From Bacteroidia bacterium (lineage in GTDB: Bacteria > Bacteroidota > Bacteroidia > J057), in NCBI GenBank assembly GCA_019695295.1, contig JAIBAH010000004.1, positions 1-64,000 on the forward strand: 64,000 bases of DNA. The letters are read 5' to 3'. The notes under the pieces were generated by a model. That model was not told the origin of the DNA. It did not search any database and was given only the letters and a program-made list of their open reading frames with translations. This document shows positions 1 through 64,000 of the stretch, one piece after another. The number at the start of each line of letters is the position of its first letter. Within the stretch, counting starts at the first letter, position 1. A program made the position numbers and the translations under genes.

Positions 1-164
1 CTGTTAAACTGACAGAAGTGTATCTCTTTGGATTTTACGTACTTAGGATGTGCCTGTTTATGAGGGGTGTAAACTACATATTTCTGTCCCTCCACTCCAA
101 GAGAAGTGGTTTTTTCGATAAAATAATCTACGTACTTTTCATCCTGAAATAAGTGAAGATTCAT
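1..164 (-). CDS. Probable glycosyltransferase, N-terminal fragment (runs off window)
   Basis: An open frame starts with ATG at 162-164 on the minus strand and runs to the window edge without a stop, giving 54 visible residues that begin MNLHLFQDEKYVDYFIEK. It lies 82 bases downstream of rmlB on the same strand, so it probably belongs to the same surface-polysaccharide group. The start resembles the first strand and helix of Bacteroidota Fuc4NAc-transferase-like proteins, which use dTDP-sugars. This is an impression from a short stretch, not a firm match. The dTDP-sugar genes beside it support a role in transferring a dTDP-derived deoxysugar. No catalytic residues lie in the visible part. Confidence 0.4.
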   Translation of the reverse strand, partial: MNLHLFQDEKYVDYFIEKTTSLGVEGQKYVVYTPHKQAHPKYVKSKEIHFCQFN

Positions 165-246
165 TGTTCAATACTCCTGATAGAGAAACCGGCCGTCTGA
201 TAATTAAAAATATAGCAATCGCTTGAAAAAAATAGTCTTGAACCGA

Positions 247-1305
247 TTATTTTTCAATCCGGCTTCCGTACTGAGCCTCGTAGTAATGAAGATAGTTTCC
301 GCTTTTGATTGTATCTACCCACTCTTTATTATTAAGATACCACTCCACCGTTTCTTCCAGTCCCTGCTCAAAGGTAACGGAAGGATGCCAGTCCAACTCC
401 GTTTCGAGTTTTGTGGGGTCTATCGCATAGCGTAAATCATGTCCGGGTCTGTCCGTTACATACTGAATGAGTTTTTCGGAGGTACCTTCCGGTCTTCCCA
501 ATTTTTTATCCATTATACTGCAAAGCAATAGCACTAAATCAATATTTTTCCACTCGTTTTTCCCGCCGATATTATAGGTCTCCCCTACTCTTCCCCTGTG
601 AAAAATAGCGTCAATTGCCGTAGCGTGGTCTTTAACCCAAAGCCAGTCCCTTACATTTTCGCCTTTTCCATATACCGGCAAAGGCTTGTTTTCCATGATA
701 TTGGAAATAAACAAAGGAATCAGTTTTTCGGGAAAATGATTGGGGCCGTAATTATTGGAGCAATTGCTTAACTTAAAAGGGATATGATAAGTATTGCCAT
801 AAGCCCTTACAAAATGATCAGAGGCAGCCTTGGACGCAGAATAAGGACTTTGGGGGTCATAGGAGGTGGTTTCATAAAAGAATCCTCCTTCATCAAGGGA
901 GCCATATACTTCGTCTGTGGAGACATGATAAAACAAAACATCCTGACGTTTGCCCCAGTAACTTTTGGCTACATTCAGCAAAGAAACTGTACCCACTACA
1001 TTCGTCTGTACAAATTCCATCGGATTCATGATGCTTCGGTCCACATGACTTTCGGCGGCAAGGTGAATTACTCCGTCCACTTCGTATTGCTCAAAGATTC
1101 CGGCGATTGCCTCTGAGTTACAGATATCTTCTTTTATAAATACATAGTTGGGTTTATTTTCGATATCCGTGAGATTCATCAGATTTCCCGCATAAGTCAG
1201 TTTATCCAGGTTAAGGATTCTGTATTCAGGATATTTATTGACAAAATGCCGCACTACATGCGAACCGATAAATCCGGCACCTCCGGTAATTAAGATATTT
1301 TTCAT
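247..1305 (-). CDS. rmlB: dTDP-glucose 4,6-dehydratase
   Basis: This 352-aa protein has the usual length of RmlB. It converts dTDP-glucose to dTDP-4-keto-6-deoxyglucose in the cytoplasm, using bound NAD. The N-terminal Rossmann motif TGGAGFIGSH (residues 7-16) binds NAD. The catalytic T-D-E triad is seen in VSTDEVYGS, and the SDR Tyr-Lys pair in YSASK about 25 residues later. It is an extended short-chain dehydrogenase. The gene starts 52 bases after rmlA ends on the same strand, so the two are probably one transcript. The product feeds L-rhamnose, Fuc4NAc or related branches; rmlC and rmlD are not in the window, so the final sugar cannot be named. Confidence 0.96.
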   Translation of the reverse strand: MKNILITGGAGFIGSHVVRHFVNKYPEYRILNLDKLTYAGNLMNLTDIENKPNYVFIKEDICNSEAIAGIFEQYEVDGVIHLAAESHVDRSIMNPMEFVQTNVVGTVSLLNVAKSYWGKRQDVLFYHVSTDEVYGSLDEGGFFYETTSYDPQSPYSASKAASDHFVRAYGNTYHIPFKLSNCSNNYGPNHFPEKLIPLFISNIMENKPLPVYGKGENVRDWLWVKDHATAIDAIFHRGRVGETYNIGGKNEWKNIDLVLLLCSIMDKKLGRPEGTSEKLIQYVTDRPGHDLRYAIDPTKLETELDWHPSVTFEQGLEETVEWYLNNKEWVDTIKSGNYLHYYEAQYGSRIEK

Positions 1306-1357
1306 CTGTATATTTTACTGTTTTTTATATTGATTCTTCAGCGGCTGATTGCTGCAA

Positions 1358-2236
1358 TTACTGATTCGGAAGTATGGATAAAAGATAGTCGCCGTATCCG
1401 CTTTTCTTGAGGGGATCAGCAATTTCCATGAGTTTATCTCTGGAAATGAATCCTTTACGAAAAGCAATTTCTTCGATACATCCGACTTTCAGGCCTTGTC
1501 TTTTTTCAATAATCTGAACAAAAACGGCTGCATCGAGGAGAGATTCATGGGTTCCGGTATCAAGCCATGCCGTACCTCTTCCCAAAAGAGCCACTTTGAG
1601 TTTTCCTTTTTCCAGATAAATCCGGTTTACATCCGTGATTTCCAGTTCTCCCCTGGGCGAAGGCTTCAGATTTTTAGCGATTTCAACCACGTCATTATCA
1701 TAAAAATAAATACCGGGAACTGCATAATTGGACTTTGGTTGTCTGGGTTTTTCCTCAATCTCCACCGCATTCCATTCCGCATCAAACGAAACTACGCCGT
1801 AGGCTTCCGGATTGGCGACATGATACCCGAATACAGCCCCTCCTTTTTCTTCTTCTACCCTTTTTCTTGCGTTTTGTAAAGTAACCTCCAGATTGGTACC
1901 ATAAAAAATATTATCGCCTAAAATCAGGGCTACATCGTCATCTCCGATAAACTCCTCCCCAATAATGAAAGCCTGAGCCAGTCCTTCGGGATTAGGCTGA
2001 ACTTTATAGGAAAACTTCATCCCTAATTGCTCACCTGTTCCAAACAATTTTTCAAAAAGGGGTAAATCATGAGGAGTGGAAATCACCAGAACCTCCCTTA
2101 TTCCGGCCATCATTAAAACAGAAAGCGGATAGTAAACCATGGGTTTGTCGTAAACCGGCATGAGCTGCTTACTTACTGCAAGTGTCAACGGATGTAATCT
2201 TGTACCGGAACCTCCGGCGAGTATGATACCTTTCAT
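1358..2236 (-). CDS. rmlA: Glucose-1-phosphate thymidylyltransferase
   Basis: This 292-aa enzyme has the normal family length. It makes dTDP-glucose from dTTP and glucose-1-phosphate, the first step of the dTDP-deoxysugar pathway. The nucleotide-binding signature GGSGTRLHP is at residues 8-16 and is followed by [17 protein letters not shown]. The metal and sugar-binding region LGDNIFYG and the EEKP(R) and PRGELEITD motifs are present. It is the first gene of a leftward set with rmlB and a probable glycosyltransferase. A strong intrinsic terminator of the upstream giant gene lies in its 87-base leader, so a promoter inside that gap or partial read-through must drive it. Confidence 0.97.
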
Positions 2237-2257
2237 TTAAAATAACTTGATTCGTAT

Positions 2258-2297
2258 AAAAAACGCGGAGTACAAACCCTGAGATTCGTACGCCGCG
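2258..2297 (-). terminator. Rho-independent terminator after the 1833-aa surface protein gene
   Basis: The arms CGCGGAGTAC (2264-2273) and GTACGCCGCG (2288-2297) pair over ten positions with one A/G mismatch around a 14-base loop. On the minus strand the stem is followed at once by six T (2263-2258). It sits 27 bases beyond the stop of the 1833-aa gene and upstream of rmlA, so it separates the two transcripts. Confidence 0.75.
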
Positions 2298-2323
2298 CAA
2301 AATTAAGCATTTTTCTTTTTATA

Positions 2324-5300
2324 TTACTGCTGAATCACAATTTTTTGAGAATGAGTATGTCCTTCACTTTCAAAAATCAGGTAATAAACCCCTGGATTTA
2401 AGTGATTTAGTTCCAGCACCTCAGTATAATTTACTTTTCCGTTAAGGTTTACGGCTCTGCTTACTACATTTTGGCCCAGCAGATTTACTACACTCAACCG
2501 GATATTTTCAAGATTGTTTTCACTGAATTCTACTTTTACGGTTCCCTGAGAAGGATTCGGATAAACAGTGATATTTTTAAAGTATCCGTCATCAATTCCA
2601 ACCGCCTGAACTGTAAAGGAGGTATCCGATACACCACAACTGTTCGTTACACTAAAAGTTACGGTATAAGGACCAGGTCCCGGATAGGTATGAGTCGGGC
2701 TTGGCAATGAACTCGTAGCCGGCGTTCCGCCTCCGAATGTCCACAGATACGTTCCAAATGAAGAACCTGCATTATTGAATGACAAAGTGAGTGGGTTATT
2801 GTTGGTGATCGAATAACTTGCAAAAGCTACCGGAAGCGGATTTATCGTTACATTCACTGTATCATATACCCCGCAGCCCAGCAGATTAAACACCCCTAAC
2901 CAATACGTATTTGTCTGAGTTACCGGCAGTGTCTGAGTAGTAGCCGAAGTATTCCAGAGGTAAGTATAACCATTCGGGAAATTCCCTCCCACTAGAACGG
3001 TATCACCGCATTTTGTGAAGTCCGTTCCCAGCGTGACAGAATGCGTTGGTGCAGGGTATAAGTCAATATTCATAGGAACTCTTGCACTGAAACAAGTACC
3101 GGCTCTCACCGCCCAGTCATAGAAATAATAGTAAATACTCGTAGAGAGCGAAGTGCCTACAAATCCTGCATTAAGGGACATAGCATCCTGAAGTACAAGC
3201 GGATAGTAAGAGGTGGCTACAGCATTGGATTCATATCCAAACTTAACCGGAGTACCTCCGTTCACATTCAACGCTGCCAGAGAAGACATTCTCATCGAAT
3301 AGGAAGTACCCAGTGCATTGGGAGCCAGGAAGAAATTCAGCGGAACTCTTACCATATACTTACCATTTACAGTCACTACATTGCTCCAGTCATTCCAGTT
3401 TCTGGTATAAAGTATTGTTTCGCCACTATCAGTTGACTGATAAATCCGGATTTGAATCGTTCCTGTAATGGTATTCACATCGGGGAAAATACTTACAGAA
3501 TCAATAATAATGGGGGCTGTTACGTCAAAAACAAGTCCTCTGTTGGAAGTATTGGCATAAGTAGCAGAGTTCATAGCCGGAATACCGACGGCATTGGCAA
3601 AATGACCCAGATTATAGGATTGAGCATATAAAGTAATCGGATCTGTAGCAAGATAGTCAAAGGTGGCTCCTCCTCCTACCTGACTGCCTCCGGTAGGGTC
3701 GTCATACCAAACTACATAATCGCCATTGGAAACCGCACTTAACTGAACCCAGCCGGGACAAACCGTAGTGTCACTTACTACCGGGGCACTTGGGGCAGAA
3801 GAAATATCCACACTAATGGTTTTATTAAAGGAACAACCCACAGAAGCATAAGTTGCAGTAGCATATACAAGAGAAGGCTGATTAATCGTGACACAACTTG
3901 TCGTTACCGCAGCATTTGGATTACCCAGGGGCAGAGGATCTACTACCCAGGAATATGCAGCGCCGGGACTAGTCATACACATCTGCACTGTTCCGCTACA
4001 TTTTACGGTATCTGAGGGCAGAAACTCCACAGGTGTAGGCAGAATTGTTACATTTACTCCCTGACGGCTTGTAGCACAGGACAAAGGCATAATTCTGACT
4101 TTCCAGTCATACAGTCCGAAATACTTGGTATTGTTGGAGGGGGGATCACCATAAGTTCCGCTGATATAAATATGTCGGGTAGTCGTACCCGTTTCATTCA
4201 GAATCAGGTCAGGATTCGTGGCTACATAAAATCCTCCGGCAATGCCCTCATATAATAAAGTATTATTGGTAGCTACAACGAGCGCATGATCTCCTTTTTT
4301 GGCAAAAAATCCAAGAGGAATCACCGTTTTGAACGGGCTGGGAAGTGTATTGTAAGTAACACTTGCTTCAATCGCACCGGTTACGGCATCAACCATATTA
4401 ATTTTAATCGCTCCGGCAGATGCAGCATAAACCGTTACCGAGTCAATATAAACTCCGCCTACTCCGGCGCTTGTCCCTGAAGTATTACCCACTGTAAATT
4501 TCTGACCTTTATTGATAACGGTTCCTGTAAGTGTACTTGCGCCGACGTTTCTTAATCCGACTACATCATGAAGGTCTGCTGTACTAAAGGCCTGAGCATA
4601 AACTGTAGTGGAAGCAGAGAAATTGATATTTACAGGAGAGCCTGCCCCGATTACATTCCCTCCGGTTGCTGCACTCCACCATACAATCTGATCTGAATTG
4701 CTGCTGCTTGCGTTAAGAGTAACCGACCCTCCGCAATTCTGTACAGCAGGTGCAGTGACTGTACCAGGCTGAGTCATAATATTCACACTGACAAAGCCGG
4801 TATCCCGGCATGTGGCAGCACCTGTGTTGGTTACAGAGGCAATTCCCCTCAGGTTATACAGCCCGGGATTTGTAAGGGAAAGCGTCTGATTGGTGGTAGA
4901 GCCGGTATAGCTTGAACCTGTAACGGTCCATGAATAAGTAGCACCCGGATTATTGAGGTTTTTAACCACCGGAGGGCTACAGGTAACTACATTGTCCCCT
5001 AAATCTATATCCGGAGATTTTAATACTGTGATATTTAAAGGAGCTCTTCCGGCACTCTGACAGGGCAATACCGAAATTGTCCAGTCATAAAAATTGTAAT
5101 ACCGGTTGGTTACCGCTCCACCAGTAGAACTGATTCCTTCATAAATACTCATTACTCCATTGATATCATAGGGATACTGACTAATGGAAGCACCAGCGTA
5201 AGTCTGTCCCATAGAAACCGTTCCGGTACCCTTTAACAGCAACCTGTACCCCGTTCCCTCATATACAAAGAACCCAAGGTTCAGGGTTGTAAGACCATTT

Positions 5301-7825
5301 GTACTTTGCCCCAGCGTAAATTGTTTGGAATTGAGAATTACTCCTGCTGAGTTCTGGAGCTCTACCTTAAAGGTTATATTGGAGCTGATAGCCTGTACTT
5401 TTACCTCTTCGATAATAATCGATTTTCCGGGTTGTACACTAAATCTTAATCCGGTATTGGAAGCAGAGCCTATGACATTTGCCTGCGTATTACCAATCTG
5501 CTGGGTGAACTGACTCAGACCATAGCTTTGAGCATAAACCGTAGTCGTTGTAGTATTCATAGAATTACCGGTTACAGAATAGGTAAAAGGGCTTCCCGCA
5601 CCAAGTACATTCCCTCCGGTAGCCGCATCCCACCACAGAACCTGATTATTTCCTGCATTGGCAGTAAGATTTACCGGTCCGGCGCAGGTTGTAATTCCGG
5701 AAACGGTAGGATTACTGATATTTGCAAAAACCTGAACATTAATGGTATCTCTGACCGAGCACCCTCCCAGCGTAACTTTTGATTCCATCTCAGCAAAACC
5801 CGTGGTAATCGTAGTGGTAGGGCCTGTGGCAGGTGACTGACCAGTAGTCAGATTTTTCCACTGATAGGTAATTCCCGTACCAAGACTTCCCATATCCAGC
5901 GTTATCGCTGCACCGCTGCAAGAGGTGGTATCGCTGACATTGGGATGTGGAGGAGAAGGATTTACCGTAACAAGAATACTTTTGGGAGTAGAGCCGCACG
6001 TCAATGAACGAATTACCCAATCATAGAAAATCGGATATACCGTAGCTCCGGCTCCGGAAGCACCGGTGATAGAAAGGAAGGCCGGGATTTGCTGAGGATA
6101 AACTGCCTGATTTTGTTGTTTGAAACCGACGAGATTATTCATTTTCATCAGCAGTTTATAGCCTGTTCCTTTTCCTATGGTAAAACCAAGATACACTTGC
6201 ACCTTCTCATAGGAGGTAGTAATAGCCGGAATGGTTATATTTTTGGACGCAACGATTACTCCGGCGGAATTTTCCACTACGATAGTAGCAAAACCGGAAT
6301 TTTTAGGGTAAATTGTAACGCTGTCTATTGAGAGTGGCTTGATTACATTGAATACAAGTCCGGTATTGGACAGGTTTGAACCGGTATTGGTAGAGCTCGC
6401 AGTAAGCCCCGGATAACCGACCCGCTGGAAAATATTTGCAAGGTTAAAAGCCTGTGCATATAATGTATCGGTTGTAGTGGCGTTATAAGCTAACGTATTT
6501 CCGCTACCCAGAAAATTACTGCCATTATTCCATTCAGTCCACACCACTCTTGGCGCACTGGAAGTGACGGAAAGATTGACATTTCCCTGACAGGTCGTTA
6601 CATTATTTCCTGTTGGAGTGGAGGGCTGGGAAGAAAATATTAAATTAACTGTTCTGGAATTGGAGCAACTTACATTATTCGGATGATTGATTGTGGCGGT
6701 AGCGGTATAACTTCCTGAACCGGCCGAGGATGGAACCGTAATTGACTGAGTAGTCTGCCCTCCGGGTGACCATAAATACGTTGCCGTTGCACCCTGATTT
6801 CCCATATCCAAAACTGCGGAATTACCGCACACAATGGTGTCATTAAGAGTGAAGGAAGGGTTGGAATAGGCGGTGATACTTACCGGAACACGGCTGACAC
6901 TTTTACATCCGTAAGTATTGATTTTCCAGTTAAACATAAACAAAAACTGGGTAGTAGAGTTAGAAGTAGTCTTTTTGATACTTATCTGGTTCGGTAATGT
7001 ATAAGGATAAACCCCTGACAGGCCGGAAGCGATTTTCAGCCTGCCTGCGGTGGAATTACTTACTACAAGCCGGTAATCTGTACCCGGAAGCACCTTAAAG
7101 CCCAGAGAAACATTATTTCCTATATTGGCAGCAACTGACCTCGTCGCTGAATTCAATACCTGATTCATGCTATTTCTCAACTCAATTTTAACAGAACCTG
7201 AAAATTCCGGAATGATTGTCACCTCGCAGATTTCGATTGGCTGAAATACATCAAATATCTCTCCGGCCGGACTTGCGGAATTGACAGTGGAAAGGCTTGT
7301 TCCTGCTCCTGTATATCCTACGCCATTACTGCATAATGTACTGAGATTTGCCGACTCTACATACAAAGTAGTATTCCCGGTAAGATTATATAAAAACGGA
7401 GTACCTAAACCAATCGGAGCGCCGCCTGTAGCGGTAGTGTACCACAATAATCCGGCACCTGACGGAGCAGTGGCTGAAAGCGCAATCTGCCCGATACAAC
7501 CATAAACAGGGCTTGAAGTGGAAGGGGAAGCAGGAGTAGTCATAAACTGAACCCGGATAGAATCCCTTGTAGTAATTCCGGAAACTGTTACTTCAACCCA
7601 GTAGGTTTTAATAGCAGCAGTCCCTGAAGTAACCGACCTTGTAGCTCCGGTAGAGGCATTATCCCAAAAATATGTACCTCCGGAAGTAGTCGCATTCAGC
7701 AGCAGGGTAGTCCCTGTACATACAGCAGTATCCCTGCCCAAAACTCCTGTCTGAGCATGAGCGGGTAATAAAAATGTAAAATAAGCAATGATTGTTAACA
7801 GTAATAGTCGAAAAAGATGATTCAT
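2324..7825 (-). CDS. T9SS-secreted multi-domain surface protein with five Ig-like/jelly-roll-like repeats and a PKD domain
   Basis: This 1833-aa protein begins with a signal peptide (MNHLFRLLLLTIIAYFTFLL, cut after HAQ). Five units of about 270-300 residues follow. Each has an Ig-like part of the CHU_C-associated type (C-x-G, VWW..ATGG..IGxGxPF, TTLYAQS) and then a 150-residue beta-rich module that ends in YYxFYDWxVR. The units are separated by short SPP-like segments such as GATYLWSPGG. A PKD domain (YLWTFGGGTPATSS) precedes the type A sorting domain, which contains VYPNPSQGTVKVEF and ends KIVIQQ. It is exported through the Sec system and then T9SS, and is likely attached to the cell surface or released. 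The beta-rich module may bind glycans; this is inferred only. Large size, low charge and Thr/Ser/Asn richness fit an adhesin. It has its own terminator at 2258-2297. Confidence 0.9.
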   Translation of the reverse strand: MNHLFRLLLLTIIAYFTFLLPAHAQTGVLGRDTAVCTGTTLLLNATTSGGTYFWDNASTGATRSVTSGTAAIKTYWVEVTVSGITTRDSIRVQFMTTPASPSTSSPVYGCIGQIALSATAPSGAGLLWYTTATGGAPIGLGTPFLYNLTGNTTLYVESANLSTLCSNGVGYTGAGTSLSTVNSASPAGEIFDVFQPIEICEVTIIPEFSGSVKIELRNSMNQVLNSATRSVAANIGNNVSLGFKVLPGTDYRLVVSNSTAGRLKIASGLSGVYPYTLPNQISIKKTTSNSTTQFLFMFNWKINTYGCKSVSRVPVSITAYSNPSFTLNDTIVCGNSAVLDMGNQGATATYLWSPGGQTTQSITVPSSAGSGSYTATATINHPNNVSCSNSRTVNLIFSSQPSTPTGNNVTTCQGNVNLSVTSSAPRVVWTEWNNGSNFLGSGNTLAYNATTTDTLYAQAFNLANIFQRVGYPGLTASSTNTGSNLSNTGLVFNVIKPLSIDSVTIYPKNSGFATIVVENSAGVIVASKNITIPAITTSYEKVQVYLGFTIGKGTGYKLLMKMNNLVGFKQQNQAVYPQQIPAFLSITGASGAGATVYPIFYDWVIRSLTCGSTPKSILVTVNPSPPHPNVSDTTSCSGAAITLDMGSLGTGITYQWKNLTTGQSPATGPTTTITTGFAEMESKVTLGGCSVRDTINVQVFANISNPTVSGITTCAGPVNLTANAGNNQVLWWDAATGGNVLGAGSPFTYSVTGNSMNTTTTTVYAQSYGLSQFTQQIGNTQANVIGSASNTGLRFSVQPGKSIIIEEVKVQAISSNITFKVELQNSAGVILNSKQFTLGQSTNGLTTLNLGFFVYEGTGYRLLLKGTGTVSMGQTYAGASISQYPYDINGVMSIYEGISSTGGAVTNRYYNFYDWTISVLPCQSAGRAPLNITVLKSPDIDLGDNVVTCSPPVVKNLNNPGATYSWTVTGSSYTGSTTNQTLSLTNPGLYNLRGIASVTNTGAATCRDTGFVSVNIMTQPGTVTAPAVQNCGGSVTLNASSSNSDQIVWWSAATGGNVIGAGSPVNINFSASTTVYAQAFSTADLHDVVGLRNVGASTLTGTVINKGQKFTVGNTSGTSAGVGGVYIDSVTVYAASAGAIKINMVDAVTGAIEASVTYNTLPSPFKTVIPLGFFAKKGDHALVVATNNTLLYEGIAGGFYVATNPDLILNETGTTTRHIYISGTYGDPPSNNTKYFGLYDWKVRIMPLSCATSRQGVNVTILPTPVEFLPSDTVKCSGTVQMCMTSPGAAYSWVVDPLPLGNPNAAVTTSCVTINQPSLVYATATYASVGCSFNKTISVDISSAPSAPVVSDTTVCPGWVQLSAVSNGDYVVWYDDPTGGSQVGGGATFDYLATDPITLYAQSYNLGHFANAVGIPAMNSATYANTSNRGLVFDVTAPIIIDSVSIFPDVNTITGTIQIRIYQSTDSGETILYTRNWNDWSNVVTVNGKYMVRVPLNFFLAPNALGTSYSMRMSSLAALNVNGGTPVKFGYESNAVATSYYPLVLQDAMSLNAGFVGTSLSTSIYYYFYDWAVRAGTCFSARVPMNIDLYPAPTHSVTLGTDFTKCGDTVLVGGNFPNGYTYLWNTSATTQTLPVTQTNTYWLGVFNLLGCGVYDTVNVTINPLPVAFASYSITNNNPLTLSFNNAGSSFGTYLWTFGGGTPATSSLPSPTHTYPGPGPYTVTFSVTNSCGVSDTSFTVQAVGIDDGYFKNITVYPNPSQGTVKVEFSENNLENIRLSVVNLLGQNVVSRAVNLNGKVNYTEVLELNHLNPGVYYLIFESEGHTHSQKIVIQQ

Positions 7826-7974
7826 ATTAAATAAAAAATTATTATTTTAAAACAAAAGCAATACTTTCCAAGTATATCAAATTTTGTGCTAATTTAGGAA
7901 AAAACTTGATATCAGCCATTAAAATTTCATTAATTTCAAAAAACTTTAAGTTTAAAATATCTTTAACAGTTTAA

Positions 7975-8535
7975 ATGATACAAAATATCAATATAATACA
8001 GCCTCGTGCAAAGGTTTTCTGGCTTACAGGATTGTCCGGCTCCGGAAAAACAACCTTGTCGGTAAAGGTAAAAGAAAAACTTCAGAAAAACAATTTTTTT
8101 ACCATAATATTAGACGGGGATGAAGTCAGAAAGACAATATCTTCAGACCTTGGATATGGAATCGAAGGACGTAATGAGAACGTAAGAAGAGTGGCTGAGG
8201 TTGCCAGACTTTTTGCTAACGAAGGAATTACCGTTCTGTGCTCTCTGATGAGTCCCACCCAAAGAATCCGGCAAACAGCCCGCGATATCATTGGTGAAAA
8301 CAATTTTCGTGAAATTTATATCCATGCTTCTCTGGATACATGTATTCAGCGTGACACCAAAGGCTTGTATATGAGAGCAAAAGAAGGAAAAATTTCGGGT
8401 TTAAGCGGATTTGACAGCCCATTTGAGCCGCCTGAAAATCCTTTCCGGATGATTGATACAGAAAAAAACAGTGTAAATGATTGTACAGATGATTTGTTTT
8501 ACGCAATTTTGCAGGAAATTCAGGAAATCCAATGA
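7975..8535 (+). CDS. cysC: Adenylylsulfate (APS) kinase
   Basis: This 186-aa cytoplasmic enzyme phosphorylates APS with ATP to give PAPS, the sulfate donor for sulfotransferases. The P-loop GLSGSGKT is at residues 19-26. The APS-binding segments LDGDEVRKTISSDLGY and RNENVRRVAEVARLF are seen, and the lid region KGLYMRAKEGKISGLSGFD and PFEPPENP match the family. One variation is LMSPTQRIR where many members have a SPYR-type motif. No cysD, cysN or cysH lies near it, so PAPS may serve sulfation of surface glycans rather than assimilation; that is inference. The last bases overlap the batA start (ATGA), so translation of the two is probably coupled. Confidence 0.9.
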   Translation: MIQNINIIQPRAKVFWLTGLSGSGKTTLSVKVKEKLQKNNFFTIILDGDEVRKTISSDLGYGIEGRNENVRRVAEVARLFANEGITVLCSLMSPTQRIRQTARDIIGENNFREIYIHASLDTCIQRDTKGLYMRAKEGKISGLSGFDSPFEPPENPFRMIDTEKNSVNDCTDDLFYAILQEIQEIQ

Positions 8536-9461
8536 CGTTTCTATATCCGTTTGCATTATTATTATTGATTATTCCTTTATATTATCTCTATTTTCATAAA
8601 AAAAATGAAAATCGTCAGTTTGCGCCGGTAAAACTCTCTTCTCTTGCTGAAAATTTTTCGGTCAAAACCACCAAAATCCTGTTACTGGAAAACCTCTACC
8701 TTTTCAGAACTCTGGCCTTCGTCTTTCTGGTAATTGTTATTGCAAGGCCTGTTTCCTATGATGAAATGGAAAACTCAGAAATTGAAGGAATTGATATTGC
8801 CATCTCTCTGGATATTTCCAATAGTATGATGACCAATGATATGATTCCCAACCGACTCGAAGCAGCAAAACAAACTACCTGGGATTTTATTGATAAAAGA
8901 CCTTATGACCGGATTGCTCTGGTTCTTTTTTCAGGGGAAAGTTTTACGCTCTGCCCCCTTACCAATGACCACAATATTCTGAAACAATATCTTGAAAACG
9001 TAGGAAATCAGCGCATTATGAAAGACGGGACTGCAATCGGAATGGGACTTGCCACTGCGGTAAACAGACTGGCCGAATCCAAATCGAAAAGCCGGATTGT
9101 AATTTTACTTACGGACGGTATGAATAATTCCGGCATCATTGACCCGCTTACCGCACTTGATCTCGCCGTAAAAAACAACATTTCAGTCTATACTATCGGA
9201 ATCGGAAGAATGGGACAGGATTTTGACGAAAGCCTTCTGAGAAAAATTGCAGAAAACTCCAAAGGCGAATATTTCTACGCTGCGACCAATCAGGAACTGG
9301 AAGGAATCTACTCCCGGATTGATATGCTGGAAAAATCGAGAATAGAAGTAGAAAACCAACAGCATCAAAACGAGTTGTTTCGCCCGTTTCTCCTTGCCGC
9401 CCTGTTCTTTTTACTCCTTGAGTTTGTCCTGAAGTATGGATTTATCCGAAGCATCAGCTAA
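8532..9461 (+). CDS. batA: Aerotolerance-type membrane protein BatA with VWA domain
   Basis: This 309-aa protein starts with the BatA N-terminal domain, which has two hydrophobic segments (about 3-20 and 55-72). A von Willebrand factor A domain follows, with the MIDAS motif DISNS (about 94-98) and LTDGMNNSG. A last membrane helix lies near the C-terminus (about 286-304). The VWA domain is expected in the periplasm and to bind a divalent metal and partner proteins. In Bacteroidota batA usually lies with moxR, batB, batC and batD; here it is alone after cysC, with which it overlaps by four bases. Its exact function is not settled in the family; roles in oxygen tolerance and envelope stress have been suggested. 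Confidence 0.85.
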   Translation: MTFLYPFALLLLIIPLYYLYFHKKNENRQFAPVKLSSLAENFSVKTTKILLLENLYLFRTLAFVFLVIVIARPVSYDEMENSEIEGIDIAISLDISNSMMTNDMIPNRLEAAKQTTWDFIDKRPYDRIALVLFSGESFTLCPLTNDHNILKQYLENVGNQRIMKDGTAIGMGLATAVNRLAESKSKSRIVILLTDGMNNSGIIDPLTALDLAVKNNISVYTIGIGRMGQDFDESLLRKIAENSKGEYFYAATNQELEGIYSRIDMLEKSRIEVENQQHQNELFRPFLLAALFFLLLEFVLKYGFIRSIS

Positions 9462-9660
9462 CCCTTTTCCGTTCAAACAGAAATTCTTACCGTTCAGCCA
9501 CTGTTTTTTATCGCTTGGGGAAAAACACTGACGATTCCTCCGGCATTAATCGTAAATAGAGTATTAAACCGGAAGTTCTCCTTTTTTTCCAGAATTTACT
9601 CGGAGGGGACAACGTTTATAATTATAATATCGTTTATTACACTTAAGAAAACGCAGACAA

Positions 9661-10224
9661 ATGAAAGCATTTGATTTTTCAGAAGAGGCAATCGTTGAAG
9701 GATGTTTGCAGGAAGACAGAAAGTTTCAGAAACTACTGTATGAGCGTTATTACGGCGCAATGATGACGGTATGTTTACGGTATTCCGGAAGCAGGGAAGA
9801 AGCAAGAGATATTTTGCATGAAGGCTTCATCAAAGTATTTACCAATCTTTCCAAATTCGAAAGGGGTACTAATCTGGGTGCATGGATCAGGCGGATTATC
9901 GTCAATACTTCTATTGATTTTTACAGAAGGTCAGCCAAGCAGCCGGATTTCTCTGAAGTCACTCCCAATCTTACGGAATCTGACAGCTTTGATATTATTT
10001 CCAATATCAGTGCTGAAGAAATCCTGAAACTGGTTCAGTCTCTCTCTCCGGCTTACAGAACTGTTTTTAATATGTATGTACTCGAAGGGTATCCGCATAA
10101 AGAAATAGGAGTAATGCTGGGAATCAGCGAAGGAACTTCCAAATCCAATCTGTCAAAAGCAAGGGTTAAACTCCAGAAAATGGTTTTAAATCTGAGAAAT
10201 GACAGTAAAAAAACGATAACTTAA
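9661..10224 (+). CDS. RNA polymerase ECF-type sigma factor
   Basis: This 187-aa protein has the length and layout of extracytoplasmic-function sigma factors. Region 2 is seen in FQKLLYERYYGAMMTVCLRY and EEARDILHEGFIKVFTNLSKF, with the typical RRIIVNTSIDFYRR at the end of region 2.4. Region 4, with its helix-turn-helix, is in LPHKEIG-type form: LEGYPHKEIGVMLGISEGTS followed by SNLSKARVKL. It directs polymerase to a set of promoters under a signal normally relayed by an anti-sigma factor. The next gene, 83 bases downstream, has an N-terminal part that looks like such a partner joined to a beta-barrel. The 199 bases upstream, after batA, hold no gene; I could not define a promoter with confidence. 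Confidence 0.93.
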   Translation: MKAFDFSEEAIVEGCLQEDRKFQKLLYERYYGAMMTVCLRYSGSREEARDILHEGFIKVFTNLSKFERGTNLGAWIRRIIVNTSIDFYRRSAKQPDFSEVTPNLTESDSFDIISNISAEEILKLVQSLSPAYRTVFNMYVLEGYPHKEIGVMLGISEGTSKSNLSKARVKLQKMVLNLRNDSKKTIT

Positions 10225-10293
10225 TATTTTTTCTGCACGGTATTTGTTAAGTCAGAATCTAATCAAAATTTTTAAATAAAAATATAAACGAAC

Positions 10294-10300
10294 GGGAGGA
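10294..10300 (+). promoter_or_regulatory. Shine-Dalgarno site GGGAGGA of the sigma-partner gene
   Basis: A purine-rich GGGAGGA ends seven bases before the ATG at 10308 and decides that start. Good Shine-Dalgarno sites are uncommon in Bacteroidota, so its presence suggests strong translation of this gene within the sigma operon. Confidence 0.55.
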
Positions 10301-10307
10301 TAAGTGA

Positions 10308-12149
10308 ATGGATTTTTTTTACGAAAAGGATATTAAAGATAAATTGAACGGGTGGGAAGAACCCTTCAATGAGAAAGACTGGCATGAAATGGAAAAAATG
10401 CTGGATAATATCCCTTTTGACACCCAAATTGCTGATAAATTATTAAATTTTGAAACCCCTTACGTCCATTATGAATGGCAGATTTTTGATATTGCGCTGA
10501 AAAATCATTCTTTTGATAGTCATATTCAGAAGTCACTGGAGCAGCCTGAAATGGAATTACCAGTTTCAGATTGGGAAGAGTTTGTCGCCAGTGAGAAAAT
10601 CCTGAAAGAAGACATGATTTTCCGGGAAAAATTATCGGCAGAAAACAACCTGACCGGAATTCCCGATTTTGAAGCTTTTGAATCCGACTGGAACCGGATA
10701 GAATCCGACAATATGATTAGGGAGCAATTCCGGGAAATAGAAGAAAATACTGAGCCGGAAGGATGGTCCGAAATGGAAAACAGCCTGAATTCCCATCGGT
10801 TTGATGAGGCAATCTCTCAGAAATTACAACATCATGAAACGCCTCCCGCTGCCGGAGACTGGATGATTTTCAATAAAAAACTGAACGCAGCGGCTCCTGA
10901 AAAAACGACTGGACCTGTAAAAGTACTGACGGCGACCTTACTTCTGCTTTTGCTGATGTTTGGCGGATATAGTGGCATTCAGTACTGGAGTGGTAATCAG
11001 GAGAAAAAACAATCCGAAACTGATAATAAAAATACCGCTTCAGATAATGACGTTCCCTCTCCTGTAAATCCACCGGCAAAGTCCTCCAATGAGGCAGAGG
11101 CAACTCAGAAACCTGCTGAAAATCAGTTTCAGCCAAAGGTATCTGTTGTTCCGCCTGTCCGGAAAGAAACAAATGAAGCGGAGAATAAATCCAGCACTCG
11201 GCCTCTGCTTTCACAGTTTAAAAACAAGAAAAACAACAGGACTTCCGGGTCAAAATCCACTATTCCTCCGGTAATTCTTGCTACAATAAATCCAGAAACC
11301 GCAGTTTCCCGTAAGATACCGCCTGCCGTTATTGAAAAGGCGTCTGCCAGTACTTCTGATATCGCTCTGAAACCGGATGTACTAACGCCCGTTACTTTCA
11401 ATAATCCTCCCCGGGAAATCCCCAAAGAAGGCCCAAAAACACAACGGGAGTTACTTACGATTGCCACAGGAAAGACGGCTTTGAAACCTGGGTATAATTT
11501 TAATATAGAATCTCCTCAAATGGATTTCAATAACCGGAAATTCAACCCGGAACTTCGCTTTAGTGTATATGGTGGCGGAATTGCAACAGTAGTGGAATTA
11601 AAAGACACTGCGGGCATAGGGTTCAATACGGGTATCCGGGGAATCCTGAGCATCAACAAAAAATGGAGTGTAGTCGGAGACTTACTTTATTCGGAGCGGA
11701 GTTTCGACCATTTATATTATAAATATTCCGCATTCCATAATACGGACCGGCTCAATTTCCTCAGAGGGAACATTACTTCTGTGGATTTCCCCTTTATGCT
11801 GAGGAGAAATTTTGAAGCTGGCAATAAGGTTATTTTCTATGCTCAGGCGGGTGTAGTACCTTCTTTCACCCTTCATGAAAATTATGAACACTATGACCCT
11901 GATAAAATCAACAACCTGAATATGAATGACAATGATATCGGCAGAATGATTCCGACGGAGCAACAAATCAATTTTCAGCCTTACGTAGGAAATGTAATTG
12001 CCGGAATTGGTTTAAATGTTCAGTATAAAAAATTTGATTTCAGTGTTGAGCCTAAGTTTCAGTGGTGCATTCAGGCGGTAAGTATGGAGCAAAAACGTAC
12101 TTATACCGCCGGAGTCGGTGTTGCTGTAGGATATAAATTATTTGATTAA
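10308..12149 (+). CDS. Putative trans-envelope sigma regulator: anti-sigma-like N-terminus, one membrane helix, outer-membrane beta-barrel
   Basis: This 613-aa protein follows the ECF sigma gene by 83 bases. Residues 1-200 are acidic and have no signal peptide. They carry repeated short units with the pattern W..(M/F)...L....FD..I..KL....P....W..F (clear copies near 25-65, 66-95 and 153-191). One membrane helix spans about 204-224 (VKVLTATLLLLLLMFGGYSG). A Pro/Lys/Ser/Thr-rich linker runs from about 228 to 400, and the last 200 residues look like an outer-membrane beta-barrel with alternating hydrophobic strands (for example FSVYGGGIATVVEL, WSVVGDLLYSERSF) ending GVAVGYKLFD. In Bacteroidota, W..(I/M)...L repeats before a single helix are typical of sigma partners. 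The inferred topology is cytoplasm, inner membrane, periplasm and outer membrane in one chain. The barrel assignment is from pattern only. Confidence 0.75.
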   Translation: MDFFYEKDIKDKLNGWEEPFNEKDWHEMEKMLDNIPFDTQIADKLLNFETPYVHYEWQIFDIALKNHSFDSHIQKSLEQPEMELPVSDWEEFVASEKILKEDMIFREKLSAENNLTGIPDFEAFESDWNRIESDNMIREQFREIEENTEPEGWSEMENSLNSHRFDEAISQKLQHHETPPAAGDWMIFNKKLNAAAPEKTTGPVKVLTATLLLLLLMFGGYSGIQYWSGNQEKKQSETDNKNTASDNDVPSPVNPPAKSSNEAEATQKPAENQFQPKVSVVPPVRKETNEAENKSSTRPLLSQFKNKKNNRTSGSKSTIPPVILATINPETAVSRKIPPAVIEKASASTSDIALKPDVLTPVTFNNPPREIPKEGPKTQRELLTIATGKTALKPGYNFNIESPQMDFNNRKFNPELRFSVYGGGIATVVELKDTAGIGFNTGIRGILSINKKWSVVGDLLYSERSFDHLYYKYSAFHNTDRLNFLRGNITSVDFPFMLRRNFEAGNKVIFYAQAGVVPSFTLHENYEHYDPDKINNLNMNDNDIGRMIPTEQQINFQPYVGNVIAGIGLNVQYKKFDFSVEPKFQWCIQAVSMEQKRTYTAGVGVAVGYKLFD

Positions 12150-12186
12150 CTCCTGAAGATTCTGTAAAAGGAGAAAGAATGAAATT

Positions 12187-12681
12187 TTATTGATTTTCCA
12201 GCTCTTCAAAAAACCCTGTTTTCAGGTTTTTCCTCACATTATTCCATACAAAATACCGTCCGTTCATGGCAATATACACACCTTTGGGGAGGGTTTGAAC
12301 AAATGCAAGTGCGGAACCCAGATTAAAAAAACCATCAGAACTACCAAACTTATAGGGAATCATTGCTCCTGTAAGCACAATCGTTTTGTCCTGAATGACT
12401 TTCGCTATTGCAGAGGCAGTTTTGACCATTGTATCTGTACCGTGGGTGATAATAATTTTATCGGAATCCGCATGCAAACAATTATGGATAACAACTTCCC
12501 TGTCGGTATCTGTCATATTAAGACTATCTACCATCATCAGGGTACGTACATCAATATTGATACTGCACCTTCCCTGTACAAACATTTCCTGAAGATGAGA
12601 CTCCTTGAAAAATAGTTGTCCCGAAAGAATATCGTACTCCTTGTCGAATGTGCCTCCTGTTGCAAATACCCTGATATTCAT
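12187..12681 (-). CDS. Single-domain asparaginase-family protein
   Basis: This 164-aa protein matches only the N-terminal domain of bacterial L-asparaginases, which are about 330 aa. The first catalytic threonine is in the motif FATGGTFDKEY (residues 6-16). The second motif is THGTDTMVKTA, with the Thr-Asp-Lys set, followed by KTIVLTGAMIPYKFGSSDGFFNL. The C-terminal domain that completes the dimer interface is absent and the frame ends cleanly in a stop. Short asparaginase-like proteins of this kind are found in several bacterial groups; substrate and activity are not certain. A TAnnTTTG element lies 40 bases upstream. It converges with the sigma partner gene, with 37 bases between their stops. 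Confidence 0.85.
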   Translation of the reverse strand: MNIRVFATGGTFDKEYDILSGQLFFKESHLQEMFVQGRCSINIDVRTLMMVDSLNMTDTDREVVIHNCLHADSDKIIITHGTDTMVKTASAIAKVIQDKTIVLTGAMIPYKFGSSDGFFNLGSALAFVQTLPKGVYIAMNGRYFVWNNVRKNLKTGFFEELENQ

Positions 12682-12720
12682 AATTTTATTCTGATTAAAA
12701 ATTCGTATTTATTGAGGCCG

Positions 12721-12728
12721 CAAATTTA
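12721..12728 (-). promoter_or_regulatory. -7 element of Bacteroidota promoter for the asparaginase gene
   Basis: On the minus strand these bases read TAAATTTG, a match to TAnnTTTG, 39 bases before the ATG at 12681. I see no clear TTTG at the expected -33 position, so only the -7 box is supported. Confidence 0.35.
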
Positions 12729-12751
12729 GGATATTTTTTATCTTAATCCAT

Positions 12752-15688
12752 TTATTTTACCCAATTCCATAAAATTTCTACCGGATGCAGGGCTTTTTTC
12801 TGAGTCCCATCCTGAATCTGATGTCTGCAACTGAAACCATGAGCAGAAATTACGGTATTTGGGGCTGCTTTCCTTACCTCAGGAAATACCACGAGCTCCC
12901 CTATTTTCATACTCACGTTGTAATGCTCTTTCTCATACCCAAATGAGCCAGCCATTCCACAGCAACCGGAAGCAATCGTCTGAACCTCTGCATTCCTGAG
13001 CAGGGAAAATATCTTTGCAGTAAATTTCTGGTCTGAAAGGGCTTTTGCATGACAATGATTATGAACCAGTATCTGAATTTTATCTGATTTAAAACTCTCC
13101 GGTATGATATTTTCGGATTCTATTTCTTTTGCCAGAAATTCCTCAAACGTAAAAATATGATTTTTCATTGTCCGGGCTTTTTCCCTGTACTCTTTTTTTA
13201 CAAGACGGGGAAACTCATCCCTGAAAGTAAGAATTGCCGAAGGCTCCAGTCCTATTAAAGGGCTTCTTTCAGAAATAAGGTCATGGAGAAACTCAAAGTT
13301 TTTATCCGAACATTCAGCAGCTTCCTTAAGCAAACCCTTGGAAATAAAGGCCCTTCCGCTTTCGGTATGCTCCGGAATGATGACTTTGTATCCCAGCCTT
13401 GTCAGGAGTCGTATTGCCTTAATCCCTACTTCCGCATCATTAAAATTGATAAATTCATCCGCAAAAAGGTAGATTGTTTTAATCGGTCTGATTAACTCTC
13501 TGGCCAGCCACTGATAGTTTTCATCATACCATTTTTTCAGGGTCACAGAAGAAAGTAAAGGCAGCTTCCGCTTCTGTGCCACTTTGAGTACTTTTTTAAT
13601 TACAAATGAAGTGACAGGGTTTTTCAGCATAAAATTGGATATCCCCCGGAATTTCATCGCAGTTTCGTTAATCGCCGCTATTCCTGCAAAGGTTTTTACC
13701 GCAAAAGGGATTCCCTGAGACTGATAATACTGAAACAAAAACTCGGCTTTCAGTGTGGCCATATCCACATTGGAAGGGCACTCGGATTTGCAGCCCTTAC
13801 AGGAAACACACAAATCCATCACGTCGTATATCTCCTTATGATTCAACCGGTTGGGAGATTCCGAATAATTAAGAAACTCTGAAAGTACTTTTGCCCTTGC
13901 CCGGGTTGTGTCTTTTTCTTCGAGTGTTGCCATATAAGAGGGGCACATCGTCCCGCCTGCAGCAGCCTGTTTCCGGCAATCTCCGGAGCCACTGCAACGG
14001 GAAGCGGCTTTATAGAAACCGGATTCCCCCGAAAAATCCATGATGGTAGGCACATCTATTTCCGGAAGTCCTACGGCCCTGAGATTTTTTTCAATAGGAG
14101 GAGCGTCTATGATTTTGCCGGGATTAAAGATATTATCCGGATCCCAGGTATATTTTATTCTTTTCAGTAATTCATAGTTTTTTTCTCCCAGCATAAAAGG
14201 AATAAATTCAGACCTTACTCTTCCGTCTCCATGCTCTCCGCTGAGCGAGCCGTTATATTTCTTCACAATCATCGCCGATTCTGTGGCAATCTGACGAAAT
14301 TCAAAAAGTCCCTCCTCTGTTTTAAGATTCACCAACGGACGAATATGAAGTTCTCCCGCACCCGCATGCGCATAGTACACAGGATACTGATCATAAATTC
14401 TGACCATGAGATTATCGAATTCTTTTATATAATCGGCCAGTTCTTCCACCCTTACGGCGGTATCCTCTATGAACTCAACCGGCTTCATTTCTCCGGGCAT
14501 ATTGGCAAGTACCCCTAATCCGGATTTCCGCAACTCCATCGCTTTGTGATTTTCCGGAGGATACAAGGCAGGAAAATGATATCCGAATCCGTTTTGCTTC
14601 ATCTCTTCCACCATAGAGCGGGCGGTATTTTCCAGTTCGGCTTCTGATTCGCCACAAAATTCTATCATTAATATAGCTGCCGGGTCTCCCTCTATAAAAA
14701 AGCGGTTTTTGCTTTGCTCAATATTCCATTTGGTACAATCCAGCACGGCTTTATCCATCAGCTCAACGGCACGGGGCTTATATTTCAGCGTAGTGGTTAC
14801 AGCACGCAGGGCCTCGTCTATACTATTAAAATGCACCGCAATCATCAGCTCCTTTACCGGTGGAACGGGCAATAAATTCAGGGTTATTTCCGTCATCAGC
14901 ATCAGCGTTCCTTCGGAGCCGGCAATCAGTTTGGAAAAATTAAAAAGCTCTCCCGACCCGGTGAAAGGCATCATTTGAAGCAGCGAGTCAACGGCGTAGC
15001 CTGTACATCTTCTTTTGATATCCGGATGCGGAAAATGTTCCCTGATTTCTTTTTGGTTTTCTTCATCGGATAATTCCTGAAAAATTTGTTGATATATCCG
15101 GTTTTCGAGGGTTTTGCCCTGACTTTTCTGATGAAATTCCTGAAGAGAAAGCGGAGAAAATGTCACAAGACTTCCATCTCCCAGCAAACCTTTTACCGAA
15201 AGCACATGGTCTCTGGTAACGCCGTAAGCGATAGAGTAACTTCCCGAAGAATTATTTCCCACCATTCCGCCAATCATTGCCCGGTTGGAGGTAGAGGTAT
15301 TGGGGCCAAAAAACAACCCGTAGGGTTTCAGATAGCGGTTGAGTTCATCCCTTACTACTCCGGGTTCAACCGTTACAGTTTTATTCTTCTGATCCAGGGA
15401 AAGAATTCTGTTCATGTACCGGGATACATCCACCACAATTCCATTTCCTACACATTGTCCTGCAAGGGAAGTTCCGGCAGTACGGGGAATAAGTCCGGTT
15501 TTGTGCTTCCGGGCATACTGAATCAACTGCAGCAGGTCTTCTCCGTTTTTGGGATACGCAACGGCAAGGGGCAACTCCCTGTAAAGAGAAGCATCCTGAG
15601 TGTACATACTTCTCATCATTTTATCGGTAAACAATTCCCCGCTGAGAGACGCTTTCAGGATTCTGAGGCTGGATTCTTCCTGTGTCAT
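12752..15688 (-). CDS. FAD-linked oxidase fused to Fe-S (CCG) domain, D-lactate/glycolate dehydrogenase-like
   Basis: This 978-aa protein joins the two parts of the YdiJ/GlcD-GlcF type. Residues about 35-480 are an FAD-binding PCMH domain (PRTAGTSLAGQCVG, GGMVGNNSSGSYSIAYG) with a C-terminal FAD oxidase cap (SGEHGDGRVR). A ferredoxin-like segment near 630-650 reads CVSCKGCKSECPSNVD, with an earlier cysteine-containing GSGDCRKQ stretch. The last third is a cysteine-rich CCG domain with HNHCHAKAL and SGCCGMAGSFGYEKEH. It probably oxidises a 2-hydroxy acid such as D-lactate and passes electrons to the quinone pool at the inner face of the membrane. It stands alone, with 63 bases to the asparaginase frame downstream. 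Confidence 0.9.
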   Translation of the reverse strand: MTQEESSLRILKASLSGELFTDKMMRSMYTQDASLYRELPLAVAYPKNGEDLLQLIQYARKHKTGLIPRTAGTSLAGQCVGNGIVVDVSRYMNRILSLDQKNKTVTVEPGVVRDELNRYLKPYGLFFGPNTSTSNRAMIGGMVGNNSSGSYSIAYGVTRDHVLSVKGLLGDGSLVTFSPLSLQEFHQKSQGKTLENRIYQQIFQELSDEENQKEIREHFPHPDIKRRCTGYAVDSLLQMMPFTGSGELFNFSKLIAGSEGTLMLMTEITLNLLPVPPVKELMIAVHFNSIDEALRAVTTTLKYKPRAVELMDKAVLDCTKWNIEQSKNRFFIEGDPAAILMIEFCGESEAELENTARSMVEEMKQNGFGYHFPALYPPENHKAMELRKSGLGVLANMPGEMKPVEFIEDTAVRVEELADYIKEFDNLMVRIYDQYPVYYAHAGAGELHIRPLVNLKTEEGLFEFRQIATESAMIVKKYNGSLSGEHGDGRVRSEFIPFMLGEKNYELLKRIKYTWDPDNIFNPGKIIDAPPIEKNLRAVGLPEIDVPTIMDFSGESGFYKAASRCSGSGDCRKQAAAGGTMCPSYMATLEEKDTTRARAKVLSEFLNYSESPNRLNHKEIYDVMDLCVSCKGCKSECPSNVDMATLKAEFLFQYYQSQGIPFAVKTFAGIAAINETAMKFRGISNFMLKNPVTSFVIKKVLKVAQKRKLPLLSSVTLKKWYDENYQWLARELIRPIKTIYLFADEFINFNDAEVGIKAIRLLTRLGYKVIIPEHTESGRAFISKGLLKEAAECSDKNFEFLHDLISERSPLIGLEPSAILTFRDEFPRLVKKEYREKARTMKNHIFTFEEFLAKEIESENIIPESFKSDKIQILVHNHCHAKALSDQKFTAKIFSLLRNAEVQTIASGCCGMAGSFGYEKEHYNVSMKIGELVVFPEVRKAAPNTVISAHGFSCRHQIQDGTQKKALHPVEILWNWVK

Positions 15689-15723
15689 ACAATAAAAAAC
15701 AAATGATTGAACTGATTTGGGTG

Positions 15724-15731
15724 CAAAGATA
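15724..15731 (-). promoter_or_regulatory. -7 element upstream of the FAD/Fe-S oxidoreductase gene
   Basis: The minus strand reads TATCTTTG here, an exact match to TAnnTTTG, 35 bases before the ATG at 15688. A clear -33 box is not seen 19-20 bases upstream. The rest of the 235-base gap to 15923 is AT-rich and holds no gene. Confidence 0.45.
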
Positions 15732-15923
15732 AGGCTTTCTTTAGAATATAAGATAAGATTGTTTTGCTTTCTTGATTTCCGGAAAATGTCTTTTTTTGCG
15801 GAAATATTCCTTTATTTATACATTCTTAGCCACAAAAATACAGAGTGCAGATAATAATGATTAATATTGTAGATGTTTTAAAAAAGATTCTTAATAATTG
15901 ACGCTACAAATGAATGACAGCAA

Positions 15924-16643
15924 ATGAATAGTCTTTCTTTTATACGGGTTTACTTAAAGAAAAGAAAAATGATTTCCTTTTACCGGAATTTTATCCGTAA
16001 AGGAGATTTATGTTTTGATATTGGCGGAAACCAGGGCGAAAGAACGGATTGCTTTTTAAAGTCAGGAGGAAATGTCGTGACCGTTGAGCCTCAAAATAGT
16101 TGTGTTAATCTCTTAACTGAAAAATACCGTAATTCGGCAAGAGTAAATGTCATACAGGCTGTTTTAGGGCCTTCCGAATCGGAAGTATTACTCAGAATCT
16201 GTGACGAAAGCGACGAATGTTCCACGCTTTCTGAGGAGTTTATCCATACTTATACCGGAATTTCCGGGCTTCACTGGCGAAAAACAGAAAAGGTAAAAAT
16301 GCTTACGCTGGATAATCTGATTTTACAGTACGGGATGCCTGTTTTTTGTAAACTCGATGTAGAAGGATATGAGTCTGAGGTATTCAAAGGATTATCCCGC
16401 CCTTTGCCTGTAATATGCTTTGAGTTCAACTATCCGATTCTTCAGGATAGTATTCGGGCTTTGGAAATACTTTATACGCTTGATAACAGCTATGTTTGTA
16501 ATTTTTTTCATTATGAAGAAATGGAGCTTCGGATGAAAGAGTGGATGCCTGTCAGGAATTTTATTCAGCAAATAAGAACCCTGATTCCCGCTACCGTTTT
16601 GACGGGTGAAATCATAGTGAAAAGTAAGGGGTGGAAAACATAA
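15924..16643 (+). CDS. FkbM-family SAM-dependent methyltransferase
   Basis: This 239-aa protein has the FkbM layout. The SAM-binding motif I is CFDIGGNQGERTDCFL (about 30-45), followed by VVTVEPQNSCV. The conserved LDNLI near residue 130, KLDVEGYESEVFKGL near 150 and CFEFNYP are typical of the family. Such enzymes O-methylate sugars or other small groups, often in polysaccharide or glycolipid pathways; the substrate here is unknown. The last nine codons (from 16617) and the stop lie inside a broken copy of the NuoL-like gene tail, so the original C-terminus may have been replaced. The start at 15924 is the first ATG of the frame; the Met at codon 16 is an alternative. Confidence 0.85.
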   Translation: MNSLSFIRVYLKKRKMISFYRNFIRKGDLCFDIGGNQGERTDCFLKSGGNVVTVEPQNSCVNLLTEKYRNSARVNVIQAVLGPSESEVLLRICDESDECSTLSEEFIHTYTGISGLHWRKTEKVKMLTLDNLILQYGMPVFCKLDVEGYESEVFKGLSRPLPVICFEFNYPILQDSIRALEILYTLDNSYVCNFFHYEEMELRMKEWMPVRNFIQQIRTLIPATVLTGEIIVKSKGWKT

Positions 16644-16740
16644 AAAAAGTGCATCCATCATTATTGTTTTTCATCCTGTTTTTTCAAAGGAATCATTTCC
16701 GGATTGGAATAAATCCGGGACTTCACCATAGATTGGGATT
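16617..16740 (-). pseudogene. Broken copy of the 3' part of the NuoL-like gene
   Basis: This stretch matches 21524-21656, inside the C-terminal extension of the NuoL-like gene, on the same strand. Read on the minus strand it encodes YGEVPDLFQSGNDSFEKTG, against YGEVADLLQSGNASFENTE in the intact gene, then meets a stop, loses about 23 bases relative to the intact copy and continues out of frame with an MMDALFLCFPP-like segment against the intact NNDALFFMFSPP. It fills the whole gap between the FkbM gene and the LTA-synthase-like gene. It also supplies the last codons and stop of FkbM. It is a relic of a tail of a second gene copy or of a local duplication. Confidence 0.85.
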
Positions 16741-18606
16741 TTATCTGCTTATAAAGTCATCGTACAACCACTGACGGAGTGCGTACATTTCCTGTTTTAC
16801 TTGTGCTACCTTCAGTTTGCCTTTATTTTCCTGAACTTCAATGGTATCTTTCATCCATTCTGCGGTTGCAACCGTACCTTCAGAAGTAATGTATCCGCAG
16901 CCTCTTGAAAAAGGATAGAAGGCAAATGGTTTGGTATAGGGATTCATCATATTTTTTCCAAATATATACCTGTGTGAGGGTAAGTCCATCTGACGGAGTA
17001 AGGTAGGTACAATGTCTGTCTGAGAAAAGACTTTATCAATATTTTTACCCCGGAATTCCTCTTTGATGACATTTCCGAAAAAGACAAGCGGAATCTGATG
17101 AAACTCCTTTTGGTGAGGCCAATAAGGCTTATGTGTTGCGTGACTATGATCTGAAACAAGGACAAACAGGGTATTGTTGTACCACGGTTGTTTCCGGGCT
17201 TCCTGAAAAAAAAGTTTCAAGGCTTCATCAGCATAAATAATAGTATTGATATAAGGGTTTTGGCTACTTTCTGTTCTTTTCCGGTAAGGTTCAGGGATTC
17301 TGTAGGGTGAATGAGAACTAACCGTAAACCAGGCATAGAAAAAAGGGTGCTTTGCGTGATTTAATTCTCCGAGAAATATTTTTGCCATATCTTTGTCATG
17401 AATGCCAAGAGAGGTCAGTTTACCGCTGTTTCCCAACTCGTTTTCATCCACAATTTTCTGAAACTTTTTATCTTCCACATATAACCGGATGTTTCCATAA
17501 CTCAGATTGCTACCGTAATAAAAAGCGGTTTCGTATCCAATTTTTTCCAGTTCCTGATTAATCGCAGGCATTTTATGGGTTTTGAAGATGATATTTACAA
17601 TCTGATTTTCAGTACAGCTTGGATACCCGCTCAACACTGCCGGAATTCCCTGGTCAGACACATTGCTGTTGGCATAAAACTGAGAAAAATATATTCCGCT
17701 CCTGCAAAGAGAATCAGTAAAGGGAGCAAAATTATCTCCCCCGAAAGCCTTTATCATCTGAGCAGACCAGCTTTCCAGAATGATAAAAACAATATTGGGG
17801 CGGGAGGTAGTCATAAAATGAACAGTAGTGTCTTTGGGCACAGCATACAATGAGTTTACAGTCCTTTTCATTTCTTCCTTTTCCATCACGACAAATGGGT
17901 TTTCAGTCAGTTTTTTTTTGTAGTTCAATGCCTGAACCCCAAAACCCCAAAGCGGATTTACCGTTGCTTCGTTTAAACAGGGATTTTTACTGAAGAAGGT
18001 GTTTCTGCCGGACAATGGATTTCCTTTTACCCCTCCTTCCTTTCCTATCAAAAATATCAGCGAAACAATAAAAACAAAAGCAGCAAACCGTAATCTGTCC
18101 GGGTTAATATTTAAATTTACAGATTCCAGCAGAGGGAATACCCATTTTTTAAAAAGAAAGGAAACCAGTAATGTACATATTACAATTCCGGATATAAATA
18201 TCACAAATAAATAACCGCTTACTGTTCTGATAACTTCGGAAGGATGTGATAAATGCAGAAGGTACGGGATATTGATTTTCGTTTTCAGTTCATAATAAAT
18301 TCCGGTTTCAGTATAGGCCACCAAAGAATAAATAACGGTTTCAAACAGAAAAAAATAATATGCAGCCCGCTGAAAGTTACTGGAAGGATATAAAAAATGC
18401 AGGCTGATAAAAAAAGCAGGGATAATCATCAGCAAAAAAACCATTGCTATATCGGTAGGAAGTCCGTAAAAAATGGCTCGGGCTGCTTCAATCCAGGTGA
18501 TTCCAATCTGCTGAAATAACAGGAAAAACACTTTAAGCAAAAGAAATAATATCATCCATATTATGGCTGAATACAGCAGAGATTTCAGGTAAAGTTTTGT
18601 ATTCAT
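16741..18606 (-). CDS. LTA synthase/sulfatase-superfamily membrane phospho-transferase
   Basis: The chosen start (ATG at 18604-18606) gives 621 aa. An upstream in-frame Met at 18882 would overlap the divergent ATPase gene and adds no family sequence. Five membrane helices cover about 10-32, 50-72, 82-105, 128-152 and 173-190. The soluble sulfatase-fold domain starts near 268 with NIVFIILESWSAQ, whose Glu278 should bind metal. The nucleophile region is NVSDQGIPAVLSGYP, with Ser317 where LtaS proteins usually have Thr. VLVSDHSHATH gives further metal ligands. In Gram-negative bacteria such proteins transfer glycerol-phosphate or phosphoethanolamine to periplasmic glycans or lipids; the substrate is unknown. 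It converges with FkbM, separated only by the NuoL-like relic. Confidence 0.85.
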   Translation of the reverse strand: MNTKLYLKSLLYSAIIWMILFLLLKVFFLLFQQIGITWIEAARAIFYGLPTDIAMVFLLMIIPAFFISLHFLYPSSNFQRAAYYFFLFETVIYSLVAYTETGIYYELKTKINIPYLLHLSHPSEVIRTVSGYLFVIFISGIVICTLLVSFLFKKWVFPLLESVNLNINPDRLRFAAFVFIVSLIFLIGKEGGVKGNPLSGRNTFFSKNPCLNEATVNPLWGFGVQALNYKKKLTENPFVVMEKEEMKRTVNSLYAVPKDTTVHFMTTSRPNIVFIILESWSAQMIKAFGGDNFAPFTDSLCRSGIYFSQFYANSNVSDQGIPAVLSGYPSCTENQIVNIIFKTHKMPAINQELEKIGYETAFYYGSNLSYGNIRLYVEDKKFQKIVDENELGNSGKLTSLGIHDKDMAKIFLGELNHAKHPFFYAWFTVSSHSPYRIPEPYRKRTESSQNPYINTIIYADEALKLFFQEARKQPWYNNTLFVLVSDHSHATHKPYWPHQKEFHQIPLVFFGNVIKEEFRGKNIDKVFSQTDIVPTLLRQMDLPSHRYIFGKNMMNPYTKPFAFYPFSRGCGYITSEGTVATAEWMKDTIEVQENKGKLKVAQVKQEMYALRQWLYDDFISR

Positions 18607-18812
18607 ATCCAAATCATTGAGATAAAAGAGGGAAGTCCGGTAAAAACTGAATTTTATGGCTTTTTTACCGCAATTATACGTTTTATTCCGGAATTTTACA
18701 AGGAATCTGTTACTTTTTGCATAAACAACAGATTTTCGCTTACTGTATGAACCTAAATCATAAATTTCAGTTATAAAAACAGTATTACAATTACAGTACC
18801 TACACCCAAAGC

Positions 18813-21305
18813 ATGCATAAAGGACTAAACTCAAAAGAAGTAAATGAAAAACTAAACACTCATGGATATAATGAATTACCATCTGCCAAACCCAAAAATG
18901 TATTGGGAATCGCTTTTGAGGTAATGAAAGAGCCTATGTTTATTTTATTGATAAGCTGCGGTGTACTATATATGATTCTTGGGGATTACAAAGAGGGGGC
19001 AATACTGCTTTCCACAATTCTGATTATTATCTTTATTACTTTTTATCAGTATCAGAAAACAGAAAAAGCACTACAGGCCCTTCGTCAACTGTCTGCTCCC
19101 AAAGCAAGGGCAATACGGGATGGAAAAGAAATTCACATTGAGAGCAGGGAAATCGTTCCGGATGACTTACTGCTGCTAAGGGAAGGAGACAGAGTGCCGG
19201 CAGATTCAGTCGTTCTGGATTCTGTGAATCTTACGATAGACGAGTCTTTACTTACGGGAGAATCGGTACCTGTACTGAAAAATAATACTCCCGATGAGGT
19301 AGTCGCCAATGTTTTTAGCGGAACAATGGTTGTATCCGGAAAAGGGACTATCCGGGTCACTGATACAGGGTCGAATACTCAGTTTGGAAAAATCGGTACT
19401 TCCCTGAGGAATATAGAGCAGGATGAAACCCGCTTACAAAAAGAAATGAAAATTCTTATCCGGAACCTGTTCATCATCGGGGCAGTATTAAGTATCGGGG
19501 TGGTTTTGGCTTATTATTTTACAAGAGGAAATCTCATTCAGTCCATCCTCAACGGACTTTCTTCTGCTATGGCTATCTTACCGGAAGAATTCCCGGTGGT
19601 TCTGACGGTTTTCCTTGCACTTGGCTCATGGAAACTTTCTAAAAACAATGTACTGACCCGTAAACCTTCCGCAATCGAAACCCTTGGCTCAGCTACTGTA
19701 CTTTGTACCGACAAAACCGGAACTATAACGATGAATAAAATGGATGTGGCTTCTGTTTATTCGGTGAAAGAAACGGTGGATAAGGATGGGGACTGGATAA
19801 ATCTTTCTGAAGATACGCAGGCAATCATCCTGACTTCGCTTCTTGCTTCTCAGAAAAATTCTGCTGATCCGATGGAACAGGCAATTGAAGCACTTTCCCG
19901 GAAAGTTTTTCCGGATACTCCCCTTGAATATACGCTGATAAAAGAATATCCCCTGAGCAAAGAACAGATGATGATGACCTGCGTAACCCGTGAAAACCAG
20001 ACGAAGAAGTTTTCCGTATCTGCAAAAGGGGCTCCTGAAGTGGTTATGGATTTATGCAGGCTAAAAGAGGAAGAAAAAGCCACGCATAAAAAGAGATTAA
20101 ACCAAATGGCGGAAAAAGGATACCGGGTAATTGCAGTTGCTGATTCGGAAATGCCGGAGGCAGGTATGCCTGAAGAGAAATCAGGGTTTGATTATCGGTT
20201 TCTCGGGCTTATCGGATTTCATGACCCTATCCGTCCTGAGGTTCCCAAGGCAGTGAAAGAGTGTCAGGAAGCGGGTATCAAAGTAATTATGATCACAGGG
20301 GATTTTCCGGTTACGGCAAGAAGTATTGCCAATGAAGCGGGTATAAAAATCATTGGGGAAATCATTTCCGGGGAAGAACTCAACGATATGACTGACGCAG
20401 CTCTGAAAAAAAAGATAAAACATGTTTCCGTTTTTGCACGGGTGATTCCTGAACAGAAACTGAGGATTGTTCAGGCGCTGAAATCCAATCATGAAGTGGT
20501 GGCAATGACAGGTGACGGAGTGAATGATGCACCAGCTTTGAAAGCATCGGATATTGGCATTGCCATGGGTAAAAAAGGGACTGATGTGGCAAGAGCAGCA
20601 TCTTCACTGGTATTGCTGGATGATAATTTTGCTTCTGTGGTTGGTGCTATCCGTTCAGGAAGAAGAATTTTCGACAATTTACAAAAGGCAATGTCTTATA
20701 TTATTGCAATTCATATTCCGATTGTGGGCTTATCACTCCTTCCGGCATTTATGACAAAACTCCCCTTGCTGCTTATGCCTTTGCATATCATCTTCATGGA
20801 GCTTATCATTGACCCTGTTTGCTCAGTTGCTTTTGAATCAGAGCAGGAAGAAAAATCCATTATGAATCGCCCGCCCCGAAATCCGGACAAGAAATTTTTT
20901 GGAGGAAGAAAAATTTTGATGAGTGTACTTCAGGGGTTAATGTTGCTTTCGATGGTGATTATTGTTTACTTCCTTTCCATCCGGGAAGGGCATTCGGACG
21001 GAGAAATCAGAGCCATTACGTTTTCTGCCCTGATTACCGGCAATGTATTTCTGATTCTGAGCAGTCTTTCCAGAACAAGAAGTTTTTTGGCGGTCTTTAC
21101 TGAACGTAATTATGCAGTAATGATAATTCTGACCCTGACGGCGATTCTTTTATTACTGGTTTTATACATCCCGTTTTTACAGGATATCTTTGGTTTTCAG
21201 TCCCCCGGTTTTTATCATTTCATTCCCTCTCTTGCAGGAGCATCAATTATGCTGATAATTCTTGAAGGGATTAAGCTATTTAATTTTCAAAGAAATAAAA
21301 AGTAA
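18813..21305 (+). CDS. Cation-transporting P-type ATPase
   Basis: This 830-aa protein has the full P2-type plan: N-terminal cation ATPase segment (GLNSKEVNEKLNTHGYNELP), actuator loop LLTGESVPV with TGE at 148-150, phosphorylation site CTDKTGTITMNKM with Asp300, and hinge motif MTGDGVNDAPALKASDIGIAMG. Transmembrane helix 4 carries PEEFPV (257-262) in place of the PEGLP or PEAMP of classical Ca2+ and heavy-metal pumps. Helix 6 carries LIIDPVCSVAFE. The ion is therefore uncertain; Ca2+ or Mn2+ is the likely class by overall similarity. It should sit in the inner membrane. It is divergent from the LTA-synthase-like gene, with 206 bases between starts, and convergent with the NuoL-like gene. Confidence 0.92.
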   Translation: MHKGLNSKEVNEKLNTHGYNELPSAKPKNVLGIAFEVMKEPMFILLISCGVLYMILGDYKEGAILLSTILIIIFITFYQYQKTEKALQALRQLSAPKARAIRDGKEIHIESREIVPDDLLLLREGDRVPADSVVLDSVNLTIDESLLTGESVPVLKNNTPDEVVANVFSGTMVVSGKGTIRVTDTGSNTQFGKIGTSLRNIEQDETRLQKEMKILIRNLFIIGAVLSIGVVLAYYFTRGNLIQSILNGLSSAMAILPEEFPVVLTVFLALGSWKLSKNNVLTRKPSAIETLGSATVLCTDKTGTITMNKMDVASVYSVKETVDKDGDWINLSEDTQAIILTSLLASQKNSADPMEQAIEALSRKVFPDTPLEYTLIKEYPLSKEQMMMTCVTRENQTKKFSVSAKGAPEVVMDLCRLKEEEKATHKKRLNQMAEKGYRVIAVADSEMPEAGMPEEKSGFDYRFLGLIGFHDPIRPEVPKAVKECQEAGIKVIMITGDFPVTARSIANEAGIKIIGEIISGEELNDMTDAALKKKIKHVSVFARVIPEQKLRIVQALKSNHEVVAMTGDGVNDAPALKASDIGIAMGKKGTDVARAASSLVLLDDNFASVVGAIRSGRRIFDNLQKAMSYIIAIHIPIVGLSLLPAFMTKLPLLLMPLHIIFMELIIDPVCSVAFESEQEEKSIMNRPPRNPDKKFFGGRKILMSVLQGLMLLSMVIIVYFLSIREGHSDGEIRAITFSALITGNVFLILSSLSRTRSFLAVFTERNYAVMIILTLTAILLLLVLYIPFLQDIFGFQSPGFYHFIPSLAGASIMLIILEGIKLFNFQRNKK

Positions 21306-21366
21306 AAAACATTGCTCTCTTATACATAACACCAACAGAAAATATGATAGCCGGATAAAAACACAA

Positions 21367-21395
21367 TCCTGATTTATATTTACCGGAAATCAGGA
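21367..21395 (-). terminator. Possible terminator at the end of the NuoL-like gene
   Basis: A perfect nine-base inverted repeat, TCCTGATTT (21367-21375) and AAATCAGGA (21387-21395), has an 11-base loop. It overlaps the stop codon of the NuoL-like gene. On the minus strand a run of five T follows after a few bases. The stem is weak in GC, so confidence is moderate. Confidence 0.4.
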
Positions 21396-24092
21396 GGTCC
21401 ACACAAACAGTTTGGTAAGCAATTGCCATTTCCCCTCTCTTTTTACCAGAATCACTTTATGTCCCCCTCCACACAGAGAGCCACATTTTGCGGTAAGATT
21501 CAGGACTGCAATTTGTCCGTTTTGTGAAAAGTAAGGGGGAGAAAACATAAAAAAAAGTGCATCATTATTGTTTGTCTTTCTGTATTTTTCCCATTCTTTT
21601 TCTGTATTTTCAAAGGAAGCGTTACCGGATTGCAATAAATCTGCAACTTCGCCATAAGGCAGGATTGTCAGACCCGGGAGTGAATCTTTATCCATCAGCA
21701 GATTTTTCTGTGTCTGACTTTTAAAATACGCCCAATCCTCAAAGGTCAGACTGTCTTTTCCTTCAGTGAGGGACTGTACCCGTCCGGCAATCAGGGAAAA
21801 AGCGCTGCTATCCGCCCAGACATTCTCTTCTTTGGGAATCATTACCGAAATTACTCTCTTTACAGCATGCATTTTGATGCTGTCAGTGGCTGCTACTGCC
21901 CGTATTACCGCATAAATTTCAGGATTTGATACCGGTTGTGTAAGCATTGGAGCGGAATCGGGTTTTTGTGTTCTGTATTTGTAAATCCAGACCCCAATAA
22001 TCGTGAGCAGAAACAAAAACACAAATGTCACAATCAGTATATATTTCTGGACGTTTCCGTTGCGGGGGTTTTTTACTGCGTCTCCGAACTTTTTTATGCT
22101 TCCGGCCACACCATTTACAATTCCGTCCACCCATTTTTTATCGAACTTAGTGAATAAGAAAGAAACCGAGGTAAGTTCTTTCTCTGCCGATACATCCGAA
22201 AATACTTCATCTGCCATTCGTACGGCGAGCGACAGGGAAGGGGTTCTTGAATTTCTGCCGGCGATGAGGTTGGCAATGGCATTCACGAGTCCGTCCACTC
22301 CGTTTTTATCAAACTTACAGAGGAAATTACAGAATTCAAGAATGAGTTTTCCCGCTTTTTCAAATAACTGATTCTGATAAAAGTGATGGAAAGAAAGTCT
22401 GTAAAAGAATCCGCTTTCCCTGTTTCCGGAAGGGGCTGAAAAATACCGGTAAGCAATCGCAATCCCTGCAAAAACAATCATTACCGACAAAAAGATAAGA
22501 TACCCGTGATTTATGCCCTCATTACTGTGAGCGGTTTCAGAGATATTCAATCCCCTCAGAATCGGGCTGTTCTCTCCGGAGAAAGGATTCAGGGAAAAAG
22601 GAAGAAAGGTGGAAGCTACCCCCAGAATCAGCACAGGCACCAACATCAAATACCCTCCGTCATGAAAGTGAAAGAGGGTTGAAGGAAAAAGTTTTTGTAA
22701 ACGGTTTTCTCCCAGAAATACCCATAAAACCTGTTTGGCGGAATAAAGTGCCGTAAGGAAGGTAGTGAGCAAGCCCGAAACCATCATAAAGAGGGTAAAA
22801 GGATTGGGGTGATGAAGCCCCTTTTCTACCAAAGCAGTAAGTATTCCTTCCTTGGACAAAAAACCGGAGAAGAAAGGGATTCCGGCAAGTGCACTGATGC
22901 ATAGCATAAAAGCCAGAAAAGTTTTGGGCATGACTTTCCATAATCCTCCCATCCATCGCATATCCTGAGGATTTACAGCCGAACCGTCAGCCAGGGTAAC
23001 TTTTCCCGTTTCGTGGTGAATCGTGTGTATGATAATGGCCGCACATAAAAAGAGGCCACATTTAAAAAAAGCATGGGTTACCAGATGAAACATACTGTAT
23101 GAAGGAGAGCCGGCACCGATTCCCATTACCATAATTCCCAGTTGAGAGAGCGTGGAATAAGCCAGTACTTTCTTAATATCCCACTGACTCAGGGCAGCAA
23201 AAGCAGCAGCAAAAGCAGTAATTGCCCCGCTGATTCCGATTACGTACAGGGCTTCCTGCGTAAAAAGCCCAAAGGAACGAATGAGCAGATACACCCCGGC
23301 CGCAACCATCGTGGCCGCATGAATGAGGGAAGAAACCGGCGTAGGTCCTTCCATAGCGTCAGGAAGCCATACCTGCAAGGGAAACTGTGCCGATTTACCC
23401 ATACATCCTCCGAAAAGCAGCACCCCAATCAGGGTTTGTTCTGAATGCGGAAGCGGCTGGCTTTGAATCAGACGCAGAATTTCGCTGATGTGAGTGGTTT
23501 GATAATGTGCAAATAAAATCAGGATTGCACTGATAAAACCCAAATCTCCAATCCGGTTCATCAGAAAGGCTTTTTGTGCTGCGCGGGCGGCGGTATCTTT
23601 CCCGAACCAGAAACCAATGAGAAGGTAAGAACTGACTCCTACCAGTTCCCAGAAAATAAACAAAAAGAGGAAATTATCAGAGAGTACAATCCCTAACATT
23701 GAGAAACAAAACAAGCCCAGATAGCCCCAGTAACGGAACTCATACGGCTCTTTCCGGATATATTCTATGGAAAACAAATGTACAATAGTACTAATCCCTG
23801 TAACAATCAGCAACATAAGAGCCGAAAGGGAATCCAGATGATAACCACCGGTAAGGTTAAGTACTTTCCCTGCATTCTGAAAATGAAACCAGGTAAAAGA
23901 ATAAGAAAGTGGCTGACTGTTTATCCAAACCCGCTGAAACAAATACAGGGAAATCAAAAAGGATATACCAAGCGTAAAAGTAGAAAACACTCCAATCAAC
24001 CGGTTATTTTTTCCGTACATAACAGATAAAATAAAATTGAGCAGTGCAAGACCCGGTACCGAGAAGATGAGTGTATCCATAAAAATTTTCAT
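21390..24092 (-). CDS. NuoL-like proton-translocating subunit with extra C-terminal soluble domain
   Basis: This 900-aa protein has residues about 1-560 like NADH-quinone oxidoreductase subunit L: many membrane helices, the FWELVGVSSYLLIGFW segment, PDAMEGPTPVSSLIHAATMVAAGVYL with the key Glu and Lys/His positions, and SQLGIMVMGIG. Two similar stretches follow (FDKNGVDGLVNAIAN and FDKKWVDGIVNGVAG), then one more helix (about 722-742), then a 150-residue soluble domain ending CGSLCGGGHKVILVKREGKWQLL. Classical NuoL is near 610-690 aa, so the tail is an addition. No other nuo genes are in the window; the protein may belong to complex I encoded elsewhere or act in another ion-translocating complex. 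A degraded copy of part of its tail lies at 16617-16740. Confidence 0.88.
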   Translation of the reverse strand: MKIFMDTLIFSVPGLALLNFILSVMYGKNNRLIGVFSTFTLGISFLISLYLFQRVWINSQPLSYSFTWFHFQNAGKVLNLTGGYHLDSLSALMLLIVTGISTIVHLFSIEYIRKEPYEFRYWGYLGLFCFSMLGIVLSDNFLFLFIFWELVGVSSYLLIGFWFGKDTAARAAQKAFLMNRIGDLGFISAILILFAHYQTTHISEILRLIQSQPLPHSEQTLIGVLLFGGCMGKSAQFPLQVWLPDAMEGPTPVSSLIHAATMVAAGVYLLIRSFGLFTQEALYVIGISGAITAFAAAFAALSQWDIKKVLAYSTLSQLGIMVMGIGAGSPSYSMFHLVTHAFFKCGLFLCAAIIIHTIHHETGKVTLADGSAVNPQDMRWMGGLWKVMPKTFLAFMLCISALAGIPFFSGFLSKEGILTALVEKGLHHPNPFTLFMMVSGLLTTFLTALYSAKQVLWVFLGENRLQKLFPSTLFHFHDGGYLMLVPVLILGVASTFLPFSLNPFSGENSPILRGLNISETAHSNEGINHGYLIFLSVMIVFAGIAIAYRYFSAPSGNRESGFFYRLSFHHFYQNQLFEKAGKLILEFCNFLCKFDKNGVDGLVNAIANLIAGRNSRTPSLSLAVRMADEVFSDVSAEKELTSVSFLFTKFDKKWVDGIVNGVAGSIKKFGDAVKNPRNGNVQKYILIVTFVFLFLLTIIGVWIYKYRTQKPDSAPMLTQPVSNPEIYAVIRAVAATDSIKMHAVKRVISVMIPKEENVWADSSAFSLIAGRVQSLTEGKDSLTFEDWAYFKSQTQKNLLMDKDSLPGLTILPYGEVADLLQSGNASFENTEKEWEKYRKTNNNDALFFMFSPPYFSQNGQIAVLNLTAKCGSLCGGGHKVILVKREGKWQLLTKLFVWTS

Positions 24093-24110
24093 TTAGATTA
24101 AAACCCGCTG

Positions 24111-24118
24111 CAAATATA
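24111..24118 (-). promoter_or_regulatory. -7 element upstream of the NuoL-like gene
   Basis: On the minus strand these bases read TATATTTG, fitting TAnnTTTG, 18 bases before the ATG at 24092. No clear -33 box is seen. Confidence 0.4.
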
Positions 24119-24207
24119 GATTGTTTTTTGAAATTTATTGAGATAAGCCCTAACGGGTCTTCACGCTAAAGGTAGTTTTATAAAAAAACAAATAATTTTT
24201 ACTTTTT

Positions 24208-24238
24208 TTTGATGTATAAACAAAACTTTATATCTTTG
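24208..24238 (+). promoter_or_regulatory. Bacteroidota-type promoter of the YbdK-like gene
   Basis: TTTG at 24208-24211 and TATCTTTG at 24231-24238 are separated by 19 bases, an exact match to the known Bacteroidota primary-sigma promoter TTTG-N19-TAnnTTTG. It lies 33 bases before the ATG at 24272. Confidence 0.75.
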
Positions 24239-24271
24239 AAGCAATATTAAACTAATAACTCAATTTTAAAT

Positions 24272-25381
24272 ATGGCTAATCATGTATTTACCTTAGGTGT
24301 AGAAGAAGAATTTCAGATTATAGACCCCGAAACCGGTGAGTTACGCTCCCATATGCATCAGGTAATAGAGGGCGGATACAAAATGTTGAAAGAGCAGGTG
24401 AAAGCAGAAATGCATACGTCTGTCGTGGAAGTGGGCACCGGAATATGTCAGAATATTCAGCAGGCAAGGGAAGAAGTGACTCATCTGAGAAAAGTAATCG
24501 CAGAAGTAGCAATTCAGAACGGGCTGAGAATCGGCTCTGCGGGTACACATCCCTATTCAAGATGGCAGGATCAAACGATAACCAATCATCCGAGATATAA
24601 CGAAATCATTAACGAACTGAAAGATGTAGCGAGGGGAAATCTCATTTTCGGTCTGCATGTACATACGGGCATTCCTGACAGGGAAACCGGAGTACACCTG
24701 ATGAATGCTGCCCGGTATTTTTTACCTCATATTTATGCACTTTCCACTAATTCTCCTTTCTGGGAAGGAAGAAATACGGGATTTAAATCCTTCCGTTCCA
24801 AGATTTTTGACCGTTTTCCCCGTACCGGGATTCCGGATGTATTTCAAAGCGCGGCAGAATATGATGATTATATCGCATTACTCGTAAAAACCAATTGTAT
24901 TGACAACGGCAAAAAAATATGGTGGGATATTCGTCTCCATCCTTTTTTTCAGACCATTGAATGGAGGGTGTGTGATGCTCCGCTCAGAGTGGATGAGACT
25001 ATTGCTATTACGGCACTGATTCAGGCGGTAATGGTGAAGTTGTATAAACTGATGCAAAGCAATCTTACCTTCCGAATTTATAGCAGAGCCTTAATCAATG
25101 AAAATAAATGGAGAGCTTCCCGCTATGGAATTGAAGGGAAAATGATTGATTTCGGCAAGCAGACCGAGGTCTCCACCAAGGATTTGGTATATGAATTACT
25201 GGATTTTGTGGATGATGTAGTAGATGAATTGGGGAGCCGGCACGAATTAAAATATATCTATCAGATGCTTGAGCAGGGAACGGGCGCGGATCGTCAGCTT
25301 GCCGTTTATAATCATACGAATGGCAACCTTAAATCAGTGGTTGATTATATTATTTCCGAAACTCACCACGGTCTGTTCTGA
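24272..25381 (+). CDS. Carboxylate-amine ligase of the YbdK / glutamate-cysteine ligase 2 family
   Basis: This 369-aa cytoplasmic protein has the normal family length. The N-terminal signature FTLGVEEEFQIIDPETGEL is near residues 6-24, and RIGSAGTHPYSRW, GLHVHTGIPDRE and EWRVCDAPLRVDE are conserved family segments that bind ATP, metal and the carboxylate. Members show weak glutamate-cysteine ligase activity in some bacteria, but the true substrate is usually unknown. It has its own promoter (24208-24238) and a bidirectional terminator after it, so it is a single-gene unit. Confidence 0.9.
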   Translation: MANHVFTLGVEEEFQIIDPETGELRSHMHQVIEGGYKMLKEQVKAEMHTSVVEVGTGICQNIQQAREEVTHLRKVIAEVAIQNGLRIGSAGTHPYSRWQDQTITNHPRYNEIINELKDVARGNLIFGLHVHTGIPDRETGVHLMNAARYFLPHIYALSTNSPFWEGRNTGFKSFRSKIFDRFPRTGIPDVFQSAAEYDDYIALLVKTNCIDNGKKIWWDIRLHPFFQTIEWRVCDAPLRVDETIAITALIQAVMVKLYKLMQSNLTFRIYSRALINENKWRASRYGIEGKMIDFGKQTEVSTKDLVYELLDFVDDVVDELGSRHELKYIYQMLEQGTGADRQLAVYNHTNGNLKSVVDYIISETHHGLF

Positions 25382-25424
25382 TTATCCTGTAAAATCCTTA
25401 AAGAAACTTAATCTGTAAAAAAGC

Positions 25425-25455
25425 AAAAACCGGAGGTTGGACACTCCGGTTTTTT
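25425..25455. terminator. Bidirectional rho-independent terminator
   Basis: A perfect 11-base stem, AAAAACCGGAG (25425-25435) and CTCCGGTTTTT (25445 region), surrounds an eight-base loop and has T runs on both strands. It ends the rightward YbdK-like gene and the leftward giant SdrD-repeat gene, which converge here with 95 bases between stops. Confidence 0.9.
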
Positions 25456-25476
25456 ACTTTCAGGATTTCCTGAGAT

Positions 25477-28400
25477 TTATTCAACGATAAATTTCTGGGT
25501 TATAATTTTACTTTCAGAAGCAATTTCAAGATAGTAAACCCCTGTTGCCCAGCTTCTGACATCCAGAACAAGTTTTTGATCAGGAAGGTTCTCTTCATTC
25601 ATCACTGTTTGAGAATACACCACCTGACCTACACCGTTATAGACATTCAGCTGTGCAAACCCGGTTTTGAATAACTGATATTCTACATTGAGGTAATCCT
25701 GAGCAGGACTTGGATAGGTATTCAGATAAATTTCCTCCGGTGCAAGCTTTAACGCTACAGTATTGCTGTACTTATAGGTATTATCAATATCTACCATTTT
25801 CAGGCGGTAATGAATCTTATCCTTTGCTATCTGAACTACCCCTACATCCCTGTATTGATAGGAAAGTACGTCATCGCTGTTTCCGGCTGCTGCCACACTT
25901 CCTATTCCCTCAAAAGTTTGTCCGTTATCCAGTGAACGCTCAACAGCAAAATGAGAGGAGTTTACTTCATTTGTAGTGGACCATCTCAGCAACCCGTCCG
26001 CCTGATCCATGATGGCAGTAAAGCCAAGAAGTTCAACCGGGAAAGCAGAGCCTGCTCTTGCATATCCTGCGTCAATATTCCTTTTGAGTTCATTGTACTG
26101 AAGCGGGTTTATGATATCCGTAAGCCCGTAAATCAGGTTTCCGTACGATGTAATCATTGTAGTATTGACATCGCTGTCGGTGCTGTCATTCTGAGTATCT
26201 GAATTATAGAGCGTGAACTCACACAGCGGACACCCACCCGGATACTGCTCAAATGCCACACGATAAGATACACCGGGTTCCAGATTACGGAAAATATAGC
26301 TTCCGTCATCAGTGGTTTTCCCTCTTTTAAGGATATTTCCGGATGCATCGAGTAGTAAAATATTGACGTCAGCCAGAATTGGCTCAGTAGAACTGTCAAA
26401 TATTCCATCCGCTGTATTAGGCACATTGAGGATTCCGTCAATAAAAGCGATTCCGGTCAGGGCTGCTGAAGGGGTAAGCCCGGCATCAGCCGCTTCTTTC
26501 TGTTCCCCTGCTGCAATTGTATATTGTCCACCGTTTCCATTTGCAGGGTCGGCGTCACTGTCTGTGCTGTCATCTCCCCCCCGGTTCTGAACTGTGAAAC
26601 TGCTGCCTGCCGGAAGAGTAAGGAAACGAATCTCATAAGTGCCTGCTGCAAGGTTGCTGAAGTGATACATCCCATCGGAACCGGTAACGGTAATGGCAAG
26701 CAATTGATTTCCTGTATCATATAGCCCTGCAGTAACTCCGGATACCGGCTTTTCTCCATTAGTCTGAATACCATCTACATTGGTAGAGAGAACCATTCCA
26801 GGCTGATAATCATACCATACATAACCGTATAGAGAGGCCTCAGGAAGGGCGATAATACCGGCATCAAGGCTTAGATTTAAATCGCCGGGATTGAGTGTAA
26901 TCACATCAGTATTTCCGGTTAATGGATTTACGTCACTGTCTGTATTGATATTTCCACCCTGATTTGCAGTTGTAAACAATGCTCCAGCAGGAAGTGTAGA
27001 GAAACCAACAGAATAATCTCCCGGATCAAGATTAGGGAAAAGGTACCATCCATTGGCATCGGTAATTGCATTGGCGATGTCAGTACCGGAATTGTCATAT
27101 ACGGTTACAGTAACGCCCCATACTCCCGGCTCGTTTGAATCCTGGATTCCGTTACGATTCAGGTCATTCCAGACATAATTACCCAAACCAGCCTGATTTG
27201 TACTGTAAATACCGGCGTCAATGTCGGGTCTTGTCTGACCTGTAGCCAGAAATTCAGCTGCCGTAGTAGCGGTAGTCCCATCCATGGAAGGAATTGCATC
27301 GCTGTCAGTATTGTTGTTTCCACCCTGACCAGGCTGAGTAAACACATATCCGGCAGGAATATTACTGAATCTTACAATATAATCGCTCTCATCCAAATCC
27401 GTAAACAGGTAGTATCCGCTGCTATTGGTGGTAGTAGTTTTCAATACCACTCCTGAGCCATTCAATAATGTAACAGCTACTCCGGCGACACCGGATTCTC
27501 CATTATCCTGTAATCCGTTTTGATTGATATCGTACCATACAAAGTTGCCTAAGGCACCCAGTACTGTCGGGTTGTATGCGCCGGCATCTATACTCAGATT
27601 GGATTCGCCGGCATCAATTGTGACCATCACAGAGCCTGTTCCATCCGTATCGCTGTCAAGGTTGTCGTTAGCTCCCGCATTGGCATTGGTAAATACATAT
27701 CCGGAAGGCAGCAATCCGAAGCTCAGTTCGTACAACCCTGCTTCCAGATTATTAAAGAGATAATATCCGGTGGCATTGGTTTCTGTGGTCAGAACCGTTG
27801 CTGTGCTGATATTTACCAGCGATATTCTCACTCCGGCAATTCCCGGCTCACCGGTATCCTGAATACCATTATGATTCAGGTCATTCCATACATAATCGCC
27901 GATACTTCCATTGCCTGCTTCAGAAGAAGTTGCAATTAATCCGGCATCAACTGTCGGGTCATAAGTATTCGCTAATATATTTATCACACCAGTCTTTGCT
28001 GTAGAAACAAATGGATCACTGTCCTGTGCGTCATTCCCTCCAAGGTCATTTTGGGTAATCGTATATTCTGAAGGAATATTTTCAAAGGAAACGCGATAAT
28101 TACCGGCATCCAGTCCCAGAAAGCGGTAGTTGCCATTTCCATCCGTCATTGTGGTATGCAGCAACACAGTTCCTGCGGCATTCCAAAGATTTACAGTAAC
28201 TCCTGCAACTCCATATTCTCCGTTATCCTGAATTCCGTTTGAGTTGACATCCATCCAGACCCTGTCTCCCAGTCCTGCATTTTGTGAAAGCGGGTTATAG
28301 ATTCCTGCGTCAATACTCATATTATTATCGCCTCCGTCAACATAGAATACAGCCGTAGTACCAGAAGCATCAATATCGCTGTCGTTTTCGGTATCGGTTG

Positions 28401-29352
28401 TAGCACCCTGTGGGCTCACCTGCCACCCTGAAGGAAGATTTGTGAAGGAGAGGTAATATTCTCCGGCGGTTAATCCCGTAAAAAGATATTCTCCATATGC
28501 ATTGGTAACAGTTGATGCAATGATATTATCCAGTTTATCGGACAGGGTTACAGTAACTCCCGGAACACCATTTTCAGCCGCATCCTGAATTCCATCCTGA
28601 TTGATATCCTGCCATACATAGTTGCCTACGCTTGCAAGAGTATCAGAGAGGAGAATAATTCCTGCATCCCAGTTCAGATCACTTTGTCCGGAAGAAAGCG
28701 TAATAGCTCCCGTTTTTCCGGCGTTTGTTCCGGAAGTATTGACATCACTGTCATTGTTTCCGCCTCCGCTAAAGGAAGTAAAGGCATAACCGGCCGGAAG
28801 TGAAAACCCTACCTGATAATTTCCGGCATTCAGATTGTTAAACAGATAGAAGCCGGCACCATCTGTAAGGGTGTTTCTCATGACACTCCCTGAACCGTTA
28901 TACAACGTCACCAGTACATTCGAAACACCTTTTTCTGAAGCGTCCTGAGTACCGTTTCCATTCTCGTCATACCATACAAAGTCTCCGAGTTCAGCGGTGG
29001 TGGAAGAAGAAGTGTAAATAATTCCCGCATCCACATCCAGTCTGTACACACCGTCAGTGACCAGAACAAAGCCTGAGTTTCCGGTTACCGGGTCAGCATC
29101 GCTGTCACTTGCATTTCCGCTACCTTTGGCAGTGAATACATAATCTACCGGAAGGCGAAAGGTTACGGTGTAATAATCAGCCGGTAAGCCTGTAAATATA
29201 TAATATCCGGTTGCGTCGGTGATAGTACTTGCAAGTACATTTCCCAAAGTATCACTGAGGGTTACGGAAATCCCTGCAACTCCTGACTCTGCATTATCCT
29301 GAATGCCATTCTGATTACTGTCAAGCCATACAAAATCACCAATAGAGGCAAC
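25477..29352 (-). repeat. Long direct repeat shared with 49745-53622 (3' half of the giant genes)
   Basis: The last nine SdrD B-like domains plus the C-terminal region and sorting domain lie in the same order in both giant genes. They occupy 3876 bases here and 3878 bases at 49745-53622, same strand. Nucleotide similarity is high in places, for example 26210-26330 against 50480-50610. The copies are about 24.3 kb apart and enclose the restriction-modification region. Confidence 0.8.
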
Positions 29353-32300
29353 GATACTAAATCCTATATCATACGTATGATTTACAGAGCCTGCGCCTCC
29401 GGTAGTAACGGGAATATAAGGCATTCCATTCAGAACAGCAGCACCGGCAGTAAATCCGGCAGCGATTGAAGCGTCACTGTCGTTCATGTCGGCGTAGCTA
29501 CCCTGACCGGTATTGTCCCGGGTCAGAATATACCCCAAACTTCCCAGAACGAGGTTTTTAGTGACCGGATCAAATTGTCCGTTCAGACCAAAAATTACAT
29601 TATAGCAAGAATTATAGGCTAAACCGGAGAAATCTCCTGAAACCGGTGCTCCTGTTGCCAGGCTCACTCCCTGATTCGCCACATTACTTTGATTGAAGTA
29701 GTATTCTCCTTTTGTATTCGTAGTGCTTAGTCCTACAAGTGTTCCGTTACAATCAAATAATCCCACCTGAATACCGCTTAATCCTGACTCTCCCGGATCC
29801 TGAACGCCATCTTTATCCGTATCCACCCATACATAATTTCCGATTTCAGCCGGAGCCGCATTACAAAGGGCTTCGATATCACCAATACCGTTTCCTTTTG
29901 AATAGGTATTCGAAGGCAAGTAATTGGGTTCCTGAGTAACGTATCCTTTCACCCAGTTACCGGAATTATTACTGAAATAACTCAACCCGGTAGAACCCGT
30001 TACCCCGCTCAGAATGGGTCTTACATTATCATAAGCGGCTGTAACGACAAGTGTATCGTGAGGCAGTACAAGAAGTCCGCCCATATTGGTTTCATCGTGT
30101 CCGTGAGTCTGTGGAGTAGAGGTTCCCCAGAAATAGGAGTCCTGATGATAAAACTCTCCTCCCATTCCTTTTACAAGGCCTGGTCCCTGATTGGTATTTG
30201 CCCCTGTAGTGGTATTTACCCCTGTTTTAGTGCCAATCACCGTTGCATTATTTTCGATACTCCAGGTTCCGTCCGGATTACTTCCGGCTCTCAGAATATC
30301 TCCGCCCGGTACAGTAATCACTACCAGGCTATCGCCCGGAGCAGCCGGAGGATACAGAATCGGATTTACCTGCTCTCCAAATCTATCCACAAAGCTTAAG
30401 ATCATATCCCCTCTGTCAAATTCGATATCTGCAAGAATCGGCTGAGCATATCCGGCATTAAACAAACTGTCAAGTCCGGGAATTACCGGTTGCAAAGCAA
30501 CAGAGAAATAGGCATCATACTGTAATTCAATTTTATTTCTGTCCCAAACGTTGATCCACGGATTCCAGTCTGCTTTAAGGGTGGGGAGACTTCCGGTCAG
30601 ACTTCCCCTTTCATAATTCAAAGGGAAAGAAAGTACAGGAGTAGCAGAAATTACATTTGAACCGGGGATATATTCCAGTACATTCGCTGTAAGATTGGAT
30701 ATATCCTGAGTATTTTCAGCGGCACAAACAGCACCGATATAGAGTTTCCCTTCATGAAAGGAAAGTGCGAAAGGACGGAGAGTGTCAGTTGCCGCACAAA
30801 GAGAAGCAGGCATTGGCGTTATAATAATACTTGAAGCAGGCGGTGCGGAACCATCCGGCATAAGAGGAATTTCATATAATTGTCTGTCATTCAGATTAAT
30901 GGTAAACAACGTTCTGTTGTCATCTGAAATTTCAAGGTCACCCATTCCTCCTTTGGTTACATTTTCAAAAGCCTGAGCAGAATAATAAACGTATGTACTT
31001 TGTGGTACTCCAAACGCACCATTAAAATATGCCGGGCTATTTAAGTCCATAAAAACAGAGGCAGAAGTAATATCATTTCCATTTCCCTGATTTCCGGAAT
31101 TATCTACTTTGTAAATCGCGCCTGTACTTCCGCCGCTGAGCGTACCCAATACAGAGCTCGCTTTTACGGTAGCCGAAACAAAGATATTTTCATGCGTTCT
31201 GTCATAGGCTACTCCCCAAACGGAACCGATGTCTGTTGCATTTACTGATACCGGAAAAGTATTCGGTGTAGCATAAGTACTGGAATCTGTCGAAGAGTTA
31301 CTACCCCAACTGTAAAAAGTGGAAAGAAGACCCGGCGCAGAAGAGGAAACACCTGGAGCATCTACCCTGAAATTCTGGGCAAGAACAAGTTGAGGGTCTT
31401 CCTGACAATATTCACCGGGATAGGTTAAGCCCAGACTTGCAGTACAGGTATTGGCATTTACAAACTGTACCGCGGTTCCGTTATTTGCTCCCTGTAATGA
31501 CGGGATTAACCCTGAAGGGAATCCGGTAAACTCCAGCCTTACTTTGGCAGTAAGCGGAATCTGAACCGCAGTAAAAGTAAATTGTCCCTGATAATCGGTA
31601 GGGGTGGTAACAGTTCCTGTGGTCACTCCTGTATCCCAGAAAGCGGTGACCATTACCCCTTCAACACCCGCTGTTTCTGATACATCCCGGATTCCGTTAT
31701 CATTTAAGTCATGATATACAACCCCTCCGGTAGAACCCGACTCACAAGGGGTGAGGATACAGTTGCTTGCTGCTAAGTTCAGGGCTACAGGAGTAGCACT
31801 GTTTCCGGAAACAGTATAAACAGCAGTTACCATCCCGCTCACAGGGGTAGTAACCGGAACGACAAAGGTCAGCACCAAAGGATGAGCAGCAGAGGAAAGC
31901 GCAATAGTTTGAGAAGCAGCTCCCGGAACGGATACTACAATCGCTTCGCCGGGCTGATTGTATCTCCAGTCCACTACCACTCTTACCTCTACCTGACTTA
32001 TACCTCCGGCAGTATTTCCATTACTGTCATAGCAATCAGAAACCTGTACACTGGTATATATTTCAGGCGTTGTGGGTACAAATCCCATATCATAAGAATG
32101 ATTGATTGTACCCCAGGGGCCGGCGTTAAAGTACATCAGCGGATAATCAGAAAAAGTGGGGTCAGTAATCAAAGAATGTACAGCATCACTGTCAGTCAGA
32201 TCCTGACCGACTCCTGTTCCCTGATTGGCCTGAGTCAGAGCATAAATAGCGGTACCAATATGCAAGCTTTTGTTTACTCTGTCAAACTGCCCGTTCAATC

Positions 32301-35300
32301 CCGCAAGGATATAGTAATGTTCATTGGGGGTCATTCCGGTAAATCCATTATTGGGTACACCGGAAGTATTCACTCCGGTTGTATCTACGTTATCATGATT
32401 AAAATAATATTCTCCGGCAGCATTCGTAGCAGTAACCCCGATAAGGTTTCCATTGCTATTGTATAACCTCAATTCTACTCCTTGCAGTCCGGTTTCACCG
32501 TTGTTCTGAATCCCATCTTTATTGGAATCTATCCATAAATAATTTCCGATTTCCAGAGGCGGATGATAAAAACCGGCATCAATCGTTGAGTTGTACTTGG
32601 CGGCTCCGGTTCCGCTATTATTGATTGTAAATACAGGAGAATATCCATTGAGGTCCGCGTCAGAGTTGCCATCTGTAGCCGCAGCCGGATTTTGGGTAGA
32701 AAGGATATTTCCCGGATGAGTGGCAGGAAATTTTATGTAATAATTTCCGGAAGTGGAAATGCTGAACTGATAGTATCCGGGATTTCCTCCATTATCTGCG
32801 GTTACAGTATCCAGAACAAAAACATCATCTCCTCCGCCAATTATACCATTTGCACCTGCAAACCAAAGTTCCACTGAAACGCCATTTATACCATTGGCCG
32901 CAGGTTCATCCTGTAAACCATTGCCATTGACGTCATTCCAGACATAATTACCCACAGAACCCGGAGAGCAGGGTTGTGGAGCGTCATAAGAATCCGTATC
33001 AGAGCAGGTACCAGACTCAAACGCAGCCTCTATCAAATTTCCGGTTGTACCATCAGAAGGCACCTGAAAGGTTAATAAAACAGGAGAAAACACTCCATTG
33101 GAAACTTTGACAGTATCGGTCTGACCGGCAACCGTCACTATAATATCCTCCCCAAAAGGCTCATTACTCCACTCCAAAAACACATCTACCAAAGCGTGCC
33201 CTGTTGTAGAATCCAGCATACAAAGACTGGTTTTTACATCAGTAATCATCAGAGAGCATACCCCTGGCAAACAAGGAGCAGGAGCAAAAAAACGATAGGT
33301 AGAAGCGCCGCTCGCACATCCGCTGGCAAAAGCGGCACTTAATGTATGTTCCAGCCCGTCAGCAGGTATCTGAAAAGAAACCAACTGCGGAGAAGAAGCG
33401 GTTGCGGGATTAATGGTTTGACTGACGGCTCCGGTTACGCTCACATTTATCAACTGCCCTGAAGGCGGATTATTCCATGCAATAAATGCATTGACCGTAG
33501 CCTGACTGCTACCGCTTGTATAAACACATTCACTTACAGTATATTGATAAATCTCCAAATCACAGGCGGTTGAAGGATAGATTCCCAGGTCCCAGGTCCT
33601 GTCATCCTCCAATTCGTCAATCCGGGTTACAACGGTAATTTCCCCATCAGAATCCAGCGCATTATTTCCTGCGGAATTGGAGGGAGAAGCCTGATAACCT
33701 AAAGGTAAAATAAAATGTGCATAATAATTCCCTTCCGGCAGATTGGGGAAAAGATAATTTCCATTATCATCCGTAATCGTAAAATCCACTCTTGTATCCA
33801 CATTGATATCAGGGATTCCATCTCCATTATCCCTGAACAAATCAACGATTACACCGGAAACACCATTTTCTCCCGGATCCTGAACGCCATCCTGATCTGT
33901 ATCCATCCAGACTCTGTCTCCATACATACCGGGAGAAGGAGCCTGCACCCGTATTCCGACTTTAATCGGTTCCGCAGGAATCAGCGGGGTATTATTGTCG
34001 GTACGGTTAGCCGTAAATCCAAAAGAATTCCAGGCAATTTCATTATTTACAGGAGCATCAACCGGGGCGCGCATAGGCCAGTAAAACAAGAGAGAATCCC
34101 CCCCCGATAAGGTGGAAGTACCAAAATCTAATTTCACTGATTGTACGGTAGTGATATCCAGCGGGGGAGTAACACTCCAGCCAGGTACTGAACACCCTCC
34201 GGGAAAAGGAGACGGGTCGGTCGGTTGCTTCACCTCGTCACGACAAGGATTGGAAACAGTAGAATAATAAACAGTAATTCCGGCCGGAGCAGCTATCGGG
34301 CCTGCAAGATTAGGTCTCCACTCCGTATTTCTGGGAGAAGGGTCAATCACCCCCACATCCCCAACAAAAGGAAGGATATCAATAATCTGAATACTGTTCA
34401 TAGGAATATTTCCTGTATTTTTCACAATGAGCTTATAGTCCGCGTTTCCACCTGATACAGTATAACCATAATCCGGAAAACGGGAATACATATTATCCAA
34501 TTCTCCTCTCACCCATTTGCGGGACTCCATAGAAGCAGAAGGGCTTACCCGACAAGTATAACAGCAATAGTCATTCGTTGTAATCGGGTGGTTTTCGGTG
34601 AGGTTCGCATCTGAGTCCCAGTCGTTAGGGTCCACAATTCCACCTGCCCAGATATTATCAGGCTGATGTGCTGAAGCATTGGCAGCAGTAGCCGTAAAAT
34701 CGGTAATATAGTTAACGCCGGGGGTAAGTCCACCGGTTACCCTTACTGTTGCGGATACGGTAAAGTTTGTTCCGTAAGGCATTATCGTATTGGCAGGAAA
34801 AGTCCACCGGTACAAATCTTTGATTACACCTGCCCTTGTAAAATAATTAGGAATAATCTGTAGTGCAGGAGCAGGCAGCCCGGAGGTACTCACCGTAAAA
34901 TTATTGGATACAAACTGATATCCGTGGGGAATCAGCATCATACAGACGGGTTGCTGCGCATTGGAATATCCCGGGTCAGAAGTGTAAGTCCCTGAAAAGG
35001 TGATATCCTGTCCTATGGATAAATTATTATAACAACTGGGAGAATTTCCCACATTAAAAAGAATACGGGAAGTGGTCGGGCGCGGTTGCAGCGTAACGCA
35101 GGTATTGCAGATAGTACGGGCAGAAAGCGAAGGGATACCTGCTGTGCTACTGTTCCAGTAAAAACAATTGTTTACCGTTTCGGGATTAACCGGCTCGTAA
35201 GCAGGCGAAAATGTAAGAATATTATATCCGTTCAAAGAAGTATTGGCAGGAAAAGGAGAGTTCAGTACAAATTTTAACTTTGTAAAATACACTCCGGGAC

Positions 35301-36585
35301 CCAACAACGGTACCACATCAAACCCGTTTGTATAAGTATGACTAACCCAGGTATTTCCGCTTAAATTGGTTTGATATTCAACATGATTCAGAAAACTCAT
35401 GGCGTCCCATCTTACCCCTCTGTAAGCATTACTCTGATTAATCCGTATATTTGCGGGAATACTGTCTATAATTTCCAGATTATTGAGTGCAACATTTCCT
35501 GTATTCTGAAACCCAATCTGATACGTAAAGGTATTGTTGGGATAAACATTCCCGCAGGAAGGGCTGATTGTAAGATTTCCATTTACAACAGGGGCTGCCA
35601 GGGTCGTAATCTCCTCCAGATCGGTAAGGCAGGTTCCTCCGATATTCTCCCCGTGATACAGGATGTCCTGCGTTCCGCTAAAAGGGGTGTATTGAACCGT
35701 AGCAATATTTCTTACAATATTGCCCGGACTAAAAGTCGATGAATTATATTGTACCGCAATGTCCACCCAATACATTTGTGCACTCCATATTCCGGAAAAA
35801 TAACTTAAATCCGGTATATTGGCAGAAACGAGCCCGCCTGAATGAGTTCCTGTCCCTACAAGCGTACCAGACGCATTGTAAATATTTGCACTGACAAACT
35901 GAGTACCCGCAGGTAAAGTATCTGTCAGTACAATATTGGTAGCCTGCAAAGTACCCAGCGGAGCACTGTAAGAATACCCTCCGGTTTTTATCAGAATCCG
36001 GTAAGTTGTGATATTATCAATAGCCCCGCCTCCCAGTAAGGTTTTTTGAGCACATATACGCGGAACCGCCGTTACAGTCATACTATGGTTTTTTAATCCT
36101 GACGTATAACCGCCACTTGCAGTCATTTCTGCAGTTGTAGTTACGATAGTATTGTTGGGGGTAATCAGATTCCAAACCCGTACCTCAAACTCCAGTACAC
36201 CATTTGAACCGGAAGCAAGCGGACTGATAAAATTAATGGTGAGTTTTTTTGAACCGGGTGTATTATTAAACACAAAGTTGGAAACGGGAGCGTGTGCTGT
36301 TCCTGCAAAATTTGAAACCGAATACACCGCGTCAGGTACAGGAATTTCAATTTTCACTCCGGTAGCATTGCCCGTTGTACTTGAAACCGAATAATTTAAC
36401 TGCATTGTATAAATGTCCCCTGATTGAATGCTGCCAAGCCCGTTCTTCTCCTGATAATTCAAAGAAAGCGTCACCTGACTTCTCATGGTTAAGGGTAAAA
36501 ACATCAATAAAAAAAAGACAATACTGAAACAACAAAATCTTGCGTAAGACCCCGAAACAGATAAAATACTCTTTCTTTCAAACAT
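25477..36585 (-). CDS. Giant T9SS adhesin-like protein with about 14 SdrD B-like repeats (paralog of the gene at 49745)
   Basis: I take the ATG at 36583-36585, which gives a normal signal peptide (MFERKSILSVSGSYARFCCF, cleaved after MRSQ) and 3702 aa; upstream in-frame Met codons to 36678 add a non-signal stretch. The N-terminal 1000 residues contain DUF11-like repeats (NTFTYQIGFQNTGNVALNNL and others). About 14 SdrD B-like domains follow, each with a VWxDxNxNGxQDxxExGVxGV start, which in Gram-positive SdrD binds calcium. A region of about 520 residues that looks like a beta-propeller (roughly 29870-31420) interrupts the array after the fourth. The end is a T9SS type A sorting domain (NTYPSPAQDYLNVEYQLF, ends KIITQKFIVE). 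It is likely a long surface adhesin. A 3.88-kb 3' part is collinear with the gene at 49745. Confidence 0.9.
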   Translation of the reverse strand: MFERKSILSVSGSYARFCCFSIVFFLLMFLPLTMRSQVTLSLNYQEKNGLGSIQSGDIYTMQLNYSVSSTTGNATGVKIEIPVPDAVYSVSNFAGTAHAPVSNFVFNNTPGSKKLTINFISPLASGSNGVLEFEVRVWNLITPNNTIVTTTAEMTASGGYTSGLKNHSMTVTAVPRICAQKTLLGGGAIDNITTYRILIKTGGYSYSAPLGTLQATNIVLTDTLPAGTQFVSANIYNASGTLVGTGTHSGGLVSANIPDLSYFSGIWSAQMYWVDIAVQYNSSTFSPGNIVRNIATVQYTPFSGTQDILYHGENIGGTCLTDLEEITTLAAPVVNGNLTISPSCGNVYPNNTFTYQIGFQNTGNVALNNLEIIDSIPANIRINQSNAYRGVRWDAMSFLNHVEYQTNLSGNTWVSHTYTNGFDVVPLLGPGVYFTKLKFVLNSPFPANTSLNGYNILTFSPAYEPVNPETVNNCFYWNSSTAGIPSLSARTICNTCVTLQPRPTTSRILFNVGNSPSCYNNLSIGQDITFSGTYTSDPGYSNAQQPVCMMLIPHGYQFVSNNFTVSTSGLPAPALQIIPNYFTRAGVIKDLYRWTFPANTIMPYGTNFTVSATVRVTGGLTPGVNYITDFTATAANASAHQPDNIWAGGIVDPNDWDSDANLTENHPITTNDYCCYTCRVSPSASMESRKWVRGELDNMYSRFPDYGYTVSGGNADYKLIVKNTGNIPMNSIQIIDILPFVGDVGVIDPSPRNTEWRPNLAGPIAAPAGITVYYSTVSNPCRDEVKQPTDPSPFPGGCSVPGWSVTPPLDITTVQSVKLDFGTSTLSGGDSLLFYWPMRAPVDAPVNNEIAWNSFGFTANRTDNNTPLIPAEPIKVGIRVQAPSPGMYGDRVWMDTDQDGVQDPGENGVSGVIVDLFRDNGDGIPDINVDTRVDFTITDDNGNYLFPNLPEGNYYAHFILPLGYQASPSNSAGNNALDSDGEITVVTRIDELEDDRTWDLGIYPSTACDLEIYQYTVSECVYTSGSSQATVNAFIAWNNPPSGQLINVSVTGAVSQTINPATASSPQLVSFQIPADGLEHTLSAAFASGCASGASTYRFFAPAPCLPGVCSLMITDVKTSLCMLDSTTGHALVDVFLEWSNEPFGEDIIVTVAGQTDTVKVSNGVFSPVLLTFQVPSDGTTGNLIEAAFESGTCSDTDSYDAPQPCSPGSVGNYVWNDVNGNGLQDEPAANGINGVSVELWFAGANGIIGGGDDVFVLDTVTADNGGNPGYYQFSISTSGNYYIKFPATHPGNILSTQNPAAATDGNSDADLNGYSPVFTINNSGTGAAKYNSTIDAGFYHPPLEIGNYLWIDSNKDGIQNNGETGLQGVELRLYNSNGNLIGVTATNAAGEYYFNHDNVDTTGVNTSGVPNNGFTGMTPNEHYYILAGLNGQFDRVNKSLHIGTAIYALTQANQGTGVGQDLTDSDAVHSLITDPTFSDYPLMYFNAGPWGTINHSYDMGFVPTTPEIYTSVQVSDCYDSNGNTAGGISQVEVRVVVDWRYNQPGEAIVVSVPGAASQTIALSSAAHPLVLTFVVPVTTPVSGMVTAVYTVSGNSATPVALNLAASNCILTPCESGSTGGVVYHDLNDNGIRDVSETAGVEGVMVTAFWDTGVTTGTVTTPTDYQGQFTFTAVQIPLTAKVRLEFTGFPSGLIPSLQGANNGTAVQFVNANTCTASLGLTYPGEYCQEDPQLVLAQNFRVDAPGVSSSAPGLLSTFYSWGSNSSTDSSTYATPNTFPVSVNATDIGSVWGVAYDRTHENIFVSATVKASSVLGTLSGGSTGAIYKVDNSGNQGNGNDITSASVFMDLNSPAYFNGAFGVPQSTYVYYSAQAFENVTKGGMGDLEISDDNRTLFTINLNDRQLYEIPLMPDGSAPPASSIIITPMPASLCAATDTLRPFALSFHEGKLYIGAVCAAENTQDISNLTANVLEYIPGSNVISATPVLSFPLNYERGSLTGSLPTLKADWNPWINVWDRNKIELQYDAYFSVALQPVIPGLDSLFNAGYAQPILADIEFDRGDMILSFVDRFGEQVNPILYPPAAPGDSLVVITVPGGDILRAGSNPDGTWSIENNATVIGTKTGVNTTTGANTNQGPGLVKGMGGEFYHQDSYFWGTSTPQTHGHDETNMGGLLVLPHDTLVVTAAYDNVRPILSGVTGSTGLSYFSNNSGNWVKGYVTQEPNYLPSNTYSKGNGIGDIEALCNAAPAEIGNYVWVDTDKDGVQDPGESGLSGIQVGLFDCNGTLVGLSTTNTKGEYYFNQSNVANQGVSLATGAPVSGDFSGLAYNSCYNVIFGLNGQFDPVTKNLVLGSLGYILTRDNTGQGSYADMNDSDASIAAGFTAGAAVLNGMPYIPVTTGGAGSVNHTYDIGFSIVASIGDFVWLDSNQNGIQDNAESGVAGISVTLSDTLGNVLASTITDATGYYIFTGLPADYYTVTFRLPVDYVFTAKGSGNASDSDADPVTGNSGFVLVTDGVYRLDVDAGIIYTSSSTTAELGDFVWYDENGNGTQDASEKGVSNVLVTLYNGSGSVMRNTLTDGAGFYLFNNLNAGNYQVGFSLPAGYAFTSFSGGGNNDSDVNTSGTNAGKTGAITLSSGQSDLNWDAGIILLSDTLASVGNYVWQDINQDGIQDAAENGVPGVTVTLSDKLDNIIASTVTNAYGEYLFTGLTAGEYYLSFTNLPSGWQVSPQGATTDTENDSDIDASGTTAVFYVDGGDNNMSIDAGIYNPLSQNAGLGDRVWMDVNSNGIQDNGEYGVAGVTVNLWNAAGTVLLHTTMTDGNGNYRFLGLDAGNYRVSFENIPSEYTITQNDLGGNDAQDSDPFVSTAKTGVINILANTYDPTVDAGLIATSSEAGNGSIGDYVWNDLNHNGIQDTGEPGIAGVRISLVNISTATVLTTETNATGYYLFNNLEAGLYELSFGLLPSGYVFTNANAGANDNLDSDTDGTGSVMVTIDAGESNLSIDAGAYNPTVLGALGNFVWYDINQNGLQDNGESGVAGVAVTLLNGSGVVLKTTTTNSSGYYLFTDLDESDYIVRFSNIPAGYVFTQPGQGGNNNTDSDAIPSMDGTTATTAAEFLATGQTRPDIDAGIYSTNQAGLGNYVWNDLNRNGIQDSNEPGVWGVTVTVYDNSGTDIANAITDANGWYLFPNLDPGDYSVGFSTLPAGALFTTANQGGNINTDSDVNPLTGNTDVITLNPGDLNLSLDAGIIALPEASLYGYVWYDYQPGMVLSTNVDGIQTNGEKPVSGVTAGLYDTGNQLLAITVTGSDGMYHFSNLAAGTYEIRFLTLPAGSSFTVQNRGGDDSTDSDADPANGNGGQYTIAAGEQKEAADAGLTPSAALTGIAFIDGILNVPNTADGIFDSSTEPILADVNILLLDASGNILKRGKTTDDGSYIFRNLEPGVSYRVAFEQYPGGCPLCEFTLYNSDTQNDSTDSDVNTTMITSYGNLIYGLTDIINPLQYNELKRNIDAGYARAGSAFPVELLGFTAIMDQADGLLRWSTTNEVNSSHFAVERSLDNGQTFEGIGSVAAAGNSDDVLSYQYRDVGVVQIAKDKIHYRLKMVDIDNTYKYSNTVALKLAPEEIYLNTYPSPAQDYLNVEYQLFKTGFAQLNVYNGVGQVVYSQTVMNEENLPDQKLVLDVRSWATGVYYLEIASESKIITQKFIVE

Positions 36586-36805
36586 TAGCTTTAAATAATT
36601 ATACCCGGTATTCATTAGACTCATAATATGGTTAATAAATTCAAACATTCTTACAAAAAAATCAATGAACCGAAACAAGAAAAAGAATAAAAAATGAAAA
36701 TTTCCTCCCCTTATTTCTATCCTTTATGCACCTAACAATATTTATACCAATTTATCTATTCCCTGATTTCAGCCGGAATAATTATTCGAATATGTACAAA
36801 TACCC
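36586..36805. other. Leader of the giant adhesin gene; no gene seen
   Basis: This AT-rich stretch upstream of the chosen start carries only extra in-frame Met codons on the minus strand. I see no clear promoter match. It ends at the MITE-like element. Confidence 0.4.
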
Positions 36806-36964
36806 GAGGCTGTCCAAAAAGTAAAAATCTCATTTCTAAAATTACGAATTTGTTAGTTTAAAGGCTATAAATGAATATTTAACTGATAAATCATTAATAG
36901 AAACCACTTTTTAGTAACAAATATAAATTATAGTTTCGTAGAAATAATCTTTTCGGACAGCCTC
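36806..36964. mobile_element. MITE-like element or IS remnant with GAGGCTGTCC terminal inverted repeats
   Basis: The left end GAGGCTGTCCAAAAAGT (36806-36822) faces GGACAGCCTC (36955-36964), whose reverse complement is GAGGCTGTCC followed by GAAAAG. The first ten bases are perfect, and similarity continues for about seven more. The 159-base interior is AT-rich and codes for nothing. Ends of this type are common on Bacteroidota IS elements, so this is probably a non-autonomous derivative. I could not see a target-site duplication. Confidence 0.65.
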
Positions 36965-37090
36965 TGAGAATTCAATCAGTACCGGTTTTATTCTATAAAG
37001 TATAATTTTCTGGACAAAATACCTGATTTTCTTACATCCTTTACTCCTGTTCCTCCTCTCATCCCCTCGGCTTCCCGATTCCCCTCGTAT

Positions 37091-37222
37091 CTTTAAGTCT
37101 GCCCGACTTAAAGACCTCAATGCAACGGAAGGTTTGTAAATTCCGGAAAGAAAGAACCCGTTCCCGTAAGTCTTCCGAAGGGCGACTTACGGGAAATTAT
37201 AAATGCAAGTCTCCCGACTTGC
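37091..37222. repeat. Cluster of three palindromes with a shared AAGTC...GACTT core
   Basis: Perfect inverted repeats: CTTTAAGTC/GACTTAAAG (37091-37113, loop five), TTCCCGTAAGTC/GACTTACGGGAA (37161-37195, loop 11) and GCAAGTC/GACTTGC (37205-37222, loop four). All three share AAGTC and GACTT, and the loops carry CCC or similar. The second contains a segment (37171-37203) that recurs at 45805-45900 and 46228-46319. It looks like a REP-type intergenic cluster. The rest of the gap, 37223-37351, holds nothing I can name. Confidence 0.7.
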
Positions 37223-37351
37223 GTCTTACTCCAGCAACTCCAATTCCAGCCTCCCCTATTTCCTTTAGCGTTTACCCGCAGGCATCACCAAACGAAACAA
37301 AGCCTGGCTAAATTGTAACTGACTTCTTTAAATAGTGTTGCCATACCAAAT

Positions 37352-37726
37352 TTATAATTTGTTTAATTCTGGTTCTAATAGATATATCGCTATCCCTTCC
37401 AAAGCTTCTGCTTCTCTATTGGTTTCACAAAATTCAATTCTAATTCTACATTTGGTTTTAAAGTAATCAAGTACTTGATATCTATCTTCAAACCTTTCAC
37501 TTTTAATAAGTTTCCCAACGAGCGTATGAGTGCTTTCGTGTTTTAAATCTGTACCAAACCGAATATGAAATTTATTTGTTTTGCCTATATAAATAATTTT
37601 TTCGTCTTCATAAATTAAATAAACTCCCATTCTGTCTTTAAGAGCAGCTACTTCATTAAAAGTCATAAAATTACTTTTCAATAAAGTTTCAAGTTTAGAT
37701 TTTAGTATTTCCAGTTTTTCTTCCAT
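37352..37726 (-). CDS. GIY-YIG nuclease-domain protein at the end of the hsd operon
   Basis: I choose the ATG at 37724-37726 (124 aa); a TTG at 37747 would overlap hsdS by 11 bases. The GIY-YIG motif is GVYLIYEDEKIIYIGKT. A conserved Arg is in FHIRFGTDL, and the metal-binding Glu is probably in REAEALEGIAIYLLEPELN. Length fits a stand-alone GIY-YIG domain of the UvrC/SLX1 superfamily, which cuts DNA. The start lies ten bases after the hsdS stop on the same strand, so it is very likely co-transcribed with hsdRMS. It may be an accessory nuclease or a structure-specific enzyme; this is inference. Confidence 0.8.
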   Translation of the reverse strand: MEEKLEILKSKLETLLKSNFMTFNEVAALKDRMGVYLIYEDEKIIYIGKTNKFHIRFGTDLKHESTHTLVGKLIKSERFEDRYQVLDYFKTKCRIRIEFCETNREAEALEGIAIYLLEPELNKL

Positions 37727-37736
37727 AAAATATCCT

Positions 37737-39056
37737 TTAATCCCCAACCGGTTCCTTCCTCAACGCCTCTCTCAATACCTGTTGCAGTAATGTTGAATTT
37801 TGTAATTCACTTTGTTTGATACTTGCTTCCAACTCATTGCAATACTGCATCAGTTCCTCTAATTTTTGAACGATACGGTTTTGTTCGGATAATGGGGGAA
37901 GGGGAATAATAAATTGTTCAAGATTATATTTAGGCAAACCTTCCCGCCCTGCACCTGTAGTTGAGGAAAAAATAAACCTTTGAAAAAATGGTGACAAAGC
38001 AATAGAATGATAGAAGTTGTTGTCTACCAAAAGCGGTCTTATAATACAAACGTGCTGACTAACATTTCCTTCTTCAAAACCCTCTGGAACCAAAGCACAT
38101 CTCCCCATTGACCCACCAGTAATATTCAGTAAAATATCTTTTGCAAATACTGTTGTACTATTCATTAGCTTATGCATTTCATCGGATATAAATTTTATAT
38201 CATCATAAACCAACCCGCTGTCATAAATATTTTGAGAACGAAAAAACGGTTTCCCATTAGAGGAATAATTGCTTCCCTTTGGGGTGCTACCAGAGCCGAT
38301 TTTTGTACAAATCTCCCCCAACCTACACCACACCCAATTCTCCGGAATATCAAAAGGAATTTCTTCTGGCTTGATGGGGGGCAGTTCCTTTTCCTTTTTG
38401 AGTTTCTTTTCAGCAATCAGTTTTTCTTTTTCGGCTTTTATCTTTTTAAGCAATTCGCTTGCAGGCTCGTCTTTTGGGTTTTGCTCCACCAATTTCCCTT
38501 GCACCGCATCTTGCAATAATTGCTGACGGAGTTTTTTTACTAGAGTGAGTTGATGGGTGAGTTCGGTGGAGATTGCGCTTCCGTTTTTCTCCAATAACCG
38601 AATGTTTTCAATTAGTTGTCCTTGAGTTTTAATGTCAGGTAATAATAATTCCAGTTCAAATAATTGAGTTGTATTTATTCTTTGTGTAGCAACACCCGAA
38701 GCTATCTTAGCAAGTTCTAAATAAAAATTACCTTGCTTAAAAAAATAGAAAATAAACTCAGGCAAACATGATTCGTCAACATCAAATGCCGGTAAATCTG
38801 AACTGCTTTCAAAGCCATCTAACTCAGGTGGGACAATTCCGAATGCACCTTTATGAAAATTTTGTTTGCCATAAATAAACTGTCCTGCCCTTCTCACATA
38901 TTGTTTCGTTGCTCCTTCTACTTCATTTTCGAATCCTCTTTTTTCAACTCCGAGGACTTTTAATCTTACAGTTATTCTGCGGTCGGGATTTGGATTCTCT
39001 GAAATGATTTTACTTTCGGTAAGAATATTGCCTAATTTCACTTTTTTCCAAGCCAT
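37737..39056 (-). CDS. hsdS: Type I restriction-modification specificity subunit
   Basis: This 439-aa protein has two target-recognition domains, about 1-200 and 240-425, each starting with a W-K/R-x-LG type motif (MAWKKVKLGNIL and NWVWCRLGEICTKIGSGSTP). A charged helical spacer (LKKIKAEKEKLIAEKKLKKE) lies between them, and helices also end each half (LTHQLTLVKKLRQQLLQ; NRIVQKLEELMQYCNELEA). Two such domains recognise the two halves of a split DNA site. It is separated from hsdM by about 1.15 kb holding a RAYT gene and repeats, where these genes normally touch. A TTG-started variant is not needed. Confidence 0.93.
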   Translation of the reverse strand: MAWKKVKLGNILTESKIISENPNPDRRITVRLKVLGVEKRGFENEVEGATKQYVRRAGQFIYGKQNFHKGAFGIVPPELDGFESSSDLPAFDVDESCLPEFIFYFFKQGNFYLELAKIASGVATQRINTTQLFELELLLPDIKTQGQLIENIRLLEKNGSAISTELTHQLTLVKKLRQQLLQDAVQGKLVEQNPKDEPASELLKKIKAEKEKLIAEKKLKKEKELPPIKPEEIPFDIPENWVWCRLGEICTKIGSGSTPKGSNYSSNGKPFFRSQNIYDSGLVYDDIKFISDEMHKLMNSTTVFAKDILLNITGGSMGRCALVPEGFEEGNVSQHVCIIRPLLVDNNFYHSIALSPFFQRFIFSSTTGAGREGLPKYNLEQFIIPLPPLSEQNRIVQKLEELMQYCNELEASIKQSELQNSTLLQQVLREALRKEPVGD

Positions 39057-39069
39057 ATTTTATAGGTTT

Positions 39070-39085
39070 TTCGGCTTTAGCCGAA
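39070..39085 (+). repeat. REP-like palindrome 1 near hsdS
   Basis: TTCGGCTTTAGCCGAA is a seven-base perfect stem with a two-base loop, preceded by AGGTTTT. The same core and 5' AGGT flank recur at 39127 and 40052. It lies 14 bases upstream of the hsdS start on the other side of transcription. Confidence 0.8.
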
Positions 39086-39125
39086 GGTTTAAATAATATA
39101 AATTGAGTATGAATTTTAAAAGGTG

Positions 39126-39365
39126 CTTCGGCTTTAGCCGAAATGTACTCTTCATCTGAAACTGAAACTCCTTCTTCATCTGAAACTGAAACTCCTTCTT
39201 CATCTGAAGCTGAAACTCCTTCTTCATCTTTAGCCGAAATGTACTCTTCATCTGAAGCTGAAACTCCTTCTTCGGCTGAAGCTGAAATCCCTTCTTCGGC
39301 TGAAGCTGAAACTCCTTCTTCGGCTGAAGCTGAAACTCCTTCTTCGGCTGAAGCCGAAGCGCCTA
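39126..39365. repeat. Ten-unit 24-bp minisatellite derived from a REP palindrome
   Basis: Ten back-to-back 24-base units start at 39126 and end at 39365. The first is the palindrome TTCGGCTTTAGCCGAA plus ATGTACT. The last is TTCGGCTGAAGCCGAA, again a palindrome but in the opposite flank orientation. Inner units keep CTTC..CTGAAGCTGAAACT and differ at a few positions. Unit five (39222-39245) repeats the first unit's 3' half. The period is a multiple of three, so a minus-strand frame stays open. It reaches the last codon of the RAYT gene. Confidence 0.85.
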
Positions 39366-40037
39366 AATTTGATGCTCCCACTCAGGTTTTAAGTAGGAAA
39401 ACTCCCAATCTCTCGCATTTTCTACCAATCCTGCTTTTACGGGATTTTCTAAAACGTAGCGAATGATATTTTGTAACTCTTTTTTGTTTCTTGTATAATA
39501 ATCAAAACTATCTTTCTGCCAAAAGGCTCCTTTTCTCCCTAAAATCTTATTCGCTTTAAAGGCAGAGCCGCCCTTTATTCGGTGCATAATGTCGTATAAT
39601 TGCATATACTCTTTGTCTTCTTTTTCAAATGCTTCCCATTCGTCTGCTTGTATATGCGTACTTATAACTAAGTGTACATGGTTTGACATAATACAATAAG
39701 CGATTAACTCATAATATTCGTTATCGTATTGATGCATTTTATCTGCAACAATTTGAGCTACTCCGGGATTCTTTAACCAATGATTGCCATATTGTGTATG
39801 GTCTAATTCGGTTTCAAATACTTTGAAGTAGGCCTTTCGTAAAGTTTGTTTCTCCGTAAAAAAAAATTCAGGTTTTTCTTTTTGCAATAGGCTTATTTTT
39901 TTTTCGTATGCGTCTTTTAATAGACTAACCACTACTTTTGGTAATGAGTCTATCAATCGGAACGTTACAAAAAAAGTAGCCCCAATAGGTTGTATATGTG
40001 GGAGTTGTGTATAATAGTTTGTTTTTATTTCTTTCAT
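39363..40037 (-). CDS. RAYT (REP-associated tyrosine transposase, IS200-like)
   Basis: This 224-aa protein has the single-domain HUH layout. It opens with QPIGATFFVTFRL, carries the HUH pair in IMSNHVHLV near residue 118, and the catalytic tyrosine is probably in DSFDYYTRNKKEL. The end motif YVLENPVKAGLV is typical of the RAYT family. It nicks and joins single-stranded DNA at REP palindromes. It lies between hsdM and hsdS on the same strand. Palindromes of one family stand on both sides (39070, 39127, 39343, 40052, 40093), which is the signature of a RAYT with its own REPs. Confidence 0.9.
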   Translation of the reverse strand: MKEIKTNYYTQLPHIQPIGATFFVTFRLIDSLPKVVVSLLKDAYEKKISLLQKEKPEFFFTEKQTLRKAYFKVFETELDHTQYGNHWLKNPGVAQIVADKMHQYDNEYYELIAYCIMSNHVHLVISTHIQADEWEAFEKEDKEYMQLYDIMHRIKGGSAFKANKILGRKGAFWQKDSFDYYTRNKKELQNIIRYVLENPVKAGLVENARDWEFSYLKPEWEHQI

Positions 40038-40050
40038 AATCTTACAGGTT

Positions 40051-40108
40051 TTTCGACTTTAGCCGAAAATTAATTAATCACTATTAACCTCTTTCGGCTA
40101 AGGCCGAA
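40051..40108. repeat. REP-like palindromes 4 and 5 upstream of the RAYT gene
   Basis: TTCGACTTTAGCCGAA (40052-40067; one mismatch, 5' flank AGGTTTT) and TTCGGCTAAGGCCGAA (40093-40108, followed by GCACCT) form an inverted pair. The second read on the minus strand has the same AGGTGC 5' flank as the palindrome at 39127. They make a BIME-like pair. Confidence 0.75.
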
Positions 40109-40204
40109 GCACCTCAATCGGTAATCTGCTAAGCAATGAGTAGTAAATTACTGTACTGAGATGAGAGGAATATAAAGATATCTTGAATATAGTTTTGCGT
40201 CATT

Positions 40205-41641
40205 TTACTTTACAGCTTCTTTTAATTGTTGTAATAATTCATTGCTTTTGGCAAAACTACTCGCCAGCATTTCCATCAGTTCCGCACTGCTATACTCCCT
40301 CTCTTCTTCCTTTTTAGTCGGATTCTTAATATCCAAATCATACCCCCGTTCCATAATCGTTTTAATATTTACTTTCCAGCAGATTTCACTTTCCGTGCGG
40401 TTGTTCCACCATTGTTTTATGGGCTCAAATTCTTTCAGCTGAATCGGTCTTGTTTTATTGTAAGCCTTATATCCTTCGGGCATTCGGTGTTCATAATACC
40501 AAATATCTTTGGTGGGTTTACCTTTGTCGAAAAACAATAAGTTGGTAGCCACCGTTGCATAAGGCTGAAAAACAGAATTAGGCAAACGAATAATAGTGTG
40601 AAGGTTGCAATCTTCCAGTAACTTTTGACGAATCCGTTGCTTTACGCCATCCCCTGTTAAACTGCCATCAGGCAATACAATTCCTGCCCGTCCGTCTTGC
40701 TTCAGCAAATGAATCATCAAAATCAAAAACAAGTCGGCACTTTCCTTTGTCCGGTAGGTTTGCGGAAAATTGGTTTCGTTATTGTTGGCTACAATTCCCC
40801 CAAATGGCGGATTCGCCAGTATTACATTTACCCGGTGCTTTTCGGTGTAATTACTCAAGGGTTGGTCTAAAGCATCCCCAAATTGGATATTCGGGATTTC
40901 AATATCGTGTAAAATCAAATTCGTAGTGGCCAGTAAGTAAGGCAAAGGCTTGTACTCCCAGCCTGCAATATTTTCCTCAATACTTTTTCTGTCTTTTACA
41001 TTTTTGGCTTGTTTCTTCAAATGCGCTATGGCACAAGTCAGATATCCCCCCGTTCCGCAAGCAGGGTCAAGCACCTTTTCCCCCAATTGCGGATTAATCA
41101 TTTCAGTAATAAATTGCGTAATGGCTCTGGGAGTATAAAATTCCCCGCTTTTGCCCGCACTTTGCAATTCCTTTAAAATGGTTTCATACAATTCGCCAAA
41201 AGCGTGGCGGTCTTTGGCAATATTAAAATCAATTTCATTCAGCTTGTTCAATACCTTCCGGATATTGATACCACTCTTCATATAATTGTTGTTGCCCTCA
41301 AAAACTTCCCGTACAATTACCGCACGCTGATTGCCTGTGCTTAAATCCAAATTACGAAGTGCAGGAAACAACTCTCTGTCCACAAAATTCAGTAATTCAT
41401 CCCCCGTCATTCCTTCATCATCCCCTGCCCAATTTCCCTTTTCTTTTACCCAGTGAAACTTATCAGGAATGGGAGAGAGGTATTTGTCGTCCAGTACCTC
41501 TAATTCTTTGTCTTTATCCGAAAATATTTTCAAAAAAAGCATCCAGCCCAATTGCTCAATGCGTTGTGCATCGCCATTGAGGCCTGTGTCCTGCCACATG
41601 ATATTTTGAATACTTTTTACTATGCCTCCGATATTGCTCAT
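40205..41641 (-). CDS. hsdM: Type I restriction-modification DNA methyltransferase subunit
   Basis: This 478-aa protein methylates adenine N6 using SAM. Motif I is DPACGTGGYLTCAI and the catalytic motif IV is ANPPFGG. The N-terminal helical domain (NIMWQDTGLNGDAQRIEQLGWMLFLK) and the GVLPDGSL-type segment (AGIVLPDGSLTGDG) fit HsdM. It works with HsdS for methylation and with HsdR for restriction. It starts six bases after the hsdR stop and is followed by the RAYT module instead of hsdS directly. Confidence 0.95.
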   Translation of the reverse strand: MSNIGGIVKSIQNIMWQDTGLNGDAQRIEQLGWMLFLKIFSDKDKELEVLDDKYLSPIPDKFHWVKEKGNWAGDDEGMTGDELLNFVDRELFPALRNLDLSTGNQRAVIVREVFEGNNNYMKSGINIRKVLNKLNEIDFNIAKDRHAFGELYETILKELQSAGKSGEFYTPRAITQFITEMINPQLGEKVLDPACGTGGYLTCAIAHLKKQAKNVKDRKSIEENIAGWEYKPLPYLLATTNLILHDIEIPNIQFGDALDQPLSNYTEKHRVNVILANPPFGGIVANNNETNFPQTYRTKESADLFLILMIHLLKQDGRAGIVLPDGSLTGDGVKQRIRQKLLEDCNLHTIIRLPNSVFQPYATVATNLLFFDKGKPTKDIWYYEHRMPEGYKAYNKTRPIQLKEFEPIKQWWNNRTESEICWKVNIKTIMERGYDLDIKNPTKKEEEREYSSAELMEMLASSFAKSNELLQQLKEAVK

Positions 41642-41647
41642 TCTTTT

Positions 41648-44059
41648 TTATGCTGTTTTATAAAGTTCCATTTCTAATTCTTTTACCGCCTGCAAATATT
41701 TTTCTCTGCTTCCAAACTCGTTGATGATTTCAAGCGGTGAACCAAATTCATCAAACGGATTTACTCTCAATACTTCAATGCTTTCAATGTTAGTGATACC
41801 CTCGTCCGCATATTTGTCCAGCAACGCTTCCAGTACTTTTTTGGCCTGGTCGCCATACTTTGTAAAGTAGTTTCGCTTCTTCACATTGCTCGCTCTTTCC
41901 TGTCTTGTCAATGGCGGCTGGTCAAATGCTACGTGACAAATCAAATCGAACAAATCCACTTCTTTGTTTACTGCATCATACAAGGCTTCTACCATTACAC
42001 CCTGTTCCTGCAATTCGGCAATGATTGCTTCTTTCCGGTCGGTGGTGTTCCATTTGTTTAAAAAGTCATCCAGCGAAGCAAAGTTTTCTTTGATAATTTC
42101 TTTGGTGTGGTCTTTTAAACTTGTAGTGATTGGTTTTCCGTGCTGGTCAAAATACAATTCACGACTAATCAATACCGAAACATCTACACCGTTTACATAC
42201 ACTTTTTCTCTTCTTACATCGGGGTCTCTGGTAACCCAGTTGCCCCCTAAAGAGGAACCATCAGGATAACGAATATTGACTTTTTCAAAAACGATTGCTT
42301 CGCCTGTAGCTTCGTCCAGAACGGTTACCGTATTTTCCTCTTCTTCAATCACCACCAGTGATAAATCTTCGTCCTGCGAAACGGGTTTTACCCGAATAGG
42401 GTCGCCATCAAACGCAGCGTCTGCAAACAAATCTGTTGCGTTTCTGAAATCAAGAATAGTAAAATACATTTTTCCGTACTCTTCATTAATCCGGGTCCCC
42501 CTGCCAATGATTTGTTTGAACTTGGTCATTGAATTGATATTGGCATCCAGCACAATTACTTTACAAGTCTGTGCATCCACACCCGTAGTCATCAATTCGG
42601 AAGTGGTGGCAATAACCGGATATTTTTCTTCAGGATTAATAAAGTTGTCTAATTCGCGTTTGCCCTCGTCATTGTCGCCGGTTATTTGCATTACATACTT
42701 GTAGTTCTCTGCCACCAAATCAGCATTTTGTCTGGCTAAAGCAGTTCGCATCCGTTCAGCGTGGTCAATATCCACACAAAACACAATTGTTTTTGCAAAA
42801 CGGTCATACCCGTGTAAAAATTCAGTGAGCTTTTTAGCAACCAATTCCGTTCGTTCTTCAATCACCAGATTGCGGTCAAAGTCCTTTCGGTTGTATATTC
42901 TGTCTTCAACCAGGTTTCCGTCCTTGTCCGTTTTCCCCTGATCTGGTCTCCAGCCTTCGGCATCCACATTCAAACCAATTCTAACCACACGATAAGGAGC
43001 AAGAAAACCATCATCAATTCCCTGTTTCAACGAATAGGTATAAACAGGGTCGCCAAAATATTCGGTGTTGCTTGTTTCTTTCGTTTCTTTAGGGGTAGCG
43101 GTTAAACCAATATGCGTTGCTTTTTTAAAGTAGGATAAAATTTCTCTCCAGCTACTGTCTTCCTTAGCGCTACCTCTGTGGCACTCATCAATTACAATCA
43201 AGTCAAAAAAGTCGGGAGAAAATTGTTTATAAACATTTGCATCTTCGTCTGAACCCGATAGCCCCTGATACAAAGCCAAATAAATTTCATAGCTTTTATC
43301 AATTTGCCGGTGCTTCACCACCGTCATTTTATCCTTAAAATGCTTGAAGTCGCCTCTTCGTGTTTGGTCAATCAAAGCATTACGGTCGGCCAAAAACAAA
43401 ATCCGTTTTTTGGCCCCGCTTTTCCAAAGTCGGTGAATGATTTGAAAAGCCGTATAGGTTTTCCCTGTACCTGTTGCCATTACCAGAATAATTCGGTTCT
43501 GACCATTCGCAATAGCTTCAACCGTCCTGTTTACTGCAATTTGCTGGTAATATCTCGGCTTGCGGTTCGTACCGTCAAAATAATAATCCTGGGAAGCAAT
43601 CTTTTCAGCAGTCGGCGTTGTAATGCCTTTATATTTTTTGTATTTCTCCCAAAGTTGTTCGGGAGTAGGAAACTCGTCAATACCAATTTCAGTTTCAATA
43701 TCTCCGTCTGTTGCTGTACGGTCGTGAAACAAAAAGCCATCACCGTTACTACTAAAAACACAAGGAATATCCAGTATTTGAGCATAGTCCAAAGCCTGTT
43801 GTATTCCTGCCCTTACGGAATGTCTGTTGTCCTTCGCCTCAATGATTGCAATGGGAATATTGGGCTTATAATACAAAATGTAGTCAGCCCGTTTTCGATT
43901 TCCCCTTGCCGTCAGCTTACCTCTTACATATATTTTTCCGTCCGTGAACGAAACCTCTTCCAATAACTGCGTCTGTCTATTCCAGCCCGATCTTTCAACC
44001 GCAGGAGTAATAAACTTAGTGCAAATATCCCGTTCAGAAAGGCTTTTTTTATCTATCAT
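41648..44059 (-). CDS. hsdR: Type I restriction endonuclease subunit
   Basis: This 803-aa protein has an N-terminal PD-(D/E)XK nuclease part (DYILYYKPNIPIAIIEAKDNRH, with AIIEAK as the E-x-K core). A superfamily 2 helicase motor follows: Walker A MATGTGKTYTAFQ, Walker B DECHRGSAKEDS, motif III GLTATPKET, and motif VI in FKQIIGRGTRINEEYGK. The C-terminal region has the EcoEI R-like C domain that meets the methylase. The length is near the family minimum. It is the first gene of the leftward hsdR-hsdM-[RAYT]-hsdS-GIY-YIG unit. Confidence 0.95.
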   Translation of the reverse strand: MIDKKSLSERDICTKFITPAVERSGWNRQTQLLEEVSFTDGKIYVRGKLTARGNRKRADYILYYKPNIPIAIIEAKDNRHSVRAGIQQALDYAQILDIPCVFSSNGDGFLFHDRTATDGDIETEIGIDEFPTPEQLWEKYKKYKGITTPTAEKIASQDYYFDGTNRKPRYYQQIAVNRTVEAIANGQNRIILVMATGTGKTYTAFQIIHRLWKSGAKKRILFLADRNALIDQTRRGDFKHFKDKMTVVKHRQIDKSYEIYLALYQGLSGSDEDANVYKQFSPDFFDLIVIDECHRGSAKEDSSWREILSYFKKATHIGLTATPKETKETSNTEYFGDPVYTYSLKQGIDDGFLAPYRVVRIGLNVDAEGWRPDQGKTDKDGNLVEDRIYNRKDFDRNLVIEERTELVAKKLTEFLHGYDRFAKTIVFCVDIDHAERMRTALARQNADLVAENYKYVMQITGDNDEGKRELDNFINPEEKYPVIATTSELMTTGVDAQTCKVIVLDANINSMTKFKQIIGRGTRINEEYGKMYFTILDFRNATDLFADAAFDGDPIRVKPVSQDEDLSLVVIEEEENTVTVLDEATGEAIVFEKVNIRYPDGSSLGGNWVTRDPDVRREKVYVNGVDVSVLISRELYFDQHGKPITTSLKDHTKEIIKENFASLDDFLNKWNTTDRKEAIIAELQEQGVMVEALYDAVNKEVDLFDLICHVAFDQPPLTRQERASNVKKRNYFTKYGDQAKKVLEALLDKYADEGITNIESIEVLRVNPFDEFGSPLEIINEFGSREKYLQAVKELEMELYKTA

Positions 44060-44237
44060 TTATACTTTCAAATTCATTATTAAAAAACTCGAATTATTAT
44101 CAGTGCATTGGCTAAAAACGGCTCTTTGGGTATTGCTGAAGCATTGGCTTCTGTCGGGCAAAACCCAATGTACTAAATGTGAAGTTGGCTTGATAAATCG
44201 GATATACGACAAGCGATTTGTTGGTGGCTTTTATTCT

Positions 44238-45284
44238 TTATCTAAATAGCCAGTTGATGTCTTTATTTTGATTTGTAGCCTCATTAGCCAATTCTTTAAA
44301 TTTTTGCATAGTTTCCTCAAAGCACTTTATTATCTCTTCTTCTGATTTTATTTCATCAAGTTTTTTTCTTATCAGTTCAAATACAAATCCTTTTTTTCCT
44401 TCGGGCGCAGGCAATTCTATGGGGCGATAACCTTCAAAATATTTTTTCAAAAACGAATACGCTTGAATATCAGAATCTTGCATATAAAATGTAAAAACAA
44501 GTGCCATATCTTCCATTGAAAAGCCCATACAAATATCAGAATAAGTTTTTGGTAAGATATTAGTCTTATAAATGATGAACCGATTATGCACAGATGTAAG
44601 TTGATTATATCTATACTTTGATTGAGTAAAGCAGTTTGTTGAACCAAAAATCTGTTCAAACCTTTTACACACACTATTAAGAATGTGATTCATTTTTAGG
44701 ATAGTATTGCCTATATTGGGCATTATCAAAATATTTTGCTCTTCAAAACTCATATCTTTTATTTCGTTATTGGTAATTAAGAATTTAACAAACAGTTGAG
44801 ATAATATATCATTTGGATAATTTGGTTGTTTTTGAATAAAATTAACTACATCAATCCATCTATATTGCTTAAAATTATGTGGATTTGATTCCTCTTTCGA
44901 TATTTCCACTTTGGGGTCATACCTTTTCGTGCAATAACATAATTTAGTTTTTTTACCTTTTTTACTTAATTCGTCTAGGATGCGACTATACTTTGGTAGT
45001 TGCCCATGTCCTTCGTTGCTATTTACTTTGTTTTCTACAAAGCAAACAGTGTCTTCGTTTTCAAAAACCATATCAATAATTGAAGCGTTATTTTTATAAT
45101 GTTTTTGGGTTCTTACTGAAAAATCATTTCCCTCTACTCCCAAAAAGTCATTCATAAATACTTGTAATAAAATATAATCATTTGATAATACCCCAGCTAA
45201 CAACTCTGTGATAAAATCCTCTAATGGAGTGCTATTTTCTCTGCGACCTTTTCGGTATAGTTTTAATAAATTATTGAATATCAT
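44238..45284 (-). CDS. PD-(D/E)XK nuclease-superfamily protein upstream of hsdR
   Basis: This 348-aa protein carries a PD-(D/E)XK-type core: SIIDMVFENEDTVCFVENKVN, with Asp then E-x-K, followed by GQLPKYSRIL. This fits the family of nuclease-like proteins of unknown function found near defence genes. The rest is alpha/beta and gives no further named domain. It lies 178 bases upstream of hsdR on the same strand and is visibly AT-rich, suggesting transfer. Two palindromes stand in its upstream region (45322-45366). Whether it acts with the type I system or alone is unknown. Confidence 0.75.
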   Translation of the reverse strand: MIFNNLLKLYRKGRRENSTPLEDFITELLAGVLSNDYILLQVFMNDFLGVEGNDFSVRTQKHYKNNASIIDMVFENEDTVCFVENKVNSNEGHGQLPKYSRILDELSKKGKKTKLCYCTKRYDPKVEISKEESNPHNFKQYRWIDVVNFIQKQPNYPNDILSQLFVKFLITNNEIKDMSFEEQNILIMPNIGNTILKMNHILNSVCKRFEQIFGSTNCFTQSKYRYNQLTSVHNRFIIYKTNILPKTYSDICMGFSMEDMALVFTFYMQDSDIQAYSFLKKYFEGYRPIELPAPEGKKGFVFELIRKKLDEIKSEEEIIKCFEETMQKFKELANEATNQNKDINWLFR

Positions 45285-45321
45285 AATATTGTTTTTTAAT
45301 AGCCACTAACTCTAATATTAA

Positions 45322-45366
45322 CGAAATACATTTCGCATATCCCAAGTAATTATGTAGTACTACGTA
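45322..45366. promoter_or_regulatory. Two palindromes upstream of the PD-(D/E)XK gene, possible operators
   Basis: CGAAAT-AC-ATTTCG (45322-45335, perfect) and TATGTAGTACTACGTA (45351-45366, one mismatch) lie 38-82 bases before the ATG at 45284. Such symmetric sites often bind dimeric repressors of restriction-like genes. No regulator gene is in the window beside it, so this is only a candidate. Confidence 0.4.
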
Positions 45367-45686
45367 TTACAGAATACACAACAAAGTAAAATAAAAGTAA
45401 CCCAATCTCCAAACATTTCCGAAAAAATTTTCATACTCCCAGAAAAACCCTACCTCCTCCCCCCTCCTTTTATACCCAAACACCGGGAAACCTCCTTAAA
45501 AGCAAGCTTCTGCTGTTTACCTTTTTTCCCGAAATGCACCTTGATTCTATTACAAAGGGAACGCACCGTAAAACCCGTTAATTTTAACCCAACCAAAAAA
45601 CAACCCCGTAAACCCTGTACCCTAATCCCCCTTTTTAAACAACCCCTCTCCCAAAAATCAAAGCCCCCCCAATCAAGCGAATCATG
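45367..45686. other. Non-coding, low-complexity stretch; no gene recognised
   Basis: The bases are A- and C-rich with homopolymer runs. A 100-codon minus-strand frame here has a Gly/Leu-rich translation with no family features and is not called. Confidence 0.4.
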
Positions 45687-45800
45687 AAAATCAAGCAAAT
45701 CAAGGTTCAGACAATCCCCCTGCAAAGCTTTTTCCCCTCCTCGGAGGGGCAAGGGGTGGGTAAACCCCCAAAATCAAGCAAATCAAGGTTCAGACAATCC
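45687..45800. repeat. Two copies of a dispersed 31-bp repeat and a G/C-rich palindrome
   Basis: AAAATCAAGCAAATCAAGG plus TTCAGACAATCC occurs at 45687-45717 and 45770-45800, 83 bases apart. Between them CCCCTCC-TC-GGAGGGG (45734-45749) is a perfect palindrome. Similar dispersed elements are known in Bacteroidota intergenic regions. Confidence 0.65.
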
Positions 45801-45804
45801 TCCC

Positions 45805-46319
45805 ATCCCCTCATTCCCCCAAGCCTTCCAAAGGATAACTTACAGGAAATTACAAAAAGAAGCCCTTCTGACCTCTCTCGTTATGCCTTTTTTCTTATTT
45901 GGCACACATTTTTGAACAGTCTCCCATAAACGTTCCGAATCAGACCATAAACGCTCCGAATTAGACCATAGACGCTCCGAATCAGACCATAAACGCTCCG
46001 AATCAGACCATAAACGTTCCGAATCAGACCATAAACGCTCCGAATCAGACCATAAACGTTCCGAATCAGACCATAAACACTTCGAATCAGACCATAAACG
46101 CTCCGAATCAGACCATAAACGCTCCGAATTAAACCATAAACGCTCCGAATCAGACCATAAACGCTCCGAATGAGTACATAAACGCATATATACAAAGGAT
46201 AGTCGTTCACATCTACCCCAAAAACGCATCCCCTCATTCCCCTAAGCCCTCCAAAAGGCAACTTACGGGAAATAATAAAAAGAGGCTCTGACTTCCCTCG
46301 TTATGCCTTATTTCTTATT
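45805..46319. repeat. Flanking direct repeats around the 21-bp minisatellite
   Basis: 45805-45900 and 46228-46319 align over about 92-96 bases in the same direction, both starting ATCCCCTCATTCCCC and ending near GTTATGCCTT.TTTCTTATT, with clear differences between them. They bracket the minisatellite at 45925-46190. Part of the same element recurs at 37171-37203. Confidence 0.75.
45925..46190. repeat. Twelve-unit 21-bp minisatellite
   Basis: Twelve units of 21 bases run from 45925 to 46176, and a partial one follows. The core CATAAACGCTCCGAATCAGA is followed by C. Variation is mostly C/T at position 9. No unit carries spacers, so it is not CRISPR. Because 21 is a multiple of three, two minus-strand frames stay open with repeats like SERLWSD or IRSVYGL; I do not call these genes. 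Twenty-one bases equal two helical turns, so each unit presents the same DNA face. Confidence 0.9.
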
Positions 46320-46509
46320 GGACGGACTTGATTGAACATTCTCGTTTTCCTTCCCACAAATCATTCCGGATTCTCTCTTTTTTGTTTGCATTATTGAATA
46401 GGAATGAGAAATAAATAAGTAGAATACGTTATTTACCTTTGGTTTCCTTATTTTGAGAATGTTCTTTTGAATTTCAAGATGAACATTTCTTTGAATGGAT
46501 TGATATTAT
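46320..46509. other. Non-coding stretch; nothing recognised
   Basis: AT-rich DNA between the minisatellite region and the palindrome group. I see no frame, promoter match or hairpin worth calling. Confidence 0.4.
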
Positions 46510-46626
46510 AGAACCCGAAGAGTTCCAATGTTTATAGAAGAAGGTAAAAACAATCACTACGACCCCAACGGGGTCGAATGGATTCAATAAATCATTTTTC
46601 TATAAACCTTCAATCCCTTCGGGATT
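46510..46626. repeat. Group of palindromes (dispersed Bacteroidota-type element)
   Basis: CGACCCC-AAC-GGGGTCG (46560-46576) and AATCCC-TTC-GGGATT (46612-46626) are perfect stems with three-base loops. GAACCCGAAGAGTTC (about 46511-46525) is an imperfect third member. They occur together with TTTATAGAA and TTTCTATAAACC flanks, a pattern typical of dispersed intergenic elements in this phylum. The last may also act as a weak terminator rightward. Confidence 0.65.
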
Positions 46627-46699
46627 ATTTTTACGAAGGCTAATGAATGTCTTTCCATTTATTTTATTCTCATCCCATAGGTACTTGCACTTTATTTTT

Positions 46700-46707
46700 T
46701 ATCTTTG
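46700..46707 (+). promoter_or_regulatory. -7 element upstream of the 881-aa propeller gene
   Basis: TATCTTTG matches TAnnTTTG exactly, 80 bases before the ATG at 46788. The nearest TTG upstream is only 12 bases away, so the -33 box is not convincing. Confidence 0.4.
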
Positions 46708-46787
46708 TAACGGGTTCAGGTTGTTCAGTATATAAATAAACTAACTCATTAACTTTTTTTTTTGTAAAACGCTTAAAAAACAAATTT

Positions 46788-49433
46788 ATGAAAGCAAGAA
46801 TTTCCTCTCTTCTATTATGCCTTACTATATGGCTCTTGTTTTTTACCCTTCAGCACCATTCAGAAAAATCCATGCCCGAATATCTGGAAGAAATGCGTTC
46901 GGAACACATGGGGGCTTATGATAATGATGAGTCCACCCGGTACATAAGAGAAAACATCGACAGAACCCCTGAAGAATGGATGGAATTATGGCAAAAAGTC
47001 AATGCCATGCCGACCGCAAAAGAAGACATTATCAATGAGAGAGGAGGGAACGGATGGACAGTGGCAGGTCCGTTTGGAGCAGACGACGCTACGATGATCC
47101 CCATTCTTCAGGGCACCAAAATGACAGGAAGAGTAAGAGATTTAGCCCAGGTAACCCCGCTGGACGGAAACGATGCCGGAATCCGCGTTTTGTCCGCATC
47201 CGGAGGCGTATGGAGAGTAAACACCTCCGGGACAACCGAACTGATATCCAAAGACTTACTTCCGCAGTATTTAGGCTCATTTGCGTTTAGTCCCCTGAAC
47301 GCAGACACAATCTGGGTAGGCTCCGGCGAACCGGGTACCGCATGCGGAATGGGATTGTTTCGGTCCAATAACGGTGGAGCAACCTGGACCTCTGTCTCTT
47401 TGGGAAGTTCAGCCCCCCCCTGTACGTTTCACAAAATCAGATATCAGCCCAATAGCCCCAATATCATCCATGCAGCCACTAATACAGGATATTTTCGCTC
47501 GGAAGACTGGGGCAATACATGGACTCAGATTAGTGGAGGCAATGTGACAGATATTGTATTTCATCCAACGGTGCCTGACACCTTGTATGGCAGTATAGCG
47601 GGAATGGGACTGGCTAAGTCTGCGGATAAGGGACTGACATGGAATGAGCCTGTCGGTCAGCCGGTTTTACCCGCCAACACCTTAGGGGATGTAAAACTGG
47701 CAATAGCCCCCTCCCAGCCCAATATTCTTTATGCTTCCGTCGCCAATCAGACCGGTGGCACAATCGGTATTTTTAAGTCTGTCAATAGTGGGGCAACCTG
47801 GAATGAAATGTTGATTCAGGTATGGGATAGTACAGGCATTGTGATAGGACAATACGATTTGAATCAAAACTATCACTGGGGTAATCAGGGTTGGTATGAC
47901 AATGCGATTACGGTCTCTCCCACAGACCCCAATCTGGTCAGCGTAGGGGGAGCAGCTTATTTGCATAGCAATAACGGCAGCAGTTTTGACTGGTCAGATG
48001 CTTTGCATGAGGATATACACAGAATGTTGTGGCTGAATAATTTTAATGGTGCCATGCTTTTGGCAAGCGACGGCGGAGTCTTTATTTCCTTTAACGGAGG
48101 CGCAGGTTTTACCTCTGCTTTTTTTCAAACCATGCCAATCACACAATTCTATGACTTTGAGGTAAGTGACTCCAACCCTCAGTATATGATAGGAGGAACA
48201 CAGGACAATGGTTTAATTTACAGAAACCTGACCGGATGGAAAACCAATCGTGGCGGAGATGGCTTTATGACTGCGATTAACCCGGACGACCCCAACTGGA
48301 TGTATGGCACAAATTTTATTACAAACAACGATATCAGAGTAAGCAGCAATGCAGGAGGAACCGGACTTAGCACCGACTGGAGCTGGGAAATAATAGACAC
48401 CTTTAATATGAATAAACATGTACGTCATGAACGGGCTAACAGCATTACCTGGCCCTATATCAATGCCGTACTTGCCAAAAACAACAGACAAATATATTAC
48501 AGAGACTTGCTGGGTGCATGGGTAAGTATGAACCCCGGCAATCAGACATCTTCTGAAATCTGGAACTTCGCCGTTTCGAACCGCCCAACTTCTCAGGACT
48601 GGAACAATATTTATTTTTGCCATGGCCCGAAATCTCCTCAAAATGAAAAAATCGGCATAAGGTGGCGAAATGACGGCAACTGGTACCTTTCCAACAATGT
48701 TTCGGGTTTGCCTGCCGACACCTGCACCTTTTTCCGCGTATATACTCACCCCAAAGAATTTGACGTAGCCTACGCAATCGTAATGAGGGCTGAAGCAAGT
48801 TGCGGACAAACCGGAAAAATTTACATCACTACAGATGCCGCTATTTCATGGCAGGATATCACCTTTAATCTGCCCAAAGATGTAACCTATCGCTCCTTGG
48901 TGGCACACCCCAATTCCATCAATGATATTGTCGTAAGTACACAGGGAATGGGCTTCTTTAAGTTGAGTATGGCAAACGGAGATACTACCTGGTATAAATG
49001 GGATTTAGGAGCCCCCAAAAATATTGAAGCAACAGCCCTTGATTTAATAGACAGTGCGGCGGTTAATGGAAAGGTTTACGTAGTAGCCGGAACTTACGGA
49101 CATGGAGTGTGGATGAGAGAATGGTGGAGTGCAGACCCTGTCGGTATTGCACCTGCGCCAGCTTCCCCTGCTTATGACATCAGTGAAGCCCGGTATGGAA
49201 ACGAAGAAATCGCTTTTGAGTTAAGCGCGTCCCAACCCGGAAATATAGAAGTAACGGTTTTCGATATGGGAGGAAAAAAAATCAAAACCCTGTTTTACGG
49301 ACCGGTTTATCCCAATCAAAATCAGCTCATTTATCTAAATCCAAAGGAATTTTCTTCCGGTATATATATCTGTACACTCGTTGCCAGTAAAGAAATCATC
49401 CGAAGCCGCAAGATTCGCATCATTTCTCATTAA
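46788..49433 (+). CDS. T9SS-secreted beta-propeller (sortilin/BNR-like) protein
   Basis: This 881-aa protein starts with a signal peptide (MKARISSLLLCLTIWLLFFT, to about residue 27). A pro-like stretch follows (MPEYLEEMRSEHMGAYDNDE), then a long propeller with Asp-box-like turns: NNGGATWTSV, SEDWGNTWTQI, SADKGLTWNEP, SVNSGATWNEM and TDAAISWQDI. This type is found in sialidase/VPS10/Ycf48-like extracellular proteins. The end is a type A sorting domain (VTVFDMGGKKIKTL, GIYICTLVASKEIIRSRKIR). It is exported and probably surface-attached; ligand or enzyme activity is unknown. It converges with the giant gene at 49745. Confidence 0.88.
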   Translation: MKARISSLLLCLTIWLLFFTLQHHSEKSMPEYLEEMRSEHMGAYDNDESTRYIRENIDRTPEEWMELWQKVNAMPTAKEDIINERGGNGWTVAGPFGADDATMIPILQGTKMTGRVRDLAQVTPLDGNDAGIRVLSASGGVWRVNTSGTTELISKDLLPQYLGSFAFSPLNADTIWVGSGEPGTACGMGLFRSNNGGATWTSVSLGSSAPPCTFHKIRYQPNSPNIIHAATNTGYFRSEDWGNTWTQISGGNVTDIVFHPTVPDTLYGSIAGMGLAKSADKGLTWNEPVGQPVLPANTLGDVKLAIAPSQPNILYASVANQTGGTIGIFKSVNSGATWNEMLIQVWDSTGIVIGQYDLNQNYHWGNQGWYDNAITVSPTDPNLVSVGGAAYLHSNNGSSFDWSDALHEDIHRMLWLNNFNGAMLLASDGGVFISFNGGAGFTSAFFQTMPITQFYDFEVSDSNPQYMIGGTQDNGLIYRNLTGWKTNRGGDGFMTAINPDDPNWMYGTNFITNNDIRVSSNAGGTGLSTDWSWEIIDTFNMNKHVRHERANSITWPYINAVLAKNNRQIYYRDLLGAWVSMNPGNQTSSEIWNFAVSNRPTSQDWNNIYFCHGPKSPQNEKIGIRWRNDGNWYLSNNVSGLPADTCTFFRVYTHPKEFDVAYAIVMRAEASCGQTGKIYITTDAAISWQDITFNLPKDVTYRSLVAHPNSINDIVVSTQGMGFFKLSMANGDTTWYKWDLGAPKNIEATALDLIDSAAVNGKVYVVAGTYGHGVWMREWWSADPVGIAPAPASPAYDISEARYGNEEIAFELSASQPGNIEVTVFDMGGKKIKTLFYGPVYPNQNQLIYLNPKEFSSGIYICTLVASKEIIRSRKIRIISH

Positions 49434-49695
49434 CGAATTGCAATTACCCCCGAAAGACCTGGAATTCTCAGACTTGGGGCTGTTTAAGCAGCCGGACAAA
49501 AAGGCGTTAGCCCTGATATCTTCGCATGGGCTTAACCCTGTTTTATACCGTTTTGATATCAAAAAGTCGTATCTTTCTAATCAAAATAAAACACCTTAAA
49601 GAAAATAACAGAAAAATATACATCTTCCTTCATTAAAAGGAAATGGGATTAGGACAAGACAGTAAATCCATATTTTACCGCAAATTCTCCAAATG
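49434..49695. other. Intergenic stretch with an imperfect hairpin; no gene
   Basis: No reliable frame. GTTAGCCC (49506-49513) and GGGCTTAAC (49528-49536) pair with one bulge and are followed by TTTTATA, so a weak rightward terminator for the propeller gene is possible. Confidence 0.45.
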
Positions 49696-49725
49696 CCAAA
49701 AGCCGGCACAAGTACCGGCTTTTGG
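49696..49725. terminator. Strong hairpin between convergent genes, likely terminator
   Basis: CCAAAAGCCGG (49696-49706) and CCGGCTTTTGG (49715-49725) form a perfect 11-base stem with an eight-base loop. A T-rich tract follows on the plus strand (GGTTTCATTTCGTTTTTTATT). It lies 19 bases past the giant gene's stop, so it may serve both strands. Confidence 0.7.
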
Positions 49726-49744
49726 GGTTTCATTTCGTTTTTTA

Positions 49745-52700
49745 TTATTCTACGATAAACTTACGGGTAATTACCTTTGTCTCTGTGGAGATTTCGAGGT
49801 AATAGACTCCTTGTGCCCAGTTTTTGACATCTAAGGTCATTTTTTGAGTCGGGAGGTCTTTAGCGTTAATTACCGATTGATTATAGACTTGCTGACCTAA
49901 AGCATTTACTACTTTAATATCGGCATATCCTGCCTCAAAGAGTTGGTATTCTACCGTCAGATAATCGGATGCCGGAACCGGATATACATTCAGATACAGT
50001 TCAGCGGGTGCGATTTTTAATTCGACGGTATTGCTGTATTTGTAGGTATTATCAATATCCACCATTTTCAAACGGTAATGGATTTTATCCTTAGCGATTT
50101 TTGCGACATTCAGGTCACGGTAGGTATAATTTAGCAGTGAATTGCTATTTCCCGCCGCATCAGTATCTCCAAGCCACTCAAAACTTTGACCGTTGTTTAC
50201 AGAACGTTCTATTGCAAAATGAGAGGTATTTACTTCGTTGGTAGTAGTCCATCTCAGCAACCCGTCCACATTGTCCAGAACAGCAGTAAATTCCAGTAAT
50301 TCAACAGGGAATGCAGAACCTGCTCTTGCATATCCGGCGTCTATAAATGGCCTGAGTTCGTTGTACATAAGCGGGCTGATAATGTCTGTCAATCCGTAAA
50401 TCAGGCTACCAAATTGAGTAATTACTGAAGTATTGACATCACTGTCTGTAGTATCATTCTGACCATCAGAATTATAGAGTGTAAACTCACACAACGGACA
50501 TCCTCCCGGATACTGCTCAAATGCAACACGATAAGATACTCCGGGTTCCAGATTACGGAAAATATAACTTCCGTCATCAGTGGTTTTTCCTCTCTTAAGG
50601 ATATTACCGGAAGCGTCAAGAAGTATTACATTAACCCCTCCAAGTACAGGTTCAGTTGTACTGTCAAAGACTCCATTGGCAGTATTGGGCACATTGAGAA
50701 TCCCATCAATGAAGGTGATTCCTGTTAGTGCAGCGGTTGGAGTAAGACCTGCATCAGCAGCCTCTTTCTGCTCTCCGGCTGCTACTGTATATTGCCCGCC
50801 ATTACCATTCAGAGGATTTGCATCACTGTCTGTCATATCGTCTCCTCCCTGATTCTGAAGGGTAAACTTAGCCCCTGCAGGTAAAGCCAGGAAACGAATT
50901 TCGTATGTACCAGCAACAAGGTTACTGAAATAATACATACCGTCTGCTCCTGTAACAGTTACAGCAAGCAACTGACCACCTGTATCGTAAAGCCCTACCG
51001 TCACCCCTGCTACTGGCATTTCTCCCGCAGTCTGGATACCATCCACATTCGTTGGCAGAATGCCTGATTGATAATCATACCATACATAACCATAGAGAGA
51101 TGCTTCAGGCATTGCTATAATTCCGGCGTCGAGACTCAGGTTAATTTCTCCTGCATTCAGGGTAATTAAGTCTGTATTTCCGGTTAGTGGATTTACATTA
51201 CTATCGGTATTACTGTTTCCTCCCTGATTTGCATTGGTAAACAATGAGCCAATTGGAAGAGTAGTAAATCCTAAATAATAATCGCCGGGAGTCAGGTTAG
51301 GGAACAGGTAATAACCATTAGCGTCAGTTATTGCATTTGCTACAGCTGTTCCGGAATTATCATAAACCGTTACTGTAACCCCTGCAACCCCGGGCTCGTT
51401 AGTATCCTGTACACCATCACGGTCCAAATCTGACCATACATAGTTTCCTAATCCTGCAAATGAATTGCTGTAAATTCCTGCATCCACATCCAGCCTTGTT
51501 TGTCCGGCGGTTAAGGATACCGGGCGACTTACACCCATACTACCATCTGAGGAGGGAATGGCATCGCTATCTATTGTATCATCTCCACCTGTATTGGCAC
51601 CGGTAAATACATAGCCTGTCGGTATATTACTAAACGACACCACATAATTGCCTGCTGTAAGATCAGTAAAGAGGTAGAAGCCACTTGCATTGGTTGTAGT
51701 GGTTTGCAACACATTACCAGTAGCACCCAGCAGACTTACAGATACGCCCGATACACCTGTTTCTCCGTTATCCTGTATTCCATTCTGATTGGTATCGAAC
51801 CATACATAATTTCCTAATGCTCCCAGCACAACCGGGTTGTATGCTCCCGCATCAATACTCAGATTGGATTCACCGGTTGCAAGGGTAACTGTAACTGAAC
51901 CTGTTCCATCAGTATCACTGTCCCTGTTGTCATTGCTACCTGCATTGGTAGAAGTAAAGACATATCCAGCGGGTAATCCTGAGAAGACAAGATCATAAGT
52001 ACCAGCAGAAAGGTCATTGAAAATATAATAACCGAATGCATTGGTCTCAGTTGTCAGAACCACACCGGTTGATACGTTGATAAGCGTAACGGTCACTCCG
52101 GAAATACCCGGTTCGCCAGCGTCCTGAACTCCATTCTGATTTAAATCATTCCAGACGAAATCTCCAATACTACCATTACCAGACTCTGATGATGATGCTG
52201 CAATTCCGGCATCAATCGTAGGGTCAAATGTGTTGGCTGAAAGACTGATAACTCCGGTCATTCCTGTAGATATTACAGGATCACTATCCTGAGAGTCAAT
52301 CCCTCCCTGATCTTTTAGCGTGAGTGAATATCCGGAAGGTATATTCTCAAAAGAAACACGATAATCTCCGGCATCCAACCCGATGAAGCGATAGTAACCA
52401 TCTCCATTAGTCATTGTAGTATTGAGCAGTACAGTGCCTGCGGCATTCCAAAGATTTACGGTAACGCCTCCAACACCATACTCTCCGTTTTCCTGAATAC
52501 CATTAGAGTTGATATCCATCCAGACTCTGTCTCCCAATCCGGCATTTTGTGAAAGCGGATTATAGATTCCTGCGTCAAAACTCATATTATTATCCCCTCC
52601 GTCAACATAGAATACTGCAGTTGTCCCCGAAGGGTTAATATCACTGTCGTTTTCTGTATCAGTAGTAGCACCCTGTGGGCTCACCTGCCATCCTGAAGGA

Positions 52701-53622
52701 AGATTTGTGAAGGAGAGGTAATATTCTCCGGATGATAATCCGGTAAACAGATATTCTCCATAGATATTGGTTTCTGTTACTGCAATTACATTCCCTTGTT
52801 TATCGTACAGGGTAACAGTCACTCCGGAAACACCGGCTTCATCTGCATCCTGAATACCATCCTGATTAATATCCTGCCATACATAATTGCCTACACTTGC
52901 AAGGGAATCCGGCAACAGGATGATTCCGGCGTCCCAGTTCAAGTCGCTCTGACCAGTAGAAAGGGTAATCATTCCCGTTTTTCCAAAATTCGCTCCGGAG
53001 GTACTTGCGTCGCTGTCATTGGTGCCTCCACTGCCCGAAGAAGTAAAGGAGTAACCGGAAGGAAGTGAGAAACCTACCTGATAATTACCTGCACTGAGAT
53101 CCTGGAAAAGATATTCACCCGCACTGTTGGTAAGTGTATAAGCCACCTCATTGCCGAAGCCGTCATACAATACTACCAGTACATTTGAAACCCCTTTTTC
53201 TCCAACATCCTGTAAACCATTATTGTTTGTATCATACCACACGTAGTCTCCCAGGGAGGCCAGTGCACTACTGCTTGTATAAATTACCCCTGCGTCAATA
53301 TCCGTACGGTCATTGCCGGCAATAAGGGTAAACACATCCGTTTGGCCGGTTACTACATCGGCATCGCTGTCTGTTGTTGTTCCGGTTCCCTGAGTAGTAA
53401 ATACATAATCAGAAGGAAGATGGAACTGTATCGAATAGTCTCCTGCCACTAAGTTGCTGAACTGATAATAACCGGTAGCATTGGTTTGTGTCGTATATAA
53501 AACGTCTCCGGAAGCATTGCTGATGGATACCTGAACACCTGCAACTCCCTGCTCGGTGACGTCCTGTGTGCCATTGCTGTTACTGTCTATCCATACATAG
53601 TTACCCACAGATACAAGGGTAC
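49745..53622 (-). repeat. Long direct repeat shared with 25477-29352
   Basis: Nine C-terminal SdrD B-like domains and the sorting domain are collinear with the other giant gene, over 3878 against 3876 bases, in the same orientation. Confidence 0.8.
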
Positions 53623-56600
53623 TGATAATACCAGCATCCGCAGCTTCTGTATTTTGGCCTGCTGTGATAGTATAGGTTCCACTTAATCCGGTGGAGAGGT
53701 TTACATCACTGTCAATTGTATCATCTCCGCCTGTATTCTGGCTTGTAAAGCTGGTGTTCGATGGCAGATTACTGAATCCTACTGTATAGGTTCCCGGAGT
53801 AATGTCGTTGAAATAATACATTCCGTTTCCGTCTGTGATGGTAGTGGCTACCACTACTGCTCCATCATAAAGGGTTACGATTACGCCAGGTACCGCATTC
53901 TCATTTATATCCTGAACTCCGTCTTTATCTGAATCATTCCATACGTATCCGTACAGGGAGCCAAAAGCAGGGGTAATCAGACCTGCGTCGAAACTCAGGT
54001 TATAGTCTCCTGATGCCACTGTAAAAGAAGAGGTCATACCAGTAGTACTGTTTACATCACTGTCTGAGTCATCGGGACCTTGATTTTGAGCGGTAAAGAG
54101 CATTCCGTCCGGATAAGTACCAAACCCAAGGGTATAAGTACCTGGAATAACATTTACAAACAGATAGTTACCATTACCATCGGTTACAGCGGAGGATACA
54201 GGGTTTCCGTTATTATCATAAAGAGTAACTGTAACACCTGCAACGCCATTTTCTGTTCCATCCTGAATTCCGTTACGGTTTTCATCATACCATACGTAGT
54301 CTCCAATAGTTGCTCTTGAGGGGATATAACCCGCATCAATGTCTGTTTTATTTTCGCCGGGGTTTAAGGTAAATATAACTGTCAACCCATTGGATTGAAT
54401 ATCACTTCCGGTTGAAGGGCTACCCTGACCTGCTAATGTAGGACTGAAACCGGAGGGTACGTTGCTAAAGCCGATTACATACTCCCCTGCAGGTACATTT
54501 ACAAAAAGGTAGTTTCCGTTTTCGTCTGTCACCGTAGTCATCACAGGATTACCGTTTAAATCATATAACGTTACTGTAATTCCTCCGATTCCGGATTCTC
54601 CTAAATCCTGAATACCGTTTCCATTTTGATCTGACCAAACAAAATCTCCAATACTTCCTGTAGTACCCGGAGCAGAGTAGATACCTGCATCAATACTAAG
54701 GTCACTTTCGCCCTGACCCAGCGTAATTACACTACTCATCTGAGTAGATGGATTCATATCACTGTCTTTTGTATCTGAGCTACCGGCATTGGCCGTTACA
54801 ATACCAAAACCTGAGGGAAGTGTGCTGATGCCTACATAATAGGACCCGGCTTCGAGGTTGTTGAATATATAATACCCATCATCTCCGGTAGTAGTTTCGG
54901 ATAAAACTGTTGTCATGTCGGAAGCATAAAGGGTTAGGGTTACACCACCAGCACCGGGTTCTCCTGCATCCTGAATGCCGTTATTATTAACGTCATACCA
55001 TACAAAGTCTCCAATACTTCCTTTACCTCCCTGATTGGTACCACTGATAATCCCAGCGTCTAAGTCGTAGTTTGACTGTCCAGGGGTGAGGGTAACTGAA
55101 GCCGTACGTCCGTTTTCATCTGAATCACTGCCGGTTGAGGCAGTACCTGTTCCGGATTGTGTGAAGATATAGCCATCCGGAAGATTGCTGAATCCTACAC
55201 TGTAGGTACCTGCCGGAAGATTTACAAAATAATACTGGCCGCTTGCATCTGTCATGGTATGTGCTATTGCACTTCCGGAGTTGTTGTACAGCGTAACGGT
55301 TACTCCGCTTACTCCTGACTCACTCAAATCCTGAACACCATTCTGATTGACATCATACCAAACATAATTTCCTAAGGAAGCGGTTCCGGATGGAGCAGTC
55401 TGATATACCCCCCCGTCAATACTCGTATTTACTTCTCCTGAGGTAAGTAAAAACTGTTCGGTAACGCCCGAAGGGCTAATATCGCTATCCTTATTATCAT
55501 CTGAGCCTCCATAAACCGGGCTTGTGGAATAGCCTGAGGGGATAGAAACTCCAATGGAGTAAATACCTGCAGGAAGATTGGTAAACATGTAATACCCTAA
55601 TTCATTGGTAACTACACTCGATACCGGAGTACCAGAAACGTCATATAAGGTTACTGTGATTCCGGAAAGGCCGGGTTCACCAACTTCCTGAATTCCGTTT
55701 TGGTTGAGGTCATTCCAGATATAGTCACCAACACTTGCTGTACCAGCAGCTGCCGGAACAATCCCTGCATCAATGGTAGGGTTAAAGGTATTTGCGCCAA
55801 GTACGATTGTTCCGCTTTGACCTAAGTTCCCTCCACTAACGGATACATCGCTATCCAGACTATCGTTAGCTCCCAGGTTTTGACTGGTAAATACAAATCC
55901 TGATGGCAACGAGAAGGAAACAATATAGCTTCCGGCATTAAGACCGGTAAATTGATAATATCCGTCTCCATTCGTTACAGTACCTGCCAGAATTTCACCA
56001 GAGAGATTCATTAAACTAACCTGAACTGAGGCAACTCCTTTTTCGGTATTGTCCTGAAGTCCGTTTCCATTGGTATCCAACCAAACATAATTACCCAAAC
56101 CGGTAGTAACTGAAGGCTGATAATACACCCCTCCGTCAATCGTATTGTTTACATCTCCTGATACCACTGTAATCGTTCCGCTTTGGCCGGTAAGTGGGTT
56201 TACATCGCTGTCTGCCGCAGGGTTTCCTCCCTGATTCTGGGGAGAGAAAACATAATCTGCAGGCAACTGGAAACCTACTGTATAACTTCCCGGAGCAACG
56301 GTAAAGTTGTATGCTCCATAAGCGTCGGTCTGAGTCGTAGAGATAATCTCTCCGGTATTATTATACAGAATGACAGTAACCCCACTTACGCCTGGCTCGC
56401 CCGCATCCTGAACTCCATCTTTATCTGTATCGTTCCATACAAAATTTCCTATTTGTGCCGGAGTATAGTACCCTCCATCTATTGTAGGGTTGTCTTTCGC
56501 CACGCCTGTACCATTTACATCTATCGTAAATACCGGACTATTTCCTGTCACACGATTAATGTCACTGTTTCCATCTAAACCCGCCGTTGGGGTTGAGGTT

Positions 56601-59600
56601 GTTAAAACAGCACTTCCAGAAGTAAGCGGAAACTTGATATAATAATTACCGGTTGTATTGATAGTGAAATTATAATATCCCGGGTTGCCACCATTATTTG
56701 CAGTCAAGGTATCCTGAAGCATCACATCATCTCCACCACCGATTACATTATCAGGACCTGTAGTCCATAGTTCTACTGATAGGTTGTTAATACCGTTTGA
56801 TACCGGCTCGTCCTGCAATCCGTTTCCGTTGGTATCGTTCCAGATGTAGTTACCAACAGACCCTGAATTCGTAACACAGGTAAGGAAGAAAGAGATGTCT
56901 TTAGGTTCTCCAAGCGTTCCTCCTACATCAAAACGGCCTAAATCTGTACCCAAAGCACCATCAAATTTTTGAACTCTGTCCCCGCTTACAGCTACTGCGT
57001 ATAAGTCACCGTCTGGTCCAAATTTCAAACCGGAGAAAAGAAGTCCTGTACCTGTAGCAAAACCGGAAACGATATGAGTAGATGTATTAATTTTGTAAAT
57101 TACATCTGTCCGACACCCTACGTAAATATTTCCGTCAGGGCCCAGCGTTAAGCCTCTAGGGCCTTTTTCAGGATCACTCATGTCAGGAAGAGACGCAAAA
57201 CTGATAGAATTAACCAGATCTCCTGATATTGCGTTGTAAACCCTTACCTGATCATTAAGGAAACTGCTTACATATAATAAACCATTAGGAGCAAACAGAA
57301 TTCCGGTATGAGGGCCTGACAGGCCAGCGTCTGTAATAAAGTTATCAATAAAAGCACCAGTAGTTCCATTGTATCTTTTTACCTGATTCGTTGCATAACT
57401 ATTTACATAAAGATTACCATCCGGCCCATACGTTAATCCGCGGGGGTCATCCAGACCACCTGACTGATAACTCACAAATGTACCAATTAGGCTGCCATCA
57501 TTGTTATTGTATCTTAATATCTCATCTCCGAAAGAGGAAGTTACCAGTAAATCTCCGCCGGAACCAAATATCATTCCGTACGGCCGGCTCATACCACCAC
57601 CTGTAGCAAACGTTCCTTCAGAAACTCCTGATATGAAATCATATTTTTCTACCTTATCAGTAGTATGGCTTGTAACCAAGGCTTTAAATACAGATGTCTG
57701 ACTACAATAGAATCCAAAATCAAGCGTTAAATTGGAGTTATTATTATTATCTCCGTCATTTACAGGCTCACTGCCGGCAGAAAGGGAAATTGCTGCGGAA
57801 GCAACGCCAAATCCTCCAACGGGCTCACCATTATCATCATTATCAATATTATTATCAGGGTCGGTTGCAACTCCATTTCCGTTAGTAGATTGTAAACCCT
57901 CAAGAACGCCACCTGATATAAAGTTTGAATTATCGATTGCTACAATATAATTTCCGTTATTTAAAGAAGTAAACAGATACTGACCACCGCTAAAGGTAAT
58001 TTGAGAGGCAATCGGAGAACCGTCGGCTAAAGAAAGGATACCATCTCCGTTATCTGAATATAAGTTTACTTTCACTCCGTCCATTGCCAGATCGCCTGAG
58101 GCTGGCTCATAAATCCCGTCATTATCTGTCTCTATCCAGACTCTGTTACCTAATGAAAGTGTCGGAATATACCCGGCATCTATCGTCATATTATCTTTTA
58201 GCACCCCGCTTCCATTCGTATTAATATCAATAGCGACTGAATTGCCGGTAGTAACATTAGCGTCTGAATTGCCGTCTGTAACTGCAGTAGCGTTTTGTGT
58301 TGTAAGGTTTCCACCTACTGTAGTAGTAGTAGGGAAATGCACATAATAGGTAGCCGAATAAAGGCTATCAAACAGATAGTACCCAGGGTTACCGCCATTA
58401 TTTACAGTCACAACGGTTTGTTTCAATGTATCGTCTGCTGTACCTATCAATCCATCAGGTCCTACTACATACAACTGAACATTTATTCCGTTAATACCAC
58501 TGCTCACCGGTTCATTTTGCAAACCATTTCCATCAGTATCTTCCCATATAAAATTACCGATTGAACCGTAATTCAGTGGGCAATTCGCGGGCTCATCTAC
58601 TGCTACTACGACCGTTTGTACTCCAGGACATCCTACACCTCTGTCAATGTATAAGTTATAGGTAATATACTCAACTGCACCACTTGTGTTTGTAGGCTTG
58701 GAGAATGTTGGATTAGCAATATTCGTTGCACTAAGATATGTATTTGCACCGGGAGTAACTGCTACCCAGTCATAAGTATAACCTGTAATTGGCGCTGTAC
58801 CAATTGGGGCAGTAACAGACCCTGGACATATTAATAATGAAATACTATCTGGTTCAACCTGAACATTGGTTGTGGCTATCAAAGGCTTATTGCAATAGCA
58901 TGGAGTCTCCATGATAGTTGCCAATAGCGGGCATGCTGTCCCTGCTGCTACATTTTGTGAAAAATTCACAGTTATGCTGGAAGATGCAGGAAGATTGACA
59001 CTTTGGGTTTGAGAGCCCAGCAGAACGTCACCAGAGGAAACAGTTCCGCTTAAATCGGAATCCTTATAAAACTGAACCGTTATCGGATTAGCTGAAGTAA
59101 TATTAATACTACCTGAATTTGTAACCTGTACACTGGCGTTTAACGTTTCTCCTGAAGGAGGGTTTAGTAAAGTATAAGCTGTAAGATTCGACAAAGACAT
59201 ATAAGTCCGGCTTACATTGATATAGTTATCATTATCCTGACCAGTAACTTGACCCATATTACAGGTTTGTCCGTTGGTGATACATGTAGCATTAAAAGAG
59301 ATATTTGTACTTGCCTCTATTCTTACTTTTGAAGTATCACATGACAAATTAGGATTCACCTGAACAGGTAAAGTGAATACTACAGAGTCACCCACCAATA
59401 CACCCGAAGGCATTGGATATCTGTAAATGGTTCCTCCTGCAACGTTTAATATAGTTGGAGAAGAGGATGGGGCATTATTGATTGGAGTTAATACACCGGC
59501 AACGCTGCCACCGGAATATACTATAAAGTCAACAAACTCAGTACTTCCCGACATGAACGGACCATTATTGACTGCACTAAATCGTACTTCTGACATCTGA

Positions 59601-62600
59601 TTTGTACACGGAGACGCGTCTGTATTGGTTAGCTTCACTGTATATAAATTATGAGGCACCGGAGCGCCAGGGATTTCTACCGGCTGAGTAATCTGGTCTG
59701 TTGCAAATATCTTTTCCCCACAAGGTTTGGTTCCTTCTGAAGTAAACAAAAAGGTAGAACCGGATTTAAACGAACAGGGTACACTTACAGCCCTGAATCT
59801 GATATTTAATCTGTTAATGCCTAAAGGCGCTCCGGATATCCCTACAAGTCCAAAATAATCAAGGGTTGTTCCGGCAATTGCAGGATCAGCTGAGATATTC
59901 CAGCAATAGGTACTTCCTGTCTGAGTTGGATTTTGCAGGGTGTACCACGTTCCGCTATTGTGAGGGTACTCTAATTCTGAAGTACCCGCAATAATCTCAG
60001 CAGCAGAACTGGGAGACATTACAAAATAAGTTTTAAGATTTTTAACATCACCGCTCTGTACACTGGATAGCGCTATCTGATAATCTAAAGTATCACAAAG
60101 CTGATGAGGATTATCATTTGCAGCGTCCACTGTAATAATCTGCTGCAAAGAGGTAAGTGAAGGGGAAACATATAAGGTCTGCTCAGTTTTATTACATATT
60201 AATAGAGGATTACTTATATCGGTTGGATAGCCAGTACAGCTAAAGCCTCCCATAATTGTTACACTATCTTTATTACAATTGGTAAAAGTACCTACAATTG
60301 TATAGTTTTCAGCTTGATATCCACTGAAGTCACCTAACTCAAATACTCCGTTTGCATTAGGAAAATAGGATTGGGGAGGAGGATTACTACCTGTCCAGTC
60401 TGATGTGCGAATAATCTCATGAATCGTAACTCCACTGATTGTCGGCTTTTTGGCAATCCATATATTAGATTTTGCCGAACTACCAGAATAAACACTCATA
60501 TTCCACCTTACTGTATCATTATTTGTATATACATAAGGGTTATTCACGGTCATAGAAATCAGAGCCTCACTATTTGCTGATAAACTATAGTTAGAAGAAA
60601 GTGTCAGACCAGGTGTCAGACTCGATATTGGCTGCTCAAAATCTGCATTAAAGATAACGGGTAGGTTATTATATGGTCCTGCGCCACATGTTCCCACAAA
60701 ATCTACATATAATTGCGCTATTTGATTGACTCCCCATACAGAAATATTCCAGTCATTGTTTGTGTACAAGGGACTCATATCAAAAACAAGCACTCCGCCA
60801 CTATTACTTACAGGGCTAATAGGATAGTAGGAAGAGTAATTTCCCTGTGGATTAACCACTCTGTATGTTGCCGATACAAAATTGGCGCCTTGTGGAAGTG
60901 CCACAACCCAATCTGTATATACAACAGGTCTTCTTACTTCATAAGGGAACAAACTTTCGTTAAATTGCCATGCCTGATCAAAATATACAGAAGAGTAAGC
61001 TTCTATTTGCCCATTCTGGCAACCGCTTGGAGATGCATTTACATTTACATAGTTTTGATGCTGAACAGAATGATGATAATACTCATCGGGATATCCGGAG
61101 CAGCCAAATTGAGTTCCTGTCCATGGCTGATAATCAGTCTCGGGTTGTGCACTCACAAAATTTTGCACTCCAACCACCCCTGTATGAGACCAGGTTGGTT
61201 CCGACATGAATTTATAGTAGCTGTTAAAAATTATACTGTCTCCTTGGTCAAAAGCAAATCCGGGAGGAAGACATGGAGTTAAATCCGCAAGGAAAATCCT
61301 GCTATTCCATTGATCATCCCAGAAGTTCAAAATACTACCTGAATTATTTGTAACAATATATGAACCGGAAGACGCATCATAAATCGATACAAAACTATAT
61401 AAATATTCGGGAGTAACATCCACTGTTGCACCCCAGAAAGGAAGATAAACATATGCATAATTCCAGTTAGTTATACCATTAGGGTTATATACAACAGACT
61501 TATAGGCTGCCATTACAGTATCCCCTTTTATAGTATGTTCCCATGCAATTTGAGTACTGTCCAAAACGCCTGAACCTCCTGCAACATTATCATTGTCAGG
61601 ATCCATATAGCCTAATGTTTTGCGTTTAATATCGAATTCTATGATATTTAAACCTTCGCAGGGAGTTCCTGCATTTACCCCTTCAAAGCAAGAGTGCTCT
61701 ACCCAGAAAGTAGGACCCCAGCTGCTTGAACAATTCCACATACTGTAAGTAGCTGGGCTACAAGATGGGTCAGGAGCAATTCTTAAACCTGGCGTAAAAT
61801 AGTGCCCTCCACATGCTACTCCGGGTAATGCCTTTAGGTCAAAACACAACCTGCTTCCATCTTCAAATTCGGAGAAAAACTGATAACCCGATGGAGTATC
61901 TGACTTTAAAAGGCGTACTCTTACCAGACTATCTGTACCATTCCATAATTTTTGTGGGTACCCCGGTGCTATAGGATGAATTGTTCCGTCATCATAACTA
62001 AAAGTGACATTATAACCTGGCAGCCAGGTCAACCCGCTTACCAATGGGATATCAAACTCTACATAACCGTCCGTGTCTATCTGAAATAAATCCAGATTTA
62101 AATCCTGAAGACAAAAGGTCTTTATTTCTCCATCTCTGATTAAATATTCATTTTTTACTCCACCGGTAGCCAACAATGCGAGGTGAGCAGAATCGCCTCC
62201 TGCTGACCAACTTGTTTCAACCCCTCCGTTGAATGCGTAACTATATCCGCCTGCATTACAGTTATCCTGAAAAAACAACTCGGCATTCACTGCATAGTAC
62301 CCTTCTCCATTTTCATAGCAAAAATTATTATTTGTACATCTTACCCCTTCAACAGTCATTACATTAGTTGAACCTGGTAAAAGGTCTGGTAAATCCACTT
62401 TTAATCTAAATCCGGCCGTTGCGGGATAACTGGTAAAACAACTTCCGGGAGCATTTTCTACAGTATGAGAAACCGGCACTCCGTTTAAGGTGACATTATC
62501 AAAATATTTTTCATCTACTCCATAAATATAAATCAATCCGTTTTCAGCAGTATCTGTACCTGTATTTTGTAAATTGATTGTATAGACAATAGGAGTAGAA

Positions 62601-63538
62601 GGACACGTAGGAATGTTTGCCACGGGTATTGTAATGTTTACATAAGCACCCAGAGCATTGGAATACCATACAGTATTGGCAACAGCATACCCCGCAATAT
62701 CCGTGCTATTGGTAATAGCACACCGGTTAACTCCATTACAACCATAATAGGCAGCATAATCTGTAGTTGACCAGGTATTCCCACTAATACACACAGGTAC
62801 AGCAGGAGTTTGCATTACTTCAGTAATTATAATGCTTTCCCCATTATCAAAATAAATATCTCCATTTCCTATACCTGTAAAATCTGTAATCGTAAAGGTT
62901 GTCGAAGTTGCTGGAAGGATAGCGGATGAAGTTGCAGCCCCCCCGCTTACCGATGAAATTAATAATCCATTTGTATTTACTTCATCCATCTTAATTTGTT
63001 GTACACTTCCAAAACCTCCATTATAAATTGTAATGTCACGAGTGAATACATCTCCCTGAGAACCATAATAATTGTTATTCGTAACCGATGTAATACTCAA
63101 TGCCGCATAACTAACGTTGTAACTAATCGTATTATGATTAAACGACCCTAAACTCGATGAATAAACGATAGTATTGGTATTTACCGGCTCGTTAATACGG
63201 TTACAGGTAGCAAATCCGCTATAATTGACCGTTATTGAGCCGCCCCCTGATATATTCGGAACACTTAATATAACAGGATCACTCCCACTCACATAAGTGG
63301 CACCTGAGACCGTTCCCCCGTAAATGATTCCATCAGGAAAATTTACAGTTAACTGCCCTCCTGTCGCAGTTGTTCCGCCATTATTCGTTATTGTAACGCT
63401 GAAATTTTGAGCCTCGTTACATACCTCCAATGGATTAGTAGCCAATGGAACAGTTGACGTAAAAGAAATCTGTCCAAATCCACTATAATACATTACCCCA
63501 AATAATAAATAAAAAAGAAATAATTTTACCCACTTCAT
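49745..63538 (-). CDS. Giant T9SS adhesin-like protein with about 20 SdrD B-like repeats
   Basis: I choose the ATG at 63536-63538 because it gives a compact signal peptide (MKWVKLFLFYLLFGVMYY, cut near FGQ) and 4597 aa; the first Met at 63571 adds an odd 11-residue lead. The N-terminal 1650 residues contain DUF11-like repeats (for example ESTPSTPIVYTINLQNTGTD-type forms). Two SdrD B-like domains follow, then a propeller-like NHL region (about 56870-57710; repeats such as GPDGNLYVNS, APNGLLYVSS, GPDGDLYAVA), then about 18 more SdrD B-like domains with VWxDxNxNGxQD starts. The tail is a T9SS type A sorting domain (NVYPVPASDYLTVEYQLFEA, ends KVITRKFIVE). It is probably a long calcium-stiffened surface fibre. 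It is the larger paralog of the gene at 25477, with about eight extra domains before the shared nine. Confidence 0.9.
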   Translation of the reverse strand: MKWVKLFLFYLLFGVMYYSGFGQISFTSTVPLATNPLEVCNEAQNFSVTITNNGGTTATGGQLTVNFPDGIIYGGTVSGATYVSGSDPVILSVPNISGGGSITVNYSGFATCNRINEPVNTNTIVYSSSLGSFNHNTISYNVSYAALSITSVTNNNYYGSQGDVFTRDITIYNGGFGSVQQIKMDEVNTNGLLISSVSGGAATSSAILPATSTTFTITDFTGIGNGDIYFDNGESIIITEVMQTPAVPVCISGNTWSTTDYAAYYGCNGVNRCAITNSTDIAGYAVANTVWYSNALGAYVNITIPVANIPTCPSTPIVYTINLQNTGTDTAENGLIYIYGVDEKYFDNVTLNGVPVSHTVENAPGSCFTSYPATAGFRLKVDLPDLLPGSTNVMTVEGVRCTNNNFCYENGEGYYAVNAELFFQDNCNAGGYSYAFNGGVETSWSAGGDSAHLALLATGGVKNEYLIRDGEIKTFCLQDLNLDLFQIDTDGYVEFDIPLVSGLTWLPGYNVTFSYDDGTIHPIAPGYPQKLWNGTDSLVRVRLLKSDTPSGYQFFSEFEDGSRLCFDLKALPGVACGGHYFTPGLRIAPDPSCSPATYSMWNCSSSWGPTFWVEHSCFEGVNAGTPCEGLNIIEFDIKRKTLGYMDPDNDNVAGGSGVLDSTQIAWEHTIKGDTVMAAYKSVVYNPNGITNWNYAYVYLPFWGATVDVTPEYLYSFVSIYDASSGSYIVTNNSGSILNFWDDQWNSRIFLADLTPCLPPGFAFDQGDSIIFNSYYKFMSEPTWSHTGVVGVQNFVSAQPETDYQPWTGTQFGCSGYPDEYYHHSVQHQNYVNVNASPSGCQNGQIEAYSSVYFDQAWQFNESLFPYEVRRPVVYTDWVVALPQGANFVSATYRVVNPQGNYSSYYPISPVSNSGGVLVFDMSPLYTNNDWNISVWGVNQIAQLYVDFVGTCGAGPYNNLPVIFNADFEQPISSLTPGLTLSSNYSLSANSEALISMTVNNPYVYTNNDTVRWNMSVYSGSSAKSNIWIAKKPTISGVTIHEIIRTSDWTGSNPPPQSYFPNANGVFELGDFSGYQAENYTIVGTFTNCNKDSVTIMGGFSCTGYPTDISNPLLICNKTEQTLYVSPSLTSLQQIITVDAANDNPHQLCDTLDYQIALSSVQSGDVKNLKTYFVMSPSSAAEIIAGTSELEYPHNSGTWYTLQNPTQTGSTYCWNISADPAIAGTTLDYFGLVGISGAPLGINRLNIRFRAVSVPCSFKSGSTFLFTSEGTKPCGEKIFATDQITQPVEIPGAPVPHNLYTVKLTNTDASPCTNQMSEVRFSAVNNGPFMSGSTEFVDFIVYSGGSVAGVLTPINNAPSSSPTILNVAGGTIYRYPMPSGVLVGDSVVFTLPVQVNPNLSCDTSKVRIEASTNISFNATCITNGQTCNMGQVTGQDNDNYINVSRTYMSLSNLTAYTLLNPPSGETLNASVQVTNSGSINITSANPITVQFYKDSDLSGTVSSGDVLLGSQTQSVNLPASSSITVNFSQNVAAGTACPLLATIMETPCYCNKPLIATTNVQVEPDSISLLICPGSVTAPIGTAPITGYTYDWVAVTPGANTYLSATNIANPTFSKPTNTSGAVEYITYNLYIDRGVGCPGVQTVVVAVDEPANCPLNYGSIGNFIWEDTDGNGLQNEPVSSGINGINVQLYVVGPDGLIGTADDTLKQTVVTVNNGGNPGYYLFDSLYSATYYVHFPTTTTVGGNLTTQNATAVTDGNSDANVTTGNSVAIDINTNGSGVLKDNMTIDAGYIPTLSLGNRVWIETDNDGIYEPASGDLAMDGVKVNLYSDNGDGILSLADGSPIASQITFSGGQYLFTSLNNGNYIVAIDNSNFISGGVLEGLQSTNGNGVATDPDNNIDNDDNGEPVGGFGVASAAISLSAGSEPVNDGDNNNNSNLTLDFGFYCSQTSVFKALVTSHTTDKVEKYDFISGVSEGTFATGGGMSRPYGMIFGSGGDLLVTSSFGDEILRYNNNDGSLIGTFVSYQSGGLDDPRGLTYGPDGNLYVNSYATNQVKRYNGTTGAFIDNFITDAGLSGPHTGILFAPNGLLYVSSFLNDQVRVYNAISGDLVNSISFASLPDMSDPEKGPRGLTLGPDGNIYVGCRTDVIYKINTSTHIVSGFATGTGLLFSGLKFGPDGDLYAVAVSGDRVQKFDGALGTDLGRFDVGGTLGEPKDISFFLTCVTNSGSVGNYIWNDTNGNGLQDEPVSNGINNLSVELWTTGPDNVIGGGDDVMLQDTLTANNGGNPGYYNFTINTTGNYYIKFPLTSGSAVLTTSTPTAGLDGNSDINRVTGNSPVFTIDVNGTGVAKDNPTIDGGYYTPAQIGNFVWNDTDKDGVQDAGEPGVSGVTVILYNNTGEIISTTQTDAYGAYNFTVAPGSYTVGFQLPADYVFSPQNQGGNPAADSDVNPLTGQSGTITVVSGDVNNTIDGGVYYQPSVTTGLGNYVWLDTNGNGLQDNTEKGVASVQVSLMNLSGEILAGTVTNGDGYYQFTGLNAGSYIVSFSLPSGFVFTSQNLGANDSLDSDVSVSGGNLGQSGTIVLGANTFNPTIDAGIVPAAAGTASVGDYIWNDLNQNGIQEVGEPGLSGITVTLYDVSGTPVSSVVTNELGYYMFTNLPAGIYSIGVSIPSGYSTSPVYGGSDDNKDSDISPSGVTEQFLLTSGEVNTSIDGGVYQTAPSGTASLGNYVWYDVNQNGVQDLSESGVSGVTVTLYNNSGSAIAHTMTDASGQYYFVNLPAGTYSVGFSNLPDGYIFTQSGTGTASTGSDSDENGRTASVTLTPGQSNYDLDAGIISGTNQGGKGSIGDFVWYDVNNNGIQDAGEPGAGGVTLTLYASDMTTVLSETTTGDDGYYIFNNLEAGSYYVGISTLPSGFGIVTANAGSSDTKDSDMNPSTQMSSVITLGQGESDLSIDAGIYSAPGTTGSIGDFVWSDQNGNGIQDLGESGIGGITVTLYDLNGNPVMTTVTDENGNYLFVNVPAGEYVIGFSNVPSGFSPTLAGQGSPSTGSDIQSNGLTVIFTLNPGENKTDIDAGYIPSRATIGDYVWYDENRNGIQDGTENGVAGVTVTLYDNNGNPVSSAVTDGNGNYLFVNVIPGTYTLGFGTYPDGMLFTAQNQGPDDSDSDVNSTTGMTSSFTVASGDYNLSFDAGLITPAFGSLYGYVWNDSDKDGVQDINENAVPGVIVTLYDGAVVVATTITDGNGMYYFNDITPGTYTVGFSNLPSNTSFTSQNTGGDDTIDSDVNLSTGLSGTYTITAGQNTEAADAGIISTLVSVGNYVWIDSNSNGTQDVTEQGVAGVQVSISNASGDVLYTTQTNATGYYQFSNLVAGDYSIQFHLPSDYVFTTQGTGTTTDSDADVVTGQTDVFTLIAGNDRTDIDAGVIYTSSSALASLGDYVWYDTNNNGLQDVGEKGVSNVLVVLYDGFGNEVAYTLTNSAGEYLFQDLSAGNYQVGFSLPSGYSFTSSGSGGTNDSDASTSGANFGKTGMITLSTGQSDLNWDAGIILLPDSLASVGNYVWQDINQDGIQDADEAGVSGVTVTLYDKQGNVIAVTETNIYGEYLFTGLSSGEYYLSFTNLPSGWQVSPQGATTDTENDSDINPSGTTAVFYVDGGDNNMSFDAGIYNPLSQNAGLGDRVWMDINSNGIQENGEYGVGGVTVNLWNAAGTVLLNTTMTNGDGYYRFIGLDAGDYRVSFENIPSGYSLTLKDQGGIDSQDSDPVISTGMTGVISLSANTFDPTIDAGIAASSSESGNGSIGDFVWNDLNQNGVQDAGEPGISGVTVTLINVSTGVVLTTETNAFGYYIFNDLSAGTYDLVFSGLPAGYVFTSTNAGSNDNRDSDTDGTGSVTVTLATGESNLSIDAGAYNPVVLGALGNYVWFDTNQNGIQDNGETGVSGVSVSLLGATGNVLQTTTTNASGFYLFTDLTAGNYVVSFSNIPTGYVFTGANTGGDDTIDSDAIPSSDGSMGVSRPVSLTAGQTRLDVDAGIYSNSFAGLGNYVWSDLDRDGVQDTNEPGVAGVTVTVYDNSGTAVANAITDANGYYLFPNLTPGDYYLGFTTLPIGSLFTNANQGGNSNTDSNVNPLTGNTDLITLNAGEINLSLDAGIIAMPEASLYGYVWYDYQSGILPTNVDGIQTAGEMPVAGVTVGLYDTGGQLLAVTVTGADGMYYFSNLVAGTYEIRFLALPAGAKFTLQNQGGDDMTDSDANPLNGNGGQYTVAAGEQKEAADAGLTPTAALTGITFIDGILNVPNTANGVFDSTTEPVLGGVNVILLDASGNILKRGKTTDDGSYIFRNLEPGVSYRVAFEQYPGGCPLCEFTLYNSDGQNDTTDSDVNTSVITQFGSLIYGLTDIISPLMYNELRPFIDAGYARAGSAFPVELLEFTAVLDNVDGLLRWTTTNEVNTSHFAIERSVNNGQSFEWLGDTDAAGNSNSLLNYTYRDLNVAKIAKDKIHYRLKMVDIDNTYKYSNTVELKIAPAELYLNVYPVPASDYLTVEYQLFEAGYADIKVVNALGQQVYNQSVINAKDLPTQKMTLDVKNWAQGVYYLEISTETKVITRKFIVE

Positions 63539-64000
63539 AATAATATACTTAATATTAAATTTAGTAAGCATTTTACAATTATTATGCCTAAGTACAAAGC
63601 CATTTTCCCCCTTTGAGAAAACGCAAATAATAACACTATGATGATTAATATAAATTAAATTTATTAAAAGTTAGATTTTTTGATTAAATGCCTGTTTATA
63701 TCATAATATATACTTTTATTAGAAAAAAGAGAGATTATATAACATTTATTTTCCAGATCTACCAAACCAAAAAATCATTGATTATCAAAATATTAATACA
63801 TAATAACTGAATTTAATAAAATAAAAATGTATAGTTTTTCATTAATCCTTAAATATGTAATATTTTTAACTAAAAACGTTTTATTTTTCAAACACCAAAA
63901 CGTTCCCTAATGAGAGAACGCTTTCTTAATAGGGAGTGATTAAATGAATTAATGATAATAAATATACCATTCAGGAATATTCCTTACTCAAAAATAGACA
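63539..64000. other. Upstream region of the giant adhesin gene; imperfect hairpin, no gene
   Basis: This is very AT-rich and holds no reliable frame. A possible minus-strand TGGCTTTG lies near 63590-63600 with a TTTG about 21 bases further up, a poor promoter match. TCCCTAATGAGAGA (63904-63917) and TTTCTTAATAGGGA (63922-63935) pair at 11 of 14 positions with a four-base loop; this could be the terminator of a gene beyond the window. Confidence 0.4.

Follow-up and report, generated by a model that had tools for sequence, protein, structure and literature searches.

The window analysed here, 64,000 nucleotides of a Bacteroidia bacterium contig, carries a type I restriction-modification operon in which hsdR (41648-44059) and hsdM are followed on the minus strand by a RAYT gene, a tandem array, hsdS and the gene of a GIY-YIG-like protein, whose Pfam match lies just under the cut-off (Table 1). 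The RAYT gene is apparently intact and its product matches the Pfam family Y1_Tnp. Against the NCBIfam model REP_Tyr_transpos it scores 68.5 bits (5.7e-19), below the curated cut-off of 80, and a relative at 51% identity scores 83.5, above it. The protein aligns with PDB 4er8, the solved E. coli TnpA_REP, with Y194 opposite Y115, which we take to be the catalytic tyrosine of that enzyme. Among 17 relatives N119-H120-x-H122 is invariant and Y194 is found in 16, and the alignment thus gives both the HUH motif and a candidate for the catalytic tyrosine that define a RAYT/TnpA_REP. A cognate palindrome is present on both sides of the gene in five copies, with E and D upstream and C, B and A downstream, and of these A, D and E lie beyond the two array ends.

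Table 1 Coordinates of the features at the RAYT locus (positions within the window)
Feature	Position	Strand	Description
hsdS (Methylase_S)	37737..39056	-	downstream neighbour of RAYT
REP copy A	39070..39085	+	just upstream of hsdS start codon; foot AGGTTT
Probable RAYT element (REPtron)	39121..40114	-	23-nt inverted ends, 96% complementary (39121-39143 / 40092-40114)
Tandem array	39126..39365	.	ten 24-bp units, each a 16-bp REP palindrome and an 8-bp spacer
REP copy B	39127..39142	+	outward foot AGGTGC at 39121-39126
REP copy C	39343..39358	-	outward foot GGCGC adjoining/overlapping RAYT stop codon; inverted relative to B
RAYT (TnpA_REP) gene	39363..40037	-	224 aa; NHVH (HUH) motif; candidate catalytic Tyr194 aligned with PDB 4er8
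REP copy D	40052..40067	+	1 mismatch; upstream of RAYT start; foot AGGTTT
REP copy E	40093..40108	-	1 mismatch; foot AGGTGC; with D forms the 5' REPIN
hsdM (N6_Mtase)	40205..41641	-	upstream neighbour of RAYT

Inspection of the sequence resolves the array into ten in-phase units of exactly 24 bases, a count taken from a contig of a fragmented assembly, so that the precise number of units could be an artefact of assembly. TRF agrees with a period of 24 (88% matches) and adds a second layer of periodicity, a 96-bp higher-order repeat. Intact TTCGGC-NNNN-GCCGAA palindromes make up units 1 (TTCGGCTTTAGCCGAA) and 10 (TTCGGCTGAAGCCGAA) and units 2-9 are decayed copies, with 7/8 arm pairs kept in the end units and 5-6/8 in the inner ones. 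Unit 5 (39222-39245) is identical to unit 1 over the 17 bases at its 3' end and differs from it at 2 positions in all, against 8-10 mismatches from every other unit. Unit 10 ends in the RAYT stop codon, which occupies its final three positions (39363-39365, minus strand). The original prediction had described just such an array, of ten units of exact length with intact palindromes of opposite orientation at its ends, decayed units between them and the 3' half of unit 1 recurring in one inner unit, and each of these particulars is borne out. REP copies A, D and E and the overlap of unit 10 with the stop codon go beyond that description. Nine matches to the palindrome with up to 2 mismatches were observed in the window where 0.18 were expected. 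The array consensus matches the REP at 14/16 positions in exactly one phase, a level reached by 2/20,000 shuffles and by none of the 8,944 other 24-mers of the window. The phase of the palindrome within the array units is therefore far above chance.

In order to follow the distribution of the palindrome and of the 24-bp unit we carried out the genome search that had been proposed with the prediction. Within this genome of 4.9 Mb exact copies of the palindrome are confined to the RAYT locus and one inverted doublet with a 10-bp loop on contig C119 (22504/22530), and the 24-bp unit, with up to 3 mismatches allowed, to the RAYT locus. Leaving aside the decayed array units this makes seven REP copies in two places, in contrast to the high and dispersed copy number of canonical REPs. 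The exact palindrome occurs in 9/394 other genomes of the class, with one or two copies each and mostly with other loops, and TTCGGCTTTAGCCGAA has 24 single-copy matches in viral contigs. The unit has a single 3-mismatch match in one of 294 related genomes and is thus not a widespread sequence unrelated to the RAYT, which would have counted against the prediction. The plasmid search returned one distant Bernardetia transposase only. The closest RAYTs, L009 (51% identity) and L037 (47%; the one useful relative from the search of genome contigs), are accompanied by the palindrome GGCGACTTTAGTCGCC, which differs from that of the window and has the core CGRCTTTAGYCG in common with it. In more distant relatives the gene mostly has other palindromes in its vicinity, located to one side of it or to both. 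Such a pattern is what would be expected of REP/RAYT co-evolution.

Two inverted REPs that can fold as one hairpin constitute a REPIN, and this arrangement is seen in E/D, in C/B and in the C119 doublet. Copies C and B face each other across the array with the outward feet GGCGC and GGTGC. Single-stranded DNA folding gave a z of -5.3 for the array region, with the outer REPIN stem as its centroid, and of -5.1 for the 5' doublet (E/D), and the 3' element may on the strength of this predicted stem still be recognisable to the RAYT despite its expanded loop. The near-complete complementarity of the 23-nt inverted ends makes the stretch between them a plausible RAYT element (REPtron). Over the seven copies the feet are GTGC (2), GCGC (2), GTTT (2) and GTGG (1, a C119 copy), so that the canonical foot GT[AG]G is missing in 6/7. 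Copies A (39064-39085 with its foot) and D (40046-40067) have the same unusual foot, AGGTTT, each just upstream of a start codon, that of hsdS and that of the RAYT gene respectively, which raises the possibility that hsdS acquired a copy of the RAYT leader ahead of its start.

At this locus hsdM and hsdS are about 1.15 kb apart, whereas in all eight other hsdM loci compared (L086-L093, in eight other genomes) hsdS directly adjoins hsdM, its start coinciding with the hsdM stop or lying no more than about 50 bp from it. In one of these, L090, the N-terminal region of hsdS is clearly similar to that of the window. This comparison supports insertion of the RAYT module between hsdM and hsdS as the most likely origin of the arrangement. 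The locus is an example of a RAYT module that separates hsdM from hsdS, genes that normally adjoin, and the expression of the restriction-modification system could be altered as a result. A tblastn comparison of the hsdR, hsdM and hsdS of the window with the neighbourhoods of related RAYTs gave no matches, and a general association of this RAYT with restriction loci is therefore not established, even though the RAYT of L009 also adjoins an hsdR-type gene. The start of that gene is present twice in L009, before and after the RAYT (1-70 and 1250-1320), as if the RAYT region lay between a partial duplicate and the gene itself.

In order to place the array among those of related transposases we surveyed the flanks of 17 related RAYT genes, up to about 10 kb either way, together with the window and L037 (19 loci). 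We counted TRF arrays that have a palindrome of arm length 6 or more in their unit and took as near whatever lies within 600 bp of the RAYT. Palindromic tandem arrays numbered 7 in 22 kb near RAYTs and 0 in 328 kb far from them (binomial 4e-9, or 7e-8 when the window is left out); some loci had already been looked at when near and far were delimited. Tandem arrays of all kinds were likewise enriched, with 11 near and 24 far (p = 7e-6). Part of the palindromic enrichment is built in since REPs cluster near RAYTs anyway, and what it adds is that REPs near RAYTs tend to be tandem. A palindromic array was present within 600 bp in 6/19 loci. Besides that of the window, with its 24-bp units, these were arrays of 52 bp x 2.1 (L094/L009), 37 bp x 2.5 (L095), 78 bp x 3 on both sides of the RAYT (L096), 51 bp x 2.5 upstream of it (L100/L058) and 161 bp x 1.8 (L104). 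The closest parallel to the window array is a further array downstream of the RAYT in L100/L058, which has an imperfect consensus and falls under the arm threshold. Its 26-bp unit consists of an 18-bp palindrome and an 8-bp spacer, CTCGGACTGAAGTCCGAG followed by GTCCTGTG.

From these data we consider it likely that a RAYT element with REPINs came to lie between hsdM and hsdS and that the loop of its 3' REPIN expanded into the 24-bp minisatellite by slippage or recombination. This reading builds on four points that the analysis shows: how the repeat is organised, that it derives from the REP, that RAYTs of relatives are associated with cognate palindromes, and that hsdM and hsdS are kept apart here in contrast to other loci. 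In the proposed course of events an element flanked by inverted REP doublets would have entered between the two genes, most likely by insertion, and the stretch between REPs C and B would then have expanded by tandem duplication of one REP and its 8-bp spacer, probably through replication slippage or unequal recombination at the hairpin-forming sequence. A later duplication of four units (96 bp) would have followed, and units 1-4 and 5-8 do resemble one such duplication. The inner palindromes, presumably no longer under selection by the RAYT, would have decayed while the end REPs kept their outward feet and should still be able to form a stem with each other, giving a long REPIN that has the array for a loop. 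The array itself would have no function of its own, and nicking by the RAYT is conceivable as a stimulus of the duplications.

A more active part for the transposase, which would repeatedly nick and rejoin or re-insert REP units at its own flanking site in place of passive slippage, appears unlikely to us. Palindromic tandem arrays do recur beside related RAYTs and were absent elsewhere in the sampled flanks, and tandem REPIN clusters adjoin each RAYT of P. fluorescens SBW25 (PMC3116915), as this explanation would predict. The inner units however show no GGTGC/GCACC foot, the outward foot that insertion of a REP should bring with it, the period is constant at 24 and a duplication of 96 bp is the kind of change that slippage or recombination typically produces. 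Together these features favour slippage or recombination over repeated RAYT insertion. The original prediction had left both routes open, growth from a REP by slippage or by RAYT copying; its REP origin is upheld by the confinement of unit and palindrome to the locus, and unit-by-unit copying by the RAYT is not supported, in view of the missing inner feet and the apparent four-unit duplication. The wider proposition that RAYTs of this Bacteroidota group actively make short-period minisatellites from their own REPs is likewise doubtful; if it were true, array growth would be a record, possibly a by-product, of transposase nicking.

Arrays of related kinds have been described. In SBW25 each of the three RAYTs has tandem REPIN clusters next to it (Bertels and Rainey 2011, PMC3116915), and the BIMEs of E. 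coli are tandem REPIN-like doublets (PMC3686654). Both resemble the window array in being REP-derived tandem repeats beside a cognate RAYT with an inverted REP doublet as the basic unit, but they repeat a whole REPIN or a long module with intact REPs, whereas here a single REP plus 8 bp is repeated, the inner palindromes are decayed and the array is confined to one REPIN loop. In another member of the Bacteroidota, Porphyromonas gingivalis, the BrickBuilt MITE has inverted-repeat ends that enclose an intergenic 23-nt minisatellite whose unit number varies between strains (PMC4596501). BrickBuilt is however multicopy and without a transposase of its own, and its repeat is not reported as derived from the REP of an adjacent RAYT, whereas the 24-bp unit is found at one locus and next to a RAYT. 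REPtrons and TIRtrons (PMC3733652) and the TnpA_REP subclasses 2.4 and 2.6 in Bacteroidetes (PMC6006769) likewise have an HUH/Y1 transposase gene flanked by inverted palindromes, and differ in having the foot GT[AG]G where the feet here are mostly GTGC, GCGC or GTTT. In subclass 2.4 the gene itself is known to contain short repeats and REP insertions that keep the frame (PMC6006769), whereas the window array follows the RAYT gene.

The suggestion that no comparable case had been described is weakened by the SBW25 clusters (PMC3116915) and by the similar arrays at five other RAYT loci. As related transposases carry similar arrays, that of the window varies a known theme and does not represent a new kind of system: a minisatellite whose unit is one REP plus a spacer lies here inside a single REPIN, next to its own RAYT. 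The array connects REP/RAYT elements with the origin of bacterial minisatellites by way of a visible intermediate series with intact ends and a decayed middle, and REP-containing tandem arrays are found at several independent RAYT loci. The significance is modest given that the repeat is of low copy and any array function only putative.

That the array is functional, its copy number tuning hsdS expression by way of the termination, RNA structure or spacing that it provides between the RAYT gene and hsdS, we regard as very improbable. It does lie in the gap between the two genes, the hairpin of REP A ends shortly before the hsdS start and the predicted single-strand folding is strong, as DNA. 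The terminator-like sites however belong to the opposite strand, promoter-like matches do not exceed the background, the Bacteroidetes-type promoter pattern has no match, a search of Rfam for an RNA family gave no match and the inner palindromes are decayed. The coding role raised by the description of the array as coding-frame-compatible inside an operon, in which one of its strands would specify a peptide of SASAEEGV or SSAEAETP repeats, we reject as barely credible: one frame per strand is open through all 240 bases, but 24 is divisible by 3 so that a unit without stops gives an array without stops, composition explains the open frames, the array is intergenic with no ORF that has a sensible start of its own, the minus-strand ORF starts inside the RAYT gene and out of its frame, there is no Pfam match and the arrays of relatives include periods, such as 26, 37, 52 and 161, that are not multiples of 3. 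Nor is the coding-frame claim novel, as in-frame REP insertions are known for subclass 2.4 (PMC6006769).

Other tandem arrays were noted in the course of this work. A 24-copy array with a 21-bp period (L008 9006-9508, G000:C119) lies ~500 bp from the genome's only other REP doublet of the family. Within the hsdR-type frame of L009 (1944-2040) an inverted palindrome doublet, CGGCGGATTTATCCGCCG / CGGCGGATAAATCCGCCG, different from the RAYT palindrome, precedes some five copies of GGTACAGCC that stay in frame, giving a REP-like doublet together with a coding minisatellite. The window itself contains a 21-bp array at 45924-46185 (12.5 copies, 91% matches, CCATAAACGCTCCGAATCAGA), which is overlapped by two minus-strand ORFs of about 126-129 aa that overlap each other.
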